Shown here: piece after piece, positions 1-54,685 of the stretch | Layout: each line of letters opens with the position of its first letter | Position numbering within the stretch: position 1 is the first letter of the stretch | NCBI GenBank assembly: GCA_030950365.1 | Contig: JAUZRQ010000007.1 | Coordinates: 1-54,685, forward strand | Direction: 5' to 3' | DNA: 54,685 nt | From: Candidatus Zhuqueibacterota bacterium | GTDB lineage: Bacteria; Zhuqueibacterota; Zhuqueibacteria; Zhuqueibacterales; Geothermadaptataceae | Made by a program: the position numbers and the translations under genes | The notes under the pieces: model-generated | What the model was told of the DNA's origin: nothing | Seen by the model: only the letters and a program-made list of their open reading frames with translations | The model's database searches: none

Positions 1-38
1 TGCGGCCTTCGGCCGCATCGCAAGCAGGGATGCTTGCG
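1..38. repeat. two adjacent short hairpins
   Basis: Bases 1-17 form TGCGGCC-TTC-GGCCGCA, and bases 19-38 form CGCAAGCA-GGGA-TGCTTGCG. They lie 13 bases past the stop of the leftward glycosyltransferase gene. Neither is followed by a T run in the leftward direction, so I call them intergenic palindromes rather than a proven terminator. The window edge prevents seeing the rest. Confidence 0.5.
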
Positions 39-50
39 CTACTTATCCCG

Positions 51-1208
51 TCATACCGTCTTTTTCTCAAACCGGCCGTCTTTCCATTCGAAGCGCGAAA
101 ACAGGCCGAGAAAACCGAAAAGCAGAATGTACAGCGGATGCACGAATTGCGTGGGAAGAAAGAATTTCAGCAGCCGCTGCTCGTGAAACAACTGCGCGGC
201 GCGGGTGAGGAAACGCCATTCGAAACTGGCTTTGAGCAACCAGGCAGCCACGGCGGCAAAACCGACCTGCGAGGGGGTCCACCACAGCGAGAGCGTACCG
301 GAAACCATCAGCAGGTTGAACAAATACACAGCGACCAGACCGACGGTCATGGACGTGCGGTAACGGTGACTCTTGCTGGCGTAACGAATGCGCTGGTGCC
401 AGAACTGCCGCCAGCTTACCGGACCGGCGGCGGGCACAAAGCTGTCCGGTTGCAGCGCATAGGCAAAGCGGCCGTGACCGCTGTCGGCCACCAGATTGAG
501 AAACAGATCGTCGTCGCCGGAAATCCACCGGCCGATAGCGGCGAAGCCGCCGACGCGCTCGTACACATCCCGGCCATAGGCCAGATTGGTGCCGGTGCAG
601 GTGAGAGGTCGGCCGAAGCCAGCGCCGGCCGCGGCCACCGCCGCCAGCGACAAATTATCCAGAGATAGCATGCCGGCTAGCAAACCAGGAAGACGTTTTG
701 GAAAAAAATAGGGAGAATATCCGACCACGAAATTGGCGTTCCGGGCAAAATAGCGCACCATGCTGCGTACCCATTGCGGCCCAGGACGGCAATCGGCATC
801 GGTGAATAGTAGCAGTTCGCCATCCGTGGCGCGGATGCCGGCATCGAGGGCGCGCTTTTTGGGCGCGAAATCGGGCCGTTCGTCGCGGATGTGAATGACA
901 AGTAACTGCGGATGCCGGCGGGCGGCTTCATCGAGAATGGCGGCGGTGCCATCTTCAGAGCGGTCATTGACGATGCAGATTTGCAACCGGTCGCGGGGAT
1001 ACAACTGCCGCAGCAAGCAATCGAGCAAATCCGGCAAATTCAGCGCCTCGTTGCGCGCCGCCACGATGATGCTGACCGTGGGGAGATCGAAGGGCTCATC
1101 CGGTGGCGGTGATTCGGGCAATCGGCTCAGACCGCGGAGCAAAAGCAGTAGCGCCGTGAGATACAACGCGGTGAGTACGGCAAGTAAGATGAACAAAATA
1201 AGTTGCAT
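51..1208 (-). CDS. membrane-anchored family 2 glycosyltransferase
   Basis: The product (385 aa) is a processive-type GT2 enzyme that would transfer sugars from nucleotide sugars at the inner membrane. Residues 3-27 form an N-terminal helix. The GT-A domain begins near residue 43 (VSIIVAARNE), with a metal-binding TDAD at 136-139, an acidic GDDD at 231-234 and QRIRY at 272-276, which resembles the Q/RxxRW acceptor motif. Two or three hydrophobic helices close the protein (about 285-305, 315-330 and 353-371). It lies downstream of a GT-B enzyme and a Wzi-like barrel on the same strand, so a role in capsule or exopolysaccharide synthesis is inferred. Substrate unknown. Start: ATG at 1208. Confidence 0.85.
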   Translation of the reverse strand: MQLILFILLAVLTALYLTALLLLLRGLSRLPESPPPDEPFDLPTVSIIVAARNEALNLPDLLDCLLRQLYPRDRLQICIVNDRSEDGTAAILDEAARRHPQLLVIHIRDERPDFAPKKRALDAGIRATDGELLLFTDADCRPGPQWVRSMVRYFARNANFVVGYSPYFFPKRLPGLLAGMLSLDNLSLAAVAAAGAGFGRPLTCTGTNLAYGRDVYERVGGFAAIGRWISGDDDLFLNLVADSGHGRFAYALQPDSFVPAAGPVSWRQFWHQRIRYASKSHRYRTSMTVGLVAVYLFNLLMVSGTLSLWWTPSQVGFAAVAAWLLKASFEWRFLTRAAQLFHEQRLLKFFLPTQFVHPLYILLFGFLGLFSRFEWKDGRFEKKTV

Positions 1209-1337
1209 GGGCGGTTCGTGTTCTGCTTTCTTGAAAAAAAGATTTTGAACACCACAAAGGAAATCCGCTGAGTTTACCGAAAACGCTGAGGCGAAGGCCT
1301 CTGTGCGCCCGGCGTCCCAGCCAAAGATAAAGATATA

Positions 1338-2459
1338 TTATCGATCCAGATAACGCAAGATTTCTTGCAGCACCACTTGTTCTCCGCCGAACAGTTCCTC
1401 CAATGACTCTTTCGGTTGCGGAGGATGTCGGAGCAAATCGGCCGTGCGCTCTGGCGGATCGGTGAGGCGAATGACGGTAGCGCGGCCGGTTTGCAACAGC
1501 GTGCGCTCGGTCTCGCGGATCTCCGGATGCGACGCCAGCGGCAGCAGAAACAGCGCTTTGCCAGTCTGCAGCGCTTCGGCTACGGTGGTGAAGCCCGCTT
1601 TGGTAATCACCCCGCTGATCTCCGTGTACAGTAGCTCGGTTTGCAGCGGATTCGGCAATGGCACCTGCTCGAACATCCGGCTCCTCGGCGACGGTTCATC
1701 CCGGTGGCGCGGCGCGATCAGCAACTGGATTCCAGGCGCGTGTTTGGCCACCCGTTCAAAATAGTCCAGCACCGCTTGCGGTTGCGAATGTCCGCCCAGC
1801 GCCAGAAAATAGCGATGCTTTGGAGCGGCGGTCCCTTCATTGGCTGCAAAACGGCGGATGAGCGGGATGCGCACCGCCGGACGGGGCACGCGATCATACA
1901 GGGTTTCGATGAACATGCGCCGCGGTAGCCAGTAAGCCAGTCTAAGCAGCGTCGGTACGAGGAGCGACAGCAGTCGCCGGTACGGCCCGCGACCGAAATC
2001 GGTCTCATGCAGTGCGTAGTTGTACACGCCAATGCACGGAAGACGCTGCCACCTTGCCCATAGCGACACCTGCGGCAGGAAGTCGTTGACGATGACCGCG
2101 GGAAAATGCTCCCGCACCGCCCGGCGAAACATGCGCCAGTCGGCCAGCCACCGATAAGCGGCGAATTTCAACAGATGGATGGTGGTCCGGCGGAGATCGA
2201 GATCGAAATCCGGGCGATAGGCGAGATGCAGGCCGTGGCGGTAGGCCTGCACGTGAACTGTGGGATCGTTGGCGAAAACCTCGCGCAGCAGCGGTTCGTG
2301 CCGCGGATGCACCAGCAACAGCCGCCGGGCGCGGCCGCCGAGCGCGCGCACGATGGGCAGCTCGCGTTTCACGCAGCCAAACTCCGGCCCGAACAACCAG
2401 AAGTGCACCCAGGGAAGAGCAGAGGCATTGTCTGCGCTTTCCATGGCGGCGGTTCCCAT
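1338..2459 (-). CDS. MurG-like GT-B glycosyltransferase
   Basis: The 373-aa product has a two-lobed GT-B look. The C-terminal half begins near residue 217 with YFLALGGHSQP and contains GVITKAGFTTVAEAL near 284-298, which corresponds to the nucleotide-sugar binding region of MurG and UDP-glycosyltransferases (family 28 C-terminal domain). There is no signal peptide, so it is cytosolic or peripheral. The upstream Wzi-like gene ends in TGATG, sharing one base with this start, which suggests translational coupling. It is not MurG itself: the usual N-terminal GGTGGH motif is absent and no cell-wall genes are nearby. A role in polysaccharide or glycolipid assembly is inferred. Confidence 0.75.
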   Translation of the reverse strand: MGTAAMESADNASALPWVHFWLFGPEFGCVKRELPIVRALGGRARRLLLVHPRHEPLLREVFANDPTVHVQAYRHGLHLAYRPDFDLDLRRTTIHLLKFAAYRWLADWRMFRRAVREHFPAVIVNDFLPQVSLWARWQRLPCIGVYNYALHETDFGRGPYRRLLSLLVPTLLRLAYWLPRRMFIETLYDRVPRPAVRIPLIRRFAANEGTAAPKHRYFLALGGHSQPQAVLDYFERVAKHAPGIQLLIAPRHRDEPSPRSRMFEQVPLPNPLQTELLYTEISGVITKAGFTTVAEALQTGKALFLLPLASHPEIRETERTLLQTGRATVIRLTDPPERTADLLRHPPQPKESLEELFGGEQVVLQEILRYLDR

Positions 2460-4006
2460 CAGTAATTGATCTCCAGCGCAAAGTGGCCGAAACGTTCCAG
2501 CCGGTTTTCGCCAGGCTGGCGACCGGCATTGCGGCGGTATTTCAGAAGCACATCGAAGCGCACAAAAATATCGCGCAACACCTGCACGCGCAGGGACTGC
2601 CAGACGCGGTGCTGCCGTTCTACCAGGCCGCGCAAAAATCCTTTATAAATGCCATCCTCCGGCCGGTGCGCTACCATGATATCGCCGCGGCCCTGGCGGA
2701 TGTACGCATAGCCGAGCTGCCAGCGCACATCACGCCGGGGCTGCCAGGCCAGGTGCCACTGCCAGCGGTCGGCATTTGGCCCGAGTTGCGAGCCGATGCT
2801 GCGACCGTAGTGCGCGTAGATGTTGAGGGTATCGTAATGCGTGTACACGAACGGATCCACGCGGGTGTAATCGGTGGATAGCTCGAGGGGCCGCACTCCG
2901 AACGGGGCCACCCAGTGCACGCCGAAATGATAGGCCAGCTTGTTGCCCCAGTAGGTGCCGAGCGGATAATCCAGTGAAAAATCGTCCACGAAAATTTCCA
3001 GCGTAATCCTCAATCCGTCGGTCGGAAAGGCAGTCAGGTCGAAACCGACCATGTTGTTGTCTCGATCGCCGAGCTGGTGTTCCATGATGTGAAACGGCAG
3101 CAGAGGATTGAGATAGGCCAGTTCAATGTTGCGGCCGCCATACACCAGGGTTTCATAAGCGCCGATCTGCATCCGGGGATGTACCAGCCAGTCGATGCGG
3201 TGGCCGGCCAGGTAGCGCGGCGAGCCCAGTCCCTGTAAATTGGCATGAAAACTGGCGTAGCGGAAACGCGAAAAATCGAATTGCAGCCGCAACATGTCCA
3301 TGGGTTCATTGCCGGCTGAAAGACCGAGGCGGTCGGCGAGGGCTGCCCCCCAGCTAATCTTCTGGCGGCCGAATACGGTGGTGAAACGGCCGCGACGGTA
3401 GGCAAAATAACCAATCGCCTGATCTGTAAAAATACTCTGCCCCACGGTGACCTGAATGCGGCCAAGGGCCGGATCGAACCGCTCTTCGAGGTTTTCGCTG
3501 CCCAGGATCAGCGCATTGACGGCTTCGGCGGCATAAAACAGGTGTTCGCCAAGATTGCCGCGCACGGCGATTCGAAGATCGGTTTCGCTCAAATCTTCAC
3601 GATCGATCTCCAGCCGATTGCGGCTGAAACGGAAACTCTGGCGCAGCGTCACATCGAGAAACAGTTGCTGGTCGCCATCGCGATAGCGCAGGGCATGAAT
3701 CTCCGAGCCGGGCGGCGCATCCCGGTCCGGCGGTGGATCGGTGAATTCAGCCAGCATTTGCTGCAGCAGGCGCCGATCGGCATCGGACATACGGGCGGAT
3801 TGCTCCTGCATCCGGCGCAGCAACCGCAACACCGTGTCGCGATCCAGCGGCAGGGTGCGCAGCGCATAATCCGAAAACAGGCCCAGGGTTTCACCTTTGA
3901 TGAGGAGCGGATATACCTGATGACGCAAGGGCACATAGGTGTACTGGGCCCGGGCATTCAAATGCAATCCAAGGATGGTCAGAAGAACAACCGCAAATCG
4001 TTGCAT
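2459..4006 (-). CDS. Wzi-like outer-membrane beta-barrel protein
   Basis: The 515-aa product starts with a signal peptide (MQRFAVVLLTILGLHLNARA, then Q). An N-terminal helical part (about 35-95) is followed by many alternating aromatic/polar strands such as LFLDVTLRQSFRFSR and RGRFTTVFGRQKISWG, ending in FGHFALEINY with an aromatic last residue, as in outer-membrane barrels. The pattern and length fit the capsule-assembly Wzi family, which anchors capsule at the cell surface. It is the first gene of a leftward run with two glycosyltransferases, supporting a surface-polysaccharide role. Family assignment is by motif impression only. Confidence 0.7.
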   Translation of the reverse strand: MQRFAVVLLTILGLHLNARAQYTYVPLRHQVYPLLIKGETLGLFSDYALRTLPLDRDTVLRLLRRMQEQSARMSDADRRLLQQMLAEFTDPPPDRDAPPGSEIHALRYRDGDQQLFLDVTLRQSFRFSRNRLEIDREDLSETDLRIAVRGNLGEHLFYAAEAVNALILGSENLEERFDPALGRIQVTVGQSIFTDQAIGYFAYRRGRFTTVFGRQKISWGAALADRLGLSAGNEPMDMLRLQFDFSRFRYASFHANLQGLGSPRYLAGHRIDWLVHPRMQIGAYETLVYGGRNIELAYLNPLLPFHIMEHQLGDRDNNMVGFDLTAFPTDGLRITLEIFVDDFSLDYPLGTYWGNKLAYHFGVHWVAPFGVRPLELSTDYTRVDPFVYTHYDTLNIYAHYGRSIGSQLGPNADRWQWHLAWQPRRDVRWQLGYAYIRQGRGDIMVAHRPEDGIYKGFLRGLVERQHRVWQSLRVQVLRDIFVRFDVLLKYRRNAGRQPGENRLERFGHFALEINY

Positions 4007-4150
4007 GTGTTTCCGGTCTTGAGTGAAAAATGGAGTTCGCTATTCAATTAGAGGTATCGCCCCAAAGCTTTTATGGAATCCCGTCATCGACACACGGGCA
4101 GGATGCATTCAATCATCCGCGTGCGCCCGGTCCGGGAGTCCAGGAAGCGC

Positions 4151-4196
4151 CTTGAAAAAGGAATCGCCTATATCTTGAAAAAGGAATCGCCTATAT
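4151..4196. repeat. 23-bp perfect tandem duplication
   Basis: The unit beginning CTTGAAAAAGGAATCGCC occupies 4151-4173 and is repeated exactly at 4174-4196. It lies about 145 bases upstream of the leftward Wzi-like gene, where it could alter promoter spacing; that role is inference. Confidence 0.9.
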
Positions 4197-4474
4197 AACG
4201 ACGGCGAAGCTTTGGTCATTTTTACTGCGATGCCGGCGCCTATGTGAACGTTTTTTCAATCTGAATCATGGCTGAATCGTTGTGAATCATTTCACACGCG
4301 AATTCCTAAGTGCTAAAAAATCAGCCAATAGTATACAAAAAAGCATCGTGGGTTGCAACAGAAGAATGTCGGACGGATTTTCTGTCGGGGCCACCGGTTG
4401 CCGCTACGCCGCTATCGTGGGGCGTGTTCATTCAGGTTTCTGGTTGCTTGAATGCTTTGCAGGTTGAAGGGAAA

Positions 4475-4512
4475 TAAAAAAAAAGGGATATGGAGAAGCT
4501 CCATATCCCTTT
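4475..4512 (-). terminator. intrinsic terminator of the small receiver-like gene
   Basis: A perfect 14-bp stem (4482-4495 with 4499-4512; AAAGGGATATGGAG and its complement) has a 3-base AAG loop. In the leftward direction it runs into about ten T residues (4475-4484 read as complement). It lies 57 bases past the stop of the leftward gene at 4569. Confidence 0.9.
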
Positions 4513-4568
4513 ACCTGGGGTAGGTGTCCATGCATTTGGGTCTATAGGGTGGAATGGAGATCATCTAT

Positions 4569-4772
4569 TTATATTAAAATGCAAAGGCTCCCGTCCTGAT
4601 TCAACTGAATCTGCCCGGCGAACAATACAAAGTCCGGCGAATCCTTCTTTAATGCCTTGGCCAGCTTCCGTGCATCTTTGACCGTGTTCAATTGCAGTTC
4701 ATGGTGCCCGCGAATCAGTTCGCTGAAGGCAGCTTCGTCTTCTTCACGACCGAGGAACAAGATTTTTTTCAC
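4569..4772 (-). CDS. 67-aa receiver-like orphan protein
   Basis: I choose the GTG at 4772 because GGAGGGG stands at 4777-4783, 4 bases upstream; an in-frame ATG at 4817 lacks such a site. The product begins (M)KKILFLGREEDEAAFSEL and alternates strand-helix-strand-helix-strand, like the first half of a response-regulator receiver domain. The acidic pair is absent, and LFAG stands where the phosphorylated Asp would follow strand 3. It is a single-gene unit with its own terminator, divergent from the LarA-like gene. Function unknown; it might be a degenerate receiver or another small Rossmann-like fold. Expression seems likely from the strong signals at both ends. Confidence 0.65.
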   Translation of the reverse strand: MKKILFLGREEDEAAFSELIRGHHELQLNTVKDARKLAKALKKDSPDFVLFAGQIQLNQDGSLCILI

Positions 4773-5067
4773 GTTGCCCCTCCATAGTTTCAAACCTACG
4801 ATGCCCTCACGGTCCATCCTGGAACGGTTGCTTTGCTTGATCCTGCGACCTGATCTGAAAGAGCATTGAATCAGAACGGGAACGTTCCCATCTTATGCGA
4901 AAACTGTGCCAGAAAAATGCCCGGATTAACCAGTTGAGATAACTATAAAAAAAATAACTATTATGCGGAATCTTCGGTTGAACAGGTTGTTCAATTTTGT
5001 TAAAAAGGATGTTCCCGAGTGAAACAATGTTCCAGTCGTGAACGGCAAAAGAGGGGGTGGAAAAGCA

Positions 5068-5098
5068 TTGACATTTTTCCAGTTTTGTTATACTTTTG
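5068..5098 (+). promoter_or_regulatory. promoter of the LarA-like gene
   Basis: TTGACA at 5068-5073 and TATACT at 5089-5094 are separated by 15 bases. The same stretch contains TACTTTTG at 5091-5098, an exact match to the Bacteroidota TAnnTTTG -7 element. The gene starts 27 bases further on. Confidence 0.65.
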
Positions 5099-5125
5099 GG
5101 CTACGATAATAATATATAGTGACCC

Positions 5126-6439
5126 ATGATGGAAATTGAACTCAAATACGGCTCCGAGACGCTAACGGCCAAACTGAGCCATATCAAATCGGTACAGGAG
5201 CTGCAACCGCGGCGGGTAGCCACCCTGCAGACGGTGGAAGCCATGCTGACCTACAGCCTGGGCAAACCCATCGGTACGTACCCATTTGCGCGGCTGTTCC
5301 AGCGGGCGCGCAATCTGGCCCTGGTGCTGCCACCGTATCGTGCCGGTGACCCGGTATGGCAGATGCTGCCATTCGTGCTAAAGGTGCTGCATGACAATGG
5401 TGTGCAGGACGAAGAGGTAAAAATCCTTATCGGCTACCATGCAACCTATGGTGATGCCTCGCTAAATGCCGAACCGGTAATCCAGCTTCAGGAGCGCTAT
5501 TCGGTATTCGTTCATGATTTGCATGATGCTGGAGAGCTGGAATATGTAGGCGAGACGCGCAGCGGCTTACCGGTGTTCGTTAATCGCATTTTGCTGGACG
5601 TCGAACACATTGTGCTGCTGGGCGCAGTGGAATACGGGCTACTGCCGGATTTCGATGGTGGACCGCGTATGGTGGTGCCCGGATGCGCCGGCTATGAGAC
5701 CCTGGCCCGGATTTGCGCGCAGACCTACAATGCCAAAACACGCCGGTTTGATCTGCTGCTGGACAGTCATGAAGAAACGCGCGCGCTGCTTCGACAAAAT
5801 TTACGCGAGGCGTACAAATGCCTGCCGGCCACGTTCGGCCTGTATCCGGTGGCCAATGGCAAAGGGCAAATCATCGCTGCGCCGGCCGGACATCCGATTC
5901 AGGCGCACATTGCCGGCAGTAAAATGATTGAATGCCTGTACAAAATTCCCGTGTTCCAGCAGGCTGATCTCACCATCGTCAGCCCGGGGGGCTCCCTGCA
6001 CGATGCCACCTTCCGTTCGGCGTTCCGGAGCCTGTGCCAGGCGGCCAAAGCAACCCGGCCGGGAGGTGTGATCATTCTGACCGCGGAATGCCGGGATGGT
6101 CTGGGGATGGATGCGTTTCGGAAGCATTTTCCTGCAAACGGCGACAAGGATGGCGAGGCGCGTCTGCACCTGTTTGCCATGCCCGAGGATATTATTTCGG
6201 CGACCATATCCCAGCTCGTACATCGATTTCGGATTTTTCTGATTTCCGCGCTGGAAAAGAAGGTAGTTCGGCGCATGGGCATGCAGGCTGCCGATTCGCT
6301 GGATGAGGCTTTCGATTGTGCTATGCAGGAAATGCCATTTTCACCTGTAGTGCATATTCTGCCGCAGGGAAATCCCATCAATCCGATACCGGTCATGAGT
6401 CATCTTGAGCCGGTAAACCAGGAGTTAAGGACGAATTGA
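5126..6439 (+). CDS. LarA-fold (DUF2088) protein with altered cofactor site
   Basis: The 437-aa product has the layout of nickel-dependent lactate racemase LarA: an N-terminal DUF2088 part with LPFVLKVLHDNGV and GYH (His105, aligning with catalytic His108 of LarA), then a C-terminal part with SPGGSLHDATFRSAF and RPGGVIILTAECRDGLG. The cofactor segment differs. LarA-type proteins have PHxxAGxxGGxK, whose Lys184 carries the pincer nucleotide; here it reads EYGLLPDFDGGPR, so the lysine position holds Arg181 and the His is gone. The nickel-ligand His after PGxxGYET is also missing. No larB/C/E maturation genes are nearby. I infer a LarA homologue with another or lost activity. No clear ribosome binding site is seen. 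Confidence 0.75.
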   Translation: MMEIELKYGSETLTAKLSHIKSVQELQPRRVATLQTVEAMLTYSLGKPIGTYPFARLFQRARNLALVLPPYRAGDPVWQMLPFVLKVLHDNGVQDEEVKILIGYHATYGDASLNAEPVIQLQERYSVFVHDLHDAGELEYVGETRSGLPVFVNRILLDVEHIVLLGAVEYGLLPDFDGGPRMVVPGCAGYETLARICAQTYNAKTRRFDLLLDSHEETRALLRQNLREAYKCLPATFGLYPVANGKGQIIAAPAGHPIQAHIAGSKMIECLYKIPVFQQADLTIVSPGGSLHDATFRSAFRSLCQAAKATRPGGVIILTAECRDGLGMDAFRKHFPANGDKDGEARLHLFAMPEDIISATISQLVHRFRIFLISALEKKVVRRMGMQAADSLDEAFDCAMQEMPFSPVVHILPQGNPINPIPVMSHLEPVNQELRTN

Positions 6440-6508
6440 ACGATACCGATTTTATTATTGAACCAAATCTATAATTCCAGCAAGGACGCACAATATCCAG
6501 GAAGGATT

Positions 6509-7174
6509 ATGACACGCAAACATCTTGGCCTGAGCATCATTATTCTGCTATTACTCCTGCCATTGCTGGGTTGTGTATTGAAACCCCGCCCCATTTACAA
6601 GCCTTATCCTCGCAAACATCAAAAAGAGCATGATGCCAAAGATTCGCGCGTTCAACCAGAGGTTGATCATGATAATAGCCATGACGCGGACCGCTGGCAA
6701 AATGGCGACTTCGGCGATGAAGGGGTGGTAGACGAAGACGCCAGCTACACCGATGCTTCTCTGGAAGCCACGGAAATTATGCCCGTGTCCACCGAGGTCT
6801 GGAAGCTGGCCAATGAGCTGATTCCGTTCTTGAATACGCCTTATAAATATGGGGGAGAGGACACCACCGGCGTCGATTGCTCTGGCCTGGTCAAAGTGGT
6901 GTACGAACGCGCCTTTGGAATTTCCTTGCCGCATAAAGCCGCTTTTCAGTACAAACTCGACATTGCCCGTCCGGTGGCCCGGCCGCAGCTAAAAGCCGGC
7001 GATCTGGTGTTTTTTTATGACAAGCGGTTCCGCAGAATCGGCCACGTAGGCATTTATTTGAACAATGGCTATTTTATCCATTCTATGATTCGTAAGGGGG
7101 TGGTGATATCCAATCTAAGTGGCAAATATTGGAAAAAATTTTACGCCGGTGCCCGCAGAATTTTGAAAAAATAG
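6509..7174 (+). CDS. NlpC/P60 peptidase lipoprotein
   Basis: Start at ATG 6509 is preferred over an in-frame upstream codon at 6458: GGAAGGA lies just upstream and the protein then begins with a lipoprotein signal (MTRKHLGLSIIILLL..LLGC). The 221-aa product has a polar, acidic linker (about 23-90), then an NlpC/P60 domain with YGGEDTTGVDCSGLVK (catalytic Cys), GDLVFFYD, GHVGIYL (catalytic His) and YFIHS (third polar residue). Such enzymes cut peptidoglycan stem peptides, here probably from a lipid anchor in the periplasm. It lies 69 bases after the LarA-like gene on the same strand, probably the same transcript. Confidence 0.88.
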   Translation: MTRKHLGLSIIILLLLLPLLGCVLKPRPIYKPYPRKHQKEHDAKDSRVQPEVDHDNSHDADRWQNGDFGDEGVVDEDASYTDASLEATEIMPVSTEVWKLANELIPFLNTPYKYGGEDTTGVDCSGLVKVVYERAFGISLPHKAAFQYKLDIARPVARPQLKAGDLVFFYDKRFRRIGHVGIYLNNGYFIHSMIRKGVVISNLSGKYWKKFYAGARRILKK

Positions 7175-7788
7175 CCGACAAACCTGCGATCGGACAACAT
7201 TGGGGGCGCATGTCAAATAGCAGTTTCAAAGCGCTGCCCATAAATGGGTGCGTGACTATTTGTTACGGCAGGCAGCCAGCCGGTCTGGTTTTGGCGCTGA
7301 ACCTTTGGGATGAGGGTATTCTGGAATCATTACAAAATAAATTGGCTTTTTTCTATTGTTTTTGCAGCAAAACCATTGTAGATTAAATTTGCTTAACATT
7401 TAGGCGGCTGTATCGCCGGCGGATGCATTCCACGGATTCCAGATGAATTCAATCTTCCGCAATATCCTTCCACATGTGCTTGGTTGTGGAGCCGGGAGGA
7501 GGAGATTGCATTGTTGAATGCGGCTTCATCGAACCTGGATGAAGGCAGCCGGATTGCCGTGGCACGAACGGCATCCTACGGAGGGGATAGTTACACAACG
7601 GGGGAGAGCCTGCCGCAACATGAGGGGGGGCTTGGCGCTTCATATTTCATTTTGATTTTTATTATGTTCTTGCGCGACATTTCCGAGGGGCTCGATGATC
7701 GGTTATGGCGAGCATGGGGCTCGCCAGTTCGGAAACGGTTCGATTCAGGAAGAATGATTCAAATCGGAACTATGGGAACGGAGGAACG
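7175..7788 (+). other. intergenic region, no supported gene
   Basis: The gap between the P60 lipoprotein and the M24 peptidase is relatively AT-rich to about 7400. An open frame at 7484-7804 (TTG start, overlapping the M24 start) has a short hydrophobic stretch but an unnatural composition; I do not call it. No clear terminator or promoter was found. Confidence 0.5.
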
Positions 7789-8979
7789 ATGGAGACTCAG
7801 TTGAAGCTGGATATCGGAGATGTTCAGGAATACCTGCGGAAGTCCGGAGTCGATGGCTGGTTGATTTACGATTTTATCGGTTTGAACAAGGTAGCCCAGG
7901 AGCTTTTCGTATTTACTGGACATTTGATTACGCGGCGATGGTTCTATTTTATCCCCGCTCAGGGTGAGCCAACGGCATTGGTGCATCGGATTGAACGGGC
8001 GAATTTTCCGGAGGTGCCTGGAGAGGTGATGCTGTATTCTGGGTGGCAGGAGCTGCATGCAGCTCTGAATACCATCCTCCAGGGGGCCCATCGCATCGCC
8101 ATGGAGTACTCACCCAAGAACGCCATCCCCACCAATTCGTTTGTGGACGCCGGAACCTTCGAGGTAGTGCGCGAATACGTCGATGAAATCGTGTCCTCGG
8201 CCAATCTGGTGCAATATTTCACCTGTCGTCTCAGGCAGGAGCAACTCGAATCGCACAAACGGGCCGCGCGCGTGCTGGACGAGGCACAACAGAAGGCATT
8301 CCAGTTCATCGAAGAGCGGCTGCGGCAGGGAAAGACCGTTACCGAGTACGAAGTCCAGCAGCTCATCATGCAACACATCCGAGAAAACGGCATGACCGCC
8401 ATGGCCGAAGCCATCGTGGCCGTAAACGAGTTCGCCAGCGATCCTCATTATGCGCCCACGCAGGACAAAACCAATGAAATCCGTAAAGGCGATTGCATTC
8501 TCATCGATCTGTGGGGAAAGGAAACGCACGCAAACGGCATTTATGCGGATATTACGCTTGTGGGCTTTGTGGGCGCCGAGCCGCCGGAAAAATATACGGA
8601 AATTTGGACCATCGCCCGCGATGCCCGCAATCTGGCCGTAGATTTCATGCGCGAACGGCATCAAAAAGGGCTGAGCATTCGTGGATACGAAGTGGATGAA
8701 GTGGTGCGCAAGTACATCAGCGACAGAGGCTATGGGGATTATTTCTTCCATCGCACCGGCCACAGCATCGATCAAAGCGATCACGGCAAAGCGGTTAATA
8801 TCGATAGTTTTGAAACGCGCGATTTGCGCGAACTGATACCCGGACTTCTTTTTTCCATCGAGCCGGGCATTTACCTGCCAGAGTTTGGCGTGCGCACGGA
8901 GATCGACGTGTACTTCGGCGAGAATGGGCCGGAAGTGTACACGCCGATTCAGGACGAGCTCATTTTAATGGATGTGTGA
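7789..8979 (+). CDS. M24 family Xaa-Pro type aminopeptidase
   Basis: I start at ATG 7789 (METQLKLDIG), where GGAGG stands 5 bases upstream; the open frame runs further 5' without family-like sequence. The 396-aa product has a creatinase N-terminal lobe (about 1-150) and a pita-bread M24 domain. Metal ligands are recognisable: Asp in LIDLWGK, Asp in YADITL, His in FHRTGHSIDQ, Glu in SIEPGIYLPEFG and Glu in RTEIDVYF. It should be a cytosolic dinuclear-metal enzyme removing residues before proline, or a relative acting on other amide bonds. It is the first gene of an operon with an RNA methyltransferase and two ABC permeases. Confidence 0.9.
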   Translation: METQLKLDIGDVQEYLRKSGVDGWLIYDFIGLNKVAQELFVFTGHLITRRWFYFIPAQGEPTALVHRIERANFPEVPGEVMLYSGWQELHAALNTILQGAHRIAMEYSPKNAIPTNSFVDAGTFEVVREYVDEIVSSANLVQYFTCRLRQEQLESHKRAARVLDEAQQKAFQFIEERLRQGKTVTEYEVQQLIMQHIRENGMTAMAEAIVAVNEFASDPHYAPTQDKTNEIRKGDCILIDLWGKETHANGIYADITLVGFVGAEPPEKYTEIWTIARDARNLAVDFMRERHQKGLSIRGYEVDEVVRKYISDRGYGDYFFHRTGHSIDQSDHGKAVNIDSFETRDLRELIPGLLFSIEPGIYLPEFGVRTEIDVYFGENGPEVYTPIQDELILMDV

Positions 8980-10409
8980 GCAACATGGCTGGCTTGAAAA
9001 AGGGCGCTGAGGTCGAAGTGGACATCGAAAGCCTGGCCTACGGGGCGGACGGCGTCGGCCGGGTGAACGGCATGGTGGTGTTCGTCCAGGGCGCCCTGCC
9101 GGGTCAGCGCGTGCGCGCCAAAATCACCCGCAAGAAAAAGTCCCACGCCTATGCCCGCATTCTGGACGTGCTGCGGCAAAGCCCGGATTACCAGAAACCA
9201 GAGTGCGTGTATTTCGGCGACTGCGGCGGCTGCGCGCTGCAGCATTTGAAATACGACAAACAGATCGAAATCAAGACCCGGCAGGTGCGGGAAGTGCTGC
9301 AGCACATCGGCGGTTTTGCCGATGTGCCGGTGCTTCCGGCGCTGCCCTCGCCGAGCCAGTTTTACTACCGCAACAAGATGGAATTCACCTTCAGCCCGCA
9401 CCGCTGGTTGACACGAAGAGAGGTGGAGTCCGGCCAGTCCTTCGAGCATCGGCATTTTGCGCTTGGCCTGCACGTGCGCGGCCGGTTCGATAAAACCCTG
9501 GCGCTGGAATCCTGCTTGCTGCAGAGCAAAGAGAGCGATGCCATCCGCAATTTTGTGGCGCGCTGGGCCGCCGAGTCCGGCTTGCCGGCCTACACCACGC
9601 GCGACCACAGCGGTTTCTGGCGCTTTCTGGTGATCCGCGAGGGCAAGCGCACCGGCGAACGGCTGGTGAACATCATCACCGCCGACGGCCGCGATGCGGG
9701 CCGGTCGGCCGTGCAGCGGCTGACTGTTGATTTGATCGAAACCATGCTGGAAATCACTACCGTGGTGCACACCATCAACCGCTCCAAAGCGCAGGTGGCC
9801 ACGGGCGAAGAAAGCGAGGTGCTGCACGGGCCCGGGTATATTCACGATCAAATCGGCGCGTTCAGGTTCCGCATTTCTCCCGAGTCGTTCTTCCAAACCA
9901 ACACCGAGGGCGCGGAGGTGCTGTATCAGACCGCACTGGACTTCGCGCAGCTTACCGGCAGCGAAACGCTGTATGATTTGTACTGCGGCGCCGGCACTAT
10001 CGGCATTTTCATGAGCCCCCACGCAAACCGGGTTGTTGGCGTGGAGATCGTTCCGGAGGCGGTGCAGGATGCGGAAACCAACGCCGGGCTGAATGGCGTC
10101 ACGAACTGCACGTTTGTGGTGGGTGATCTCAAAGAGCACGTGGGCGGAGAGGCTTCGCTGTTCGAGCGGCACGGCCATCCCGATGTGGTGGTAGTGGATC
10201 CGCCGCGCGCCGGCATTCATCCCCGGGTGGTGCAGGAAATCGTGCGCGAGGCCCCGCCGCGTATCGTGTATGTGTCCTGCAATCCCTCTACCTTCGCCCG
10301 CGATGCGCGGCTGTTTTGCGACGGTGGCTACCGGCTACTGAAAGTGCAGCCGGTGGACATGTTTCCGCACACGGCCCATATCGAAGTCGTCGGACTGTTC
10401 GAGCGATAA
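8976..10409 (+). CDS. rlmD: 23S rRNA (uracil-5-)-methyltransferase, RlmD/TrmA family
   Basis: The 477-aa product begins with a TRAM RNA-binding domain (VDIESLAYGADGVGRVNG), then carries iron-sulfur cysteines C77, C83 and C86 in CVYFGDCGGC plus a likely fourth in ALESCLLQ. The methyltransferase core has DLYCGAGTIGIF for AdoMet, VVVDPPRAGIHP, and YVSCNPSTFARD with the catalytic cysteine. These are hallmarks of RNA m5U methyltransferases with a 4Fe-4S cluster; RlmD (m5U1939) is the likely member, though the exact target base cannot be read from sequence. A GTG start at 8976 overlaps the previous stop by four bases (GTGA); an ATG at 8985 is an equal alternative. Confidence 0.88.
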   Translation: MSNMAGLKKGAEVEVDIESLAYGADGVGRVNGMVVFVQGALPGQRVRAKITRKKKSHAYARILDVLRQSPDYQKPECVYFGDCGGCALQHLKYDKQIEIKTRQVREVLQHIGGFADVPVLPALPSPSQFYYRNKMEFTFSPHRWLTRREVESGQSFEHRHFALGLHVRGRFDKTLALESCLLQSKESDAIRNFVARWAAESGLPAYTTRDHSGFWRFLVIREGKRTGERLVNIITADGRDAGRSAVQRLTVDLIETMLEITTVVHTINRSKAQVATGEESEVLHGPGYIHDQIGAFRFRISPESFFQTNTEGAEVLYQTALDFAQLTGSETLYDLYCGAGTIGIFMSPHANRVVGVEIVPEAVQDAETNAGLNGVTNCTFVVGDLKEHVGGEASLFERHGHPDVVVVDPPRAGIHPRVVQEIVREAPPRIVYVSCNPSTFARDARLFCDGGYRLLKVQPVDMFPHTAHIEVVGLFER

Positions 10410-10427
10410 CTAAATCCCATCAGATTC

Positions 10428-12380
10428 ATGCAACGACTCAGCCGCAACATCGCCCTGGTTTTGATCGCCGGCTATCCGCTGCTGTTTGCGGCCCTTCAAT
10501 GGCAAAACCATCACCGTTCCCGGTCTCTGCTTTTTCACCAGTTGCGCACTCGTGCCGATTTTCTTGCCCGCGTGCTGGCCGCGCAGCGCGATTCCCTTTC
10601 GAACATACCACTGGACTCCCTGCAGGCCTGGCGGCAGCAGTTTGGTGGTTTTGCCCAGGAGCTATCGGCGCGAGAGATCGCCTCCCGGCCGCCGGCCGAG
10701 CGGCCCTTCCTTCAGATCGCGCTGAAAGGTCGCCGCCCTGTGGACCTGGTTCGCATCGACGGCCGCGCCTACTTTCGCATCGGTGAAAAAATCGCCGCCG
10801 ACCGGCTGCGGCTCCTTTTCCTGCCATGGCAGCGCGCGTTGACCGCGGCGCTGCCGGACGTTCTTTCTGAAATTGAAGTATCCCTACTGTGGCCGGAAGG
10901 CAACCGCGGGGCGCCGGAAACGCTGCCGCGCTCGCTCTGGCAGCAGGTGTTTGAGCGAGAGGATATCTGGACCGGGGAGCTTACGGTGCGGGGCGCGCGC
11001 CGGGCCGTGGCCGTAGTGCCCATCAAAGATTTCGAGTTCTGGGACGTGAGCACGGCCGCGGTGCTCTGGCAGCGAACCCTGCGCGCTCCGATACCCGCGC
11101 CCTGGCCTGTTTGGCTGCCGCCCCTTGTGGCCCTCACCTGGCTACTGGCATTGAATCTGGCGCTGCTGCGCCGGGAGATGAAGCGCCTGGTAGCATCGTC
11201 AAAGACCGCTACACACGCTCCGCGCAGACCGGTATGGCCGTGGAGCCTGCTTGCGATGTCCGTCTGGCTGGCATGGGCTGCCATCGAATGGCAGACGGCG
11301 CGCGACCTGGCGCAGGCCGCCAGGCAGGCCCATGCCGAGATGCTGACCGCGGCTCGCGCTTATGCTGTGTCCATCCGTCTGGCGCCGGAGCTGCGCGCCG
11401 AGCTGTCGCATCTGTTCACCGTGGATGCCATCGTGTTCTGGAGCCTGTGGCTCGTGGCGGGCATTCTCTTTTTCGCCGCGCTGGCCACTGTCCGCCATCT
11501 TTCCAGGCCGGTGCATCTCAAAACCGCCCTGACGGGATTGGGCTTCATTCTGCCTTCGTTTTTGCATCTGCTGATTTTTTCGTTCATCCCCATTGCGTTT
11601 GCGTTTTACATCAGTTTTCACATCTGGAGTATTCTCAGTCCAGAGAAGCCGTTCATCGGGCTGGATAACTACCGAGAAGTATTTGCGAGCCGGGATTTCT
11701 GGAATAGCCTGAAAAACACCAGCCTGTACGTGCTGCATGTGCCGGTGGGGATGGCCGTTTCATTGATGTTGGCTCTAATAATGAACCGAAAGAACCTGCC
11801 CGGGCTGGGCCTGTTCCGCACGCTGTTTTATCTGCCCAGCATCACCAGTTTTGTGGCCATCGCCATCGTGTGGCAGTGGATTTACAACCCGGAATTCGGG
11901 CTGCTCAATTACGTGCTGTCGAAGATGCATCTCGGCCCGTATCCGTGGCTCAACAGTCCCAAAACTGCGCTGCTGTCGCTGATGCTCATGGCCATCTGGT
12001 TGCAAGCCGGATACCAGATGGTGATCTATCTGGCCGGATTGCAAAATATTCCGGAGTATCTGTACGAAGCAGCGAAAATTGATGGCGCCAATCGATGGCA
12101 GCTTTTCTGGCGCATCACCTTTCCCATGCTGAAACCGACCACGTTTTTCATTCTCGTCACCAGCCTGATCGGCAGTTTTCAGGTGTTCACGCAAATTTAT
12201 GTCATGACCGAGGGCGGTCCGCTAAAATCCACCGATGTGGTGGTGTACCACATTTACAAAAACGCCTGGGATTTTCTGCGCATGGGCTATGCCAGCGCCA
12301 TGAGTTTTGTGCTGTTTTTTATTATCATGGCGCTCACCCTGCTGCAGTTCCATTTCATGCGCCGGAGGGAGGCGTGGTGA
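10428..12380 (+). CDS. sugar-type ABC permease with long sensor-like N-terminal half
   Basis: The 650-aa product is twice the normal size of a MalF-type permease. Residues about 366-650 are the permease, with the EAA loop at 547-570 (YEAAKIDGANRWQLFWRITF). The first 360 residues contain TM1 (6-24), an extracytoplasmic segment (25-225), TM2 (226-246), a short basic loop, TM3 (270-288), a small extracytoplasmic helix hairpin and TM4 (332-354). The arrangement recalls the input half of a membrane receptor. The gene starts 18 bases after the methyltransferase and its stop overlaps the next permease (TGATG). No ATPase or binding protein is encoded nearby, so partners must lie elsewhere. Start: ATG 10428. 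Confidence 0.85.
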   Translation: MQRLSRNIALVLIAGYPLLFAALQWQNHHRSRSLLFHQLRTRADFLARVLAAQRDSLSNIPLDSLQAWRQQFGGFAQELSAREIASRPPAERPFLQIALKGRRPVDLVRIDGRAYFRIGEKIAADRLRLLFLPWQRALTAALPDVLSEIEVSLLWPEGNRGAPETLPRSLWQQVFEREDIWTGELTVRGARRAVAVVPIKDFEFWDVSTAAVLWQRTLRAPIPAPWPVWLPPLVALTWLLALNLALLRREMKRLVASSKTATHAPRRPVWPWSLLAMSVWLAWAAIEWQTARDLAQAARQAHAEMLTAARAYAVSIRLAPELRAELSHLFTVDAIVFWSLWLVAGILFFAALATVRHLSRPVHLKTALTGLGFILPSFLHLLIFSFIPIAFAFYISFHIWSILSPEKPFIGLDNYREVFASRDFWNSLKNTSLYVLHVPVGMAVSLMLALIMNRKNLPGLGLFRTLFYLPSITSFVAIAIVWQWIYNPEFGLLNYVLSKMHLGPYPWLNSPKTALLSLMLMAIWLQAGYQMVIYLAGLQNIPEYLYEAAKIDGANRWQLFWRITFPMLKPTTFFILVTSLIGSFQVFTQIYVMTEGGPLKSTDVVVYHIYKNAWDFLRMGYASAMSFVLFFIIMALTLLQFHFMRRREAW

Positions 12381-13231
12381 TGTGGCAGGGGCGGACATTC
12401 ACGTGGCGGTGGCCGGAGCGGCTTATATCAATGGCCGGCGTGGCCGTGTTGCTGCTGGCGGCATTCACCATGCTGGCGCCGTTTTTGTGGATGGTGCTCA
12501 CCAGCTTCATGGACGAGCTGGAGGTGTTCCAGTTTCCGCCGCGGTTGCTTCCCGAGCGCTGGCTGTGGCACAACTGGCGTGAGGCGCTGACCGCGTTACC
12601 GTTCGCCCGGTTTTTCTTGAATTCGCTGATCATGTCGCTGGGCATTACCGCCGGGCAGTTGCTGTTTTGCTCCATGGCCGGTTATGCGTTTGCGCGCATT
12701 CGTTTTCCGTTTCGCAACGCCATTTTCCTGGCGTTTCTATCCTTTCTCATGGTGCCGGTCATCGTACTGCTCATCCCGCGGTTTCTAATGGTCAACTTTT
12801 TCGGCTGGATCGATACCTTCTGGGCGCTAATCATTCCCGAAATGGTGTCGGTGTGGGGGATTTTCCTGATGCGGCAATTTTTCCTCGGCCTTCCGCGCGA
12901 TCTCGAAGATGCCGCTCGCATCGATGGCGCCAGCGAGTGGGCCATCTACTGGCGTATCGTGCTGCCGCTTTCCAAACCGGCCCTGGCCACGCTCGGCGTG
13001 TTTGCTTTCGTGGGAAGCTGGCAATCCTTTTTGTGGCCGCTCATCGCCACGCGCTCGCTGTACATGCGCACGATGGAGGTCGGCATCGCCTCGTTTCATA
13101 CCATTTACTCGGACAACTGGCCGTTGCAAATGGCCGCGGCCACCGCGGCCGTGCTGCCGCTGGTAGCGCTGTTCTTCTTTGCGCAGCGTTATTTCGTGCG
13201 CGGGATTGCTTTATCGGGCATGAAGGGATAA
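12380..13231 (+). CDS. sugar-type ABC permease, MalG/inner subunit
   Basis: The 283-aa product pairs with the preceding permease. The ATG at 12380 overlaps its stop in TGATG and has GGAGGGAGG upstream; the open frame runs far 5' but that part is only the shadow of the first permease. Six hydrophobic helices are visible, starting at MAGVAVLLLAAFTMLAPFLW. The EAA loop reads LEDAARIDGASEWAIYWRIV and contacts the transport ATPase in this family, and the protein ends SGMKG, as many MalG-like permeases do. Substrate cannot be told; carbohydrate import is the family norm. It is the last gene of the operon. Confidence 0.9.
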   Translation: MWQGRTFTWRWPERLISMAGVAVLLLAAFTMLAPFLWMVLTSFMDELEVFQFPPRLLPERWLWHNWREALTALPFARFFLNSLIMSLGITAGQLLFCSMAGYAFARIRFPFRNAIFLAFLSFLMVPVIVLLIPRFLMVNFFGWIDTFWALIIPEMVSVWGIFLMRQFFLGLPRDLEDAARIDGASEWAIYWRIVLPLSKPALATLGVFAFVGSWQSFLWPLIATRSLYMRTMEVGIASFHTIYSDNWPLQMAAATAAVLPLVALFFFAQRYFVRGIALSGMKG

Positions 13232-13362
13232 AGAGAGGCCAGCCCAGATCGAACTGATGAACACAAGTGGCTCCGCGCAATATTTCAGTGTCATCCGGTG
13301 TGCTACGAAGCGAACAATAGCCAAAGGGTTGCAATCCCAACGTGGCAATTCATCGCTGATCG

Positions 13363-13387
13363 CCGTCCCAAATTGCATTTGGGCCGG
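13363..13387. repeat. 25-bp palindrome, copy 1
   Basis: The unit reads CCGTCCCAAAT-TGC-ATTTGGGCCGG: inverted arms around a 3-base centre, one mismatch. It is the first of three copies in 325 bases. Confidence 0.85.
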
Positions 13388-13467
13388 AGGAGAATAGTAG
13401 CACAAGCTTCCAGCTTGTCTGCCGGGAGCGCATCCACGAAGAATCACAAATCCATGCTTTTTGAACT

Positions 13468-13492
13468 CCGTCTCAAATTGGATTTGGGACGG
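13468..13492. repeat. 25-bp palindrome, copy 2
   Basis: The unit reads CCGTCTCAAAT-TGG-ATTTGGGACGG, with the same arms as the copy at 13363 and one mismatch in the stem. Confidence 0.85.
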
Positions 13493-13662
13493 AACGCATT
13501 GGGAAAAGCTGCGCTTCTCATTCTCTCGCCGGGGCGCAGAGGGTGCAGGGAAAGGCGGCTCACGCAAAGTTGCAACACGTTTCCAGAAGCTGCGCTTTCC
13601 CGTATTGCCCACGGTATGTCGTCATGCCCATTTTTCGAAGCAAAGCTTCTTTTTCGTTATTT

Positions 13663-13687
13663 CCGTCCCAGGTGAAACTTGGGACGG
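13663..13687. repeat. 25-bp palindrome, copy 3
   Basis: The unit begins CCGTCCCAGG and ends CTTGGGACGG. The outer CCGTCCCA/TGGGACGG arms are intact; the inner part has diverged. It abuts the 30-base tandem duplication. Confidence 0.85.
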
Positions 13688-13742
13688 AGGGGGAAATCGC
13701 CAGAAACCATGTGACGGAGGAGGAAATCGCCAGAAAGCGGTC
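13683..13742. repeat. 30-bp tandem duplication
   Basis: A 24-base block starting GACGGAGGGGGAAATCGCC recurs 30 bases later (13683-13706 and 13713-13736) with one difference. It begins inside the third palindrome, suggesting slippage or repair-associated duplication there. Confidence 0.8.
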
Positions 13743-13953
13743 GTCAGGGACGGCCTTTCGTCGGTGGATGAAATATTGTTCATCGGTTATACGCGGTGCC
13801 TGACAGCGGCAATGAAGTCCAGTTTGACGAGGGAAAAGGCAGAGGTAACGCATGGTAAGTGGCTATTACGCCACAACCGGGAAACCCTGTAACAGAGGTT
13901 GGCCGAAAGCGAAATATTACATCTTCTTTCCTACTCTACTGCAATCAGGGTTT

Positions 13954-14379
13954 TTATTTAATCAGCACTCTGGTCATCACTTTCAGTTCCGTGCGTTCCA
14001 TCCAGTCGGTGTGCTTCCAGAAAGCGAAGCCTTCTTCATTGTCATTCATGACGAAAATGTGGCATTTTTCGATGTTCAGGTCGCGCAGGCGCTGGAGGCA
14101 GGCATCCACCAACGCCCGGCCGATGCCGTGATGCCTATGGGGCGGATCCACGGCCAGATGATGAATGTAGCCGCGGCGACCTTCGTGGCCGCACATCACC
14201 GCGCCGACGATCCGGTCGTCCATCAGGGCGACGAAGCTCAAATCGGGATTGCGATTCAGAAACCGGGCGATGGCCGCGCGCGTATCCGATAGGCCCAATA
14301 CAATGCCTTCGCAGCGCTGCCACAGCCGGTACACTGCGTCATAGTCCTCGATGGTCATTGTACGAAGTCGAACGTCCAT
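13954..14379 (-). CDS. GNAT family N-acetyltransferase
   Basis: The 141-aa product is a single GNAT domain. It starts MDVRLRTMTIEDYDAV, has the acetyl-CoA loop in VDPPHRHHGIGRALVDACL (R/QxxGxG/A form) and ends the fold with the FVMNDNEEGFAFWKHTDW segment typical of RimI/YpeA-like proteins. It would transfer acetyl from acetyl-CoA to an amine of unknown identity in the cytosol. GGGAG lies 7 bases before the ATG. It follows the alpha/beta hydrolase gene by 17 bases on the same strand, so the two are probably co-transcribed. Confidence 0.9.
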   Translation of the reverse strand: MDVRLRTMTIEDYDAVYRLWQRCEGIVLGLSDTRAAIARFLNRNPDLSFVALMDDRIVGAVMCGHEGRRGYIHHLAVDPPHRHHGIGRALVDACLQRLRDLNIEKCHIFVMNDNEEGFAFWKHTDWMERTELKVMTRVLIK

Positions 14380-14396
14380 GCCAATCTCCCAGAAAG

Positions 14397-15584
14397 TTAT
14401 TGCATCACCGCGGCGAGAAATCGCTCAATGGCATAGGTGCTGATTTGTCCGCTCGGTCCGGCCAGCCGGAAATCGCAGCCGTGGGTGGCGTACGGCAGTT
14501 CGATGAACACGTGCCGCACCCGCTGTTCGGCCAGCTTTGCCGCCAGTTGGCGACTCTGCTGGATGCGCACCAGTTCATCGCGCGTGCCGTGGATGAGCAG
14601 GGTGGGCGGCGTCAGTGGATTGACGAAATGGATGGGCGAGGCCTGCCGGTATGGCTCCGACAATTCGTCCGGACTGCCACCGATAAAATCCCGCAGCACT
14701 TTGTGCGTGTTGATAACGCGCGGATTGGCGGGATGATTCCAGCCATACACCAGATCAGGCGGACCGTAAAACGACACCACACCGCGGATGGCCGGATCGG
14801 CTGCCGTGTATCCGGCCAGTAGCGCCAGATGCGCGCCGGCGGAGCGCCCCAGCAGCACCAGCCGCTGCGGATCGATGTTGAGTGTGTCCGCATGTTCTTG
14901 CACAAAACGAACGGCATCGCGAACATCCTCGATCTGGGCCGGAAATTTCCACCGCGGTGCCAGCCGGTAGGTGATGGCGGCGACGACATAGCCACGGCCG
15001 GCCAGATACTCATTCAATTCATAAAGCTGCCGCGTGCTGCCCGATCGCCAGGCCCCGCCGTGGATGACCACCACGCAAGGAAACGGTCCCTGCCCCTGCG
15101 GCGGCCGGTACACATCCATGGCCAGCGATTGCCCCGCCACGGTTTTATACACAAATCGCTCAGGGGGAATGTCGGGGCGGGATATGCCGGTGAATAAATC
15201 CACAATCGATAGCGGTGCTGTGCGACCATAAGCGGTCTCGGCTTCCGGATTGTGGAACTCTCCGAATGCTCGGGTGATTTGATCAGATAGGTTAGCAGCG
15301 ACCGGCAACGCCCGGAACAGCGGGGTGACGAACAATACCGCGGCGATGGCCGGAAGCAGAGCAAACGCACGCTTGCGGGCGTTTGCGCGAAAAAGAAGAT
15401 AGGCGACCAGCAGCGACAGCAGAGCGAAGCCGTGGCCGTATTCGGTGACCAGAATTGCCAGAATCCACAGTTCGTTGCTTGGGGCTTTGAAAAGCGTCAG
15501 CAGGGAGATCAAAAAAAGCAGGATCCCCATAATCAGCATTGCAGCATTGCCGGATTTCCGTAGCGAATTTTTGCCCTTTGCCAT
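14397..15584 (-). CDS. membrane-anchored alpha/beta hydrolase (esterase/lipase-like)
   Basis: The N-terminal 110 residues contain three hydrophobic helices (AAMLIMGILLFLISLLTLF, LWILAILVTE through LLVAYLLF, and FALLPAIAAVLFVTPLF). The rest is a BD-FAE/HSL-like esterase: oxyanion-hole HGGAWRSG, nucleophile elbow GRSAGAHLAL, acid in HGTRDELV and histidine in YATHGCDF. The catalytic domain probably faces the periplasm, but topology is not certain. I start at ATG 15584 (MAKGKNSLRK; 395 aa); an in-frame codon at 15641 would add 19 residues without domain content. Substrate unknown; carboxylester hydrolysis is the family reaction. It precedes the GNAT gene. Confidence 0.85.
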   Translation of the reverse strand: MAKGKNSLRKSGNAAMLIMGILLFLISLLTLFKAPSNELWILAILVTEYGHGFALLSLLVAYLLFRANARKRAFALLPAIAAVLFVTPLFRALPVAANLSDQITRAFGEFHNPEAETAYGRTAPLSIVDLFTGISRPDIPPERFVYKTVAGQSLAMDVYRPPQGQGPFPCVVVIHGGAWRSGSTRQLYELNEYLAGRGYVVAAITYRLAPRWKFPAQIEDVRDAVRFVQEHADTLNIDPQRLVLLGRSAGAHLALLAGYTAADPAIRGVVSFYGPPDLVYGWNHPANPRVINTHKVLRDFIGGSPDELSEPYRQASPIHFVNPLTPPTLLIHGTRDELVRIQQSRQLAAKLAEQRVRHVFIELPYATHGCDFRLAGPSGQISTYAIERFLAAVMQ

Positions 15585-15680
15585 GTTCGGGAGTCTCCAT
15601 GATTCGGATTTTAGTACATCAAAAAGGTAAAAAGATTCCAAGGACTCGCAAAATGAATCCAGACGGACGGAGAAAAAGAA

Positions 15681-15713
15681 AAACGCCAGGCACCTCGAAG
15701 GTGCCTGGCGTTT
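15681..15713 (-). terminator. intrinsic terminator of the GWxTD gene
   Basis: A perfect 15-bp stem (15681-15695 with 15699-15713; core ACGCCAGGCACCT) has loop CGA. Read leftward it is followed by TTTTTCTTTTTC. It lies 38 bases past the GWxTD stop. Confidence 0.9.
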
Positions 15714-15751
15714 GATTCGTGAAAGTTGATGTCTGTTTTCGGGATTGTTTG

Positions 15752-17389
15752 CTACCAGTCAATTGGCTGTTTAACAATCCCCAACCTTGGGGCGTTCCGG
15801 TCCTCAATGCGGAGCGCCAGAATATATCGCCCGCGCGGCAGTTCCAGGTCGACGGTCTCCGTCAACCACTTCAAAGCTTTGGCTTCCTTGCGTGTGTCAA
15901 ATGACCGCTGATGCAGCGCTTCATCACGCAGGACCTCGCGGTAGTCCAGATCAAAAACGACCAGCCGCCGCAAATAGTCGATCCGCCAGCGGCTGCCATC
16001 CTGGCGGATTAGTGCCAGTCGCTTGCGCGGCACGTCGATGCGCACCTCGAACCGATTATCTGAGATCGGCCGGGGGACAAGGCGGATGCCCTTGATGCGT
16101 TTGATCCCCGGCAATGGATCATAAACCATCAGATGATTGTAAATATAATCCACCTCGATGGCGCCCGGCCCACCGACGTGGATGAACGCATACAGCCCGT
16201 CGGGATAATAGCCATTGCCGTAAATGTTGGTCACGTACCGGTTCACGCCAAAGCTCACACCTTCCCGGGAATAGTACCAGACATCCACGTTCAGGGCCAC
16301 CGGCTCGGTGTAATCCGGCTCGCCCAGCTTCACCAGGAGTTCGCCGCGGCTATCCCACGGGCTCCAGCTCCAGCCACTGCGCAGATACTGATTGCGCAAA
16401 TAGCGAAAATGGCGATAATTCCACTCCTCGCCGTACTCCGCCCGCGCTTTGATCACCCGACGTATGAATTCCTCTTTGAATTCGTTTTCCGGCGTAGTCG
16501 GTGTGGGATCGTACGCCTTCCAGAAAATGCGCCGCCATTCCTGCCGATCGTAAGGATCACCCAGCGCCAGATATTGCTCGAACTCATCCTGTGGAACGAT
16601 GTGAAATAGACCGTAGTCCACCAATTCTTCGAGACTCCACTCGTGATCGTCGGCATAATAGCGTTCATACAGGGTTTCGTATAGCCGATACCGCCGCGTT
16701 TTGTAGAGCATGAAATCCTCTCGCCAGCTTTTTTTGCGCTCGACGCGGGCGACTTTGCCGGCGCGGGTCTGAAACTGAAGCAGCACCTGACGCGCGCGTT
16801 GGCTGTCCGGATGGGCCGGCACCGGACCGTTGCGAACGGTTTCCAGGGCAAGGGTTGCGCGCTGCCGCAGCCAGGGATCGTCCGCATCGGTAAAATCTTG
16901 CACCTGTTCCACGGCGGTGGAATCCCCCAGTTCGGCCAGGCTCAGCGCCGCTTCGGCGCGGATGCGCGCATCGTCATGGTGCAAGAGGCCGGTGAGAAAT
17001 CGCTTGTATTGAGGCCGGCCGGACAGATAGAGCTTCTGTGCAATGCGGATCTGATGCGCCAGTGCGTTGTCGGCCCATTCGCTGTCCGGGAATCGCTGGC
17101 GCAGCTCAGCGAACTGCTGGAAAGCGGTCAGGTCGCGGTCCCGCGCTTCCTGAATATAGGCCTGCCAGAAGACTGCGTCATCGGCAAGGTCGCTGTTGGG
17201 AAATTGCGATAGCAGCCGCCGAAGATGTTTTTCGGCCTTTTCGAATTTCTGGCGGGCAATGTCCTTGCGGGCTTTGTTCAGGAGTTTTTGTGCCTGCGGA
17301 GGAGTGGAGGCGAGCAAAGATGCGGTAGAAAACATGACAAGAGCGGCCAGCACGGCAAAGACGGTCCGAAAGGTTTTCTTTGCAGTCAT
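15752..17389 (-). CDS. secreted GWxTD-domain protein with N-terminal TPR-like repeats
   Basis: Start at ATG 17389 gives a clear signal peptide (MTAKKTFRTVFAVLAALVMF..SLLA); in-frame starts at 17410 and 17443 only lengthen its front. Residues about 25-130 form TPR-like helices (LNKARKDIARQKFEKAEKHL, FPNSDLADDAVFW). A HEAT-like stretch follows (DARIRAEAALSLAELGD, DDPWLRQRATLALE). The GWxTD region carries EWRRIFWKAYDPTP and DSRGELLVKLGEPDY, the family hallmark. GWxTD proteins are found in FCB and acidobacterial genomes, with no established biochemical role. It is monocistronic, with its own terminator. Periplasmic or surface location is inferred. Confidence 0.85.
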   Translation of the reverse strand: MTAKKTFRTVFAVLAALVMFSTASLLASTPPQAQKLLNKARKDIARQKFEKAEKHLRRLLSQFPNSDLADDAVFWQAYIQEARDRDLTAFQQFAELRQRFPDSEWADNALAHQIRIAQKLYLSGRPQYKRFLTGLLHHDDARIRAEAALSLAELGDSTAVEQVQDFTDADDPWLRQRATLALETVRNGPVPAHPDSQRARQVLLQFQTRAGKVARVERKKSWREDFMLYKTRRYRLYETLYERYYADDHEWSLEELVDYGLFHIVPQDEFEQYLALGDPYDRQEWRRIFWKAYDPTPTTPENEFKEEFIRRVIKARAEYGEEWNYRHFRYLRNQYLRSGWSWSPWDSRGELLVKLGEPDYTEPVALNVDVWYYSREGVSFGVNRYVTNIYGNGYYPDGLYAFIHVGGPGAIEVDYIYNHLMVYDPLPGIKRIKGIRLVPRPISDNRFEVRIDVPRKRLALIRQDGSRWRIDYLRRLVVFDLDYREVLRDEALHQRSFDTRKEAKALKWLTETVDLELPRGRYILALRIEDRNAPRLGIVKQPIDW

Positions 17390-17659
17390 GGCAACATTCT
17401 CGTTTTGCATGGTGGAAAGGTGGCCCGATATTTCCCGAAGCACCTGCTCGGATTAGCAGCATTGGCATGTTGTGCCGGGCGACATCGATACACATGAAGG
17501 AATTCAGGCAGGATTGGATTGCCTGCCACAGGAGCAAAGCGCCTGTCTGCTTATTTATATGGGATCATACGCGATAGGTTCCCGCATCCGGTGGACGTGC
17601 ACTTTTAGACACGCGACCGGCCGCAGGAAATAGCCTCGTGCATCCATGGCTGGTTCGCA

Positions 17660-18904
17660 TTAAGCCCGGGCCGGATCCTTTGCCGGCAATCGCCACATCA
17701 TCACCGCGCCGCTGAAACAGACCAGCGCCGCAAAGCCGAAGCCGGCCTGTGGCGATACCGCCGTCCATAGTAAGCTCACCATTGTGCTGGACACAAAATC
17801 GCCCAAACCGTTGAGCGTGGCCAGCACTCCGAACCCCGTAGTCTGGATTTCTTCGGGAACCATTTCGGCGGCAATGGCCTTTTCCAGTGCATCTTCCACC
17901 GCGATGAACAGGCCTGCAAGCACGAACAATCCCGCCAGAAAGGCATAGCTTGCCGGCGAAAACAGAAAGCCGATGTTCATCAGCACGGCCAGGCCATAGC
18001 CAAGGGCCAGCAATTTGCGTTTGTTCCAGCGATCGCCCAGCGCCCCCACCGGGATGGACGCTGCGGCATACACGATGTTGTGGATCACGTACAGGCTCAT
18101 GGCCAGTTGCGCGGCTTTGGCGGCGGAATACGACTCGGTGAAAATCTGCGTGGCCCGCAAAATGAGCAGGGTGTGGGCAAAATCACCCAGTCCAAATAGT
18201 GCCACCGCAATCAAAAAGCGGCGATAGGGCTTCGGAAATTGGGTTAGACGGATGCTGAATTTGAGCGAAGGGTTGGGTGGAAATTTTCGGGCGCGCACGC
18301 CGAACATGAACAGGAAGGCCGCAGCCAGTCCGGGGAGCAGGGTAAAGGCAAAAATCTCCCGGTGGCTGAAGACGCCCACCAGCAGCATCGCCAGAAGCGG
18401 ACCCAGAATAGCCCCGGCCGTATCCAGCGCACGGTCAAAGCCGAAGGCCTTGCCGTAATGGGCCGGTTCGGTGCTATCGGCCAGAATGCGATCCCGCGCG
18501 GGCGACCGCATGCCGCGTCCAAACCAGGCAATGGTTCGCATGAACAGCACGTGCCACCAGGCCGTGGCAAGCGCCAGCGCGCCCTTGAGAAAGCCGGTCA
18601 GAAAATAGCCGGTCACAGCCACCTTTTTGTGTTTGCCAGTACGGTCGCAATACCAGCCCGACCATAGCTTGCTGAAGCTGGCCAGAGCATCCGACACGCC
18701 TTCGATGATTCCCAGCGCCCAGGGAGCCGCGCCGATGGCGGCCAAAAACGCCGGCAGAATTGTCGTGGCCGTTTCGTGCCCAAGGTCACTAAAAAAACTG
18801 ACCAGCCCAATGACCAAAACATTGCGGCTGAGCCATCTAAATTTAAGAATGCGCACGATTCCGTTCCTTATATATGGATTGTCGATTCTTTCTAAATTGG
18901 CCAT
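17660..18904 (-). CDS. major facilitator superfamily transporter
   Basis: The product (414 aa from ATG 18904; a TTG at 18913 is possible) has about twelve hydrophobic helices in two halves. The first half holds an MFS-type loop (SGWYCDRTGKHKKVAV) and RGMRSPARDRILADST; the second repeats the loop as GALGDRWNKRKLLALG. The family moves small solutes across the inner membrane by proton coupling. The RGxRxPxRDxxLADS sequence marks a subgroup of uncharacterised exporters, so the substrate is unknown. The gene stands alone, 270 bases from the next leftward gene. Confidence 0.88.
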   Translation of the reverse strand: MANLERIDNPYIRNGIVRILKFRWLSRNVLVIGLVSFFSDLGHETATTILPAFLAAIGAAPWALGIIEGVSDALASFSKLWSGWYCDRTGKHKKVAVTGYFLTGFLKGALALATAWWHVLFMRTIAWFGRGMRSPARDRILADSTEPAHYGKAFGFDRALDTAGAILGPLLAMLLVGVFSHREIFAFTLLPGLAAAFLFMFGVRARKFPPNPSLKFSIRLTQFPKPYRRFLIAVALFGLGDFAHTLLILRATQIFTESYSAAKAAQLAMSLYVIHNIVYAAASIPVGALGDRWNKRKLLALGYGLAVLMNIGFLFSPASYAFLAGLFVLAGLFIAVEDALEKAIAAEMVPEEIQTTGFGVLATLNGLGDFVSSTMVSLLWTAVSPQAGFGFAALVCFSGAVMMWRLPAKDPARA

Positions 18905-19030
18905 TTCCCCCAAATTTAATTAGTCTTTCTGATGCCTCAAAATGAAATCGACTGAAATTTCTTTTTAAAAAAGCGGATTCGATTGGCAAGCCGTGTTGAG
19001 CATCTGTCGCAATGGAATGCAGAGTAATCC

Positions 19031-19058
19031 TTGACTGTGTCAATTATTTTGCTATATT
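19031..19058 (+). promoter_or_regulatory. promoter upstream of the 27-aa ORF and cytochrome genes
   Basis: TTGACT at 19031-19036 and TATATT at 19053-19058 are separated by 16 bases. The strand switch from the leftward MFS gene and the ribosome binding site at 19073-19077 support its use. Confidence 0.65.
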
Positions 19059-19082
19059 TTTAGAGGTTTAAAAGGAGCCGCA

Positions 19083-19166
19083 ATGCTCACTTCCGGATGG
19101 AAGGGTGCACTCGAGGATGAGAAGCCATTCCATCTGAATCCCTTCAAACTCTTTGCGGGCGATTGA
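19083..19166 (+). CDS. 27-aa small ORF, possible leader peptide
   Basis: An ATG at 19083 stands 5 bases after AGGAG (19073-19077) and about 25 bases after a promoter -10 box. It opens a frame of 27 codons beginning MLTSGWKGALEDEK and ending KLFAGD before TGA at 19164. It has no signal peptide or transmembrane segment. It is 92 bases ahead of the pentaheme cytochrome gene, so it may be a leader peptide or the first small gene of that transcript. No family recognised. The signals are strong but the length makes chance occurrence possible. Confidence 0.5.
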   Translation: MLTSGWKGALEDEKPFHLNPFKLFAGD

Positions 19167-19258
19167 AATACCTCTTTACCGAAATGTTGGTTTATGCTGG
19201 CAAAGGATAGGTCTATTCATTGCAGGATAGAAAAACACCCATTCTAAGGAGGACTGTT

Positions 19259-20638
19259 ATGTTCACGCTTACCATCCTGAGACGATGGTCCATGCTGTTT
19301 GGTCTGGCGACAATCGCATGGTTGCCGATATCGCTGTTTGCCCAGGGTGAGCCGGCAGGCGACGAACTATTGGGCACGGGCAAATATTCGGATTTCGAAA
19401 AGCCAGAAGCCTGCGGCACCTGCCACGTGGATATCTACATGCAGTGGCAGCAGGCGATGATGTCGCAGGCCTATACGCATCCGTGGGATGAAATCGAATA
19501 CTTCAAACTGGCGGTACCGCATGCCGAAAAAGAGCCCAAGGTGGCTGGCGTGAAGGCGGGCTGCAATGGCTGTCATGCCCCCACGGCGTTCATTGCCGGC
19601 GACGTGCCACCGCCACCACCATCGGCCAACTCCCGCGCCAACGAAAGTGTTTCCTGCGATGTGTGCCACACCATCACCGGCTTCAAAGGCGAAGTGCCAT
19701 TTAATTACAATTATACCATCAAACCCGGTCGGGTGAAATACGGCAACCGTCCCGGGCTCAAGTCGCCGCATCATGACACCAAAATGAGCGATTTCATCCG
19801 CACCACCGAATTTTGCGGCACCTGCCATAACGAAAAAAGTCCGTTCGGCGTGTGGGTAAAAGCCACGCAACTGGAATGGAAAGAAGGACCGTATGCCAAA
19901 GAGGGGGTGCGATGCCAGGATTGCCACATGCCGGCTGCGCCGGGCCGCAGCGCCAAGATGGCCGAACCGCAAAAGGATGTGCGGCAACATCTGTTTCATG
20001 GTGCGCATTCGCCGAGTAAGCTGCGCGGCGCCGTGGAATTGCGCGCGCATCCGGATCGCCGGGAAGCCGAGCCGGGCGAGGACATCCGCATCACGGTGCA
20101 GGCCTTCAATCACAAAGCCGGCCACAAAATTCCCAGCGGTAGCGCCGAGGAACGCCAGCTCTGGATGACCGTGTTTGCCTACGATAGCGAGGGCAACAAG
20201 TACCATCTTCCGGTGGATAAAAAAGGCTTCGAAGGTGAAGAATACACGATTTCATCCAAAACGGCATTGGCCTATCAGGATATCGGTGAAATTCTGGGCA
20301 TCCCCGATTTCAAGGGATTGGAACGGGATGCGCTCCCGTATGAAGGTGACCGCATTTTCCGACTGCCGTACTTCGACCCCAAAGGCCGCATGACCATCGC
20401 GCAGTGGAATACTGCATCGCTGGGCGTGGATTACCGCATCGGGCCGCGGGAAACCAAAATCGAAACCTATACCTGGACTCTCCCGGATGACCTACCGCCG
20501 GGCAAGGTCAAGATCGTGGTGGAGATGTGGTACCGGCGGCTGGTCAAATCGGTGGGCGAGTATCTGGGCGTACCGGAAGAAGAAATGAAAGCAGAGCTCA
20601 TCAATCGCACCGAGACCTGGTTCGAGGTGCTGGACTGA
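19259..20638 (+). CDS. secreted pentaheme c-type cytochrome (c552/4-like)
   Basis: ATG 19259 follows AAGGAGG and begins a signal peptide ending near SLFAQG; an in-frame TTG at 19220 is upstream of it. The 459-aa product has five heme-attachment sites: CGTCH (52-56), CNGCH (102-106), CDVCH (133-137), CGTCH (186-190) and CQDCH (219-223), plus HG/GH motifs that could supply distal ligands. A beta-rich C-terminal domain (about 255-455) contains FNHKAGHKIPSG, seen in multiheme cytochromes of the c554 type. It should act in electron transfer in the periplasm or at the surface. The neighbouring barrel protein carries a further CxxCH, suggesting a shared route. Confidence 0.9.
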   Translation: MFTLTILRRWSMLFGLATIAWLPISLFAQGEPAGDELLGTGKYSDFEKPEACGTCHVDIYMQWQQAMMSQAYTHPWDEIEYFKLAVPHAEKEPKVAGVKAGCNGCHAPTAFIAGDVPPPPPSANSRANESVSCDVCHTITGFKGEVPFNYNYTIKPGRVKYGNRPGLKSPHHDTKMSDFIRTTEFCGTCHNEKSPFGVWVKATQLEWKEGPYAKEGVRCQDCHMPAAPGRSAKMAEPQKDVRQHLFHGAHSPSKLRGAVELRAHPDRREAEPGEDIRITVQAFNHKAGHKIPSGSAEERQLWMTVFAYDSEGNKYHLPVDKKGFEGEEYTISSKTALAYQDIGEILGIPDFKGLERDALPYEGDRIFRLPYFDPKGRMTIAQWNTASLGVDYRIGPRETKIETYTWTLPDDLPPGKVKIVVEMWYRRLVKSVGEYLGVPEEEMKAELINRTETWFEVLD

Positions 20639-20686
20639 ATCGAAAAATCATGAATCGACATTCATTCGAGACCATGAGGTGATACG

Positions 20687-21847
20687 ATGGCAAAAAAAGG
20701 CTGGATTTATGCTGTTTTGATGGTATTGAGTGCAAGTTTGTTGGTGGATGAGGCATCGGCCATTCCGGCGTTCGCTCGCAAATACAGGTTTTCCTGCTCT
20801 ACCTGCCATGTCTCCGTGCCCAAATTGAAGGACTATGGTGAGGAATTCGCAGCCAATGGCTTTATGCTGCCGAAGGATCAGGAACCCACGCGCGCTTATG
20901 TGCGAACCGGCGATGATGAATTGCTACTGCAGCGACAGTTGCCCATCGCCATCCGGTTCGATATCTGGGCGCAGCTCGCCGACCGCGAAACCGCCAAAAG
21001 CGATTTCCAGTTTCCGTATGGCATCAAGCTGCTAAGCGGTGGTCCGATTTCCCGGCATGTATCCTATTATTTTTATTTCTATATCGATGAGCGGGGTGAA
21101 GTAGCCGGCATTGAAGATGCTTATGTGCATTTCAACAATCTTGGTGGCAGCAATTTCGATATTATGGCCGGTCAGTTCCAGGTCAGCGATCCGCTGTTCA
21201 AGCGCGAGCTGCGGCTGACGCTGGAGGATTATTTGATTTATAAGGTCCGTGGGCGCTGGGCGACGGCCAATCTGACGTATGACCGTGGCGTGATACTAAC
21301 CTATGGTTTCGGTTTTGGGCTGGACCTGTTCGCCGAGATCATTAATGGCAATGGTATTGGGAAAGCCGAAAACCGGCTGTTTGATAACGACAATTACAAA
21401 AACGTGGCCTTTCGCGCCTCGCAGAGCCTGGGCGCGCTGCGGGTCGGCGGCTTCCTGTACAGGGGTAAGGAAAAAATCGAAAACGGTACCACCACCATCC
21501 GCATGCTTGGGCCGGATTTCACGCTTTCATTGCCAAAGTTGGAAATCAATGGACAATATCTTTACCGCAAAGATACGGCCATTATGGTCGGTGGCGTGGA
21601 TGGCGAAAACACAATCAAAGGTGGATTCGTCGAAGCCATTTTCATGCCCAACGGCGACCGTTCGCGCTGGTTCCTCACTGGCCTGTACAACTGGATCGAT
21701 TCCGACTATGATCCGCTGGATTATCAAACTTTGACCCTGAGTTTGAGCCATCTGGCAGCAAGGAACATGCGTTTGGTCATCGAATGGACGCGTGATCTGC
21801 AACATAAACGTTCTCGCCTTTCTTTGGGCATGGTATCCGCTTTTTAG
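20687..21847 (+). CDS. outer-membrane beta-barrel protein with N-terminal heme motif
   Basis: The 386-aa product has a signal peptide ending near DEASA, then IPAFARKYRF and CSTCH (37-41), a c-type heme site, followed by VPKLKDYGEEFAANGF. From about residue 65 to the end the sequence alternates like a porin (YYFYFYIDERGE, FRASQSLGALRVGGFLYRG, RWFLTGLYNWIDSD) and ends RSRLSLGMVSAF with terminal Phe. This layout, a monoheme plug fused to a barrel, recurs in respiratory bacteria without a standard name. It lies 48 bases after the pentaheme cytochrome. Together they could carry electrons across the outer membrane; this is inference. Confidence 0.8.
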   Translation: MAKKGWIYAVLMVLSASLLVDEASAIPAFARKYRFSCSTCHVSVPKLKDYGEEFAANGFMLPKDQEPTRAYVRTGDDELLLQRQLPIAIRFDIWAQLADRETAKSDFQFPYGIKLLSGGPISRHVSYYFYFYIDERGEVAGIEDAYVHFNNLGGSNFDIMAGQFQVSDPLFKRELRLTLEDYLIYKVRGRWATANLTYDRGVILTYGFGFGLDLFAEIINGNGIGKAENRLFDNDNYKNVAFRASQSLGALRVGGFLYRGKEKIENGTTTIRMLGPDFTLSLPKLEINGQYLYRKDTAIMVGGVDGENTIKGGFVEAIFMPNGDRSRWFLTGLYNWIDSDYDPLDYQTLTLSLSHLAARNMRLVIEWTRDLQHKRSRLSLGMVSAF

Positions 21848-22280
21848 GAACCCACTTTCGGTTGATTATGCGGAACGACCTGGGCGATGTATTCTTTCCT
21901 TTTGTCCATGTAAGATTGCAATCGCTTGAATTGGATAATTATAACAAACGAAATTGTGTCAGGATAATCTTTTCTATTGGAAAAACCCATTAATTATCGG
22001 AGCAACAAGCGCAACGTATTGATCATTTTTAATATTGAAGAAAGCCGAAAAGGGGATGGGCGCAGGTTTCATGGTCCGAGATGGAAAATGGACGATCGGG
22101 AATGTAATGTTATTTCGCTAATGGACATTAATGTTCATTTTTGGCTCAATACGTTGCGCTTGCTGGACCTTTGCGTAATGAATCATCCAGATTAGGTGAC
22201 GAACACGGCCAGCTGAACCTGGCAATTTTTGCTTGATTTTTTTAATGAGACGCTTAATTTATATACTGTATTCTATACAG
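21848..22280. other. AT-rich intergenic region before tRNA-Gly
   Basis: No supported gene: an open frame at 21977-22195 lacks a ribosome binding site and resembles nothing. TATACT at 22262-22267 could be the -10 box of the tRNA gene, but the only nearby -35 candidate (TTGATT, 22233) is 23 bases away. No terminator hairpin for the barrel gene was found. Confidence 0.45.
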
Positions 22281-22353
22281 GCGAATGTAGCTCAGTTGGT
22301 AGAGCACCGGCTTCCCAAGCCGGGTGTCGCGGGTTCGAATCCCGTCATTCGCT
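22281..22353 (+). tRNA. tRNA-Gly (anticodon CCC)
   Basis: The acceptor stem GCGAATG pairs with CATTCGC, with discriminator T as usual for bacterial tRNA-Gly. The D arm is GCTCAGTTGGTAGAGC, the anticodon arm CCGGC-TTCCCAA-GCCGG, and the T arm GCGGG-TTCGAAT-CCCGT. CCA is not encoded. It reads GGG codons. A terminator follows at once. Confidence 0.97.
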
Positions 22354-22357
22354 CTTC

Positions 22358-22383
22358 AAAAAGCTGCGATTTCGCAGCTTTTT
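22358..22383 (+). terminator. terminator of tRNA-Gly
   Basis: The 11-bp stem AAAAAGCTGCG / CGCAGCTTTTT has loop ATTT and is followed by further T residues, five bases after the tRNA. Confidence 0.92.
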
Positions 22384-22533
22384 TATTGTGCGTTGCACCA
22401 AGTAACTCCCTTGGCCATCAATCTCCCCTCCCGCATGTTTTTCCTTTTATCCTGCCGGGAAATGTATTAAATTGCCACTTAGCATAACTTTCGGTTTTAT
22501 TCAGATGTTAACTCCAGTTCAGGAGCATGACTT

Positions 22534-23475
22534 TTGGCGCGTTCGAGTTATATAAACAGGGGAAAGAAGGGCCTAAACCGCACTCTGGTTGCGCTGCTCG
22601 TGTGGATCATCGCCGGGATGGCGGTTGGCGGGATACATGTGCTTCTGGGCCAGGTGCGACAGTCGCTATCCGAGCATGTGATCGTCGACTGGACCGATTT
22701 TCAGCTGACCGCACAGGGCGGCGCAAGATATCCGGAACAGGCGGCTGCGCTCACCCGGGGCGTAGTCGCGGTGGAAGCGGCGCGCATGCAGGCCTTCCGC
22801 TATCTCTGGGAAGGACTGCAACAGCTTATTTTTGATGCAGATGATCGCCTTGTGGAGCGGTTTGCACGGGATGCGGCGTTGCAGCAAACCTGCTACCGCC
22901 TGGCACGCGGCTTTACCATCACCGATGTGCAATTCCGGCAGGGCGACAGCGTAACCGTTGAAATTGCTCTGCCGTTAACAGGAATGATCCTGAAAGCACT
23001 GCTGCCGCCCTGGCAGCAGGAGCTGCGCTGGCTGGAGACCCTCGGCAACTGTCCCATTTGCCAGACGCCCTGGCCAACCGTTGTCCCGCCGTCCGATAGT
23101 ACCGGACACCGCAGCGCCAGCGCATACAGTAGCATCATTCTGCTCCCGGGCGAGCTCAGCTTTTCCCCGGCCCTGAATGCAAGGGTCCTGGATGAATACG
23201 GCCAAGAGGTGTATGGTCATGCCTATCTCGACCCAGAATACCGCGGCGATATTCCGACCTTGCGGTATCTATCTCTTTCGGACAGGCAGCGAATCAACGA
23301 GCTTGCCGGTAAGCAGCCTCTGCTGATCCATGTTCAGACCATCAGTGGCCGGCTGAAGACCGATCTGGTGGTTTCGCATGCGGATGCCGTGCGGATGCAC
23401 AACTCTGGCGCCGAACACGAACTGTTGCGCCGTGGCCGCGTGTATGTGCTCAGCAAGCGCAATTTCGGGCCCTGA
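22534..23475 (+). CDS. signal-anchored protein with LPP20/FlgT-N-like domain
   Basis: The 313-aa product starts at TTG 22534, 8 bases after AGGAG. A membrane helix (LVALLVWIIAGMAVGGIHVLL) is followed by a domain in which QAAALTRGVVAVEAARMQAF resembles the 'A..A...D.YR.L' helix of LPP20 and FlgT N-terminal domains, then FTITDVQFRQGDSVTVEIALPL. A pair of cysteines (NCPICQ) sits mid-protein. The C-terminal half has strand-like segments and no family I recognise. It is followed 26 bases later by a CsgG-like gene, so the two probably act together in the periplasm. Exact function unknown. Confidence 0.6.
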   Translation: MARSSYINRGKKGLNRTLVALLVWIIAGMAVGGIHVLLGQVRQSLSEHVIVDWTDFQLTAQGGARYPEQAAALTRGVVAVEAARMQAFRYLWEGLQQLIFDADDRLVERFARDAALQQTCYRLARGFTITDVQFRQGDSVTVEIALPLTGMILKALLPPWQQELRWLETLGNCPICQTPWPTVVPPSDSTGHRSASAYSSIILLPGELSFSPALNARVLDEYGQEVYGHAYLDPEYRGDIPTLRYLSLSDRQRINELAGKQPLLIHVQTISGRLKTDLVVSHADAVRMHNSGAEHELLRRGRVYVLSKRNFGP

Positions 23476-23501
23476 ACTGTGAAACGTATGAGGAGGTCAT
23501 T

Positions 23502-24431
23502 ATGAGAAGAATGTCTCTTACGATGCAATGGCTTTGGGTGGTGCTTTTTGTGCTGACCACAGTGTCACCGGTCATGGCGCGCGGCAGCAAATCATTGAAA
23601 AAACGCATTGCGGTTTTTGTGTTTCAGGATAAAACCGACAAACGGTTTCGCTGGTGGGATGGCCGGTCGGTAGGTGATGGCGTGGCGGATATGCTGACCA
23701 CGGCGCTGGTGAAATCCGGCAAATACATTGTGCTGGAACGGCAGGAAATGGACAAACTGCTGCAGGAACAGGACCTGGGAACGAGCGGTATTGTGACGCC
23801 GGAGAGTGCTGCGAAAATTGGAAAAATGTTGGGAGTGGAGCTGGCTGTAATGGGAGCCGTTACTGAATTTGGGTACTCGAAAAGCGAAGTTGGCGGTGCT
23901 ATTAAGGGCATTGGGCTGGGGGTGAAGAGCCAGGCGGCCACGGTGGCGGTGGACGTGCGGCTGGTAAATACGAGTACGGGCGAGATTGTCGCGGCCGAGA
24001 ACGTACGGAAATCCAAAAGCAAAAAAGGCTTGCGCATTCGCACTGACGAATGGCGGTTCAACAGTCGCAACGATTTCGATCAGTCGCTGGTGGGCAAGGC
24101 GGCCCGTGATGCAATCAATTCGGTGGTTAAGCTGATTGATAAGCATGCGCCCAAAATCCGCTGGCAGGCCAAGGTGGTGCTGGCCAAAAGCGGAATGGTG
24201 GTGATCAATGCCGGCGCCAGTGCAGGCGTGAAGAAAGGGCAGCGGTTTGTGGTGTTTCATCCAGGCGAAGAGCTGATTGATCCGGATACCGGATTGTCGC
24301 TGGGGAGCATGGAAACCGAAGTCGGAATGATCGAGGTGGTGAACAACCAGATGGGAAATGGGAAAGCCTCGCAGTGCAAAATCATCTCCGGAGACGGATT
24401 CGCGCGCGGAGATCTGGTGCGGGAGAAATAA
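23502..24431 (+). CDS. CsgG-like secreted protein with FlgT-C-like tail
   Basis: The 309-aa product has AGGAGG before ATG 23502 and a Sec signal peptide ending near PVMARG; there is no lipobox cysteine, unlike true CsgG. Residues about 33-200 form a CsgG/TolB-N-like domain: RIAVFVFQDKTDKRF, VGDGVADMLTTALVKSGKY, VLERQEMDKLLQEQDLG and AAKIGKMLGVELAVMGAVTEF are its standard landmarks. The C-terminal part (about 225-309: VVLAKSGMVVINAGASAGVK, GQRFVVF) resembles the FlgT C-terminal domain. It therefore need not form a secretion pore; a periplasmic assembly or binding role is equally likely. Confidence 0.8.
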   Translation: MRRMSLTMQWLWVVLFVLTTVSPVMARGSKSLKKRIAVFVFQDKTDKRFRWWDGRSVGDGVADMLTTALVKSGKYIVLERQEMDKLLQEQDLGTSGIVTPESAAKIGKMLGVELAVMGAVTEFGYSKSEVGGAIKGIGLGVKSQAATVAVDVRLVNTSTGEIVAAENVRKSKSKKGLRIRTDEWRFNSRNDFDQSLVGKAARDAINSVVKLIDKHAPKIRWQAKVVLAKSGMVVINAGASAGVKKGQRFVVFHPGEELIDPDTGLSLGSMETEVGMIEVVNNQMGNGKASQCKIISGDGFARGDLVREK

Positions 24432-25056
24432 ATCGGCCTCCTCCGCGTTCAATGCACGTCATCATGCGGCCGCAAAGAAGCCATGCCAATCCGTACAATC
24501 AATGATTTAAATGAGATGGACGGTAACTATTCAGCATAAATCAGGCACTGCCATTTTGAACAGCCAAGAAACGCCTTGCTCATGAATTTGAATGTCGACT
24601 CTTAATATCCACAGATTTCACAGATTGGCACTGATTTTTGGGGGAACCACGGATGCACACGGATTGAACGCGGATGGTCTCCTTAAAGCCTTGAAATGAT
24701 AAATTTGCTATTTCGAAATCCTTAAAATAAAACCTCAGCGATCTCAGCGCCTCTGCGAAAGGTTCGCTTTTCTTCCTTATGAGGTTTTTACCATTCGCTG
24801 AACAGTGACGATGGATGAAGGCTATGCCAATCCACCGAGTTGTTGGGGTAACAGATTCCAGCATTTCCGTCACTCCCACCTGTTCGCCGCTTATTGACGG
24901 AAAGACGGATTTCGGATTGTGGCTGAATCGTTAGCGAAATAACATGAAAAATGCTTGTATTTTTTGTTTGAAAGCATCTATATTACAGATTCTAAATTGG
25001 CGCCCTTTGAAAATCGGGATTATCATCAAAAGAAAAAATCAATATAGACCATCAAT
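24432..25056. other. intergenic region with degenerate sequence repeats
   Basis: This 625-base gap has no supported gene. It contains decayed copies of common interspersed phrases: CCACAGATTTCACAGATTGG at 24609-24628, CACGGATGCACACGGATTGA in 24648-24667, and CTCAGCGATCTCAGCGCC at 24734-24751. A promoter at 24955-24984 serves the next gene. Confidence 0.6.
24955..24984 (+). promoter_or_regulatory. promoter of the radical SAM/Der operon
   Basis: TTGTAT at 24955-24960 and TATATT at 24979-24984 have an 18-base spacer, 73 bases before the gene start, in an AT-rich stretch. Confidence 0.5.
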
Positions 25057-26358
25057 ATGGTAAAAATACAGTCCGTTGCAACGGGCAGCATTGCTGAGGA
25101 AGTGGGCATTCGCCCGGGAGACCGGCTGCGCAAAATCAACGGTCAGCGGGTCAACGATATTTTGGATTACCGCTATCTGATCACCGATGATCTGGTCGAG
25201 CTGGAAATCGAGCGCGATGGCGAGATCATCCTTTATGACATCGAAAAAGACACCGACGATTCGCTCGGCATCGAGCTGGAACCGCTGAAAATCCGCATGT
25301 GCGGCAACGATTGCCCGTTCTGTTTTGTGGATCAGAATCCGGCCGGCATGCGCAAATCGCTGTATTTCCGGGATGAAGACTACCGACTGTCGTTTCTGGC
25401 CGGGCATTATGTGACGCTCACCAATCTTTCGAAACGCGATCTCGATAAAATCGTGACCCAGCGTCTGTCACCGCTGTACATCTCGGTGCATGCCATTCGG
25501 CCGGAAGTGCGGCGATTTTTGCTCGGCATCAAGCACGATGACCGGCTGCTGGAGAAAATGGACTTTCTGACCGGGCATGGCATCGAACTGCACACGCAGA
25601 TCGTGGTGTGCCCGAACATCAACGACGGCGATGTGCTGGATGAAACCCTGCGCACGCTAGAGCGGTACCATCCGCATGTGCGCACCGTGGCGCTGGTGCC
25701 GCTGGGGCTCACTAAGCACCGCGAGGGGCTGACCCCGCTGGACCCGGTCACGCCGGAATATGCCCGCCAAATGTTGCTCTTCGCTGATCGCTATGCGCAG
25801 GAATATAAGCAGCGACTTGGCATTTTCTTTGTGTATCCGTCCGACGAGTTCTATATCATGGCCGGCGAGCCGATCCCGAGCCGGGAGCGGTATGATACCT
25901 TCGAGCAGCTCGAAAACGGCGTGGGCATGGTGCGCACCCTGCTGGACGACTTCGCCGAACTGGAGCCGCGGCTGCCTGCACGAATCGAGGAGGCGCGGCA
26001 CATCACCCTGGTGACCAGTGTGCTGGCCTCGGGAATTCTGCGTGAAAATATTGTGAACCGGCTCAACGCCATCGAGAATTTGCGCGTGGATCTCGTGGTG
26101 GTGAAAAATCGTTTTTATGGTGAAACCATCCGCGTGACCGGGCTTTTGACCGGACAGGATATTTTCGCCGCCCTCGACGGGCGTGACAACGGTCACCGGA
26201 TTTATCTGCCCAAAAATTGTGTGAACGAGCAACATATTTTTCTGGACGACTGGCGTTTGGCGGATATCGAAGAGAAGCTGCAAACCCCGGTTCGCGCCAT
26301 CGATAACGATTTTGCTGAAATTTTTCGCGACCTGGATGTATGGGAACTGGCAGCGTGA
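25057..26358 (+). CDS. PDZ-radical SAM protein (DUF512 family)
   Basis: The 433-aa product starts with a PDZ-like domain (about 1-60; SIAEEVGIRPGDRLRKING) and then has C82-x3-C86-x2-C89 (CGNDCPFCF), a CxxxCxxC iron-sulfur site for radical AdoMet chemistry. YISVHAIRPEVRR and the C-terminal DUF512 region (TSVLASGILRENIVNRLN, TGLLTGQDIFAAL) complete the family layout. The substrate is not known. It overlaps the following der gene by 19 bases; the same neighbourhood is frequent in other bacteria, hinting at a ribosome- or translation-linked role. Confidence 0.9.
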   Translation: MVKIQSVATGSIAEEVGIRPGDRLRKINGQRVNDILDYRYLITDDLVELEIERDGEIILYDIEKDTDDSLGIELEPLKIRMCGNDCPFCFVDQNPAGMRKSLYFRDEDYRLSFLAGHYVTLTNLSKRDLDKIVTQRLSPLYISVHAIRPEVRRFLLGIKHDDRLLEKMDFLTGHGIELHTQIVVCPNINDGDVLDETLRTLERYHPHVRTVALVPLGLTKHREGLTPLDPVTPEYARQMLLFADRYAQEYKQRLGIFFVYPSDEFYIMAGEPIPSRERYDTFEQLENGVGMVRTLLDDFAELEPRLPARIEEARHITLVTSVLASGILRENIVNRLNAIENLRVDLVVVKNRFYGETIRVTGLLTGQDIFAALDGRDNGHRIYLPKNCVNEQHIFLDDWRLADIEEKLQTPVRAIDNDFAEIFRDLDVWELAA

Positions 26359-27677
26359 AAAAGCCCATCGTGGCTGTCGTCGGCCGGCCGAATGTGGGCA
26401 AATCCACCTTTTTCAACCGCGTGATTCGCAAGCGGGAAGCAATCGTGGATGATTTGCCTGGCGTCACGCGCGATCGCAAATACGCCGAAGCCGAGTGGGC
26501 CGGGACGGAGTTTGTTTTGGTGGATACCGGCGGCTATTTCCCGGGCACGCGCGATCGCATCGGCCGGGAGGTACTGAAACAGGTGGAAATAACCATCCGC
26601 GAGGCCGATGTGGTCCTGTTCATGACCGATGCGCGCGCGGGAGTGACGGCTCTGGATGAGGAGATTGCCCGCATTCTGGTTCGGAGTGAAAAGCCGGTGC
26701 TGCTGGCAGTGAATAAAGTGGACAACGAGCGCGTGGCGCTGGCGATCGGAGATTTTTACGCCCTGGGACTGGGCGAGCCGCAACCGCTGTCCGCGGCCAA
26801 TGGCCGGCAGGTCGGCGATTTGCTGGATAAGGTGCTCGAACTCATTCCGGAAGAGAAGCGGCGCTGGTATGAAGAGGAGCGCGATGAGGATGTGCTGCAT
26901 CTGGCCATCGTGGGCAAGCCGAACGTGGGTAAGTCGTCGCTGGTGAATGCGCTGATCGGTGAGGAGCGCAATATCGTCACGGATATTCCGGGGACCACGC
27001 GCGATTCCATCGATACGCGCATCCGGTATTACGGCAAAGACATCGTTCTGGTGGACACGGCCGGCCTGCGGCGCCGCACGAAAGTGAAAGACAGCATTGA
27101 GTTTTATAGCATGGTGCGCACCCACGATGCCATTCGCCGGAGCGATGTCACCGTGGTGCTGATCGATGCCACCCAGGGCATGACCGATCAGGATCTGCGT
27201 ATCATCAACGAAGCGGTTCGCTTTAACAAAGGCGTGATCATCGCCGCGAACAAGTGGGACCTGATCGAAAAGGATTCCAATACAGCAAAGGAATTTGAAA
27301 AGGCCATCCGTGAGCGGTTGCATTCGCTGCAATACATTCCTGTTTTGCTGATTTCCGCGCTGACCAAAAAGCGCATTTACAAAGTGCTGGAACTGAGTCA
27401 AAAGGTGTTCGAGGCGCGCAAGCAGCGCATTCCCACCAGCCAGTTGAACAAATTTCTGCAGGAGGTCATGAAAAAGTATTCGCCGCCGTCCATGGATCGG
27501 AAAGAAGTGAAGATCAATTACATCACGCAGGTGAAGGAAAATCCGCCGGTCTTTGCGCTGTTTGCCAATCATCCGAATTCCATCAAGGCCAATTACCGAC
27601 AGTACATCGAGAATCAATTCCGCGTACGGTTCGATTTCACCGGCGTGCCGCTGACGTTTGTGTTTAAGCAAAAATAA
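26340..27677 (+). CDS. der: ribosome-associated GTPase Der (EngA)
   Basis: The 445-aa product has the tandem G domains found only in Der: GRPNVGKST (about 15-23), DTGGYF and NKVDNE in the first, and GKPNVGKSS (about 190-200), DTAGLRRR and NKWDLIEK in the second, then a KH-like C-terminal domain (YSPPSMDRKEVKINYITQ). It assists 50S ribosomal subunit assembly in the cytosol and is essential in most bacteria. It starts inside the end of the radical SAM gene; an in-frame GTG at 26355 is a less likely start. Confidence 0.97.
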   Translation: MGTGSVKKPIVAVVGRPNVGKSTFFNRVIRKREAIVDDLPGVTRDRKYAEAEWAGTEFVLVDTGGYFPGTRDRIGREVLKQVEITIREADVVLFMTDARAGVTALDEEIARILVRSEKPVLLAVNKVDNERVALAIGDFYALGLGEPQPLSAANGRQVGDLLDKVLELIPEEKRRWYEEERDEDVLHLAIVGKPNVGKSSLVNALIGEERNIVTDIPGTTRDSIDTRIRYYGKDIVLVDTAGLRRRTKVKDSIEFYSMVRTHDAIRRSDVTVVLIDATQGMTDQDLRIINEAVRFNKGVIIAANKWDLIEKDSNTAKEFEKAIRERLHSLQYIPVLLISALTKKRIYKVLELSQKVFEARKQRIPTSQLNKFLQEVMKKYSPPSMDRKEVKINYITQVKENPPVFALFANHPNSIKANYRQYIENQFRVRFDFTGVPLTFVFKQK

Positions 27678-27924
27678 TTATCAATGCTGAATTCCTGAGC
27701 AATCCACGGATGAACGGCCGAGGAAAGCCTTTGGGGCGGCATGCTCACGGCGAAAGTTTTTCTCGAATTGGAAACTGTCAATAAGCCGGAATGATAAATT
27801 GTTCCACAGTTTGAATAGGAATAACAAATAAGCACTTGATTTCTGAACCAAATTCATCGACGATGCATTTTTTCTAATTTAAGAAATTGCAATGGAGACC
27901 CTTTTTCGGAGAAGGATTTCGTTT

Positions 27925-29619
27925 ATGCGCGTACGCATCCTGTTGGTATCGATCCTGCTACCTATGAGCTTGTCCGCCCAATCCTTTCAAACGCGATACT
28001 TCACCACCTTGCAGCGTTTCGAACAAGCCCTGGCCGGGATTGATCAGCGGCCGGTGAAATGCGGCCTGTCGGCGGCCATGGCCTTTCGTGAGCATGCAGC
28101 TGATCTGCCCGCCGAGCAGCGGCTGCGCATTCAGGGCGTGATGCAGCGCCCGAGCCTGGCGTATTCGTACGTTTCCGAAAAAGGCCATTTCAAAATCCAC
28201 TACGACACCGAGGGGCCGCATGCAGTCGATCCGACATCCACCAATCCCGATGGCGTGCCGGATTTTGTGTATGAGGCGGCCCGCGCCGCCGAGCGCAGTT
28301 ACTTTCTGCTGGTGGATAGTCTCGGTTTCCGGCCGCACATTCCGGACGATGGCGAGGATGGCCCGGAATACGATATTTACATTTTGCACCTCGGCAATGT
28401 GTACGGCTGGACGTTCAGCGAAAAACTGGTGTCGCAAAATCCGGTGCGCTACAGCAGTTACATGCAGGTGGATAACAATTTCATTGGCGGCTATTTCAGC
28501 AAGGGCCTGGATGGCCTGCGCGTGACCATCGCCCACGAATACTTTCACGCCATTCAGTTTGCCTATGCGTATAAAAATGAAGACCTGTTTTTTTTCGAAA
28601 TGAGTTCGGTGTGGTTCGAGGATGTGGCATTCGATGCCGTGAACGACTATCTACAGTATCTACCCGGATTTTTCCGAGAGCTGGACCGGCCGCTGCATTT
28701 GCGCAACGACTGGCACGAATACGGTGCCGGGCTATGGCTGAAATACTGGCTGCAGGATCGCGATTACCGCAGCTTGCGGCGCATGTGGGAGGGACTGGAA
28801 ACCCGGGCTGCGCTGGAAGCCATGAAACAGGAGGTGGAGCAGCAGGGGGTGCTGTTTCCCGAGGCCATTGCCGAGTTTTATAGCTGGTGTCTGTTTACCG
28901 GCCCACGGGCGGTGCCCGGTCGCTATTTCGAAGAGGCTGCACTGTATCCGACCATTTCGATTTCGCCGCAGCGGTTCATCGAAATGGCCGGCGATACCAT
29001 TGTTGTGGATTCCCTGCGAGCGCTATCGGCACGGTTTTTTCAGGTCAATGTGGACCCCACCAAGAATTTTAGCGCCATTTTGAGCTCGCAAAATCCCGGA
29101 GCGTGGCGTATCATCGGCGCGTCGGAAACCCTGAGCGGCGAGCTCAACAATGCCATTTTGCGGCAGGGACCGGCGCCGCTGTTGCTGAAAGCGGTGGAAA
29201 ATGAGGGCAAGATTTTTGTGGCCGTTGTCAATGGCGGTCTGCCCGAGGATCTGCAGCGAACCGCAGAATTTTTGCCGCATGAACCTTACGAACTTAACCT
29301 CAGCCTGCGCGTGTTCGGTGATTTCAGCGAGGGGCTGCTGGCCCCGCGACCGAATCCGTTTATTTTGCGCGACAACAGCAGTCTATCCATTCTTTACAGT
29401 CTTGATGAATCTGCCGATGTGGAGCTGGTCATCCTCGATGAACTCGGTATGCCCGTTTTTCGCCGACAAATCGGCTTCAAGCCAGAGGGGCTGAACCAAT
29501 TTGTTTGGGATGGCCGCAATGACAAAGGGAATTCTGTGGCATCGGGGGTATATATCGTGCTGTTGCAAACCTCTTCAGGAGTGCGTTCGGCCAAAAAGGT
29601 GGCAATCATCCGCCCGTAA
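27925..29619 (+). CDS. secreted HExxH metalloprotease with FlgD-like C-terminal module
   Basis: ATG 27925 follows GGAGAAGGA and begins a signal peptide (MRVRILLVSILLPMSLSA); an ATG at 27892 would spoil it. The 564-aa product has HFKIHYDTEG, DPTSTNPDGVPDFVYE and the zinc site HEYFH (204-208) in IAHEYFHAIQF, followed by WFEDVAFDAVNDY with a likely glutamate ligand. This matches MXAN_6640-type putative metalloproteases. The end (about 480-564: LAPRPNPF, VWDGRNDKG, ASGVYIVLLQT, KKVAIIRP) is a FlgD-like Ig module used as a C-terminal sorting or assembly domain in FCB bacteria. Probably exported to the surface; substrate unknown. Confidence 0.82.
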   Translation: MRVRILLVSILLPMSLSAQSFQTRYFTTLQRFEQALAGIDQRPVKCGLSAAMAFREHAADLPAEQRLRIQGVMQRPSLAYSYVSEKGHFKIHYDTEGPHAVDPTSTNPDGVPDFVYEAARAAERSYFLLVDSLGFRPHIPDDGEDGPEYDIYILHLGNVYGWTFSEKLVSQNPVRYSSYMQVDNNFIGGYFSKGLDGLRVTIAHEYFHAIQFAYAYKNEDLFFFEMSSVWFEDVAFDAVNDYLQYLPGFFRELDRPLHLRNDWHEYGAGLWLKYWLQDRDYRSLRRMWEGLETRAALEAMKQEVEQQGVLFPEAIAEFYSWCLFTGPRAVPGRYFEEAALYPTISISPQRFIEMAGDTIVVDSLRALSARFFQVNVDPTKNFSAILSSQNPGAWRIIGASETLSGELNNAILRQGPAPLLLKAVENEGKIFVAVVNGGLPEDLQRTAEFLPHEPYELNLSLRVFGDFSEGLLAPRPNPFILRDNSSLSILYSLDESADVELVILDELGMPVFRRQIGFKPEGLNQFVWDGRNDKGNSVASGVYIVLLQTSSGVRSAKKVAIIRP

Positions 29620-29660
29620 GAAGAATTTTCGGTGACTGTTCGGCGTATGCCGTTATTAAT

Positions 29661-29715
29661 CATTTCGGCTTTCGGCGGCAACCGCAAGGGAGACGCTGAA
29701 ATGCCAGAATCTCAC
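29661..29715. repeat. interspersed imperfect palindrome, copy A
   Basis: The repeat starts CATTTCGGCTTTCGGCGGC and ends CTGAAATGCCAGAATCTCAC. It aligns along its full length with the copy at 36622-36673. Confidence 0.75.
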
Positions 29716-29804
29716 ATCCTTTTATTTCAGGAATGCCATTTAAATGTCGAAGTTGTTGATACGGCTGAATATTTACAAAATTCGCAAGGCAACCGTAAAT
29801 CTTA

Positions 29805-29833
29805 TTGACATTTAAGGTTACATTTCGTATTAT
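29805..29833 (+). promoter_or_regulatory. promoter of sppA
   Basis: TTGACA (29805-29810), a 17-base spacer and TATTAT (29828-29833) form a near-consensus sigma70-type promoter, 45 bases before the sppA start. Confidence 0.8.
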
Positions 29834-29878
29834 TTGCATATCTTATTGTTTTTTCAAGATTCAGGGTGTTAGAGCCAT

Positions 29879-30769
29879 ATGAAACGGGTTTCTGAATACA
29901 TCATGCTGGGATTGTTGATTTTCGCCGGGGTGATTTTTTTTACCGCCGTGGCGAGTCTGTTTTTCAAAAATAGCGACAACTCCGGCGGACTCTCGCTGTC
30001 GATTTCTGGCGACAGGATCGGCCTTATTGAAGTCAAGGGGGTCATTCTGGACAGCGAGCCGATTGTGAAGAATATCAAAAAGTTTCGGGAGAATGCCAGC
30101 ATCAAGGGCATCCTGGTGCGCATCGATAGTCCGGGCGGTGGCGTGGCGGCCAGTCAGGAGATTTATGAGGCGCTGAAGAAAGCCCGGGATGCCGGCAAAG
30201 TGGTGGTGGCCAGCATGTCGTCGGTAGCGGCTTCGGGCGGTTATTACGTGGCCTGCGCCGCTGATACCATCGTAGCCAATCCCGGTACCACCACCGGCAG
30301 TATCGGTGTGATTCTAAACTTTTTTGACTTTTCAGAGCTCTTGGAAAAGCTCGGTTTGCGATACAATGTGGTAAAAAGCGGAAGATTCAAAGATGCCGGT
30401 TCAATCGGGCGACCAATGACCCCGGAAGACAAGGCGTATTTTCAGGAATTTGTCAACGATGCGTTCGAACAGTTTGTGGCGGTCGTGGCAGAAGCGAGAC
30501 GGATGTCCCGAGAGGAAGTTTTAAAGCTGGCGGACGGACGCGTTTATACCGGTAAACAGGCCTTCGAAAACGGGCTGGTGGATATTCTGGGCACATACGA
30601 AGATGCGATCGACCTGATTGTGGAGATGGCCCAAATTTCGGGAAAGCCGCACATCGTTCGGCCAACTCGCAGAAAAACATCGGTCTTCGATCTATTGCTC
30701 AGTGATGTCACCGAGCTTGTACAAAGCATACAACGTTGGCCGGTGCTTCGCTACCAGTGGGTATTTTAA
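29879..30769 (+). CDS. sppA: signal peptide peptidase SppA (S49), short form
   Basis: The 296-aa product has an N-terminal membrane helix (IMLGLLIFAGVIFFTAVASLF) and one S49 protease domain. RIDSPGGGVAASQEI lines the active site, S119 in SSVAASGGYY is the nucleophile and K171 in SGRFKDAGS is the general base. It is the single-domain form rather than the about 600-aa E. coli type, and would degrade leftover signal peptides in the inner membrane. A promoter precedes it, and HU follows 22 bases after its stop. Confidence 0.93.
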   Translation: MKRVSEYIMLGLLIFAGVIFFTAVASLFFKNSDNSGGLSLSISGDRIGLIEVKGVILDSEPIVKNIKKFRENASIKGILVRIDSPGGGVAASQEIYEALKKARDAGKVVVASMSSVAASGGYYVACAADTIVANPGTTTGSIGVILNFFDFSELLEKLGLRYNVVKSGRFKDAGSIGRPMTPEDKAYFQEFVNDAFEQFVAVVAEARRMSREEVLKLADGRVYTGKQAFENGLVDILGTYEDAIDLIVEMAQISGKPHIVRPTRRKTSVFDLLLSDVTELVQSIQRWPVLRYQWVF

Positions 30770-30791
30770 TTCATGCAAGAAGGAGGCAGCT

Positions 30792-31094
30792 GTGACCAAG
30801 ACAGAAATTATCGACATCGTTGCCCAGGGAACGGGCCTGACCAAAGTGGAAACCGCCGCCGTGATCGATGGCTTTCTGGCGACGATCACCTATGCCCTGG
30901 CCACCGGCAACAGTGTGACCTTGCGCGGGTTTGGCAGCTTTCGGGTGGTTCAGCGCAGCGGCCGAAGTGGTATCAATCCAAAGACCGGTAAAGCCATGAA
31001 TGTCCCGCCACACAAATCTCCTGTCTTTCGCGCCTCTAAAGATCTGAGAAAAGCCGTGGAACAAGGCTTGCCGGAAAGCGAGATGGCCCAGTAG
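30792..31094 (+). CDS. hup: HU-family DNA-binding protein
   Basis: The start is GTG 30792 with AAGGAGG 6 bases upstream; the longer open frame to 30618 is only a shadow of sppA. The 100-aa product is a typical HU/IHF subunit: (M)TKTEIIDIVAQGTGL, VTLRGFGSFRVVQRSGRSG, then NPKTGKAMNVPPHKSPVFRA, where the proline-tipped arm enters the minor groove. It bends and compacts DNA as a dimer. It probably shares the sppA transcript. A second paralogue lies at 51192. Confidence 0.93.
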   Translation: MTKTEIIDIVAQGTGLTKVETAAVIDGFLATITYALATGNSVTLRGFGSFRVVQRSGRSGINPKTGKAMNVPPHKSPVFRASKDLRKAVEQGLPESEMAQ

Positions 31095-31661
31095 TTCGAA
31101 TCGTGACGCTTCTCTCGTGGCAAGATGGCTTGACGGATGCGCGGCGAATATCCGCGCCGGGGGCACGTAGGGTGCCACTCGGGGGGAGACGGATGGAGCG
31201 GTGGAAGCGTGTACCATCGTTTCTTCAGTTCGACGTGAAGGCGGACGTACGCCATTCGTTCGCAAGAATGCAAAATATTTTGCAGTTCTCCCTTGACAAA
31301 TTTAGAAAAAAGTGTAGTTTATAATCTTTTGTAGGCAGCCGTTTAGCTGCACCAGTCATTTCGAAACTTGCTTGGTTATTCCGGTACTACCAACTGGCGG
31401 ATACCAGTTTCTCTTTCCATGGAACGCACCGGGAAGGAGACTCCGACGTTTCAGCGGTTCTATTCTGCTCATCGTCGTAAACCGGAATGACAAATAATGG
31501 TACATGCTGAATATTTACTTTAGTAAACAGCGGACAGGACAGACGGCATTTCGCCTTCGCCGCTGGCTAGAGTAGGGACGGAACCGGCCTGTTCTGCATG
31601 TGAAATGGAGCCAACCGAGTACATCATACAAACTGGCCATTTTGAAAGGAGGTGATGCTCG
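31095..31661. other. intergenic region and long 5' leader
   Basis: The first 150 bases are GC-rich without a gene. The rest has a possible promoter at 31293-31325, a small hairpin GCAGC-CGTTTA-GCTGC at 31335-31350, and a decayed palindromic repeat ending near CCGGAATGACAAATAATGG (31482-31500). The tiny COX24 gene begins 330 bases after the promoter. Confidence 0.5.
31293..31325 (+). promoter_or_regulatory. possible promoter for the COX24/kinase unit
   Basis: TTGACA at 31293-31298 and TATAAT at 31320-31325 are perfect boxes but with a 21-base spacer; TAGTTT at 31315 would give a 16-base spacer. The stretch is AT-rich. Confidence 0.45.
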
Positions 31662-31757
31662 TTGCCTTGCGGTAAGAAGAGAAAACGTCACAAAATTAAT
31701 ACGCATAAGCGCAAAAAACGCCTGAGAAAAAACCGGCACAAGAAGAAAAACCGCTAG
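31662..31757 (+). CDS. 31-aa AURKAIP1/COX24-domain protein
   Basis: A TTG at 31662, 9 bases after AAGGAGG, opens a 31-codon frame ending at TAG 31757. The product begins (M)PCGKKRKRHKINTHKRKKR and continues as Lys/Arg-rich sequence to NRHKKKNR. This is the bacterial form of the AURKAIP1/COX24 domain, related to mitochondrial small-subunit protein mS38, and common in Bacteroidota as proteins of about 30 residues. It likely binds rRNA. Length and TTG start make it easy to miss. It precedes the hybrid kinase gene by 65 bases. Confidence 0.88.
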   Translation: MPCGKKRKRHKINTHKRKKRLRKNRHKKKNR

Positions 31758-31822
31758 CGGCGGTCTTTTTGCAGTCCCCGGAATCCATTCGAAGCCGATC
31801 CCCTGAATGCTAGGGGAGGACC

Positions 31823-34009
31823 ATGAATAAGACCAAGAAAATTTTGCTCATCGATGACGAGCAGATCATGCACGACCTGGCCTTCGCCTATCTGGAGAAG
31901 GAAGGCTTTCAGCTTCTGTCGGCCTATTCCGGCCCCAAGGGCCTGAAGATGATCCTGCAGGAGCGGCCGGATGTGGTGCTGCTCGACTACATGATGCCGG
32001 GGATGGATGGAGAAGCGGTCTTTAATGAATTGCGCCGCAATCCGATTTATCGGGATGTCAAAGACACGCCGGTGATTTTTTTGAGCGCGCGCGGCGGCGA
32101 CGAGGCCCTGAAACAGCGACTGATTAAACGCGGCATCGTCGCCTATTTGCAAAAGCCATTCGGCCTGCGGGAATTAAGCAACATCATCGACAACATCTTT
32201 ATCGTCACCGAAATTCGCCGGTCGAATCGGCAGTTGCAGCGGGAGATTAAAGGCACACGGGAACTGCTGGTGCAGATCATTCAATATGCGCCAGTGGGTA
32301 TTTTTACCACCAACGGCGCCGGAGATATTTTGCTGGCTAACCGCGTGATGCAAAATCTGTTTGTGGGGGGCTCGCACGAAAATCTATACAAGCAGAACGT
32401 GTTCGAGAGCCCGCTGTTTCGCGACACCTTCATCGCCGAAGGCGTGCGTCAGATTCTCGATGGCAAGAGGTCCTGGCACAAAGAGCATGTCCGTTGGCAG
32501 CGCAAAGGCCACGATTACGCCCTGCTGGATGCGCGGTTTGTCTCCATGGGGCTGGGTACGGCTACCGAAGGTGTCATCGGGTTGGTGCAAGATATCAGCG
32601 CGCGCATGCGGCATCAGTACGAAATGCAGATGCTGGCGCAGATCACCCTGGCCATGCAGCAGACCATCGATCTCGATCAATTGCTGCACCTGATCCTGAC
32701 GGCCATCACCGCCGGGCAGGCGCTCGGGTTCACGCGCGCGATGATTTTTCTGCTGGACCATCGCAAAAACGAGTTTTACGGGGCGATGGGCGTCGGACCA
32801 AGCAATGCCGAAGAAGCGAATCGCATTTGGACCGAACTGGAACGCGAAAACCTCAGCCTGGAGCTGTTTTTGAAAAATTACGGCTACCAGCCGCCGGCCG
32901 AGGACGATGCGTTCAACAATCTGGTGCGATCGATCCGCTTCCCTGTCAAAAGCGAGTGTGCCCTGAATCAGGCGATATTGCAAAAAAAGCCGTTTACGCG
33001 TAATTCGAAATACGATGATTGCATGATGCCCAATCCTCTGAAGGTGTTGGAGCTGGAGGATTTCATGGGCGTGCCGCTGGTCACCAGCAACACGCTGGTG
33101 GGTTTTATTTTAGTGGACAATAAATACAGCCTGCGGCCGATTCCGAAGCGGCATCAAAACATGCTGATGTTGATTGCCGGACAGGCGGCCAGCGCCATCG
33201 AGCGCGCCAATGCTTATAAGCAACTTGCGCTGGAAAAGCAAAAACTGGAAAAGGCCTTGCAAGACCTCAAAGAGGCCAATGAGCGCCTGATTCATTCTGA
33301 GCGATTGGCGGCTATTGGTGAGATGGCCGCGCATGTGGCGCATGAAATTCGCAATCCGCTGGTCACCATCGGTGGATTTGCGCGCCAGTTGCTGAAAAAA
33401 TGCGAACCCGACTCGAACATTTTCGATTCGGCCAAAATCATCGCCGATGAGGTGATGCGGCTTGAAAAAATTCTGGCCAATGTGCTCAATTTCACCAAGC
33501 TACCGCGGCCGGAATTGAAGCTCGGCAGCATTAACGACTGCATTTTAGACGTTTACGAACAGGTACGCTACGAGTTCGAGCGCAATGATATTTTCCTCGA
33601 AATCAATTTGCAGCCAGATATTCCGCAGTTTTATTTTGACGAGGCTAAGATCAAACAAGTTCTGCTCAATCTGCTTCAGAATAGCCAGCAATCCATTGCC
33701 CGGGATGGCGTGATCGGCATCGAGGCTTATGCCAGTGGTAAAGATGTGTGCATCACCGTCAGTGACAATGGCAGCGGTATTCCGAAAGATCACCTCGACA
33801 TGATCTTCAATCCGTTTTACACTACCAAAGAACATGGCACCGGTCTTGGTCTGGCTATATCGCAGCAGATTATCCACGATCATGGTGGCGATATTATGGT
33901 CTATTCGGAGGTTGGCGTGGGCACGGTGTTTAAAATACTCCTGCCCCTGGATATGCGCCCGGAAATGGCGTCCGAAGACGCCCGATCTCTCAATGAAATC
34001 ATCTTTTAG
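31823..34009 (+). CDS. hybrid sensor kinase: REC-PAS-GAF-HisKA-HATPase
   Basis: The 728-aa product has no membrane segment. Residues 1-125 are a receiver (D55 in LLDYMMPG, K111). A coiled linker leads to PAS (about 150-260; YAPVGIFTTNGAGDILLANR), then GAF (about 275-465), a second coiled coil, HisKA with H507 in HVAHEIRNPL, and an ATPase domain (N620 box, D648NGSGIP, GTGLGLAIS at 673-681). It would autophosphorylate in response to a cytosolic cue and to phosphorylation of its own receiver. AGGGGAGG lies near the ATG. The next gene is a lone receiver, its likely phosphoacceptor. Confidence 0.95.
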   Translation: MNKTKKILLIDDEQIMHDLAFAYLEKEGFQLLSAYSGPKGLKMILQERPDVVLLDYMMPGMDGEAVFNELRRNPIYRDVKDTPVIFLSARGGDEALKQRLIKRGIVAYLQKPFGLRELSNIIDNIFIVTEIRRSNRQLQREIKGTRELLVQIIQYAPVGIFTTNGAGDILLANRVMQNLFVGGSHENLYKQNVFESPLFRDTFIAEGVRQILDGKRSWHKEHVRWQRKGHDYALLDARFVSMGLGTATEGVIGLVQDISARMRHQYEMQMLAQITLAMQQTIDLDQLLHLILTAITAGQALGFTRAMIFLLDHRKNEFYGAMGVGPSNAEEANRIWTELERENLSLELFLKNYGYQPPAEDDAFNNLVRSIRFPVKSECALNQAILQKKPFTRNSKYDDCMMPNPLKVLELEDFMGVPLVTSNTLVGFILVDNKYSLRPIPKRHQNMLMLIAGQAASAIERANAYKQLALEKQKLEKALQDLKEANERLIHSERLAAIGEMAAHVAHEIRNPLVTIGGFARQLLKKCEPDSNIFDSAKIIADEVMRLEKILANVLNFTKLPRPELKLGSINDCILDVYEQVRYEFERNDIFLEINLQPDIPQFYFDEAKIKQVLLNLLQNSQQSIARDGVIGIEAYASGKDVCITVSDNGSGIPKDHLDMIFNPFYTTKEHGTGLGLAISQQIIHDHGGDIMVYSEVGVGTVFKILLPLDMRPEMASEDARSLNEIIF

Positions 34010-34020
34010 GTAGGTTTACG

Positions 34021-34389
34021 ATGGTAAAATTGTTGTTAGTTGAGGATGAGCGTTCACAGCGGTTGCTTTACAAACAGGTCCTAGAGGATGAGGGCTATCA
34101 GGTTTTCGATGCCAAAAACAGCGCCGAGGCGCTGGAAATCGTAATGAAGCACGATCCGGACCTGGCAATTTTGGATATTCGTCTCACGGGAGAGGATGGG
34201 TTGGAATTGATGGGCAAGCTTTTGAGCATCAACGAAAATTTGCCCATCATTTTGCATACGGCCTATGGCGTATGGAAGGACAATTTTCGTGGCCGGCTGG
34301 CCGATGCGTATGTCATCAAATCGTCGGACATGGTGGAATTAAAGCAGAAAGTGGAAGAGCTTCTGGAGGCCCGCAAAACCAATGCATAG
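34021..34389 (+). CDS. single-domain response regulator
   Basis: The 122-aa product is one receiver domain with the acidic pair ED (8-9), phosphorylated D52 in LAILDIRLTGEDG, T80 in ILHTAYG and K100 in YVIKSSD. No output domain follows, so it works like CheY or Spo0F: a phospho-relay or protein-binding switch. It starts 11 bases after the hybrid kinase stop, making a kinase-regulator pair. Its stop overlaps the first possible start of the next gene. Confidence 0.95.
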   Translation: MVKLLLVEDERSQRLLYKQVLEDEGYQVFDAKNSAEALEIVMKHDPDLAILDIRLTGEDGLELMGKLLSINENLPIILHTAYGVWKDNFRGRLADAYVIKSSDMVELKQKVEELLEARKTNA

Positions 34390-34399
34390 GATTTCGAAG

Positions 34400-35308
34400 A
34401 TGAGCAAGTCATCACATCTATCCAGAACTGTACGGTGTATCCTCACAGCGGCCATGGCCGCTCTTTTTTTGCTGCCGGTGGAATCGTTTTCGTGGGGATT
34501 TGCCGGCCACAGGCTGATCACCAAAAAGGCGGTCATGGCGGTGCGGCCGCATCTGCGCGCCTATTTGTTGCCCATTGCCGACAGCCTGTCGGCGCACAGC
34601 ATCGATCCCGATCTGTGGCGCAAATTCGACCGGGCCGAAGGCAACCGGCATTACATCGATCTGGATTCGCTGGTCACTTTTCCGTTTGATGATTTGCCGA
34701 CGAGCTACCCTGCCGCGGTGAAGAAGTACGGCGAAGAGGTGATCCAGGGCATCGGTATTGCGCCCTGGCGGATCGCCGAGATGGTGGATAGCCTGAGCGC
34801 GGCCATGAAACAAAAGAATGCCCGGCTGATCCTGCGCTATGCCGCGGCACTGGCGCACTATGTGGAAGATATTCATAATCCATTGCACACCACGAAAAAT
34901 TACGATGGCCAACTCACCGGTAATAAAGGCATTCATAGCCGCTACGAACGCTGGATGGTGGAAACGTATCTGGATCAACTGGACAGCGCCATTCATCCGG
35001 ATCCGGGATCGTCGCCTGGTCGCCGGCTGATGCCGATGATTTTCAACTGGCTGCGCGGCAGCTATGTGTGGGTGGACAATCTGTTGCTGGCCGACCGACT
35101 TTCGAAAACGCCGGGCAAAAGGTACACACGCAACAGCAGCTACGACGATGCCTATTACGAGCGGCTGTTTCGACATACGCGCGATTTTACGGTGGCGCAA
35201 ATGAGCAAGGCGGCTACGGCGGTGGCTTCCTGCTGGCAACTGGCCTGGAACCGGGCTGGCCGCCCGAAACTGAATTTTCTGCATGCCGAAATCGCAGCCA
35301 CGAGGTGA
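34400..35308 (+). CDS. secreted zinc-dependent phospholipase C / S1-P1 nuclease-fold enzyme
   Basis: I start at ATG 34400 (302 aa), 8 bases after AGGA; ATG 34382 overlaps the regulator gene. A signal peptide ends at VESFS, leaving Trp as first mature residue (WGFAGHRL), which in this fold binds zinc with its N-terminus. Further ligands are seen: His in AGH, Asp in the 60-80 region, His in RHYID, the pair in AHYVEDIHNPLH, and HSRYE. The HxxxD...H...HxxxE pattern fits three-zinc enzymes. Substrate (phospholipid or nucleic acid) cannot be fixed, though similar proteins are called zinc-dependent phospholipase C. Exported. Confidence 0.82.
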   Translation: MSKSSHLSRTVRCILTAAMAALFLLPVESFSWGFAGHRLITKKAVMAVRPHLRAYLLPIADSLSAHSIDPDLWRKFDRAEGNRHYIDLDSLVTFPFDDLPTSYPAAVKKYGEEVIQGIGIAPWRIAEMVDSLSAAMKQKNARLILRYAAALAHYVEDIHNPLHTTKNYDGQLTGNKGIHSRYERWMVETYLDQLDSAIHPDPGSSPGRRLMPMIFNWLRGSYVWVDNLLLADRLSKTPGKRYTRNSSYDDAYYERLFRHTRDFTVAQMSKAATAVASCWQLAWNRAGRPKLNFLHAEIAATR

Positions 35309-35312
35309 CGGC

Positions 35313-36545
35313 GTGGGCCTGTTCGAACCGACACCGGAGATGCGCCAGGAAGAGGTGCTGTCCGTTTCCGAGCTGACGCGCAACATCAAGGTGTTGCTGG
35401 AAACGGCTCTGCCCATTTTGTGGGTGGAGGGCGAGATCTCCAATTTCAAGCATCATTCGTCCGGGCACATGTATTTTTCGCTCAAGGACGAACATGCGCA
35501 AATCAACTGCGTGTTCTGGGCCGGCCGCAACATGAATTTGACCTTCCGGCCACAGGACGGCATGCAGGTGCTGGTCAAAGGCCGGGTGACCGTGTTTGAG
35601 CGCCGTGGCCAGTACCAATTGGATGTGCTGCAACTGTTGCCGGCGGGCGTCGGCTCGCTGCAACTGGCATTCGAGCAGTTGAAAAAGCGGCTGACGGAAG
35701 AAGGGCTGTTCGATGCCGAACACAAAAAGCCGCTGCCGAAATTTCCCCGGCGGATTGGCATTGTCACATCGCCCACGGGCGCGGCCATTCGCGATCTGCT
35801 GTCGGTGATCCGCCGGCGCTGGCCGTCGTCGGAGATCATTCTGCGCCCCACCCTGGTTCAGGGCCCGGATGCTGCGCAGGATATCGCCGATGCCATTGAA
35901 GAATTCAACGCATTCGGCGAAGTGGACGTGCTGATCGTTGGCCGCGGTGGCGGATCACTGGAAGACCTGTGGGCGTTCAATGAAGAAGTGGTGGCCCGCG
36001 CGATTTTTGATTCGGACATCCCGATCATCTCTGCCGTCGGGCACGAAATCGATTTCACCATTGCGGATTTTGTGGCGGACCAGCGAGCGCCGACGCCGTC
36101 GGCGGCTGGCGAAATGGTGGTGCCGGATTCCCGCGAAATCATGCAGCAGATGCAATATCAGTTGCTGCGCGCCTATCGCCTGGTGCACGGCCAGATTCAC
36201 CATGCACGTGAAAAGCTCAACGGCCTGCAGAGCAGCTATGGCCTTCGGCGGCCGCTGGATGCGCTGCGCCAGCATCAGCAAACTCTGGATGAGCTGAACC
36301 GGCGCCTGAAGCAGGCGATTCAGCAGCAAGTGGAGCGGCAAAAAATGCGGCTGGAAACGGTGGTGAAGCAATTGCAGGCGCTGAGCTATGAAAATGTGCT
36401 GCAGCGCGGCTTTGCGCTGGTGCGGGATCACGACACCCGGGCGCTCATCATGTCCGCCGAACAGATGCTGCCGGATCAGCAGATCGACATCACGTTTCAT
36501 GATGGCGAAGCCGGGGCACGCGTGCTTTCGGTGCAAAGGAAGTGA
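35313..36545 (+). CDS. xseA: exodeoxyribonuclease VII large subunit
   Basis: I take GTG 35313, preceded by GAGG and 5 bases after the previous stop; the open frame also extends to ATG 35283 inside that gene. The 410-aa product has an N-terminal OB fold (LSVSELTRNIKVLLE, VEGEISNFKHHSSGHMYFSL), the catalytic core (RIGIVTSPTGAAIRDLLSV, LIVGRGGGSLEDLWAFNEE, SAVGHEIDFTIADFVADQRA, PTPSAAGE) and long coiled coils near 270-360. With XseB it degrades single-stranded DNA. The small subunit gene is not adjacent: an MntA/HepT pair lies between (xseB at 38074). Confidence 0.95.
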   Translation: MGLFEPTPEMRQEEVLSVSELTRNIKVLLETALPILWVEGEISNFKHHSSGHMYFSLKDEHAQINCVFWAGRNMNLTFRPQDGMQVLVKGRVTVFERRGQYQLDVLQLLPAGVGSLQLAFEQLKKRLTEEGLFDAEHKKPLPKFPRRIGIVTSPTGAAIRDLLSVIRRRWPSSEIILRPTLVQGPDAAQDIADAIEEFNAFGEVDVLIVGRGGGSLEDLWAFNEEVVARAIFDSDIPIISAVGHEIDFTIADFVADQRAPTPSAAGEMVVPDSREIMQQMQYQLLRAYRLVHGQIHHAREKLNGLQSSYGLRRPLDALRQHQQTLDELNRRLKQAIQQQVERQKMRLETVVKQLQALSYENVLQRGFALVRDHDTRALIMSAEQMLPDQQIDITFHDGEAGARVLSVQRK

Positions 36546-36621
36546 AAACGATCTTCTGGCAGTAAAATCGGCCAGTTGCCAAAACCTATTCGGTAGCAAT
36601 TCAGCTTATCTATCTATTTGC

Positions 36622-36673
36622 CATTCCGGCTTTCAACGGCGATCCAATGGGAGCGGCTGAAAACCGGAATCAC
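36622..36673. repeat. interspersed imperfect palindrome, copy B
   Basis: The repeat reads from CATTCCGGCTTTCAACGGC to GGCTGAAAACCGGAATCAC. The outer arms ATTCCGG/CCGGAAT are complementary. It is the same family as 29661-29715. Confidence 0.8.
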
Positions 36674-36805
36674 GTAACCGGCTCGTTCCATGAAATGACA
36701 AACTAAATTTCGAAATAGCGGGTTCGGCTGAATCGTGATAAAAGAATTAAATAAGCGAAAAACTGATGGCATCTGGCGGGTTAGCCAATGAAGTGATGCA
36801 TTTTC

Positions 36806-37219
36806 ATGGCAAAATCAAAAGTAACAGCAAAATCTGTGACAAGTCCGCATTTTGCCGTACCGCCTGAGAAAATGGCGGTTTATCGAGCGACCGCACGAAA
36901 GCGGTGGCAGCAAGATCAGCAGGTGCGCAAAGAGCGGCAAGAGCGCGCCTGGAAGATTGCCAGGCAAGCTGCCATCGTTTTGAAGAAACAATTTGGCGCA
37001 ACCCGGGTGATGGTTTTTGGCTCACTGGCACGGGGAAAGGGGTTCTTCCGATCCTCGGATATCGATCTGGCCGCCTGGGGCATCAGCAGTGAAGACTTTT
37101 TTACGGCGGTGGCCCGACTGCAGGACCTGTCGCCAGAATTCAAGATTGATTTGGTAACCATGGAGCACTGCAAGCCTTCCCTGCGCAAGCGAATTCTCGA
37201 TGAAGGGAAAGCGATATGA
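36806..37219 (+). CDS. MntA-like minimal nucleotidyltransferase (antitoxin)
   Basis: The 137-aa product has a basic helical N-terminus (about 20-60) and a nucleotidyltransferase core with FGSLARGKGF and SSDIDLAAWG, the GSx(10-11)DxD motif that binds metal and ATP. Proteins of this type (MntA) silence HEPN toxins by AMP-transfer onto a toxin tyrosine. The stop overlaps the start of the HepT-like gene in ATGA, as usual for such pairs. No clear ribosome binding site precedes the ATG at 36806. The pair sits between xseA and xseB, consistent with acquisition as a mobile cassette. Confidence 0.85.
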   Translation: MAKSKVTAKSVTSPHFAVPPEKMAVYRATARKRWQQDQQVRKERQERAWKIARQAAIVLKKQFGATRVMVFGSLARGKGFFRSSDIDLAAWGISSEDFFTAVARLQDLSPEFKIDLVTMEHCKPSLRKRILDEGKAI

Positions 37220-37698
37220 AAGAGATTTATCTGACCATTGCCGGTCGTATTCGGCAGGAAATTCAAGAATTGGAGAAGGTGGTTAGCAGAACAAAGCGAA
37301 TCTGGAAAAAGGCAGCCGCCGCGACAGATGACTTTTACATTGATGCTACAGCCCTGAATTTGCATAGCTTTTATGCAGGCCTGGAACGTTTGTTTGAAAT
37401 CATAGCCGAAAGAATTGATCAGACCAGACCGGCGGGTCCATCGTGGCATCAAGAACTATTGCGGCAAATGGTTACTGGCATACCCGATGTAAGGCCCCCT
37501 GTATTAACGCTAGAAACCCGTGATCGCCTTGATCGATATCGGGGTTTTCGACATGTCGTTCGCAACGTGTATACTTTTAATATGGATCCTGAACAAATTG
37601 AATTGCTTGTAAAGCAATTGCAACCTACCTTTGATGAAGTGAAGCGCGAGTTGTCTGATTTTGCTGAATTCTTGGAGCGGTTGGCTAAAGAAAAGTGA
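37216..37698 (+). CDS. HepT-like HEPN protein (toxin)
   Basis: The 160-aa, all-helical product follows the MntA-like gene with an ATGA overlap. The motif region reads DRYRGFRHVVRNVYTFN. The HepT consensus Rx4HxY would fit R-HVVR-N-V-Y with the histidine replaced by asparagine; alternatively R-YRGFR-H gives Rx5H. The YTFN tyrosine is where MntA would attach AMP. HepT toxins cut RNA (tRNA in studied cases). Whether this one retains ribonuclease activity is unclear from sequence. Confidence 0.8.
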   Translation: MKEIYLTIAGRIRQEIQELEKVVSRTKRIWKKAAAATDDFYIDATALNLHSFYAGLERLFEIIAERIDQTRPAGPSWHQELLRQMVTGIPDVRPPVLTLETRDRLDRYRGFRHVVRNVYTFNMDPEQIELLVKQLQPTFDEVKRELSDFAEFLERLAKEK

Positions 37699-38073
37699 AT
37701 ATTTTTGGTGCAGCTTAATAATAGATCTGGAGTGTCACCATCAGGAACTTAAATTTAGGTTGCTTAATTCATCAATTTCTCACGCAAAGACACCAAGTCG
37801 CAAAGAAATAATGCCTTATGATTACGCTTGATGATACACTTAGTTTTTTGAACTCAATGATATATAAACCTTTTAAGCTTTAGATTGATCAATACTTTGC
37901 GTTCTTTGCGCCTTTGCGTGATGAATTATCCAGGTAGAAAGCTTTTTTGATGGTTTTCGTGTTTTTCACGCAACATGCGAATAAAAAATCCTGGCGCGTC
38001 TTGCGTTGTCCACAGGCATGAAGCCTTTTTTGATTGATTTACCATCCAGAGTCACTGGAACGTGGGACCTGAA
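37699..38073. other. intergenic region with inverted CACGCAAAG repeats
   Basis: This gap between the HepT-like gene and xseB has no gene. CACGCAAAGACACCAAGTCG begins at 37781, and its degenerate inverted partner, ending GCGCCTTTGCGTG, lies at 37895-37920. The stretch between is AT-rich. No promoter for xseB is obvious. Confidence 0.6.
37781..37920. repeat. inverted pair of degenerate (CGCAAAG)n phrases
   Basis: The left arm (37781-37807) and right arm (37895-37920) are imperfect reverse complements built from CGCAAAG/CTTTGCG units, about 90 bases apart. Confidence 0.7.
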
Positions 38074-38301
38074 ATGAAAAAAGACATCAAATTTGAAGCC
38101 GCTCTGGCGCGGCTGGAAGAGATTGTGGCTCAACTGGAGCAGGGCAATACACCGCTCGATGAGGCCATTCAGATTTTCGAGGAGGGCATGCGGCTGGCGC
38201 GGGAATGCACCCGGCAGCTCACTGAGGCGGAGAAGAAATTGCAAAAATTGGTGAAAACGGATGACGGGTTTCAGCTAGAGCTATTGGATATCGAGCCGTA
38301 A
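38074..38301 (+). CDS. xseB: exodeoxyribonuclease VII small subunit
   Basis: From ATG 38074 the product is 75 aa: (M)KKDIKFEAALARLEEIV, LEQGNTPLDEAIQIFEEGM and ECTRQLTEAEKKLQKL, the standard two-helix XseB pattern. A GTG at 38062 would add four residues. Several copies bind each XseA to form the single-strand exonuclease. Its TAA is directly followed by the ATG of nadK, so the two are translationally coupled. It is 1.5 kb from xseA, an order normally contiguous. Confidence 0.93.
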   Translation: MKKDIKFEAALARLEEIVAQLEQGNTPLDEAIQIFEEGMRLARECTRQLTEAEKKLQKLVKTDDGFQLELLDIEP

Positions 38302-39198
38302 ATGCACATTCATTTCCTCGGACATCCTGAAAAGGAAGCGATCGGGCTGTACCTGCCGGGCTGGATTGAATGGCTGTTGCAGCAGGGCAAATCCATTGGC
38401 ATCGGCGCTTTGCTGGCGCCGCTTCTGGATACGAAACTGCGCGATCGCGTCACCGTCTTTCAGGACGAATGCGAGCTGGTTCGGCAAGGCGATCTGCTCA
38501 TCACCCTCGGCGGTGATGGCACGATTTTGCTGGCCGCACGCTTGATGGGCGCGGGGAACGTGCCCATTCTGGGAGTGAAATTCGGCGGGCTGGGTTTCCT
38601 GGCCGACGTGGCGCCTGAAGAGTTCAAAGATGCTTTCCGCGAGGTATCGCAGGGACACGCGCTGAAACAGCAGCGCATGGTGCTGGAAGGCCGGGTGATC
38701 AATTCGAAAGGGCAGGAGTGCAAGCGCGCCTTTGCCTTGAATGAATTTGTGGTACTGCGGGAGCACCGCGCGCATGTGATTCGCATCAGCGTGTGGGTGG
38801 ATGAGCAGCCGGTGTGCACTTATATCGCCGACGGACTGATCATTGCCACGCCCACAGGCTCGACGGCCTATTCCATGGCCGCCGGTGGCCCATTGATGGT
38901 GCCCATGCTGCAATCGATTGTGCTCACGCCCATTTGTCCGCATTCGCTCACCCAGCGGCCGCTGGTGATCAGTGACCGCAGTCAGGTGCGGGTGGAAACG
39001 GCCGAAGACGAGAGCGGTCTGCTCATCGTCAGCGCCGACGGGCAGGAACTGGACACGCTATCTCGCGGCCGCGGCTTGCTGGTGAAAAAAGCCGACCACA
39101 CCATCACCCTGCTGCAGCGGGCCGGGCGCACCTATTTTGATGTATTGCGCGCCAAACTGAACTGGGGAGACGATATTCGCCAGAAAAACGATGGGTAA
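38302..39198 (+). CDS. nadK: NAD kinase
   Basis: The 298-aa product phosphorylates NAD to NADP. It shows LITLGGDGTILLAAR (D72 in the GGDGT motif), NEFVVLREH and the second hallmark ATPTGSTAYSMAAGGP. Length fits bacterial NAD kinases. It starts on the base after the xseB stop and its end overlaps the mutS start by eight bases. Confidence 0.96.
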   Translation: MHIHFLGHPEKEAIGLYLPGWIEWLLQQGKSIGIGALLAPLLDTKLRDRVTVFQDECELVRQGDLLITLGGDGTILLAARLMGAGNVPILGVKFGGLGFLADVAPEEFKDAFREVSQGHALKQQRMVLEGRVINSKGQECKRAFALNEFVVLREHRAHVIRISVWVDEQPVCTYIADGLIIATPTGSTAYSMAAGGPLMVPMLQSIVLTPICPHSLTQRPLVISDRSQVRVETAEDESGLLIVSADGQELDTLSRGRGLLVKKADHTITLLQRAGRTYFDVLRAKLNWGDDIRQKNDG

Positions 39199-41815
39199 GG
39201 ATCACGCCACAACGCCGCTGATGCGGCAATATCACGAAATAAAGAAACAATATCAGGATGCGGTTTTGTTCTTTCGTATGGGCGATTTTTACGAGATGTT
39301 CTACGAAGATGCCAAAATCGCATCCGAAGTGCTGGGGCTTGCCCTGACTTCACGGGCGCATGGCAAAAGCGCGTCCGTGCCGCTTGCCGGATTTCCCTAC
39401 CACGCCCTCGATACCTATCTGGCCAAGATGGTCAAGGCGGGCTATCGCGTGGCCATTTGCGAGCAGGTCGAAGATCCGAAAAAGGCCAAGATCGTGGTCA
39501 AGCGCGCCGTGACCGAGGTGGTGACCCCGGGCACGGCTCTGTCGGAAGAGCTGCTCGATAGCCGCCGAAATAATTACCTCTGCGCCATTGTTTTCGAAAA
39601 CAAGCGCGTCGGCATCGCCACGCTGGATGTATCCACCGGCGAGTTTCGCGTTGGCGAATATCCGATGGAAGACGTGCAGAACCAGCTCGCGCTGATCCAG
39701 CCAGCGGAAATTGTGATCTCCGAGGAACAGGTGAACACCCTGCGCGACCGGTGGCGGCTCCCGTCCTCGATCGTGATCACGCCAAAAGAAGGCTGGATTT
39801 TCCAGCGCGATTTTGGCTATGAAAAGCTGACGCAGCATTTCCAGACCCTGACGCTCAAAGGCTTTGGCGTCGAGGATATGCAGGCCGGCATTGCCGCCGC
39901 CGGCGCCGCGCTGTACTATGCCAAAGAAAATCAACAATCCGATCTCAAGCATATCAGCCGGCTGGTGCGTGATGAGGAGTCCACTTACCTCAGCCTGGAT
40001 GCCGCCACCCAACGCAATCTGGAGCTGACCCACTCGTTGCGTGGCGAGCGCAAGGGGACCCTGCTATCAGTGCTGGACCACACGCTTACGGCCATGGGCG
40101 CGCGGTTACTGGTCAAATGGATCCAGCGGCCGCTGCGGCAGGTGAACGAGATCAATCTCCGGCTGGACGCCGTGGAAGAGCTCGTGAACAAAGGCGAGCT
40201 GCTGGGGGAGTTGGGCGAACAGCTCCGCGGGATCGGCGATATCGAGCGGCTGATTACGCGCGTGACCACCCAGCGCGCCAATGCCCGGGATTTGAATACC
40301 CTGTGCGCTGCCCTGGAACGCATCCAGCCCATCCGAGAGCAACTGCTACATGCCGAAGCGCAATTGCTGCGCGACATTGCCGAAGCCCTCAATCCGCTGC
40401 CCGATCTGGTGCGCGACATCCGCGCCGCGCTGGTGGACGATCCGCCGCTGTCCATCACCGATGGCGGCATCATCCGCAAAGGCTATCATGAAGAACTCGA
40501 TCGGCTGCGGCAAATTGCTTATTCTGGCAAGGACTGGATTCTGCAGTTGCAGGAATCCGAGCGGCAAAAAACCGGCATACCATCGCTGAAAGTGCGCTAT
40601 AACAAAGTATTTGGCTATTACATCGAGGTGACCAAACCGAACCTGGCGCGCGTGCCGGAGCATTACATCCGCAAGCAGACGCTGGTCAATGCCGAGCGGT
40701 TTATTACCCCGGAGCTGAAGGAATACGAAGAGCAGATCCTCAGCGCCGAGGAAAAAATGGTCGCATTGGAGTATGAACTTTTCACGCAAATGCGCGAGCA
40801 CGTGGCGATGCATGGGCAAGCTGTACAAATCAATGCTCAGCGCCTGGCCGAATTGGACTGTCTGTGTAATTTTGCCCGCATTGCCCGCGAGCGGCAGTAC
40901 TGTCGCCCCCAATTGAGCGAAGAGGAAGCCATTCATATTGAAGAGGGACGGCACCCGGTCATCGAGCGGCTGCTGCCGTTCGGCGAAAAATTCGTGCCCA
41001 ACGATACCCATATTGCCAATACGGATTCACAAATTCAGATCATTACCGGGCCGAACATGGCAGGGAAATCCACTTATTTGCGGCAGGTCGGGCTGATTGT
41101 GCTGATGGCGCAGATGGGCTCCTTTGTACCGGCGCGCAGTGCGGTCATCGGGGTGGTGGATAAAATTTTCACCCGCGTGGGCGCGTCCGACAATCTCGCC
41201 GGCGGCGAGAGCACGTTTCTGGTGGAGATGAACGAAACCGCCAACATTTTAAACAATGCCACGCCACGATCGTTAATTCTCCTGGACGAGATCGGCCGTG
41301 GCACCAGTACGTTCGATGGGCTCGCCATCGCCTGGGCTGTGGTTGAATATTTGCACGAAAATGCGCAGGTGGCCGCCAAAACCCTGTTTGCCACGCATTA
41401 CCACGAACTCACCGAACTGGAAATGATTTTCCCGCGCGTCAAGAATTTCAACATTGCGGTGAAAGAATGGGGCGATCAGATCATTTTTCTGCGCAAAATC
41501 GTCGAGGGCGGCTGTGATCATTCCTACGGCATTCAGGTGGCGAAACTGGCCGGGCTGCCGAATACAGTTATCAACCGCGCCAAGGAAATTTTGACCAACC
41601 TGGAGCAGAATGCCCTGGCGGCCAATCATGTGCCGAAGCTGGCCAAAAAGCGCGGCAGCGGCGTGCGTCCGCAGGCGGCGCTGCAATTGGATTTCTTTGC
41701 CCGGGAAAATCACGCCGTGGTCAAAGAGTTGCAGCAGCTCGATCTGGACAACATGACTCCTCTGCAGGCGTTCCAGAAATTAATTGAGTTGAAGCAGAAG
41801 GTCGACGAAACCTGA
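39191..41815 (+). CDS. mutS: DNA mismatch repair protein MutS
   Basis: The 874-aa product has the mismatch-binding motif in FRMGDFYEMFYEDA (Phe and Glu that insert at the mismatch), connector and lever domains, and the ATPase: Walker A GPNMAGKSTYLRQ near residue 620, ESTFLVEM signature and Walker B LILLDEIGRGTSTFDG, then THYHELTEL. A C-terminal helix tail (MTPLQAFQKLIELKQKV) fits the dimer/tetramer domain. It finds mismatches and recruits MutL, which is not in this window. It overlaps nadK by eight bases and ends the operon; a palindromic repeat follows. Confidence 0.97.
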   Translation: MGKDHATTPLMRQYHEIKKQYQDAVLFFRMGDFYEMFYEDAKIASEVLGLALTSRAHGKSASVPLAGFPYHALDTYLAKMVKAGYRVAICEQVEDPKKAKIVVKRAVTEVVTPGTALSEELLDSRRNNYLCAIVFENKRVGIATLDVSTGEFRVGEYPMEDVQNQLALIQPAEIVISEEQVNTLRDRWRLPSSIVITPKEGWIFQRDFGYEKLTQHFQTLTLKGFGVEDMQAGIAAAGAALYYAKENQQSDLKHISRLVRDEESTYLSLDAATQRNLELTHSLRGERKGTLLSVLDHTLTAMGARLLVKWIQRPLRQVNEINLRLDAVEELVNKGELLGELGEQLRGIGDIERLITRVTTQRANARDLNTLCAALERIQPIREQLLHAEAQLLRDIAEALNPLPDLVRDIRAALVDDPPLSITDGGIIRKGYHEELDRLRQIAYSGKDWILQLQESERQKTGIPSLKVRYNKVFGYYIEVTKPNLARVPEHYIRKQTLVNAERFITPELKEYEEQILSAEEKMVALEYELFTQMREHVAMHGQAVQINAQRLAELDCLCNFARIARERQYCRPQLSEEEAIHIEEGRHPVIERLLPFGEKFVPNDTHIANTDSQIQIITGPNMAGKSTYLRQVGLIVLMAQMGSFVPARSAVIGVVDKIFTRVGASDNLAGGESTFLVEMNETANILNNATPRSLILLDEIGRGTSTFDGLAIAWAVVEYLHENAQVAAKTLFATHYHELTELEMIFPRVKNFNIAVKEWGDQIIFLRKIVEGGCDHSYGIQVAKLAGLPNTVINRAKEILTNLEQNALAANHVPKLAKKRGSGVRPQAALQLDFFARENHAVVKELQQLDLDNMTPLQAFQKLIELKQKVDET

Positions 41816-41898
41816 ATGACGAGACCATTGGATGGTTGCGACAGGGGCCTTTCTGTGAAATCGAAATAGCCGAAACGTAAATGTTCAGTCTCCTAATT

Positions 41899-42021
41899 GT
41901 CATCGCGAGGATCCGCCAGCTGGCGGAGACGACGCGATCTCATTGTTATATTGACAAAGAGATCGCCGTCCGCCAGCAGTCGGACAGGCGCATCCGCCTT
42001 GCGGCGGCTGCTCACGATGAC
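41899..42021. repeat. nested palindromic repeat element (123 bp)
   Basis: Outer arms GTCATCGCGAG (41899-41909) and CTCACGATGAC (42011-42021) are inverted with one mismatch. Inside are the perfect palindrome TCCGCCAGCTGGCGGA (41912-41927), arms GCGATCTC/GAGATCGC (41934-41941 and 41959-41966), GTCCGCCAGCAGTCGGAC and GCATCCGCCTTGCGGCGGCTGC. It lies between mutS and the PorV-like gene, with no coding potential. Confidence 0.85.
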
Positions 42022-42087
42022 TGGCAAGATTTCATCAAACGGGAATAACTGAATAATTACGCCGGAACGGTCATCCACGGAGATTGC

Positions 42088-43113
42088 ATGAAACGAACAT
42101 TGCAAATCGGGACGATTGCCGCTTTGTTTTTCATCAGCACGGTATCCCTGCGCGCGCAGGGGTTCGATATCGGAAAATATGCTGGCGAATTTCTGAGCAG
42201 CGGGGGAGGGGCGCGAGCCCTGGGCATGGGCAGCGCGTATGTAGCCGTCGCCAACGATGCTTCGGCCGTGTACTGGAACCCGGCCGCGCTATCCCTGGTG
42301 CGCCATCCGCAGATTCTTTTTCTGCATTCATCGCGATTTTCCGACATCATCAAATACAATTTTCTGGCATTTGCCATGCCCTGGGGACGGGATGGCGGCA
42401 TCGGCGTTGGGCTGATCCGACTGAGCGTCGATAACATCCCGCACACGGCGCTGACCAATCCCAATCTCGAACTGGGCGAAATTTACGTGGATGAAGATGG
42501 CAAAACCCGCATCAATAAACCCTATGTAGCCTATCAATTCTCCGATGCGGAGTACGGAATTTTTATCGCCTTTGGCAAACAGCGCGGCGAACGGCTGCGC
42601 TTCGGCGGGGCTATCAAGGTGGTGCACAAATCGTTCGATGAAAATTCCGCCTGGGGGCTGGGATTCGATTTCTCCGTACGCTACCGGGTGCACGATCGGC
42701 TGATTGTCGGCGCCAATTTTCAAGACCTGACCAGCACACTGCTGGTGTGGGATACCGGCAAGAAGGAACTCATTGTGCCGACGGTGAAGCTCGGCGTGCT
42801 GTTGCCGGTGAACCTGCCCGGTTTGCATGCCCGCCTGGCGCCGGCCCTGGATGCGGATGTCAAATTCGAACGTCGCGGCGATGCGGCGCAGGTGAATATC
42901 GGTCGTGCCAGCCTGGATTTTCATGCCGGTATGGAATTACTGTACCGCAACCGGCTGGCGCTGCGGCTGGGCAGCGACGTCGGTGCATTTACGGCCGGAG
43001 CAGGACTTCGTCTGCCGCGGCTATCCGTGGATTACGCCTTCATGAGCCACAACGAACTCGGCGACACGCACCGGGTCTCCCTCATGGTGACACTACAAAA
43101 ATCCCGGCAATAA
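42088..43113 (+). CDS. PorV/PorQ-type outer-membrane protein
   Basis: The 341-aa product has a signal peptide ending near SLRAQ and the family opening GARALGMGSAYVAVANDASA followed by VYWNPAALS. Repeated beta strands follow (FGGAIKVVHKSF, WGLGFDFSVRYRVHDRLIVG, MELLYRNRLALRLGSDVG) to the C-terminus. PorV and PorQ are FadL-like barrels; some shuttle cargo in type IX secretion, but many family members have no known role. It is a single gene between mutS and the yicC operon. A related start is seen at the window's right edge. Confidence 0.8.
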   Translation: MKRTLQIGTIAALFFISTVSLRAQGFDIGKYAGEFLSSGGGARALGMGSAYVAVANDASAVYWNPAALSLVRHPQILFLHSSRFSDIIKYNFLAFAMPWGRDGGIGVGLIRLSVDNIPHTALTNPNLELGEIYVDEDGKTRINKPYVAYQFSDAEYGIFIAFGKQRGERLRFGGAIKVVHKSFDENSAWGLGFDFSVRYRVHDRLIVGANFQDLTSTLLVWDTGKKELIVPTVKLGVLLPVNLPGLHARLAPALDADVKFERRGDAAQVNIGRASLDFHAGMELLYRNRLALRLGSDVGAFTAGAGLRLPRLSVDYAFMSHNELGDTHRVSLMVTLQKSRQ

Positions 43114-43672
43114 TCGAAACGGTACGCCGTACCTATGAGATTCATTGTGTCATCCAGGTGAGGGATGGGGGATGATTCCAAAAACGGCTATTAAGGTAGA
43201 AGCTCTCCGACTTTCAGGGATGAGCGAAGTCCGATTTTTGCGTCTGGCAAACTGCGTTTTCCCGGCTTGAGCCGCGGCGTACGTCATTACATTCTGTTGC
43301 TTTTTCATCCCTGACCAAATCGGCCGCCGAAAAGGCCTGTCCCGCGTTTCTGAAAAAAGTAGGGCGGCGGACGCCGAACTGCGTGCACGTTTGCTGGCAG
43401 ACGGTAAATCGGGTGGGTGGATTGAGAAGCCAATGGGTCGGCAGTTTCCCCGCAGGCGTTAAATATTTTTATTTCTTCCTATCGCTTGCCAAAAAATTAT
43501 TTGACTCTTGGTGAAATTTTTGCTATAATTTAAGTTAAGTGTAACCTGTGACTTACTACAATTTTCTTTTGCGAGGTTTTGAGGCCATTTTGGGAGTCCA
43601 AGGCTACCCGAACCGCCTTCTCAAGTTAATGTTCTCAGGAAAGGACCATAACATTATCGTTAGCACGTTGCC
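43114..43672. other. intergenic region upstream of yicC
   Basis: This gap has no supported gene. A 10-base inverted pair TCAGGGATGA (about 43217) and TCATCCCTGA (about 43307) encloses a mixed-composition stretch; the GC-rich part at 43320-43430 resembles decayed coding DNA. A good promoter at 43501-43529 leaves a leader of roughly 135 bases before yicC. Confidence 0.5.
43501..43529 (+). promoter_or_regulatory. promoter of the yicC-relA operon
   Basis: TTGACT (43501-43506), a 17-base spacer and a consensus TATAAT (43524-43529) stand about 140 bases before yicC. Confidence 0.85.
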
Positions 43673-44551
43673 ATGATTACCAGCATGACCGGCTTCGGTA
43701 AGAGCAGCTACAGTCAGAATGGCTACGAAGCGCAGGTGGAAATCCGAACCGTCAATCATCGATTTCTCGATATTTCGATTCGATTGCCAAAGAATTTTGA
43801 GACGCGAGAAGGTGTGCTCCGGGAGCTGATCAAAAAGTTTATCAGTCGGGGGCGGGTAAATTTGAGCGTGACGCTCAAAGGCGACCAGGGCTTCCAGCTC
43901 GAAATCAAAGTCAATGAAGAGGCGGTGCGGGCGTACCGTGAACTGCTCGAGAGTTTGCGCCAACATGCCGGCATCAAATCGCCGGTGCAAATCGAGCATT
44001 TGATGGGTTTTTCGGATATCTTTATTCAGGATAATCAGGAGTCGGTTTCGGACGATGCCTGGCAGTGCATCGAAAAGGCGGTAGAGCTGGCGCTGGTGGA
44101 CCTGAACACGATGCGCCAGCGCGAGGGGCGGGAGATCGAAGCCGATCTCCGCAAGCGCATCGCGATGCTGGAAAAATATATCAAAGAAATTGAACGGCTG
44201 TCTGTCGGGCGTTCGGAAAAAGAGTTCGCCCTGCTTAAAAAACGCATTGAAAATCTGGTGGATTCCGGTGAGGTGGATCCAGCGAGGCTTGAGCTGGAAA
44301 TCGCCCTGCTGGCCGATCGCGTGGATGTGACCGAAGAGTGTATTCGATTCAAAAGTCACAATACGCTGTTTTTGGAATCGCTGGAACAGCCGGAGCCGGC
44401 TGGCCGCAAGTTGAATTTTTTACTGCAGGAAATGAATCGTGAGGCCAACACCATTGGTGCCAAGGCCAACAACGCCGATATCGCGCACCTGGTGGTCAAA
44501 ATCAAAGAAGAAGTGGAAAAACTCAGAGAACAGGTACAAAACATCGAATAG
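43673..44551 (+). CDS. yicC: YicC/YloC family endoribonuclease
   Basis: The 292-aa product opens with the family signature MITSMTGFGKSSY and VEIRTVNHRFLDISIRLP, and closes with GRKLNFLLQEMNREANTIGAKAN and VKIKEEVEKLREQVQNIE, covering the YicC N-terminal and DUF1732 C-terminal domains. YicC-like proteins are endoribonucleases, with a role in RNA decay in E. coli. It is directly joined to gmk (stop and start adjacent), the classic yicC/yloC-gmk-rpoZ order. Confidence 0.95.
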   Translation: MITSMTGFGKSSYSQNGYEAQVEIRTVNHRFLDISIRLPKNFETREGVLRELIKKFISRGRVNLSVTLKGDQGFQLEIKVNEEAVRAYRELLESLRQHAGIKSPVQIEHLMGFSDIFIQDNQESVSDDAWQCIEKAVELALVDLNTMRQREGREIEADLRKRIAMLEKYIKEIERLSVGRSEKEFALLKKRIENLVDSGEVDPARLELEIALLADRVDVTEECIRFKSHNTLFLESLEQPEPAGRKLNFLLQEMNREANTIGAKANNADIAHLVVKIKEEVEKLREQVQNIE

Positions 44552-45154
44552 ATGCAAGCAAAACGCGGACTCCTGGTGGTGATATCGGCGCCTTCAGGGG
44601 GCGGTAAAACCACAGTCATTCATGAAATTTTGAAAACCAACGACGATCTTTTCCAGTATTCAATTTCGGCGACGACGCGCAAACCGCGCGGTCGCGAGCA
44701 GGACGGCGTGGATTATTATTTCATCAGCGAAGAGGAATTTAAAAGGCGTATCGAAGCCAGCGAGTTCATCGAATGGGCGCGGGTGCACGGCCATTATTAT
44801 GGTACCCCCAAAAAGCCTATCGATGATGCAATTTCCAGCGGTAAAATTATTTTTCTGGATATCGACGTGCAGGGTGGCTTAGAGGTGAAAAAGAAATATG
44901 GCGACGACGCTCTGCTGATTTTTATTATGCCGCCATCGATCGAGGAGCTGGAAAAGCGGCTGCGAGGCCGCAAAACTGAGAGTGACGAGGAAATCGCGAG
45001 ACGGCTGGCAGCCGTGCCGGTGGAAATCGAAAAGTCGAAGTATTACGATGCTGTAGTGGTCAACAACGATTTGAGCGAAACGGTTCGAAAAGTCAAAGAC
45101 ATGATTTATAAAACCTATCAGGCTAAAGCAGGAGGTTCACGAGCCCATGATTAG
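44552..45154 (+). CDS. gmk: guanylate kinase
   Basis: The 200-aa product converts GMP to GDP using ATP. It has the P-loop SAPSGGGKTT, ISATTRKPRGREQDGVDYYF with the GMP-binding Arg and Tyr residues, and FLDIDVQGGLEVKKKY. Size is normal. It begins immediately after the yicC stop and overlaps rpoZ by eight bases. Confidence 0.96.
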   Translation: MQAKRGLLVVISAPSGGGKTTVIHEILKTNDDLFQYSISATTRKPRGREQDGVDYYFISEEEFKRRIEASEFIEWARVHGHYYGTPKKPIDDAISSGKIIFLDIDVQGGLEVKKKYGDDALLIFIMPPSIEELEKRLRGRKTESDEEIARRLAAVPVEIEKSKYYDAVVVNNDLSETVRKVKDMIYKTYQAKAGGSRAHD

Positions 45155-45434
45155 CACCCTGGACCTTGGTGATTTGACCAAATATGCGGACTCTGTTTAT
45201 GAGGCCATCGTAGTGGTTGCCAGACGCGCGCGGCAGATCAATGATGAGCAGCGCATGATCTGGGAAAAGACCATGGATTACGACGACATGACCGATGAGT
45301 TCGAAGATGAGGAGTACACCCGTAAAGAACGGCCTCATGACGAATTGAAGCTCCCCAAACCGCCTTCACTGGCTCTGCAAGAGTATTTGCAAGGCGAGCT
45401 AATGATCGAATATGCCGACGAAAGTGTCGTTTAA
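45147..45434 (+). CDS. rpoZ: RNA polymerase omega subunit
   Basis: The 95-aa product has the omega core: LGDLTKYADSVYEAIVVVARRARQ carries the RpoZ/RPB6 helix that clamps the beta' C-terminus. The C-terminal half is acidic (DDMTDEFEDEEYT) and ends with LALQEYLQGELMIEY, an extension like that of Bacteroidota omegas. AGGAGG precedes the ATG, which lies inside the end of gmk. It assists RNA polymerase assembly and, in some bacteria, ppGpp binding. Confidence 0.88.
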   Translation: MISTLDLGDLTKYADSVYEAIVVVARRARQINDEQRMIWEKTMDYDDMTDEFEDEEYTRKERPHDELKLPKPPSLALQEYLQGELMIEYADESVV

Positions 45435-45442
45435 TTGAACGC

Positions 45443-46648
45443 ATGTTCTCTGAAAAAAAAATCGTCGTCGGAGTATGCGGTGGGATTTCCATCTACAAGA
45501 CCTGCGAGTTGGTTCGAGAGCTGAAGCGACAACATGCTGAGGTTCGCGTGATGATGACGCCAGGCGCTACCAAATTCATAGCACCCCTCACATTTCAGGC
45601 GCTGTCCGGCGCATCGGTCAGTGTGGACCCGTTTGAAATCCCGCGGCAAGACGACATTGAGCATATCGAATTAAGTCATTGGGCCGATGTAATCGTGATT
45701 GCACCGGCGACGGCCAACACTCTGGCTAAATTGGCCGCCGGTATGGCCGACAACGTGGTGACCGCATCGGTGCTGGCCACGCATGCGCCGGTGGTGCTGG
45801 CCCCGGCCATGAACACCAATATGTGGGAGAATCCGGCCACGGTTGAAAACCTGCGCCGACTGAAGGAACGGTTTTTTTATATCGTGGAGCCGGAGTATGG
45901 TGAGCTGGCCAGCAAGCGCGAGGGGCAGGGCATGGGGCGCATGGCCCGCATCGAGCGTGTGCTGACGCAGGTGTTGTATGCCGTGACCCAGCCGAAAACT
46001 CTGGCCGGAGTGCGGGTTACGGTCACCGCCGGGCGTACTGAGGAATATTTCGATCCGGTGCGCATGCTCACCAACCGCGCCACTGGACGCATGGGTTTTG
46101 CCCTGGCCGAAATGGCGGTGGCTTTGGGCGCGGAGGTGACTTTGATCAGCGGGCCCACCGATTTGACACCGCCCGATGGTGTACGTTATTTTCAGGTGAT
46201 TCACGCGCGCCAGATGCTGGAAATGGTACAGAGCCATTATCCGAATAATGGCGTTCTGATCATGGCCGCGGCGGTATCCGATTTCCGGCCGGAAGCATTC
46301 TCTCAGAACAAGATCAAAAAGACGGGTGATTCGCTGCAGGTTCGTCTTGTCCCAAATCCAGATATTCTGGCCAGTGTGGCAAAGCATAAAAAAGCCCTGC
46401 ATGTGGGATTCGCGCTGGAAACCGACGACGAGATCGAGCGCGCGCGGGACAAGCTCAAGCGTAAAAAACTGGACCTGATTGTGGTAAACAATCCTAACGT
46501 GCCTGGCGCCGGATTTGCCGTCAGCACCAATAAAGTGACCCTGTTGTTCAAGGACGGCACCACCCAGGAACTGCCACGAATGGATAAGCGGCTGGTGGCG
46601 CGCGAAATTCTAATCCGCATTATTGCACTGCTGGAACAGGCATCCTGA
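45443..46648 (+). CDS. coaBC: bifunctional CoaBC
   Basis: The 401-aa product makes 4'-phosphopantetheine from phosphopantothenate. The CoaC half (1-180) shows the flavin-binding GGISIYKTCELVREL, HIELSHWADVIVIAPATANT and the clamp PAMNTNMWENP; the catalytic ACGD cysteine of E. coli Dfp falls on serine here (ELASKREGQGMGRM). The CoaB half (180-401) has VTAGRTEEYFDPVRMLTNR, TGRMGFALAE and NKIKK. It begins 8 bases after rpoZ and its stop overlaps the udg start (TGATG). Confidence 0.93.
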   Translation: MFSEKKIVVGVCGGISIYKTCELVRELKRQHAEVRVMMTPGATKFIAPLTFQALSGASVSVDPFEIPRQDDIEHIELSHWADVIVIAPATANTLAKLAAGMADNVVTASVLATHAPVVLAPAMNTNMWENPATVENLRRLKERFFYIVEPEYGELASKREGQGMGRMARIERVLTQVLYAVTQPKTLAGVRVTVTAGRTEEYFDPVRMLTNRATGRMGFALAEMAVALGAEVTLISGPTDLTPPDGVRYFQVIHARQMLEMVQSHYPNNGVLIMAAAVSDFRPEAFSQNKIKKTGDSLQVRLVPNPDILASVAKHKKALHVGFALETDDEIERARDKLKRKKLDLIVVNNPNVPGAGFAVSTNKVTLLFKDGTTQELPRMDKRLVAREILIRIIALLEQAS

Positions 46649-47489
46649 TGTCGAACCAGAGCGAGGACGCATTGAAGGAAATTGCGGAAAAGATCGAACG
46701 GTTTTTGCATGAACAGGCGGACATGTTTTCGCCTGGTGTGTTCTTTCTCGGCATGCGATATCAGGAAGGCATGACAAAGCACGGCGCCGATGAACCGGTG
46801 TCGGAGCCTGCATCAGAACCTGCGGCGGAACGGCACGAACAAGATACGCCGGTGAAGCCCATTCCGGTGATGCAGGACGCGCCGTCAGACGAACATCGGG
46901 GCCGGCTGCTGGATGAGTTTTATCAGGAAATCAAGGATTGCCAGAAATGTGCCCTGGCCAAAGGGCGCACGCATCTCGTTTTTGGGGCAGGCAATCCCAA
47001 CGCCACGCTGATGTTTGTTGGCGAGGGCCCGGGCCGGGATGAGGATTTGCAGGGCCTGCCGTTCGTCGGGCCGGCTGGTCGGGTGCTGGATCGCATGATC
47101 AAGCGGCTGGGCTTCGAGCGCGATGAGGTGTATATCGCCAATATCGTCAAGTGCCGGCCGCCGCAGAACCGGGATCCGCTACCAGAGGAAGTGGAGACCT
47201 GTTTCCCATATCTGCAAAGGCAGATCGACATCATTCAGCCGAAATTTATTTTTTGTCTTGGTCGGGTGGCGGCCCACGCGATGTTCGGCCACAAAGCTGA
47301 GCTGGCCACCCTGCGTGGGCGCATTCATTATTTTAGAAATAGCAAAGTCATCGTCACCTATCATCCTGCGGCCCTGTTGCGGAATCAAAAGCTGTTTTGG
47401 GCGACATTTGAAGATATGAAGCTATTTCGGAAGCTCTACGATCAGGAAGTCGGTGACAAACCGCCGATGGAAAACCAAAATCAGAACGC

Positions 47490-47493
<4 letters not shown>
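46648..47493 (+). CDS. family 4 uracil-DNA glycosylase
   Basis: The 281-aa product has a variable, acidic/proline linker (about 1-85), then the UDG-4 domain: [11 protein letters not shown] (two iron-sulfur Cys), [22 protein letters not shown] with the motif-A acid, [15 protein letters not shown] (third Cys), [11 protein letters not shown] (fourth Cys) and [11 protein letters not shown] (motif B His). It removes uracil from DNA using a structural 4Fe-4S cluster. The stop overlaps dnaB by ATGA. The N-terminal extension is longer than usual for this family. Confidence 0.93.
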
Positions 47494-48893
<1,400 letters not shown>

Positions 48894-48906
48894 CAACGGT
48901 GAAGAC

Positions 48907-51078
48907 ATGACGTATGAAGAAACATACGCCCGAAGGCTAGTCGGCCTGATCCGCCGCATTCGCCGGTATTCCATTTATGTGGACAAAGAATTGCTGGAAA
49001 AGGCCTACCATTTCGCCATGCAGGCGCACAAGGATCAACTGCGCAAATCGGGTGAACCATACTTCGAGCATTGCTACCAGGTGGCGCGAATTCTGACCGA
49101 GCTGAAGATGGATTACATCACTGTGGCGGGCGGACTGCTGCACGATGTGGTGGAAGACACCGGCGTGACCCTCGAACAGGTAGAAGACGAATTTGGGCAG
49201 GAAATCGCCCAACTCGTGGATGGCGTGACTAAAATTAGCGAATTGAAATTCAACAGCGTTGAAGAACGGCAGGCGGAAAATTTCCGCAAGATGATTTTGT
49301 CTATGACCAAGGATATCCGGGTGATTCTGATCAAATTTGCGGACCGCCTGCACAATATGCGCACGCTGGAATTTCTGCCGGAACGCAAGCAGCAGCGAAT
49401 TGCCCTGGAAACTCGGGATGTGTATGCTCCACTTGCGCATCGTCTCGGTATCGCCAAAATCAAATGGGAGCTGGAAGACCTGGCGCTGAAAACCCTTGAG
49501 CCCGGTGTGTACTGGGATCTGGTGCAAAAAATTGCGCAAAAGCGGCAGGAGCGCGAGGCATACATCCGGCAGTTCACCCGGCCAATCCGCGAGGAGCTGA
49601 AAAAGGCCGGTATCAAGGCCAAGATCACTGGCCGACCCAAGCATCTGTACAGTATCTATCAAAAGATGAAACGGCGGAACAAGTCGTTCGAAGAAATATA
49701 CGATTTATTGGCCATCCGCATTATCGTCAAACGCGTGGAAGAGTGCTACTTCGCTCTTGGCATCGTGCACAGCCTGTTCACGCCGGTGCAGAAACGCTTC
49801 AAAGATTACATCGCCACGCCCAAATCGAACATGTACCAGTCGCTGCACACCACCGTGATCGGTATGGAAGGCCGAATGGTGGAGATTCAGATTCGCACGG
49901 ATGAAATGCACCGGACGGCCGAAGAAGGCATTGCCGCGCACTGGCGTTATAAAGAAGGAAGTGCCCAAGAAGACGACTGGGACAAGCAGCTCACCTGGTT
50001 GCGACAGATACTCGAATGGCAGCGGGAAATCCAGGACCCGCAGGAGTTCATGGAGAATCTGCGCATCGATCTGTTTCAAGATGAGGTGTTCGTGTTTTCG
50101 CCCAAGGGCGATCTGTACAAGCTGCCAGTGGGCGCCACGCCGGTGGACTTTGCTTTTGCGGTGCATACCGACATCGGCCTTCACTGCATTGGCGCAAAAG
50201 TGAACGGCAAAATCGTGCCGCTCAGTTACAAGCTCAAAAGCGGTGATTCGGTGGAGATCATCACCTCGCCGAATCAGAAACCCAATCCGGATTGGATCAA
50301 ATTCTGTCGCACGTCCAAGGCGCGCAACAAAATCAAGCGCTGGTTGCGTGAATCGTTGTATGAGCAGAGCCTGAAACTGGGCGAGGAGATTTTTTACAAG
50401 CAACTAAAGCGGTACAATATCAATAAAGACGAGCTGCAGCTCAAAGATGTGGCGCAGAGTTTTGGGCTGGAAGATGTCAACCAATTGTTTGCGTCCATCG
50501 GCCGCGGCGATATATCCATTCAGAGTGTAATCAACAAAATCGCGCCGGAAAAGGCGTCCAGCCCGAAGGAAGAATCGATTCTGAAGAAGTTCATTTCCCG
50601 GGCGCGCGGAACGGCGCGCGGCGTGCGCGTGCAGGGATTGGACAACCTGCTGATCAGTTTCGCCAAATGCTGTCAGCCGGTTCCTGGCGATCGCATTCTC
50701 GGCTTCATTACGCGCGGGCGTGGCGTGGTGGTGCATCGCGCCGACTGCCGCAATATTGTCAAGCTGATGGAATCGCCGGAGCGCCATATCGATGTGGAGT
50801 GGGATGTCGATAAAGACAAGCATTTCATGGTGCGGCTGTACATGTTGGGCGAAGACCGAAGGAATTTCTTGCGTGACATCAGCGAAAGCATCGCCCAGAC
50901 CGACACCAATATCGTTAGTATCAATATGAAAGTGGAGGATTCCATTGTGCACAGCACCATCATCGTCGAAGTCCGTAATCTGCAGCATTTGACCCGCGTT
51001 ATCAATAAAATCAGCAAGGTGAAAGGCGTGATCACCGTAGAGCGGTTAAGTGGAAATAGCGAGGTAACCTATGATTGA
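48907..51078 (+). CDS. relA: RelA/SpoT (p)ppGpp synthetase/hydrolase
   Basis: I start at ATG 48907 (MTYEETYARRLVGLI; 723 aa), after GGTGAAG; an in-frame ATG at 48844 lies inside dnaB. The HD hydrolase domain retains HCYQVARIL and LLHDVVEDTG, the pppGpp synthetase domain has AIRIIVKRVEECYFALGIVH and YIATPKSNMYQSLHTTVIG, followed by TGS (VFVFSPKGDLYKLPVGATPV) and ACT (about 655-723). Both active sites look intact, so it is probably bifunctional (Rel). It controls the stringent response. It ends the operon or leads on to the HU-like gene, 113 bases later. Confidence 0.95.
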   Translation: MTYEETYARRLVGLIRRIRRYSIYVDKELLEKAYHFAMQAHKDQLRKSGEPYFEHCYQVARILTELKMDYITVAGGLLHDVVEDTGVTLEQVEDEFGQEIAQLVDGVTKISELKFNSVEERQAENFRKMILSMTKDIRVILIKFADRLHNMRTLEFLPERKQQRIALETRDVYAPLAHRLGIAKIKWELEDLALKTLEPGVYWDLVQKIAQKRQEREAYIRQFTRPIREELKKAGIKAKITGRPKHLYSIYQKMKRRNKSFEEIYDLLAIRIIVKRVEECYFALGIVHSLFTPVQKRFKDYIATPKSNMYQSLHTTVIGMEGRMVEIQIRTDEMHRTAEEGIAAHWRYKEGSAQEDDWDKQLTWLRQILEWQREIQDPQEFMENLRIDLFQDEVFVFSPKGDLYKLPVGATPVDFAFAVHTDIGLHCIGAKVNGKIVPLSYKLKSGDSVEIITSPNQKPNPDWIKFCRTSKARNKIKRWLRESLYEQSLKLGEEIFYKQLKRYNINKDELQLKDVAQSFGLEDVNQLFASIGRGDISIQSVINKIAPEKASSPKEESILKKFISRARGTARGVRVQGLDNLLISFAKCCQPVPGDRILGFITRGRGVVVHRADCRNIVKLMESPERHIDVEWDVDKDKHFMVRLYMLGEDRRNFLRDISESIAQTDTNIVSINMKVEDSIVHSTIIVEVRNLQHLTRVINKISKVKGVITVERLSGNSEVTYD

Positions 51079-51191
51079 TGTTCCTTTTTGGTAGCCCGTT
51101 TGGTATCTGGCTTTTCATTTTACTATCGACCCTTTGCCTGTATGGATGAGGTTTCCTGACTGGCATATATAACCCAAAAGAGGAGCTGTTT

Positions 51192-51530
51192 ATGAAACGT
51201 ACAATTACTAAAAAAGACGTTGCGAAACGAACCGCGAAAATTGTCAACGAAAAAATTTATCTTACTGAGAAGATCGTTGACGGTGTTTTTACGGCGCTTC
51301 GGGAGTTCATGGAGGAGGCTGACCCCGAAATTCGCATTGAAATTCGCGATTTTGGCGTTTTTGAAGTGAAGACCACCAAGCCGAAACCCAAGGCAAGAAA
51401 TCCGAAAACCGGAGAGATTATTTACGTTCCGGCCCGCCGCAAAACCCACTTTAAGGCCGGCAAACTGTTGAAGGAAGTGCTGAAAAAACCGCTTTCCGAA
51501 ATATCCAAAGACGAAAAAAGTTCGCAATGA
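51192..51530 (+). CDS. HU/IHF family DNA-binding protein
   Basis: The 112-aa product is longer than the HU at 30792 and more IHF-like: MKRTITKKDVAKRTAKIV, IEIRDFGVFEVKTTKPKPKA, RNPKTGEIIYVPARRKTHFK with the DNA-inserting arm, and a charged tail (SEISKDEKSSQ). AAGAGGAG precedes the ATG. It bends DNA as a dimer. Its stop overlaps ruvX in ATGA. Confidence 0.93.
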   Translation: MKRTITKKDVAKRTAKIVNEKIYLTEKIVDGVFTALREFMEEADPEIRIEIRDFGVFEVKTTKPKPKARNPKTGEIIYVPARRKTHFKAGKLLKEVLKKPLSEISKDEKSSQ

Positions 51531-51976
51531 CCCAGGCAATCACATTACCAAAATCGGGCCGCCTGCTGGCCATTGATTTTGGTGAGCGCCGCATTGGAAT
51601 CGCCGTCACAGATCCGCTGCAAATCACGGCTCAGGCCAGAGAAACGCTTCAGGTTCGGGATTGGCGCGAAACCATCCTTCGAATCAAAGCCATGGCAGAC
51701 GAATTGCAGATCCAGGGCATTGTCATTGGGTTGCCCGTGAGCCTATGCGGGGATGAGGGGATGATGGCCGATAGGGTTAGAGAATTCGCCGATGCGCTAC
51801 AACGCGAGATTCAGCTTCCCATTGTTTTATGGGATGAACGCCTGACGTCCCTGCAGGCCGAACGCACCCTGCGCGAATTCAACCTCAAGCCCTCGGAGCA
51901 CAAAGACAAAGTGGATCGGCTGGCGGCTTATTTTTTGCTGAGGAATTTTCTCGATAGTCAACAAAGAGGATCATGA
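51527..51976 (+). CDS. ruvX: YqgF/RuvX family Holliday junction resolvase-like nuclease
   Basis: The 149-aa product has the RNase H-like core: LLAIDFGERRIGIAVTDPL (first Asp), GIVIGLPVSLCGDEG, LWDERLTSLQAERTL (catalytic Glu) and DKVDRLAAYFLLRNFL (last Asp). Members process the 5' end of 16S pre-rRNA or act on Holliday junctions. It overlaps both neighbours by four bases. Confidence 0.94.
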   Translation: MTQAITLPKSGRLLAIDFGERRIGIAVTDPLQITAQARETLQVRDWRETILRIKAMADELQIQGIVIGLPVSLCGDEGMMADRVREFADALQREIQLPIVLWDERLTSLQAERTLREFNLKPSEHKDKVDRLAAYFLLRNFLDSQQRGS

Positions 51977-52992
51977 ACGAAAAACTGCGATTCGCGATTA
52001 TCGGAGCAGGTCACATTGCTCAGGTTGTGCATATCCCCGAACTCAAAAAGCTGCCCAGCGTGGAAATTGCCGGGATCTGCGATATCACCGCATCCAAAGC
52101 CAAATGGGTCGCCAGTAAATACAACATTGCTCATCACACCGGAGATCCGGACGAGTATTTTCGCGATCCGGACATCGATGCCGTCATCATTTGCACGCCG
52201 ACACACACGCACCACGACTTGACCCTGTCCGCACTTTCCGCCGGCAAGCACGTTTTGGTGGAAAAGCCCATGGCCAGGACGTATACCGAGGCTGCAGCTA
52301 TGCGTGATGCGGCAGAGAAATACCAGCGCAAACTGATGGTAGGCATGAACGTGCGTTTCCGCCGTGATGCCATCACTTTGAAATCCTTTGTGGATGGCCA
52401 CGAACTCGGCGATTTGCTGTACGTCAAATCCGGCTGGCTCAATCAGCGCGATCTGTCGCAGACCAATGATAGCTGGTTTTACGACCCCGAACAATCCGGC
52501 GGCGGCGTGATGATGGATCTGGGCATCCAGATGCTGGATGTGGGCTGGTGGCTTCTGGGCAATATCCCGCCGAAATCAGTGAAGGGTATGGCTTTTAACC
52601 GGTTCAAGGGGCTGGCCGTCGAAGATTCGGCCGTGTGCATGGTGCACTTTGAAAACGGCACCGTGCTGAATCTCGAGGTGAGCTGGGCGCTGTATACAGA
52701 AAAGGACCTGCTGTACACCAACGCCTACGGCAGCGAAGGCTCCGCGTATATCAATCCGCTGCGGGTGTACAAGAACCTGCACGGCAATCTAATCAACATC
52801 GTGCCGATTAAAGAAGAAAGCTCAACCGTACGCTATAAGCGTTCCTACCGCAATGAGTTAAAGCATTTTGTGGACTGCCTGCGGCAAAATATGCCACTTC
52901 AGGCCAGCGCCGCCGAAAGCGCGGAGCGGCTAAAAATTCTGGAAGCGTTTTATCAATCCACCAAAGAAGGAAAAGAGGTTGAGCTTTCATGA
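51973..52992 (+). CDS. Gfo/Idh/MocA family oxidoreductase
   Basis: The 339-aa product has an N-terminal Rossmann fold (FAIIGAGHIAQVVHIPELKK; GxGxxA) with the conserved EKPMA at about 97, then the C-terminal alpha/beta domain (GGGVMMDLGIQMLDVGWWLL with the D..xH-like position). The family oxidises sugars or related polyols with NAD(P). Substrate unknown; the operon gives no sugar-pathway clue. ATGA overlap with ruvX and with lnt. Confidence 0.93.
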   Translation: MNEKLRFAIIGAGHIAQVVHIPELKKLPSVEIAGICDITASKAKWVASKYNIAHHTGDPDEYFRDPDIDAVIICTPTHTHHDLTLSALSAGKHVLVEKPMARTYTEAAAMRDAAEKYQRKLMVGMNVRFRRDAITLKSFVDGHELGDLLYVKSGWLNQRDLSQTNDSWFYDPEQSGGGVMMDLGIQMLDVGWWLLGNIPPKSVKGMAFNRFKGLAVEDSAVCMVHFENGTVLNLEVSWALYTEKDLLYTNAYGSEGSAYINPLRVYKNLHGNLINIVPIKEESSTVRYKRSYRNELKHFVDCLRQNMPLQASAAESAERLKILEAFYQSTKEGKEVELS

Positions 52993-54527
52993 AGCGACCG
53001 TTGCTTCTATCACTTCTCTGTGCCATCGGTTTCAGTTTATCCTTCCCGCCATCACCGCTGGGGTTTCTGGCCTATTTTGCCCTGATTCCCTTTTTTATGC
53101 TATTGTCCCCCCTTGGCCTCAAGGAAGCCTTCCGCTGGGGATATTTCACTGGCCTGTTTATCAGTCTGGGGACCATTTACTGGATTTATAAGCCCACCCT
53201 GCCGGGGGCCATTGCGGCCCTTTTGTATCATCCGCTGTATTTCGGGCTGTTCGGCCTCGGCTATGCTTATACGCGTCAGCGTATCGGTGAGAAGGTGATT
53301 TTCGCCGCACCGTTTTTGTGGGTATCGGTGGAGTACCTCAAATCGCTGGGCGAAATCGGCTTCCCGTGGGTGACCATCGGTTACACGCAGAGCTATTATA
53401 CCTATTTGATCCAGTATGCCGAATACACCAGCGTTTTCGGCGTATCCTACTGGATTGTCTGGCTGAACGTGTGCGTGTATCAGATGCTCAAGCACAGCCA
53501 GAACCGGCGTGCCATGATGGCCTATGGCGGCGCCTTTGCCGCACTGATTGCGCTGCCGCTGATCCATGGCCGATGGACCGTGCCGGATGAACTGCCGCAA
53601 AGCCGCTATGTGCGGGTGGCCGTGGTGCAGGGCAATATCGATCCGTATTTGAAATGGGATAAAAACTTGCGCGAAATGAACTTTGCGGTGTATGAGCGGT
53701 TAACCTTACAGGTGGGGCGGGAAAATGCAGATGTGATTATCTGGCCGGAAACTGCGACCCCCACCTATCTGCTCCACGACCGCGCCGGGCTGATGCGCGT
53801 GCGCCGGCTGGTTTATGCATTAAATACGCCCATCCTCACCGGCACCATGGATTATATCCGGCTGCGCGACCGCAATTACAAGACGTTTAATTCCATCGTG
53901 CTGATTGACAAGAGCCCCGGGCCGTATCAGAATTACGCCAAAATGCACCTTGTGCCATTTGGCGAACGTGTACCCTGGGAGGACGACATTCCGTTGATTA
54001 AAAAGCTGCTCTCCAGGTTCGAAATGGGCGAGGGCAATTTTTCACCCGGAAAGCAGATCGTGCTGTTCGATGTGCCGGTCGGGCGATCCATAAAAGGGGC
54101 GACCAACGGCAGCAAGGTCCGCGTGGGCGGTGTGATTTGTTTTGAGTCGATCTTTTCGGAACTGGTTCGGCAATTCGTGCGTCGCGGCGCGCAATTGCTG
54201 GTGGTGGTCACCAACGATGGCTGGTTTGGCCGCACCGGCGCGCCGTATCAGCACGCGCAAATGGCCGTGTTTCGCGCCATCGAAAACCGCATTAGCGTGG
54301 CACGCAGCGCCAATACAGGCGTGAGTATGACCATCGACCCCTACGGCCGGGTACGCAAGCAAACGCCGATTTTCAAAGAGGCTGTTTTCGTGGATGATAT
54401 CCCGATACGTGCGGAAACAACATTTTTTACAAGGCATGGCCATGTTTTTACTCGCAGTGTGGTGATATTGACGATACTGATGTTGGTGATAACGCGCTGG
54501 ACATCCAAAAGGCCATTGAGAGCATGA
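52989..54527 (+). CDS. lnt: apolipoprotein N-acyltransferase
   Basis: The 512-aa product adds the third acyl chain to lipoproteins in the inner membrane. The N-terminal half has 6-7 membrane helices; the periplasmic nitrilase-like domain carries the triad E254 (IIWPETATPT), K318 (YAKMHLVPFGE) and C384 (GGVICFESIF); a last helix (VVILTILMLVIT) ends the protein. This implies a diderm that makes triacylated lipoproteins, consistent with the P60 lipoprotein at 6509. It is translationally coupled to its neighbours by ATGA overlaps. Confidence 0.96.
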   Translation: MKRPLLLSLLCAIGFSLSFPPSPLGFLAYFALIPFFMLLSPLGLKEAFRWGYFTGLFISLGTIYWIYKPTLPGAIAALLYHPLYFGLFGLGYAYTRQRIGEKVIFAAPFLWVSVEYLKSLGEIGFPWVTIGYTQSYYTYLIQYAEYTSVFGVSYWIVWLNVCVYQMLKHSQNRRAMMAYGGAFAALIALPLIHGRWTVPDELPQSRYVRVAVVQGNIDPYLKWDKNLREMNFAVYERLTLQVGRENADVIIWPETATPTYLLHDRAGLMRVRRLVYALNTPILTGTMDYIRLRDRNYKTFNSIVLIDKSPGPYQNYAKMHLVPFGERVPWEDDIPLIKKLLSRFEMGEGNFSPGKQIVLFDVPVGRSIKGATNGSKVRVGGVICFESIFSELVRQFVRRGAQLLVVVTNDGWFGRTGAPYQHAQMAVFRAIENRISVARSANTGVSMTIDPYGRVRKQTPIFKEAVFVDDIPIRAETTFFTRHGHVFTRSVVILTILMLVITRWTSKRPLRA

Positions 54528-54685
54528 AAAAACGGGTATTTCTGGCAATATGCTTTTTGTTTGTATTCCGAGGACAGACGGGATTTTCGCAGACCCATAT
54601 CTTTCTTCCGACCAATTCTTCACGCGTGCGGTCACTGGGACTGGGCGGAGCGGTGGCATCCATCGAGGATGACCTCGGCGCCATT
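54524..54685 (+). CDS. outer-membrane protein, PorV-like start (truncated by window edge)
   Basis: The ATG at 54524 overlaps the lnt stop (ATGA). The visible 54 residues are a signal peptide (MKKRVFLAICFLFVFRGQTG, cut after FSQ) and the beginning of a mature protein, RVRSLGLGGAVASIEDDLGA, which resembles the GARALGMGxAYVAVxDDASA opening of PorV/PorQ barrels. The rest is beyond the window. Partial gene; family call tentative. Confidence 0.65.
   Translation, partial: MKKRVFLAICFLFVFRGQTGFSQTHIFLPTNSSRVRSLGLGGAVASIEDDLGAI

Follow-up and report, generated by a model that had tools for sequence, protein, structure and literature searches.

Layout and surroundings of the locus

The window, i.e., the whole stretch of DNA that was analyzed, is a complete contig of 54,685 bases from a 4.98-Mb genome that is 95% complete. 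On its forward strand lies a pair of genes for two predicted heme proteins (Table 1). The first-pass annotation had described a secreted protein with five CXXCH sites, followed after 48 bases by a barrel protein with CSTCH at residues 37–41, and this description was confirmed from the open reading frames. Its left coordinate, 19031, falls upstream of the gene; the most likely start of the pentaheme gene is the ATG at 19259, which has AGGAGG immediately 5', while an in-frame TTG is present at 19220 and the stop is at 20638. Sequences resembling ribosome-binding sites precede both the pentaheme and the barrel gene. The shared strand, the 48-base gap and the close pairing in most homologous loci are consistent with one operon.

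Table 1. Features of the gene pair, in window coordinates.
Feature	Position	Strand	Description
Pentaheme c-type cytochrome gene	19259..20638	+	459 aa, five CXXCH, signal-like N-terminus
Pentaheme domains	19259..20638	+	PHC/ExtKL-like, predicted T. tepidum c552 fold, then C-terminal Ig-like beta-sandwich
Intergenic gap	20639..20686	+	48 bases; GAGGTGAT, ribosome-binding-site-like stretch ahead of barrel ATG
Cyc2-type fused cytochrome-porin gene (predicted)	20687..21847	+	386 aa; monoheme N-terminus and 16-strand outer-membrane barrel
Cyc2 signature	20759..20827	+	AIPAFARKY...CSTCH...PKL, barrel residues 25-47; motif definition from PMC8406198

Genes for an MFS transporter and for a GWxTD-domain protein lie upstream, on the opposite strand. 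Downstream follow a tRNA-Gly gene, an open reading frame of unassigned family and a gene for a CsgG-domain protein. The tRNA-Gly(CCC) gene lies at 22281-22354, about 430 bases 3' of the barrel gene, where the GC content falls to about 45%. No third component of the pair was evident among these neighbors, and the scanned open reading frames flanking the pair gave no cytochrome match that could represent an adjacent outer-surface multiheme lipoprotein. The earlier statement that no terminal partner is adjacent stands for the window; in RSWS12-type relatives, genes for bd-like proteins closely follow the pair. Another contig of the window's genome (L151, G000:C74, positions 1235-2557) encodes a second pentaheme protein of 441 aa, which is distantly related (about 31% identity). 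No further barrel of the same compact subfamily was found in this genome.

Sequence features and structure models of the two proteins

Members of the Cyc2 family carry AXPXFAR[Q/K][T/Y] before the CXXCH and PXL after it; the published pipeline applied a minimum length of 365 aa, and a 16-strand porin was modeled on OprO and OprP, which served as templates for Cyc2-PV1 (Keffer et al. 2021; PMC8406198). Residues 25-47 of the barrel protein read AIPAFARKYRFSCSTCHVSVPKL. AIPAFARKY-RFS-CSTCH (residues 25-41) matches the first motif, and PXL is found four residues past the CXXCH, in CSTCH-VSV-PKL. CSTCH, at residues 37-41, is the sole CXXCH of the protein and is N-terminal, and the length of 386 aa exceeds the published minimum. 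The two Cys and the His of the heme motif were invariant in 72 aligned barrels, at a mean column identity of 51%, which argues against a chance occurrence.

The AlphaFold2 model of the barrel, built with 72 sequences, comprised 16 long strands (mean pLDDT 80.8, pTM 0.75). Its heme-bearing N-terminus was modeled at low confidence, in a prediction that includes no heme. In a VIA-align comparison, OprO (Z 25.9) and OprP (Z 25.8) were tied at the top with Omp32. By hhalign, the barrel matched a profile of Cyc2-like proteins with 99.9% probability (E 3.8e-36, 349 columns), significant along the whole barrel; this profile comprised proteins of Caballeronia, of Methylocystis and of related genomes within the window's phylum, biochemically proven Cyc2 proteins not being among them. 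Sequence searches of Pfam and NCBIfam returned nothing useful (no Pfam match), and those of the PDB, made with the barrel and with the heme segment alone, gave chance-level matches only. From the published motif, the predicted fold and the indirect homology, the barrel is a putative Cyc2-type fused cytochrome-porin. Membership in MtrAB/PioAB was rejected, since the barrel carries an invariant CXXCH and thus is not a heme-free porin, and since a Pfam match was lacking; MtrB_PioB (PF11854) gave no match in the phylum search, in which the controls were equally silent. When the phylum was searched with the barrel, its closest relative was found at L002 (G043:C2; 61% identity), where the adjacent pentaheme gene is split between frames, either because the gene is broken or through an error in the draft sequence.

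Signal-peptide cleavage of the barrel was predicted at A25/I26, and AXA-like residues occupy positions -3/-1 in most of the 74 homologues. If cleavage occurs before x-P-x-F-A-R, the first heme Cys becomes residue 12 in all 74 barrels; this cut is favored because 72 of the 74 have a small residue at -1. Apart from the heme motif, no further His or Met was conserved among the 74 barrels. Cytochrome f ligates its heme with its N-terminal amine. The N-terminus of that protein is YPIFAQQ (PDB entries 1CTM and 1HCZ), comparable to the x-P-x-F-A of the predicted mature barrel (window positions 20759-20815). By analogy, and as a guess, the amine at the mature N-terminus may serve as the second ligand of the heme in Cyc2-type barrels.

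The pentaheme protein gave Pfam matches to Cytochrome_C554, Cytochrome_C7 and NNT, and its structure was modeled with a pLDDT of 88.6. The model superposed best on Thermochromatium tepidum cytochrome c552 (5ze8; Z 26.3 over 340 residues, the next match scoring 10.5), which was also retrieved by profile search (E 2.2e-12). As in the PHCs, an Ig-like domain comes after the five c-heme motifs, and the modeled fold is that of c552. In a 2025 study, the PHCs of cable bacteria were grouped with Geobacter ExtKL, and their structures were noted to resemble both an archaeal cytochrome nanowire and T. tepidum c552 (PMC11976967). Judged by sequence and modeled fold, the predicted pentaheme protein belongs with the PHC/ExtKL cytochromes. 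The ExtKL model NF040886 scored 60.1 bits, under its curated equivalog cut-off of 250 bits, and an ExtKL equivalog was therefore rejected; the open reading frame is uninterrupted, with no in-frame TGA for selenocysteine.

In the heme domain, five His outside the CXXCH sites are invariant (H74, H88, H172, H244 and H250), enough for bis-His ligation of all five hemes. Such a supply would suit electron transfer better than catalysis. NrfA (PF02335) or another reductase was likewise rejected, given a score of 19.2 bits against a cut-off of 24.1 bits and the bis-His pattern. All heme sites were kept in the homologues except for one site that is a CX3CH variant in 39 of 80 (L061-L140). In the aligned rows, this variant is the first site, e.g., CGSSCH.

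Conservation of the pair and its relation to known systems

A survey of one genome per species across 84,980 species yielded 389 loci encoding relatives of the pentaheme protein, of which the best 80 were analyzed. A barrel gene was found downstream in 74 of these best 80 of 389, in 73 directly and in one (L064) about 3.2 kb away. Apart from this outlier, the spacing was nearly always within about 250 bases. Contig ends explain four of the six unpaired loci; at the other two, L065 and L082, the barrel is absent in the sequence available. The CXXCH was kept in all 74 downstream barrels. No third gene was conserved around the pair at the best 80 of 389 loci, and in the complete Ignavibacteria genome CP054675 the pair stands alone. 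Among 82 genomes of the window's phylum, 51 had both genes and 5 only one of them. The distances of the two partners correlated (Mantel r 0.74, 0/2000 permutations, species phylogeny uncontrolled). By record title, the hosts include KSB1, Calditrichota, Bacteroidetes/Ignavibacteria, Latescibacterota, Krumholzibacteriota and Zixibacteria, as well as Aminicenantes and Thermoanaerobaculum (Acidobacteriota). For an empty-site comparison, the genes flanking the pair in the window were sought in the nearest genomes and were absent there.

The barrels next to pentaheme genes form a compact subfamily of about 385-410 aa with roughly 48% mean identity. Longer Cyc2-like proteins of relatives (410-512 aa) had no pentaheme gene within the short stretches examined. 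In one relative, the gene immediately 3' of that for a 512-aa Cyc2-like protein encodes a cytochrome with two CXXCH, a different type of partner (L141:1297-3500). Since the longer relatives lack a nearby pentaheme gene and one has a diheme gene, the pentaheme pairing appears specific to the compact subfamily.

The window's barrel shares with A. ferrooxidans Cyc2, Mariprofundus Cyc2-PV1 and Leptospirillum Cyt572 the signature, the single heme motif, secretion, the 16-strand OprO/OprP-like porin and a length of at least 365 aa. It differs in belonging to a compact subfamily located beside a pentaheme gene, whereas the proteobacterial homologues analyzed here adjoin HiPIP and cytochrome c genes; moreover, carriers of the compact subfamily include genomes without a recognized O2 reductase. 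The pentaheme protein shares five c-heme motifs and the Ig-like beta-sandwich with Geobacter ExtKL, the PHCs of cable bacteria and T. tepidum c552. These known proteins are encoded with the heme-free porin ExtI or with no porin, whereas that of the window is encoded with a heme-bearing barrel, and ExtKL differs from it further in the equivalog score and the in-frame TGA. Like MtrAB/PioAB and the Geobacter Pcc systems, the pair combines a co-encoded porin and a periplasmic multiheme cytochrome. In those systems, the porins are heme-free and sheath a separate multiheme cytochrome, whereas the window's barrel has its own heme motif; unlike in the Geobacter-type Pcc, no extracellular multiheme protein adjoins the pair.

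The first-pass annotation had proposed an electron route across the outer membrane, which a fold without a barrel or a CXXCH not conserved in homologues would have contradicted, and had suggested a search for the gene pair across FCB genomes. The model, with its 16 long strands, is a barrel, and the CXXCH is invariant in the alignment and present in every downstream barrel; the pair was found in several phyla. The route is still the best reading of the pair, but a heme-bearing barrel has a precedent in Cyc2, whose consensus motif is present here. The contrast drawn with MtrAB/Pcc was correct but omitted Cyc2, the nearest known kind.

Homologues of Cyc2 from Zixibacteria and Ignavibacteriales were reported in 2021 (PMC8478452), and those from KSB1, Calditrichota and other phyla in 2022 (PMC9769843). 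A heme-bearing barrel of this kind was thus already on record. Isolate names suggest that L061, L062, L076 and L077 (Dive96) and L113 (DeMMO3) come from these studies. A pentaheme partner of Cyc2 was not found described in a literature search that left subscription papers and preprints mostly outside, and the fixed pairing of a Cyc2-type barrel with a pentaheme protein seems to be the new element.

Proposed electron conduit and alternative readings

Computation showed the anatomy of the locus, the Cyc2 motif, homology of the barrel to Cyc2-like proteins over its full length, the PHC fold of the pentaheme protein and the conserved pairing; the pair probably constitutes a minimal outer-membrane electron conduit encoded by a stand-alone two-gene operon. 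Electrons would pass between an inner-membrane carrier, the pentaheme protein, the barrel heme and the cell exterior, in either direction. The pentaheme protein would act as dedicated periplasmic partner in contact with the barrel, its heme chain relaying electrons to or from inner-membrane carriers. With heme attached at its CXXCH, the N-terminal segment of the barrel would lie at or in the pore of the 16-strand barrel and provide the step through the membrane, although one heme may be unable to span the membrane unaided.

With regard to direction, outward flow, with Fe(III) or another cell as acceptor, or bidirectional flow is favored, weakly to moderately, over obligate Fe(II) oxidation. 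Among 53 barrel-bearing genomes of the window's phylum, 15 had no COX1 or cytochrome bd match of at least 100 bits, and only 2 of these 15 encode NrfA. Aerobic iron oxidation is therefore unlikely as a general role, although incompleteness of the metagenome-assembled genomes (MAGs) may cause the absence of oxidases. The association of the pair with COX1 absence was a trend only (Fisher p 0.057, kinship uncorrected), and it was taken to mean that oxygen respiration is not required rather than as a correlation. The publication on the nearest solved pentaheme cytochrome, cited in PMC11976967, calls it low-potential in its title, and the potential of Cyc2-PV1 is +208 mV (PMC8406198). Should the two proteins of the pair have similar values, electrons would flow from the pentaheme protein to the barrel. 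Thermoanaerobaculum aquaticum and Melioribacter, both related to MAGs that carry the pair, are reported to reduce Fe(III) (PMC6137239). As a counterpoint, the cited characterized Cyc2 proteins oxidize Fe(II); a barrel acting in this way would pass electrons inward. With the heme-copper and bd oxidases encoded in the window's own genome, electrons could run inward to oxygen in that organism. A more far-reaching version, in which a distinct and widespread conduit combines a Cyc2-type barrel, perhaps with an amine-ligated heme, with an obligate ExtKL-type pentaheme protein and exports electrons mainly in anaerobes, is put forward only tentatively.

Classical iron oxidation by Cyc2, with the barrel heme receiving electrons from dissolved Fe(II) and the pentaheme protein replacing Cyc1/rusticyanin on the way to oxygen or nitrate respiration, is rather unlikely. 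The motif and fold of the barrel fit it, genes for a probable periplasmic relay also lie beside other Cyc2-like genes (in Caballeronia those for HiPIP and cytochrome c, in Methylocystis those for cytochromes c), and earlier metagenome studies list the Cyc2 homologues of KSB1, Calditrichota, Zixibacteria and Ignavibacteriales as putative iron oxidases (PMC9769843, PMC8478452). It is at odds with the carriers lacking strong oxidase matches and, mostly, NrfA; and a low-potential pentaheme protein, as judged from relatives, would be a poor acceptor from a heme near +200 mV. An oxyanion system resembling Geobacter ExtI/ExtKL, with the barrel serving chiefly as an OprO/OprP-like anion channel, its heme an accessory, and the pentaheme protein reducing or handling incoming selenite, tellurite or similar ions, is improbable. 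OprO and OprP were among the tied best structural matches of the barrel, the pentaheme protein resembles ExtKL (60 bits with NF040886), and normal selenite and tellurite reduction needs the porin ExtI (PMC5877670). Yet ExtI has no heme motif (PMC5877670), whereas the CXXCH of the barrel is invariant; the score is under the ExtKL cut-off, no TGA for selenocysteine interrupts the frame, and, given the five additional invariant His, no heme is evidently left open for catalysis.

A role in oxygen or peroxide defense, with the pair supplying or draining electrons for envelope detoxification in anaerobes, is very improbable, since the genomic setting that points to it occurs at only about 6 of the 80 loci and most pairs, including those of the window and the complete Ignavibacteria genome, stand alone. 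At L069, the pair lies amid genes for a FUR-family regulator, rubredoxin reductase, rubrerythrin-like proteins and c-heme bd-like proteins, and rubrerythrin-like genes are located directly 3' of the pair in L078, L095, L098 and L106.

For the preferred reading as a conduit, the consequences concern the use of Cyc2 homologues as marker genes for iron oxidation, as which they were counted in surveys of KSB1, Calditrichota, Zixibacteria and Ignavibacteriales. If the subfamily comes with a pentaheme protein and in genomes without recognized O2 reductases, the Cyc2 marker may have another meaning there; if the more tentative version with electron export is true, many Cyc2 calls in candidate phyla, at present taken as signs of iron oxidation, would instead stand for export of electrons. 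The pair would also be a compact two-gene conduit suited to a heterologous host, and it gives a fused cytochrome-porin a concrete partner in the periplasm.

NapC/NrfH-type proteins were patchy among carriers, so their co-occurrence names no inner-membrane partner. In L069 (positions 7535-21225), an RSWS12-type contig from the same class as the window, the pair is surrounded by genes for the FUR regulator, four rubrerythrin-like proteins and a rubredoxin-NAD reductase. Just 3' of it are the genes for two cytochrome bd-like proteins, which carry c-type heme motifs at their C-termini. Matches to bd-like proteins near the pair were also found in two genomes related to L069. This setting suggests a link to oxygen defense or iron handling in some lineages, not in general, and the bd-like c-heme proteins are a possible inner-membrane partner in RSWS12-type genomes.
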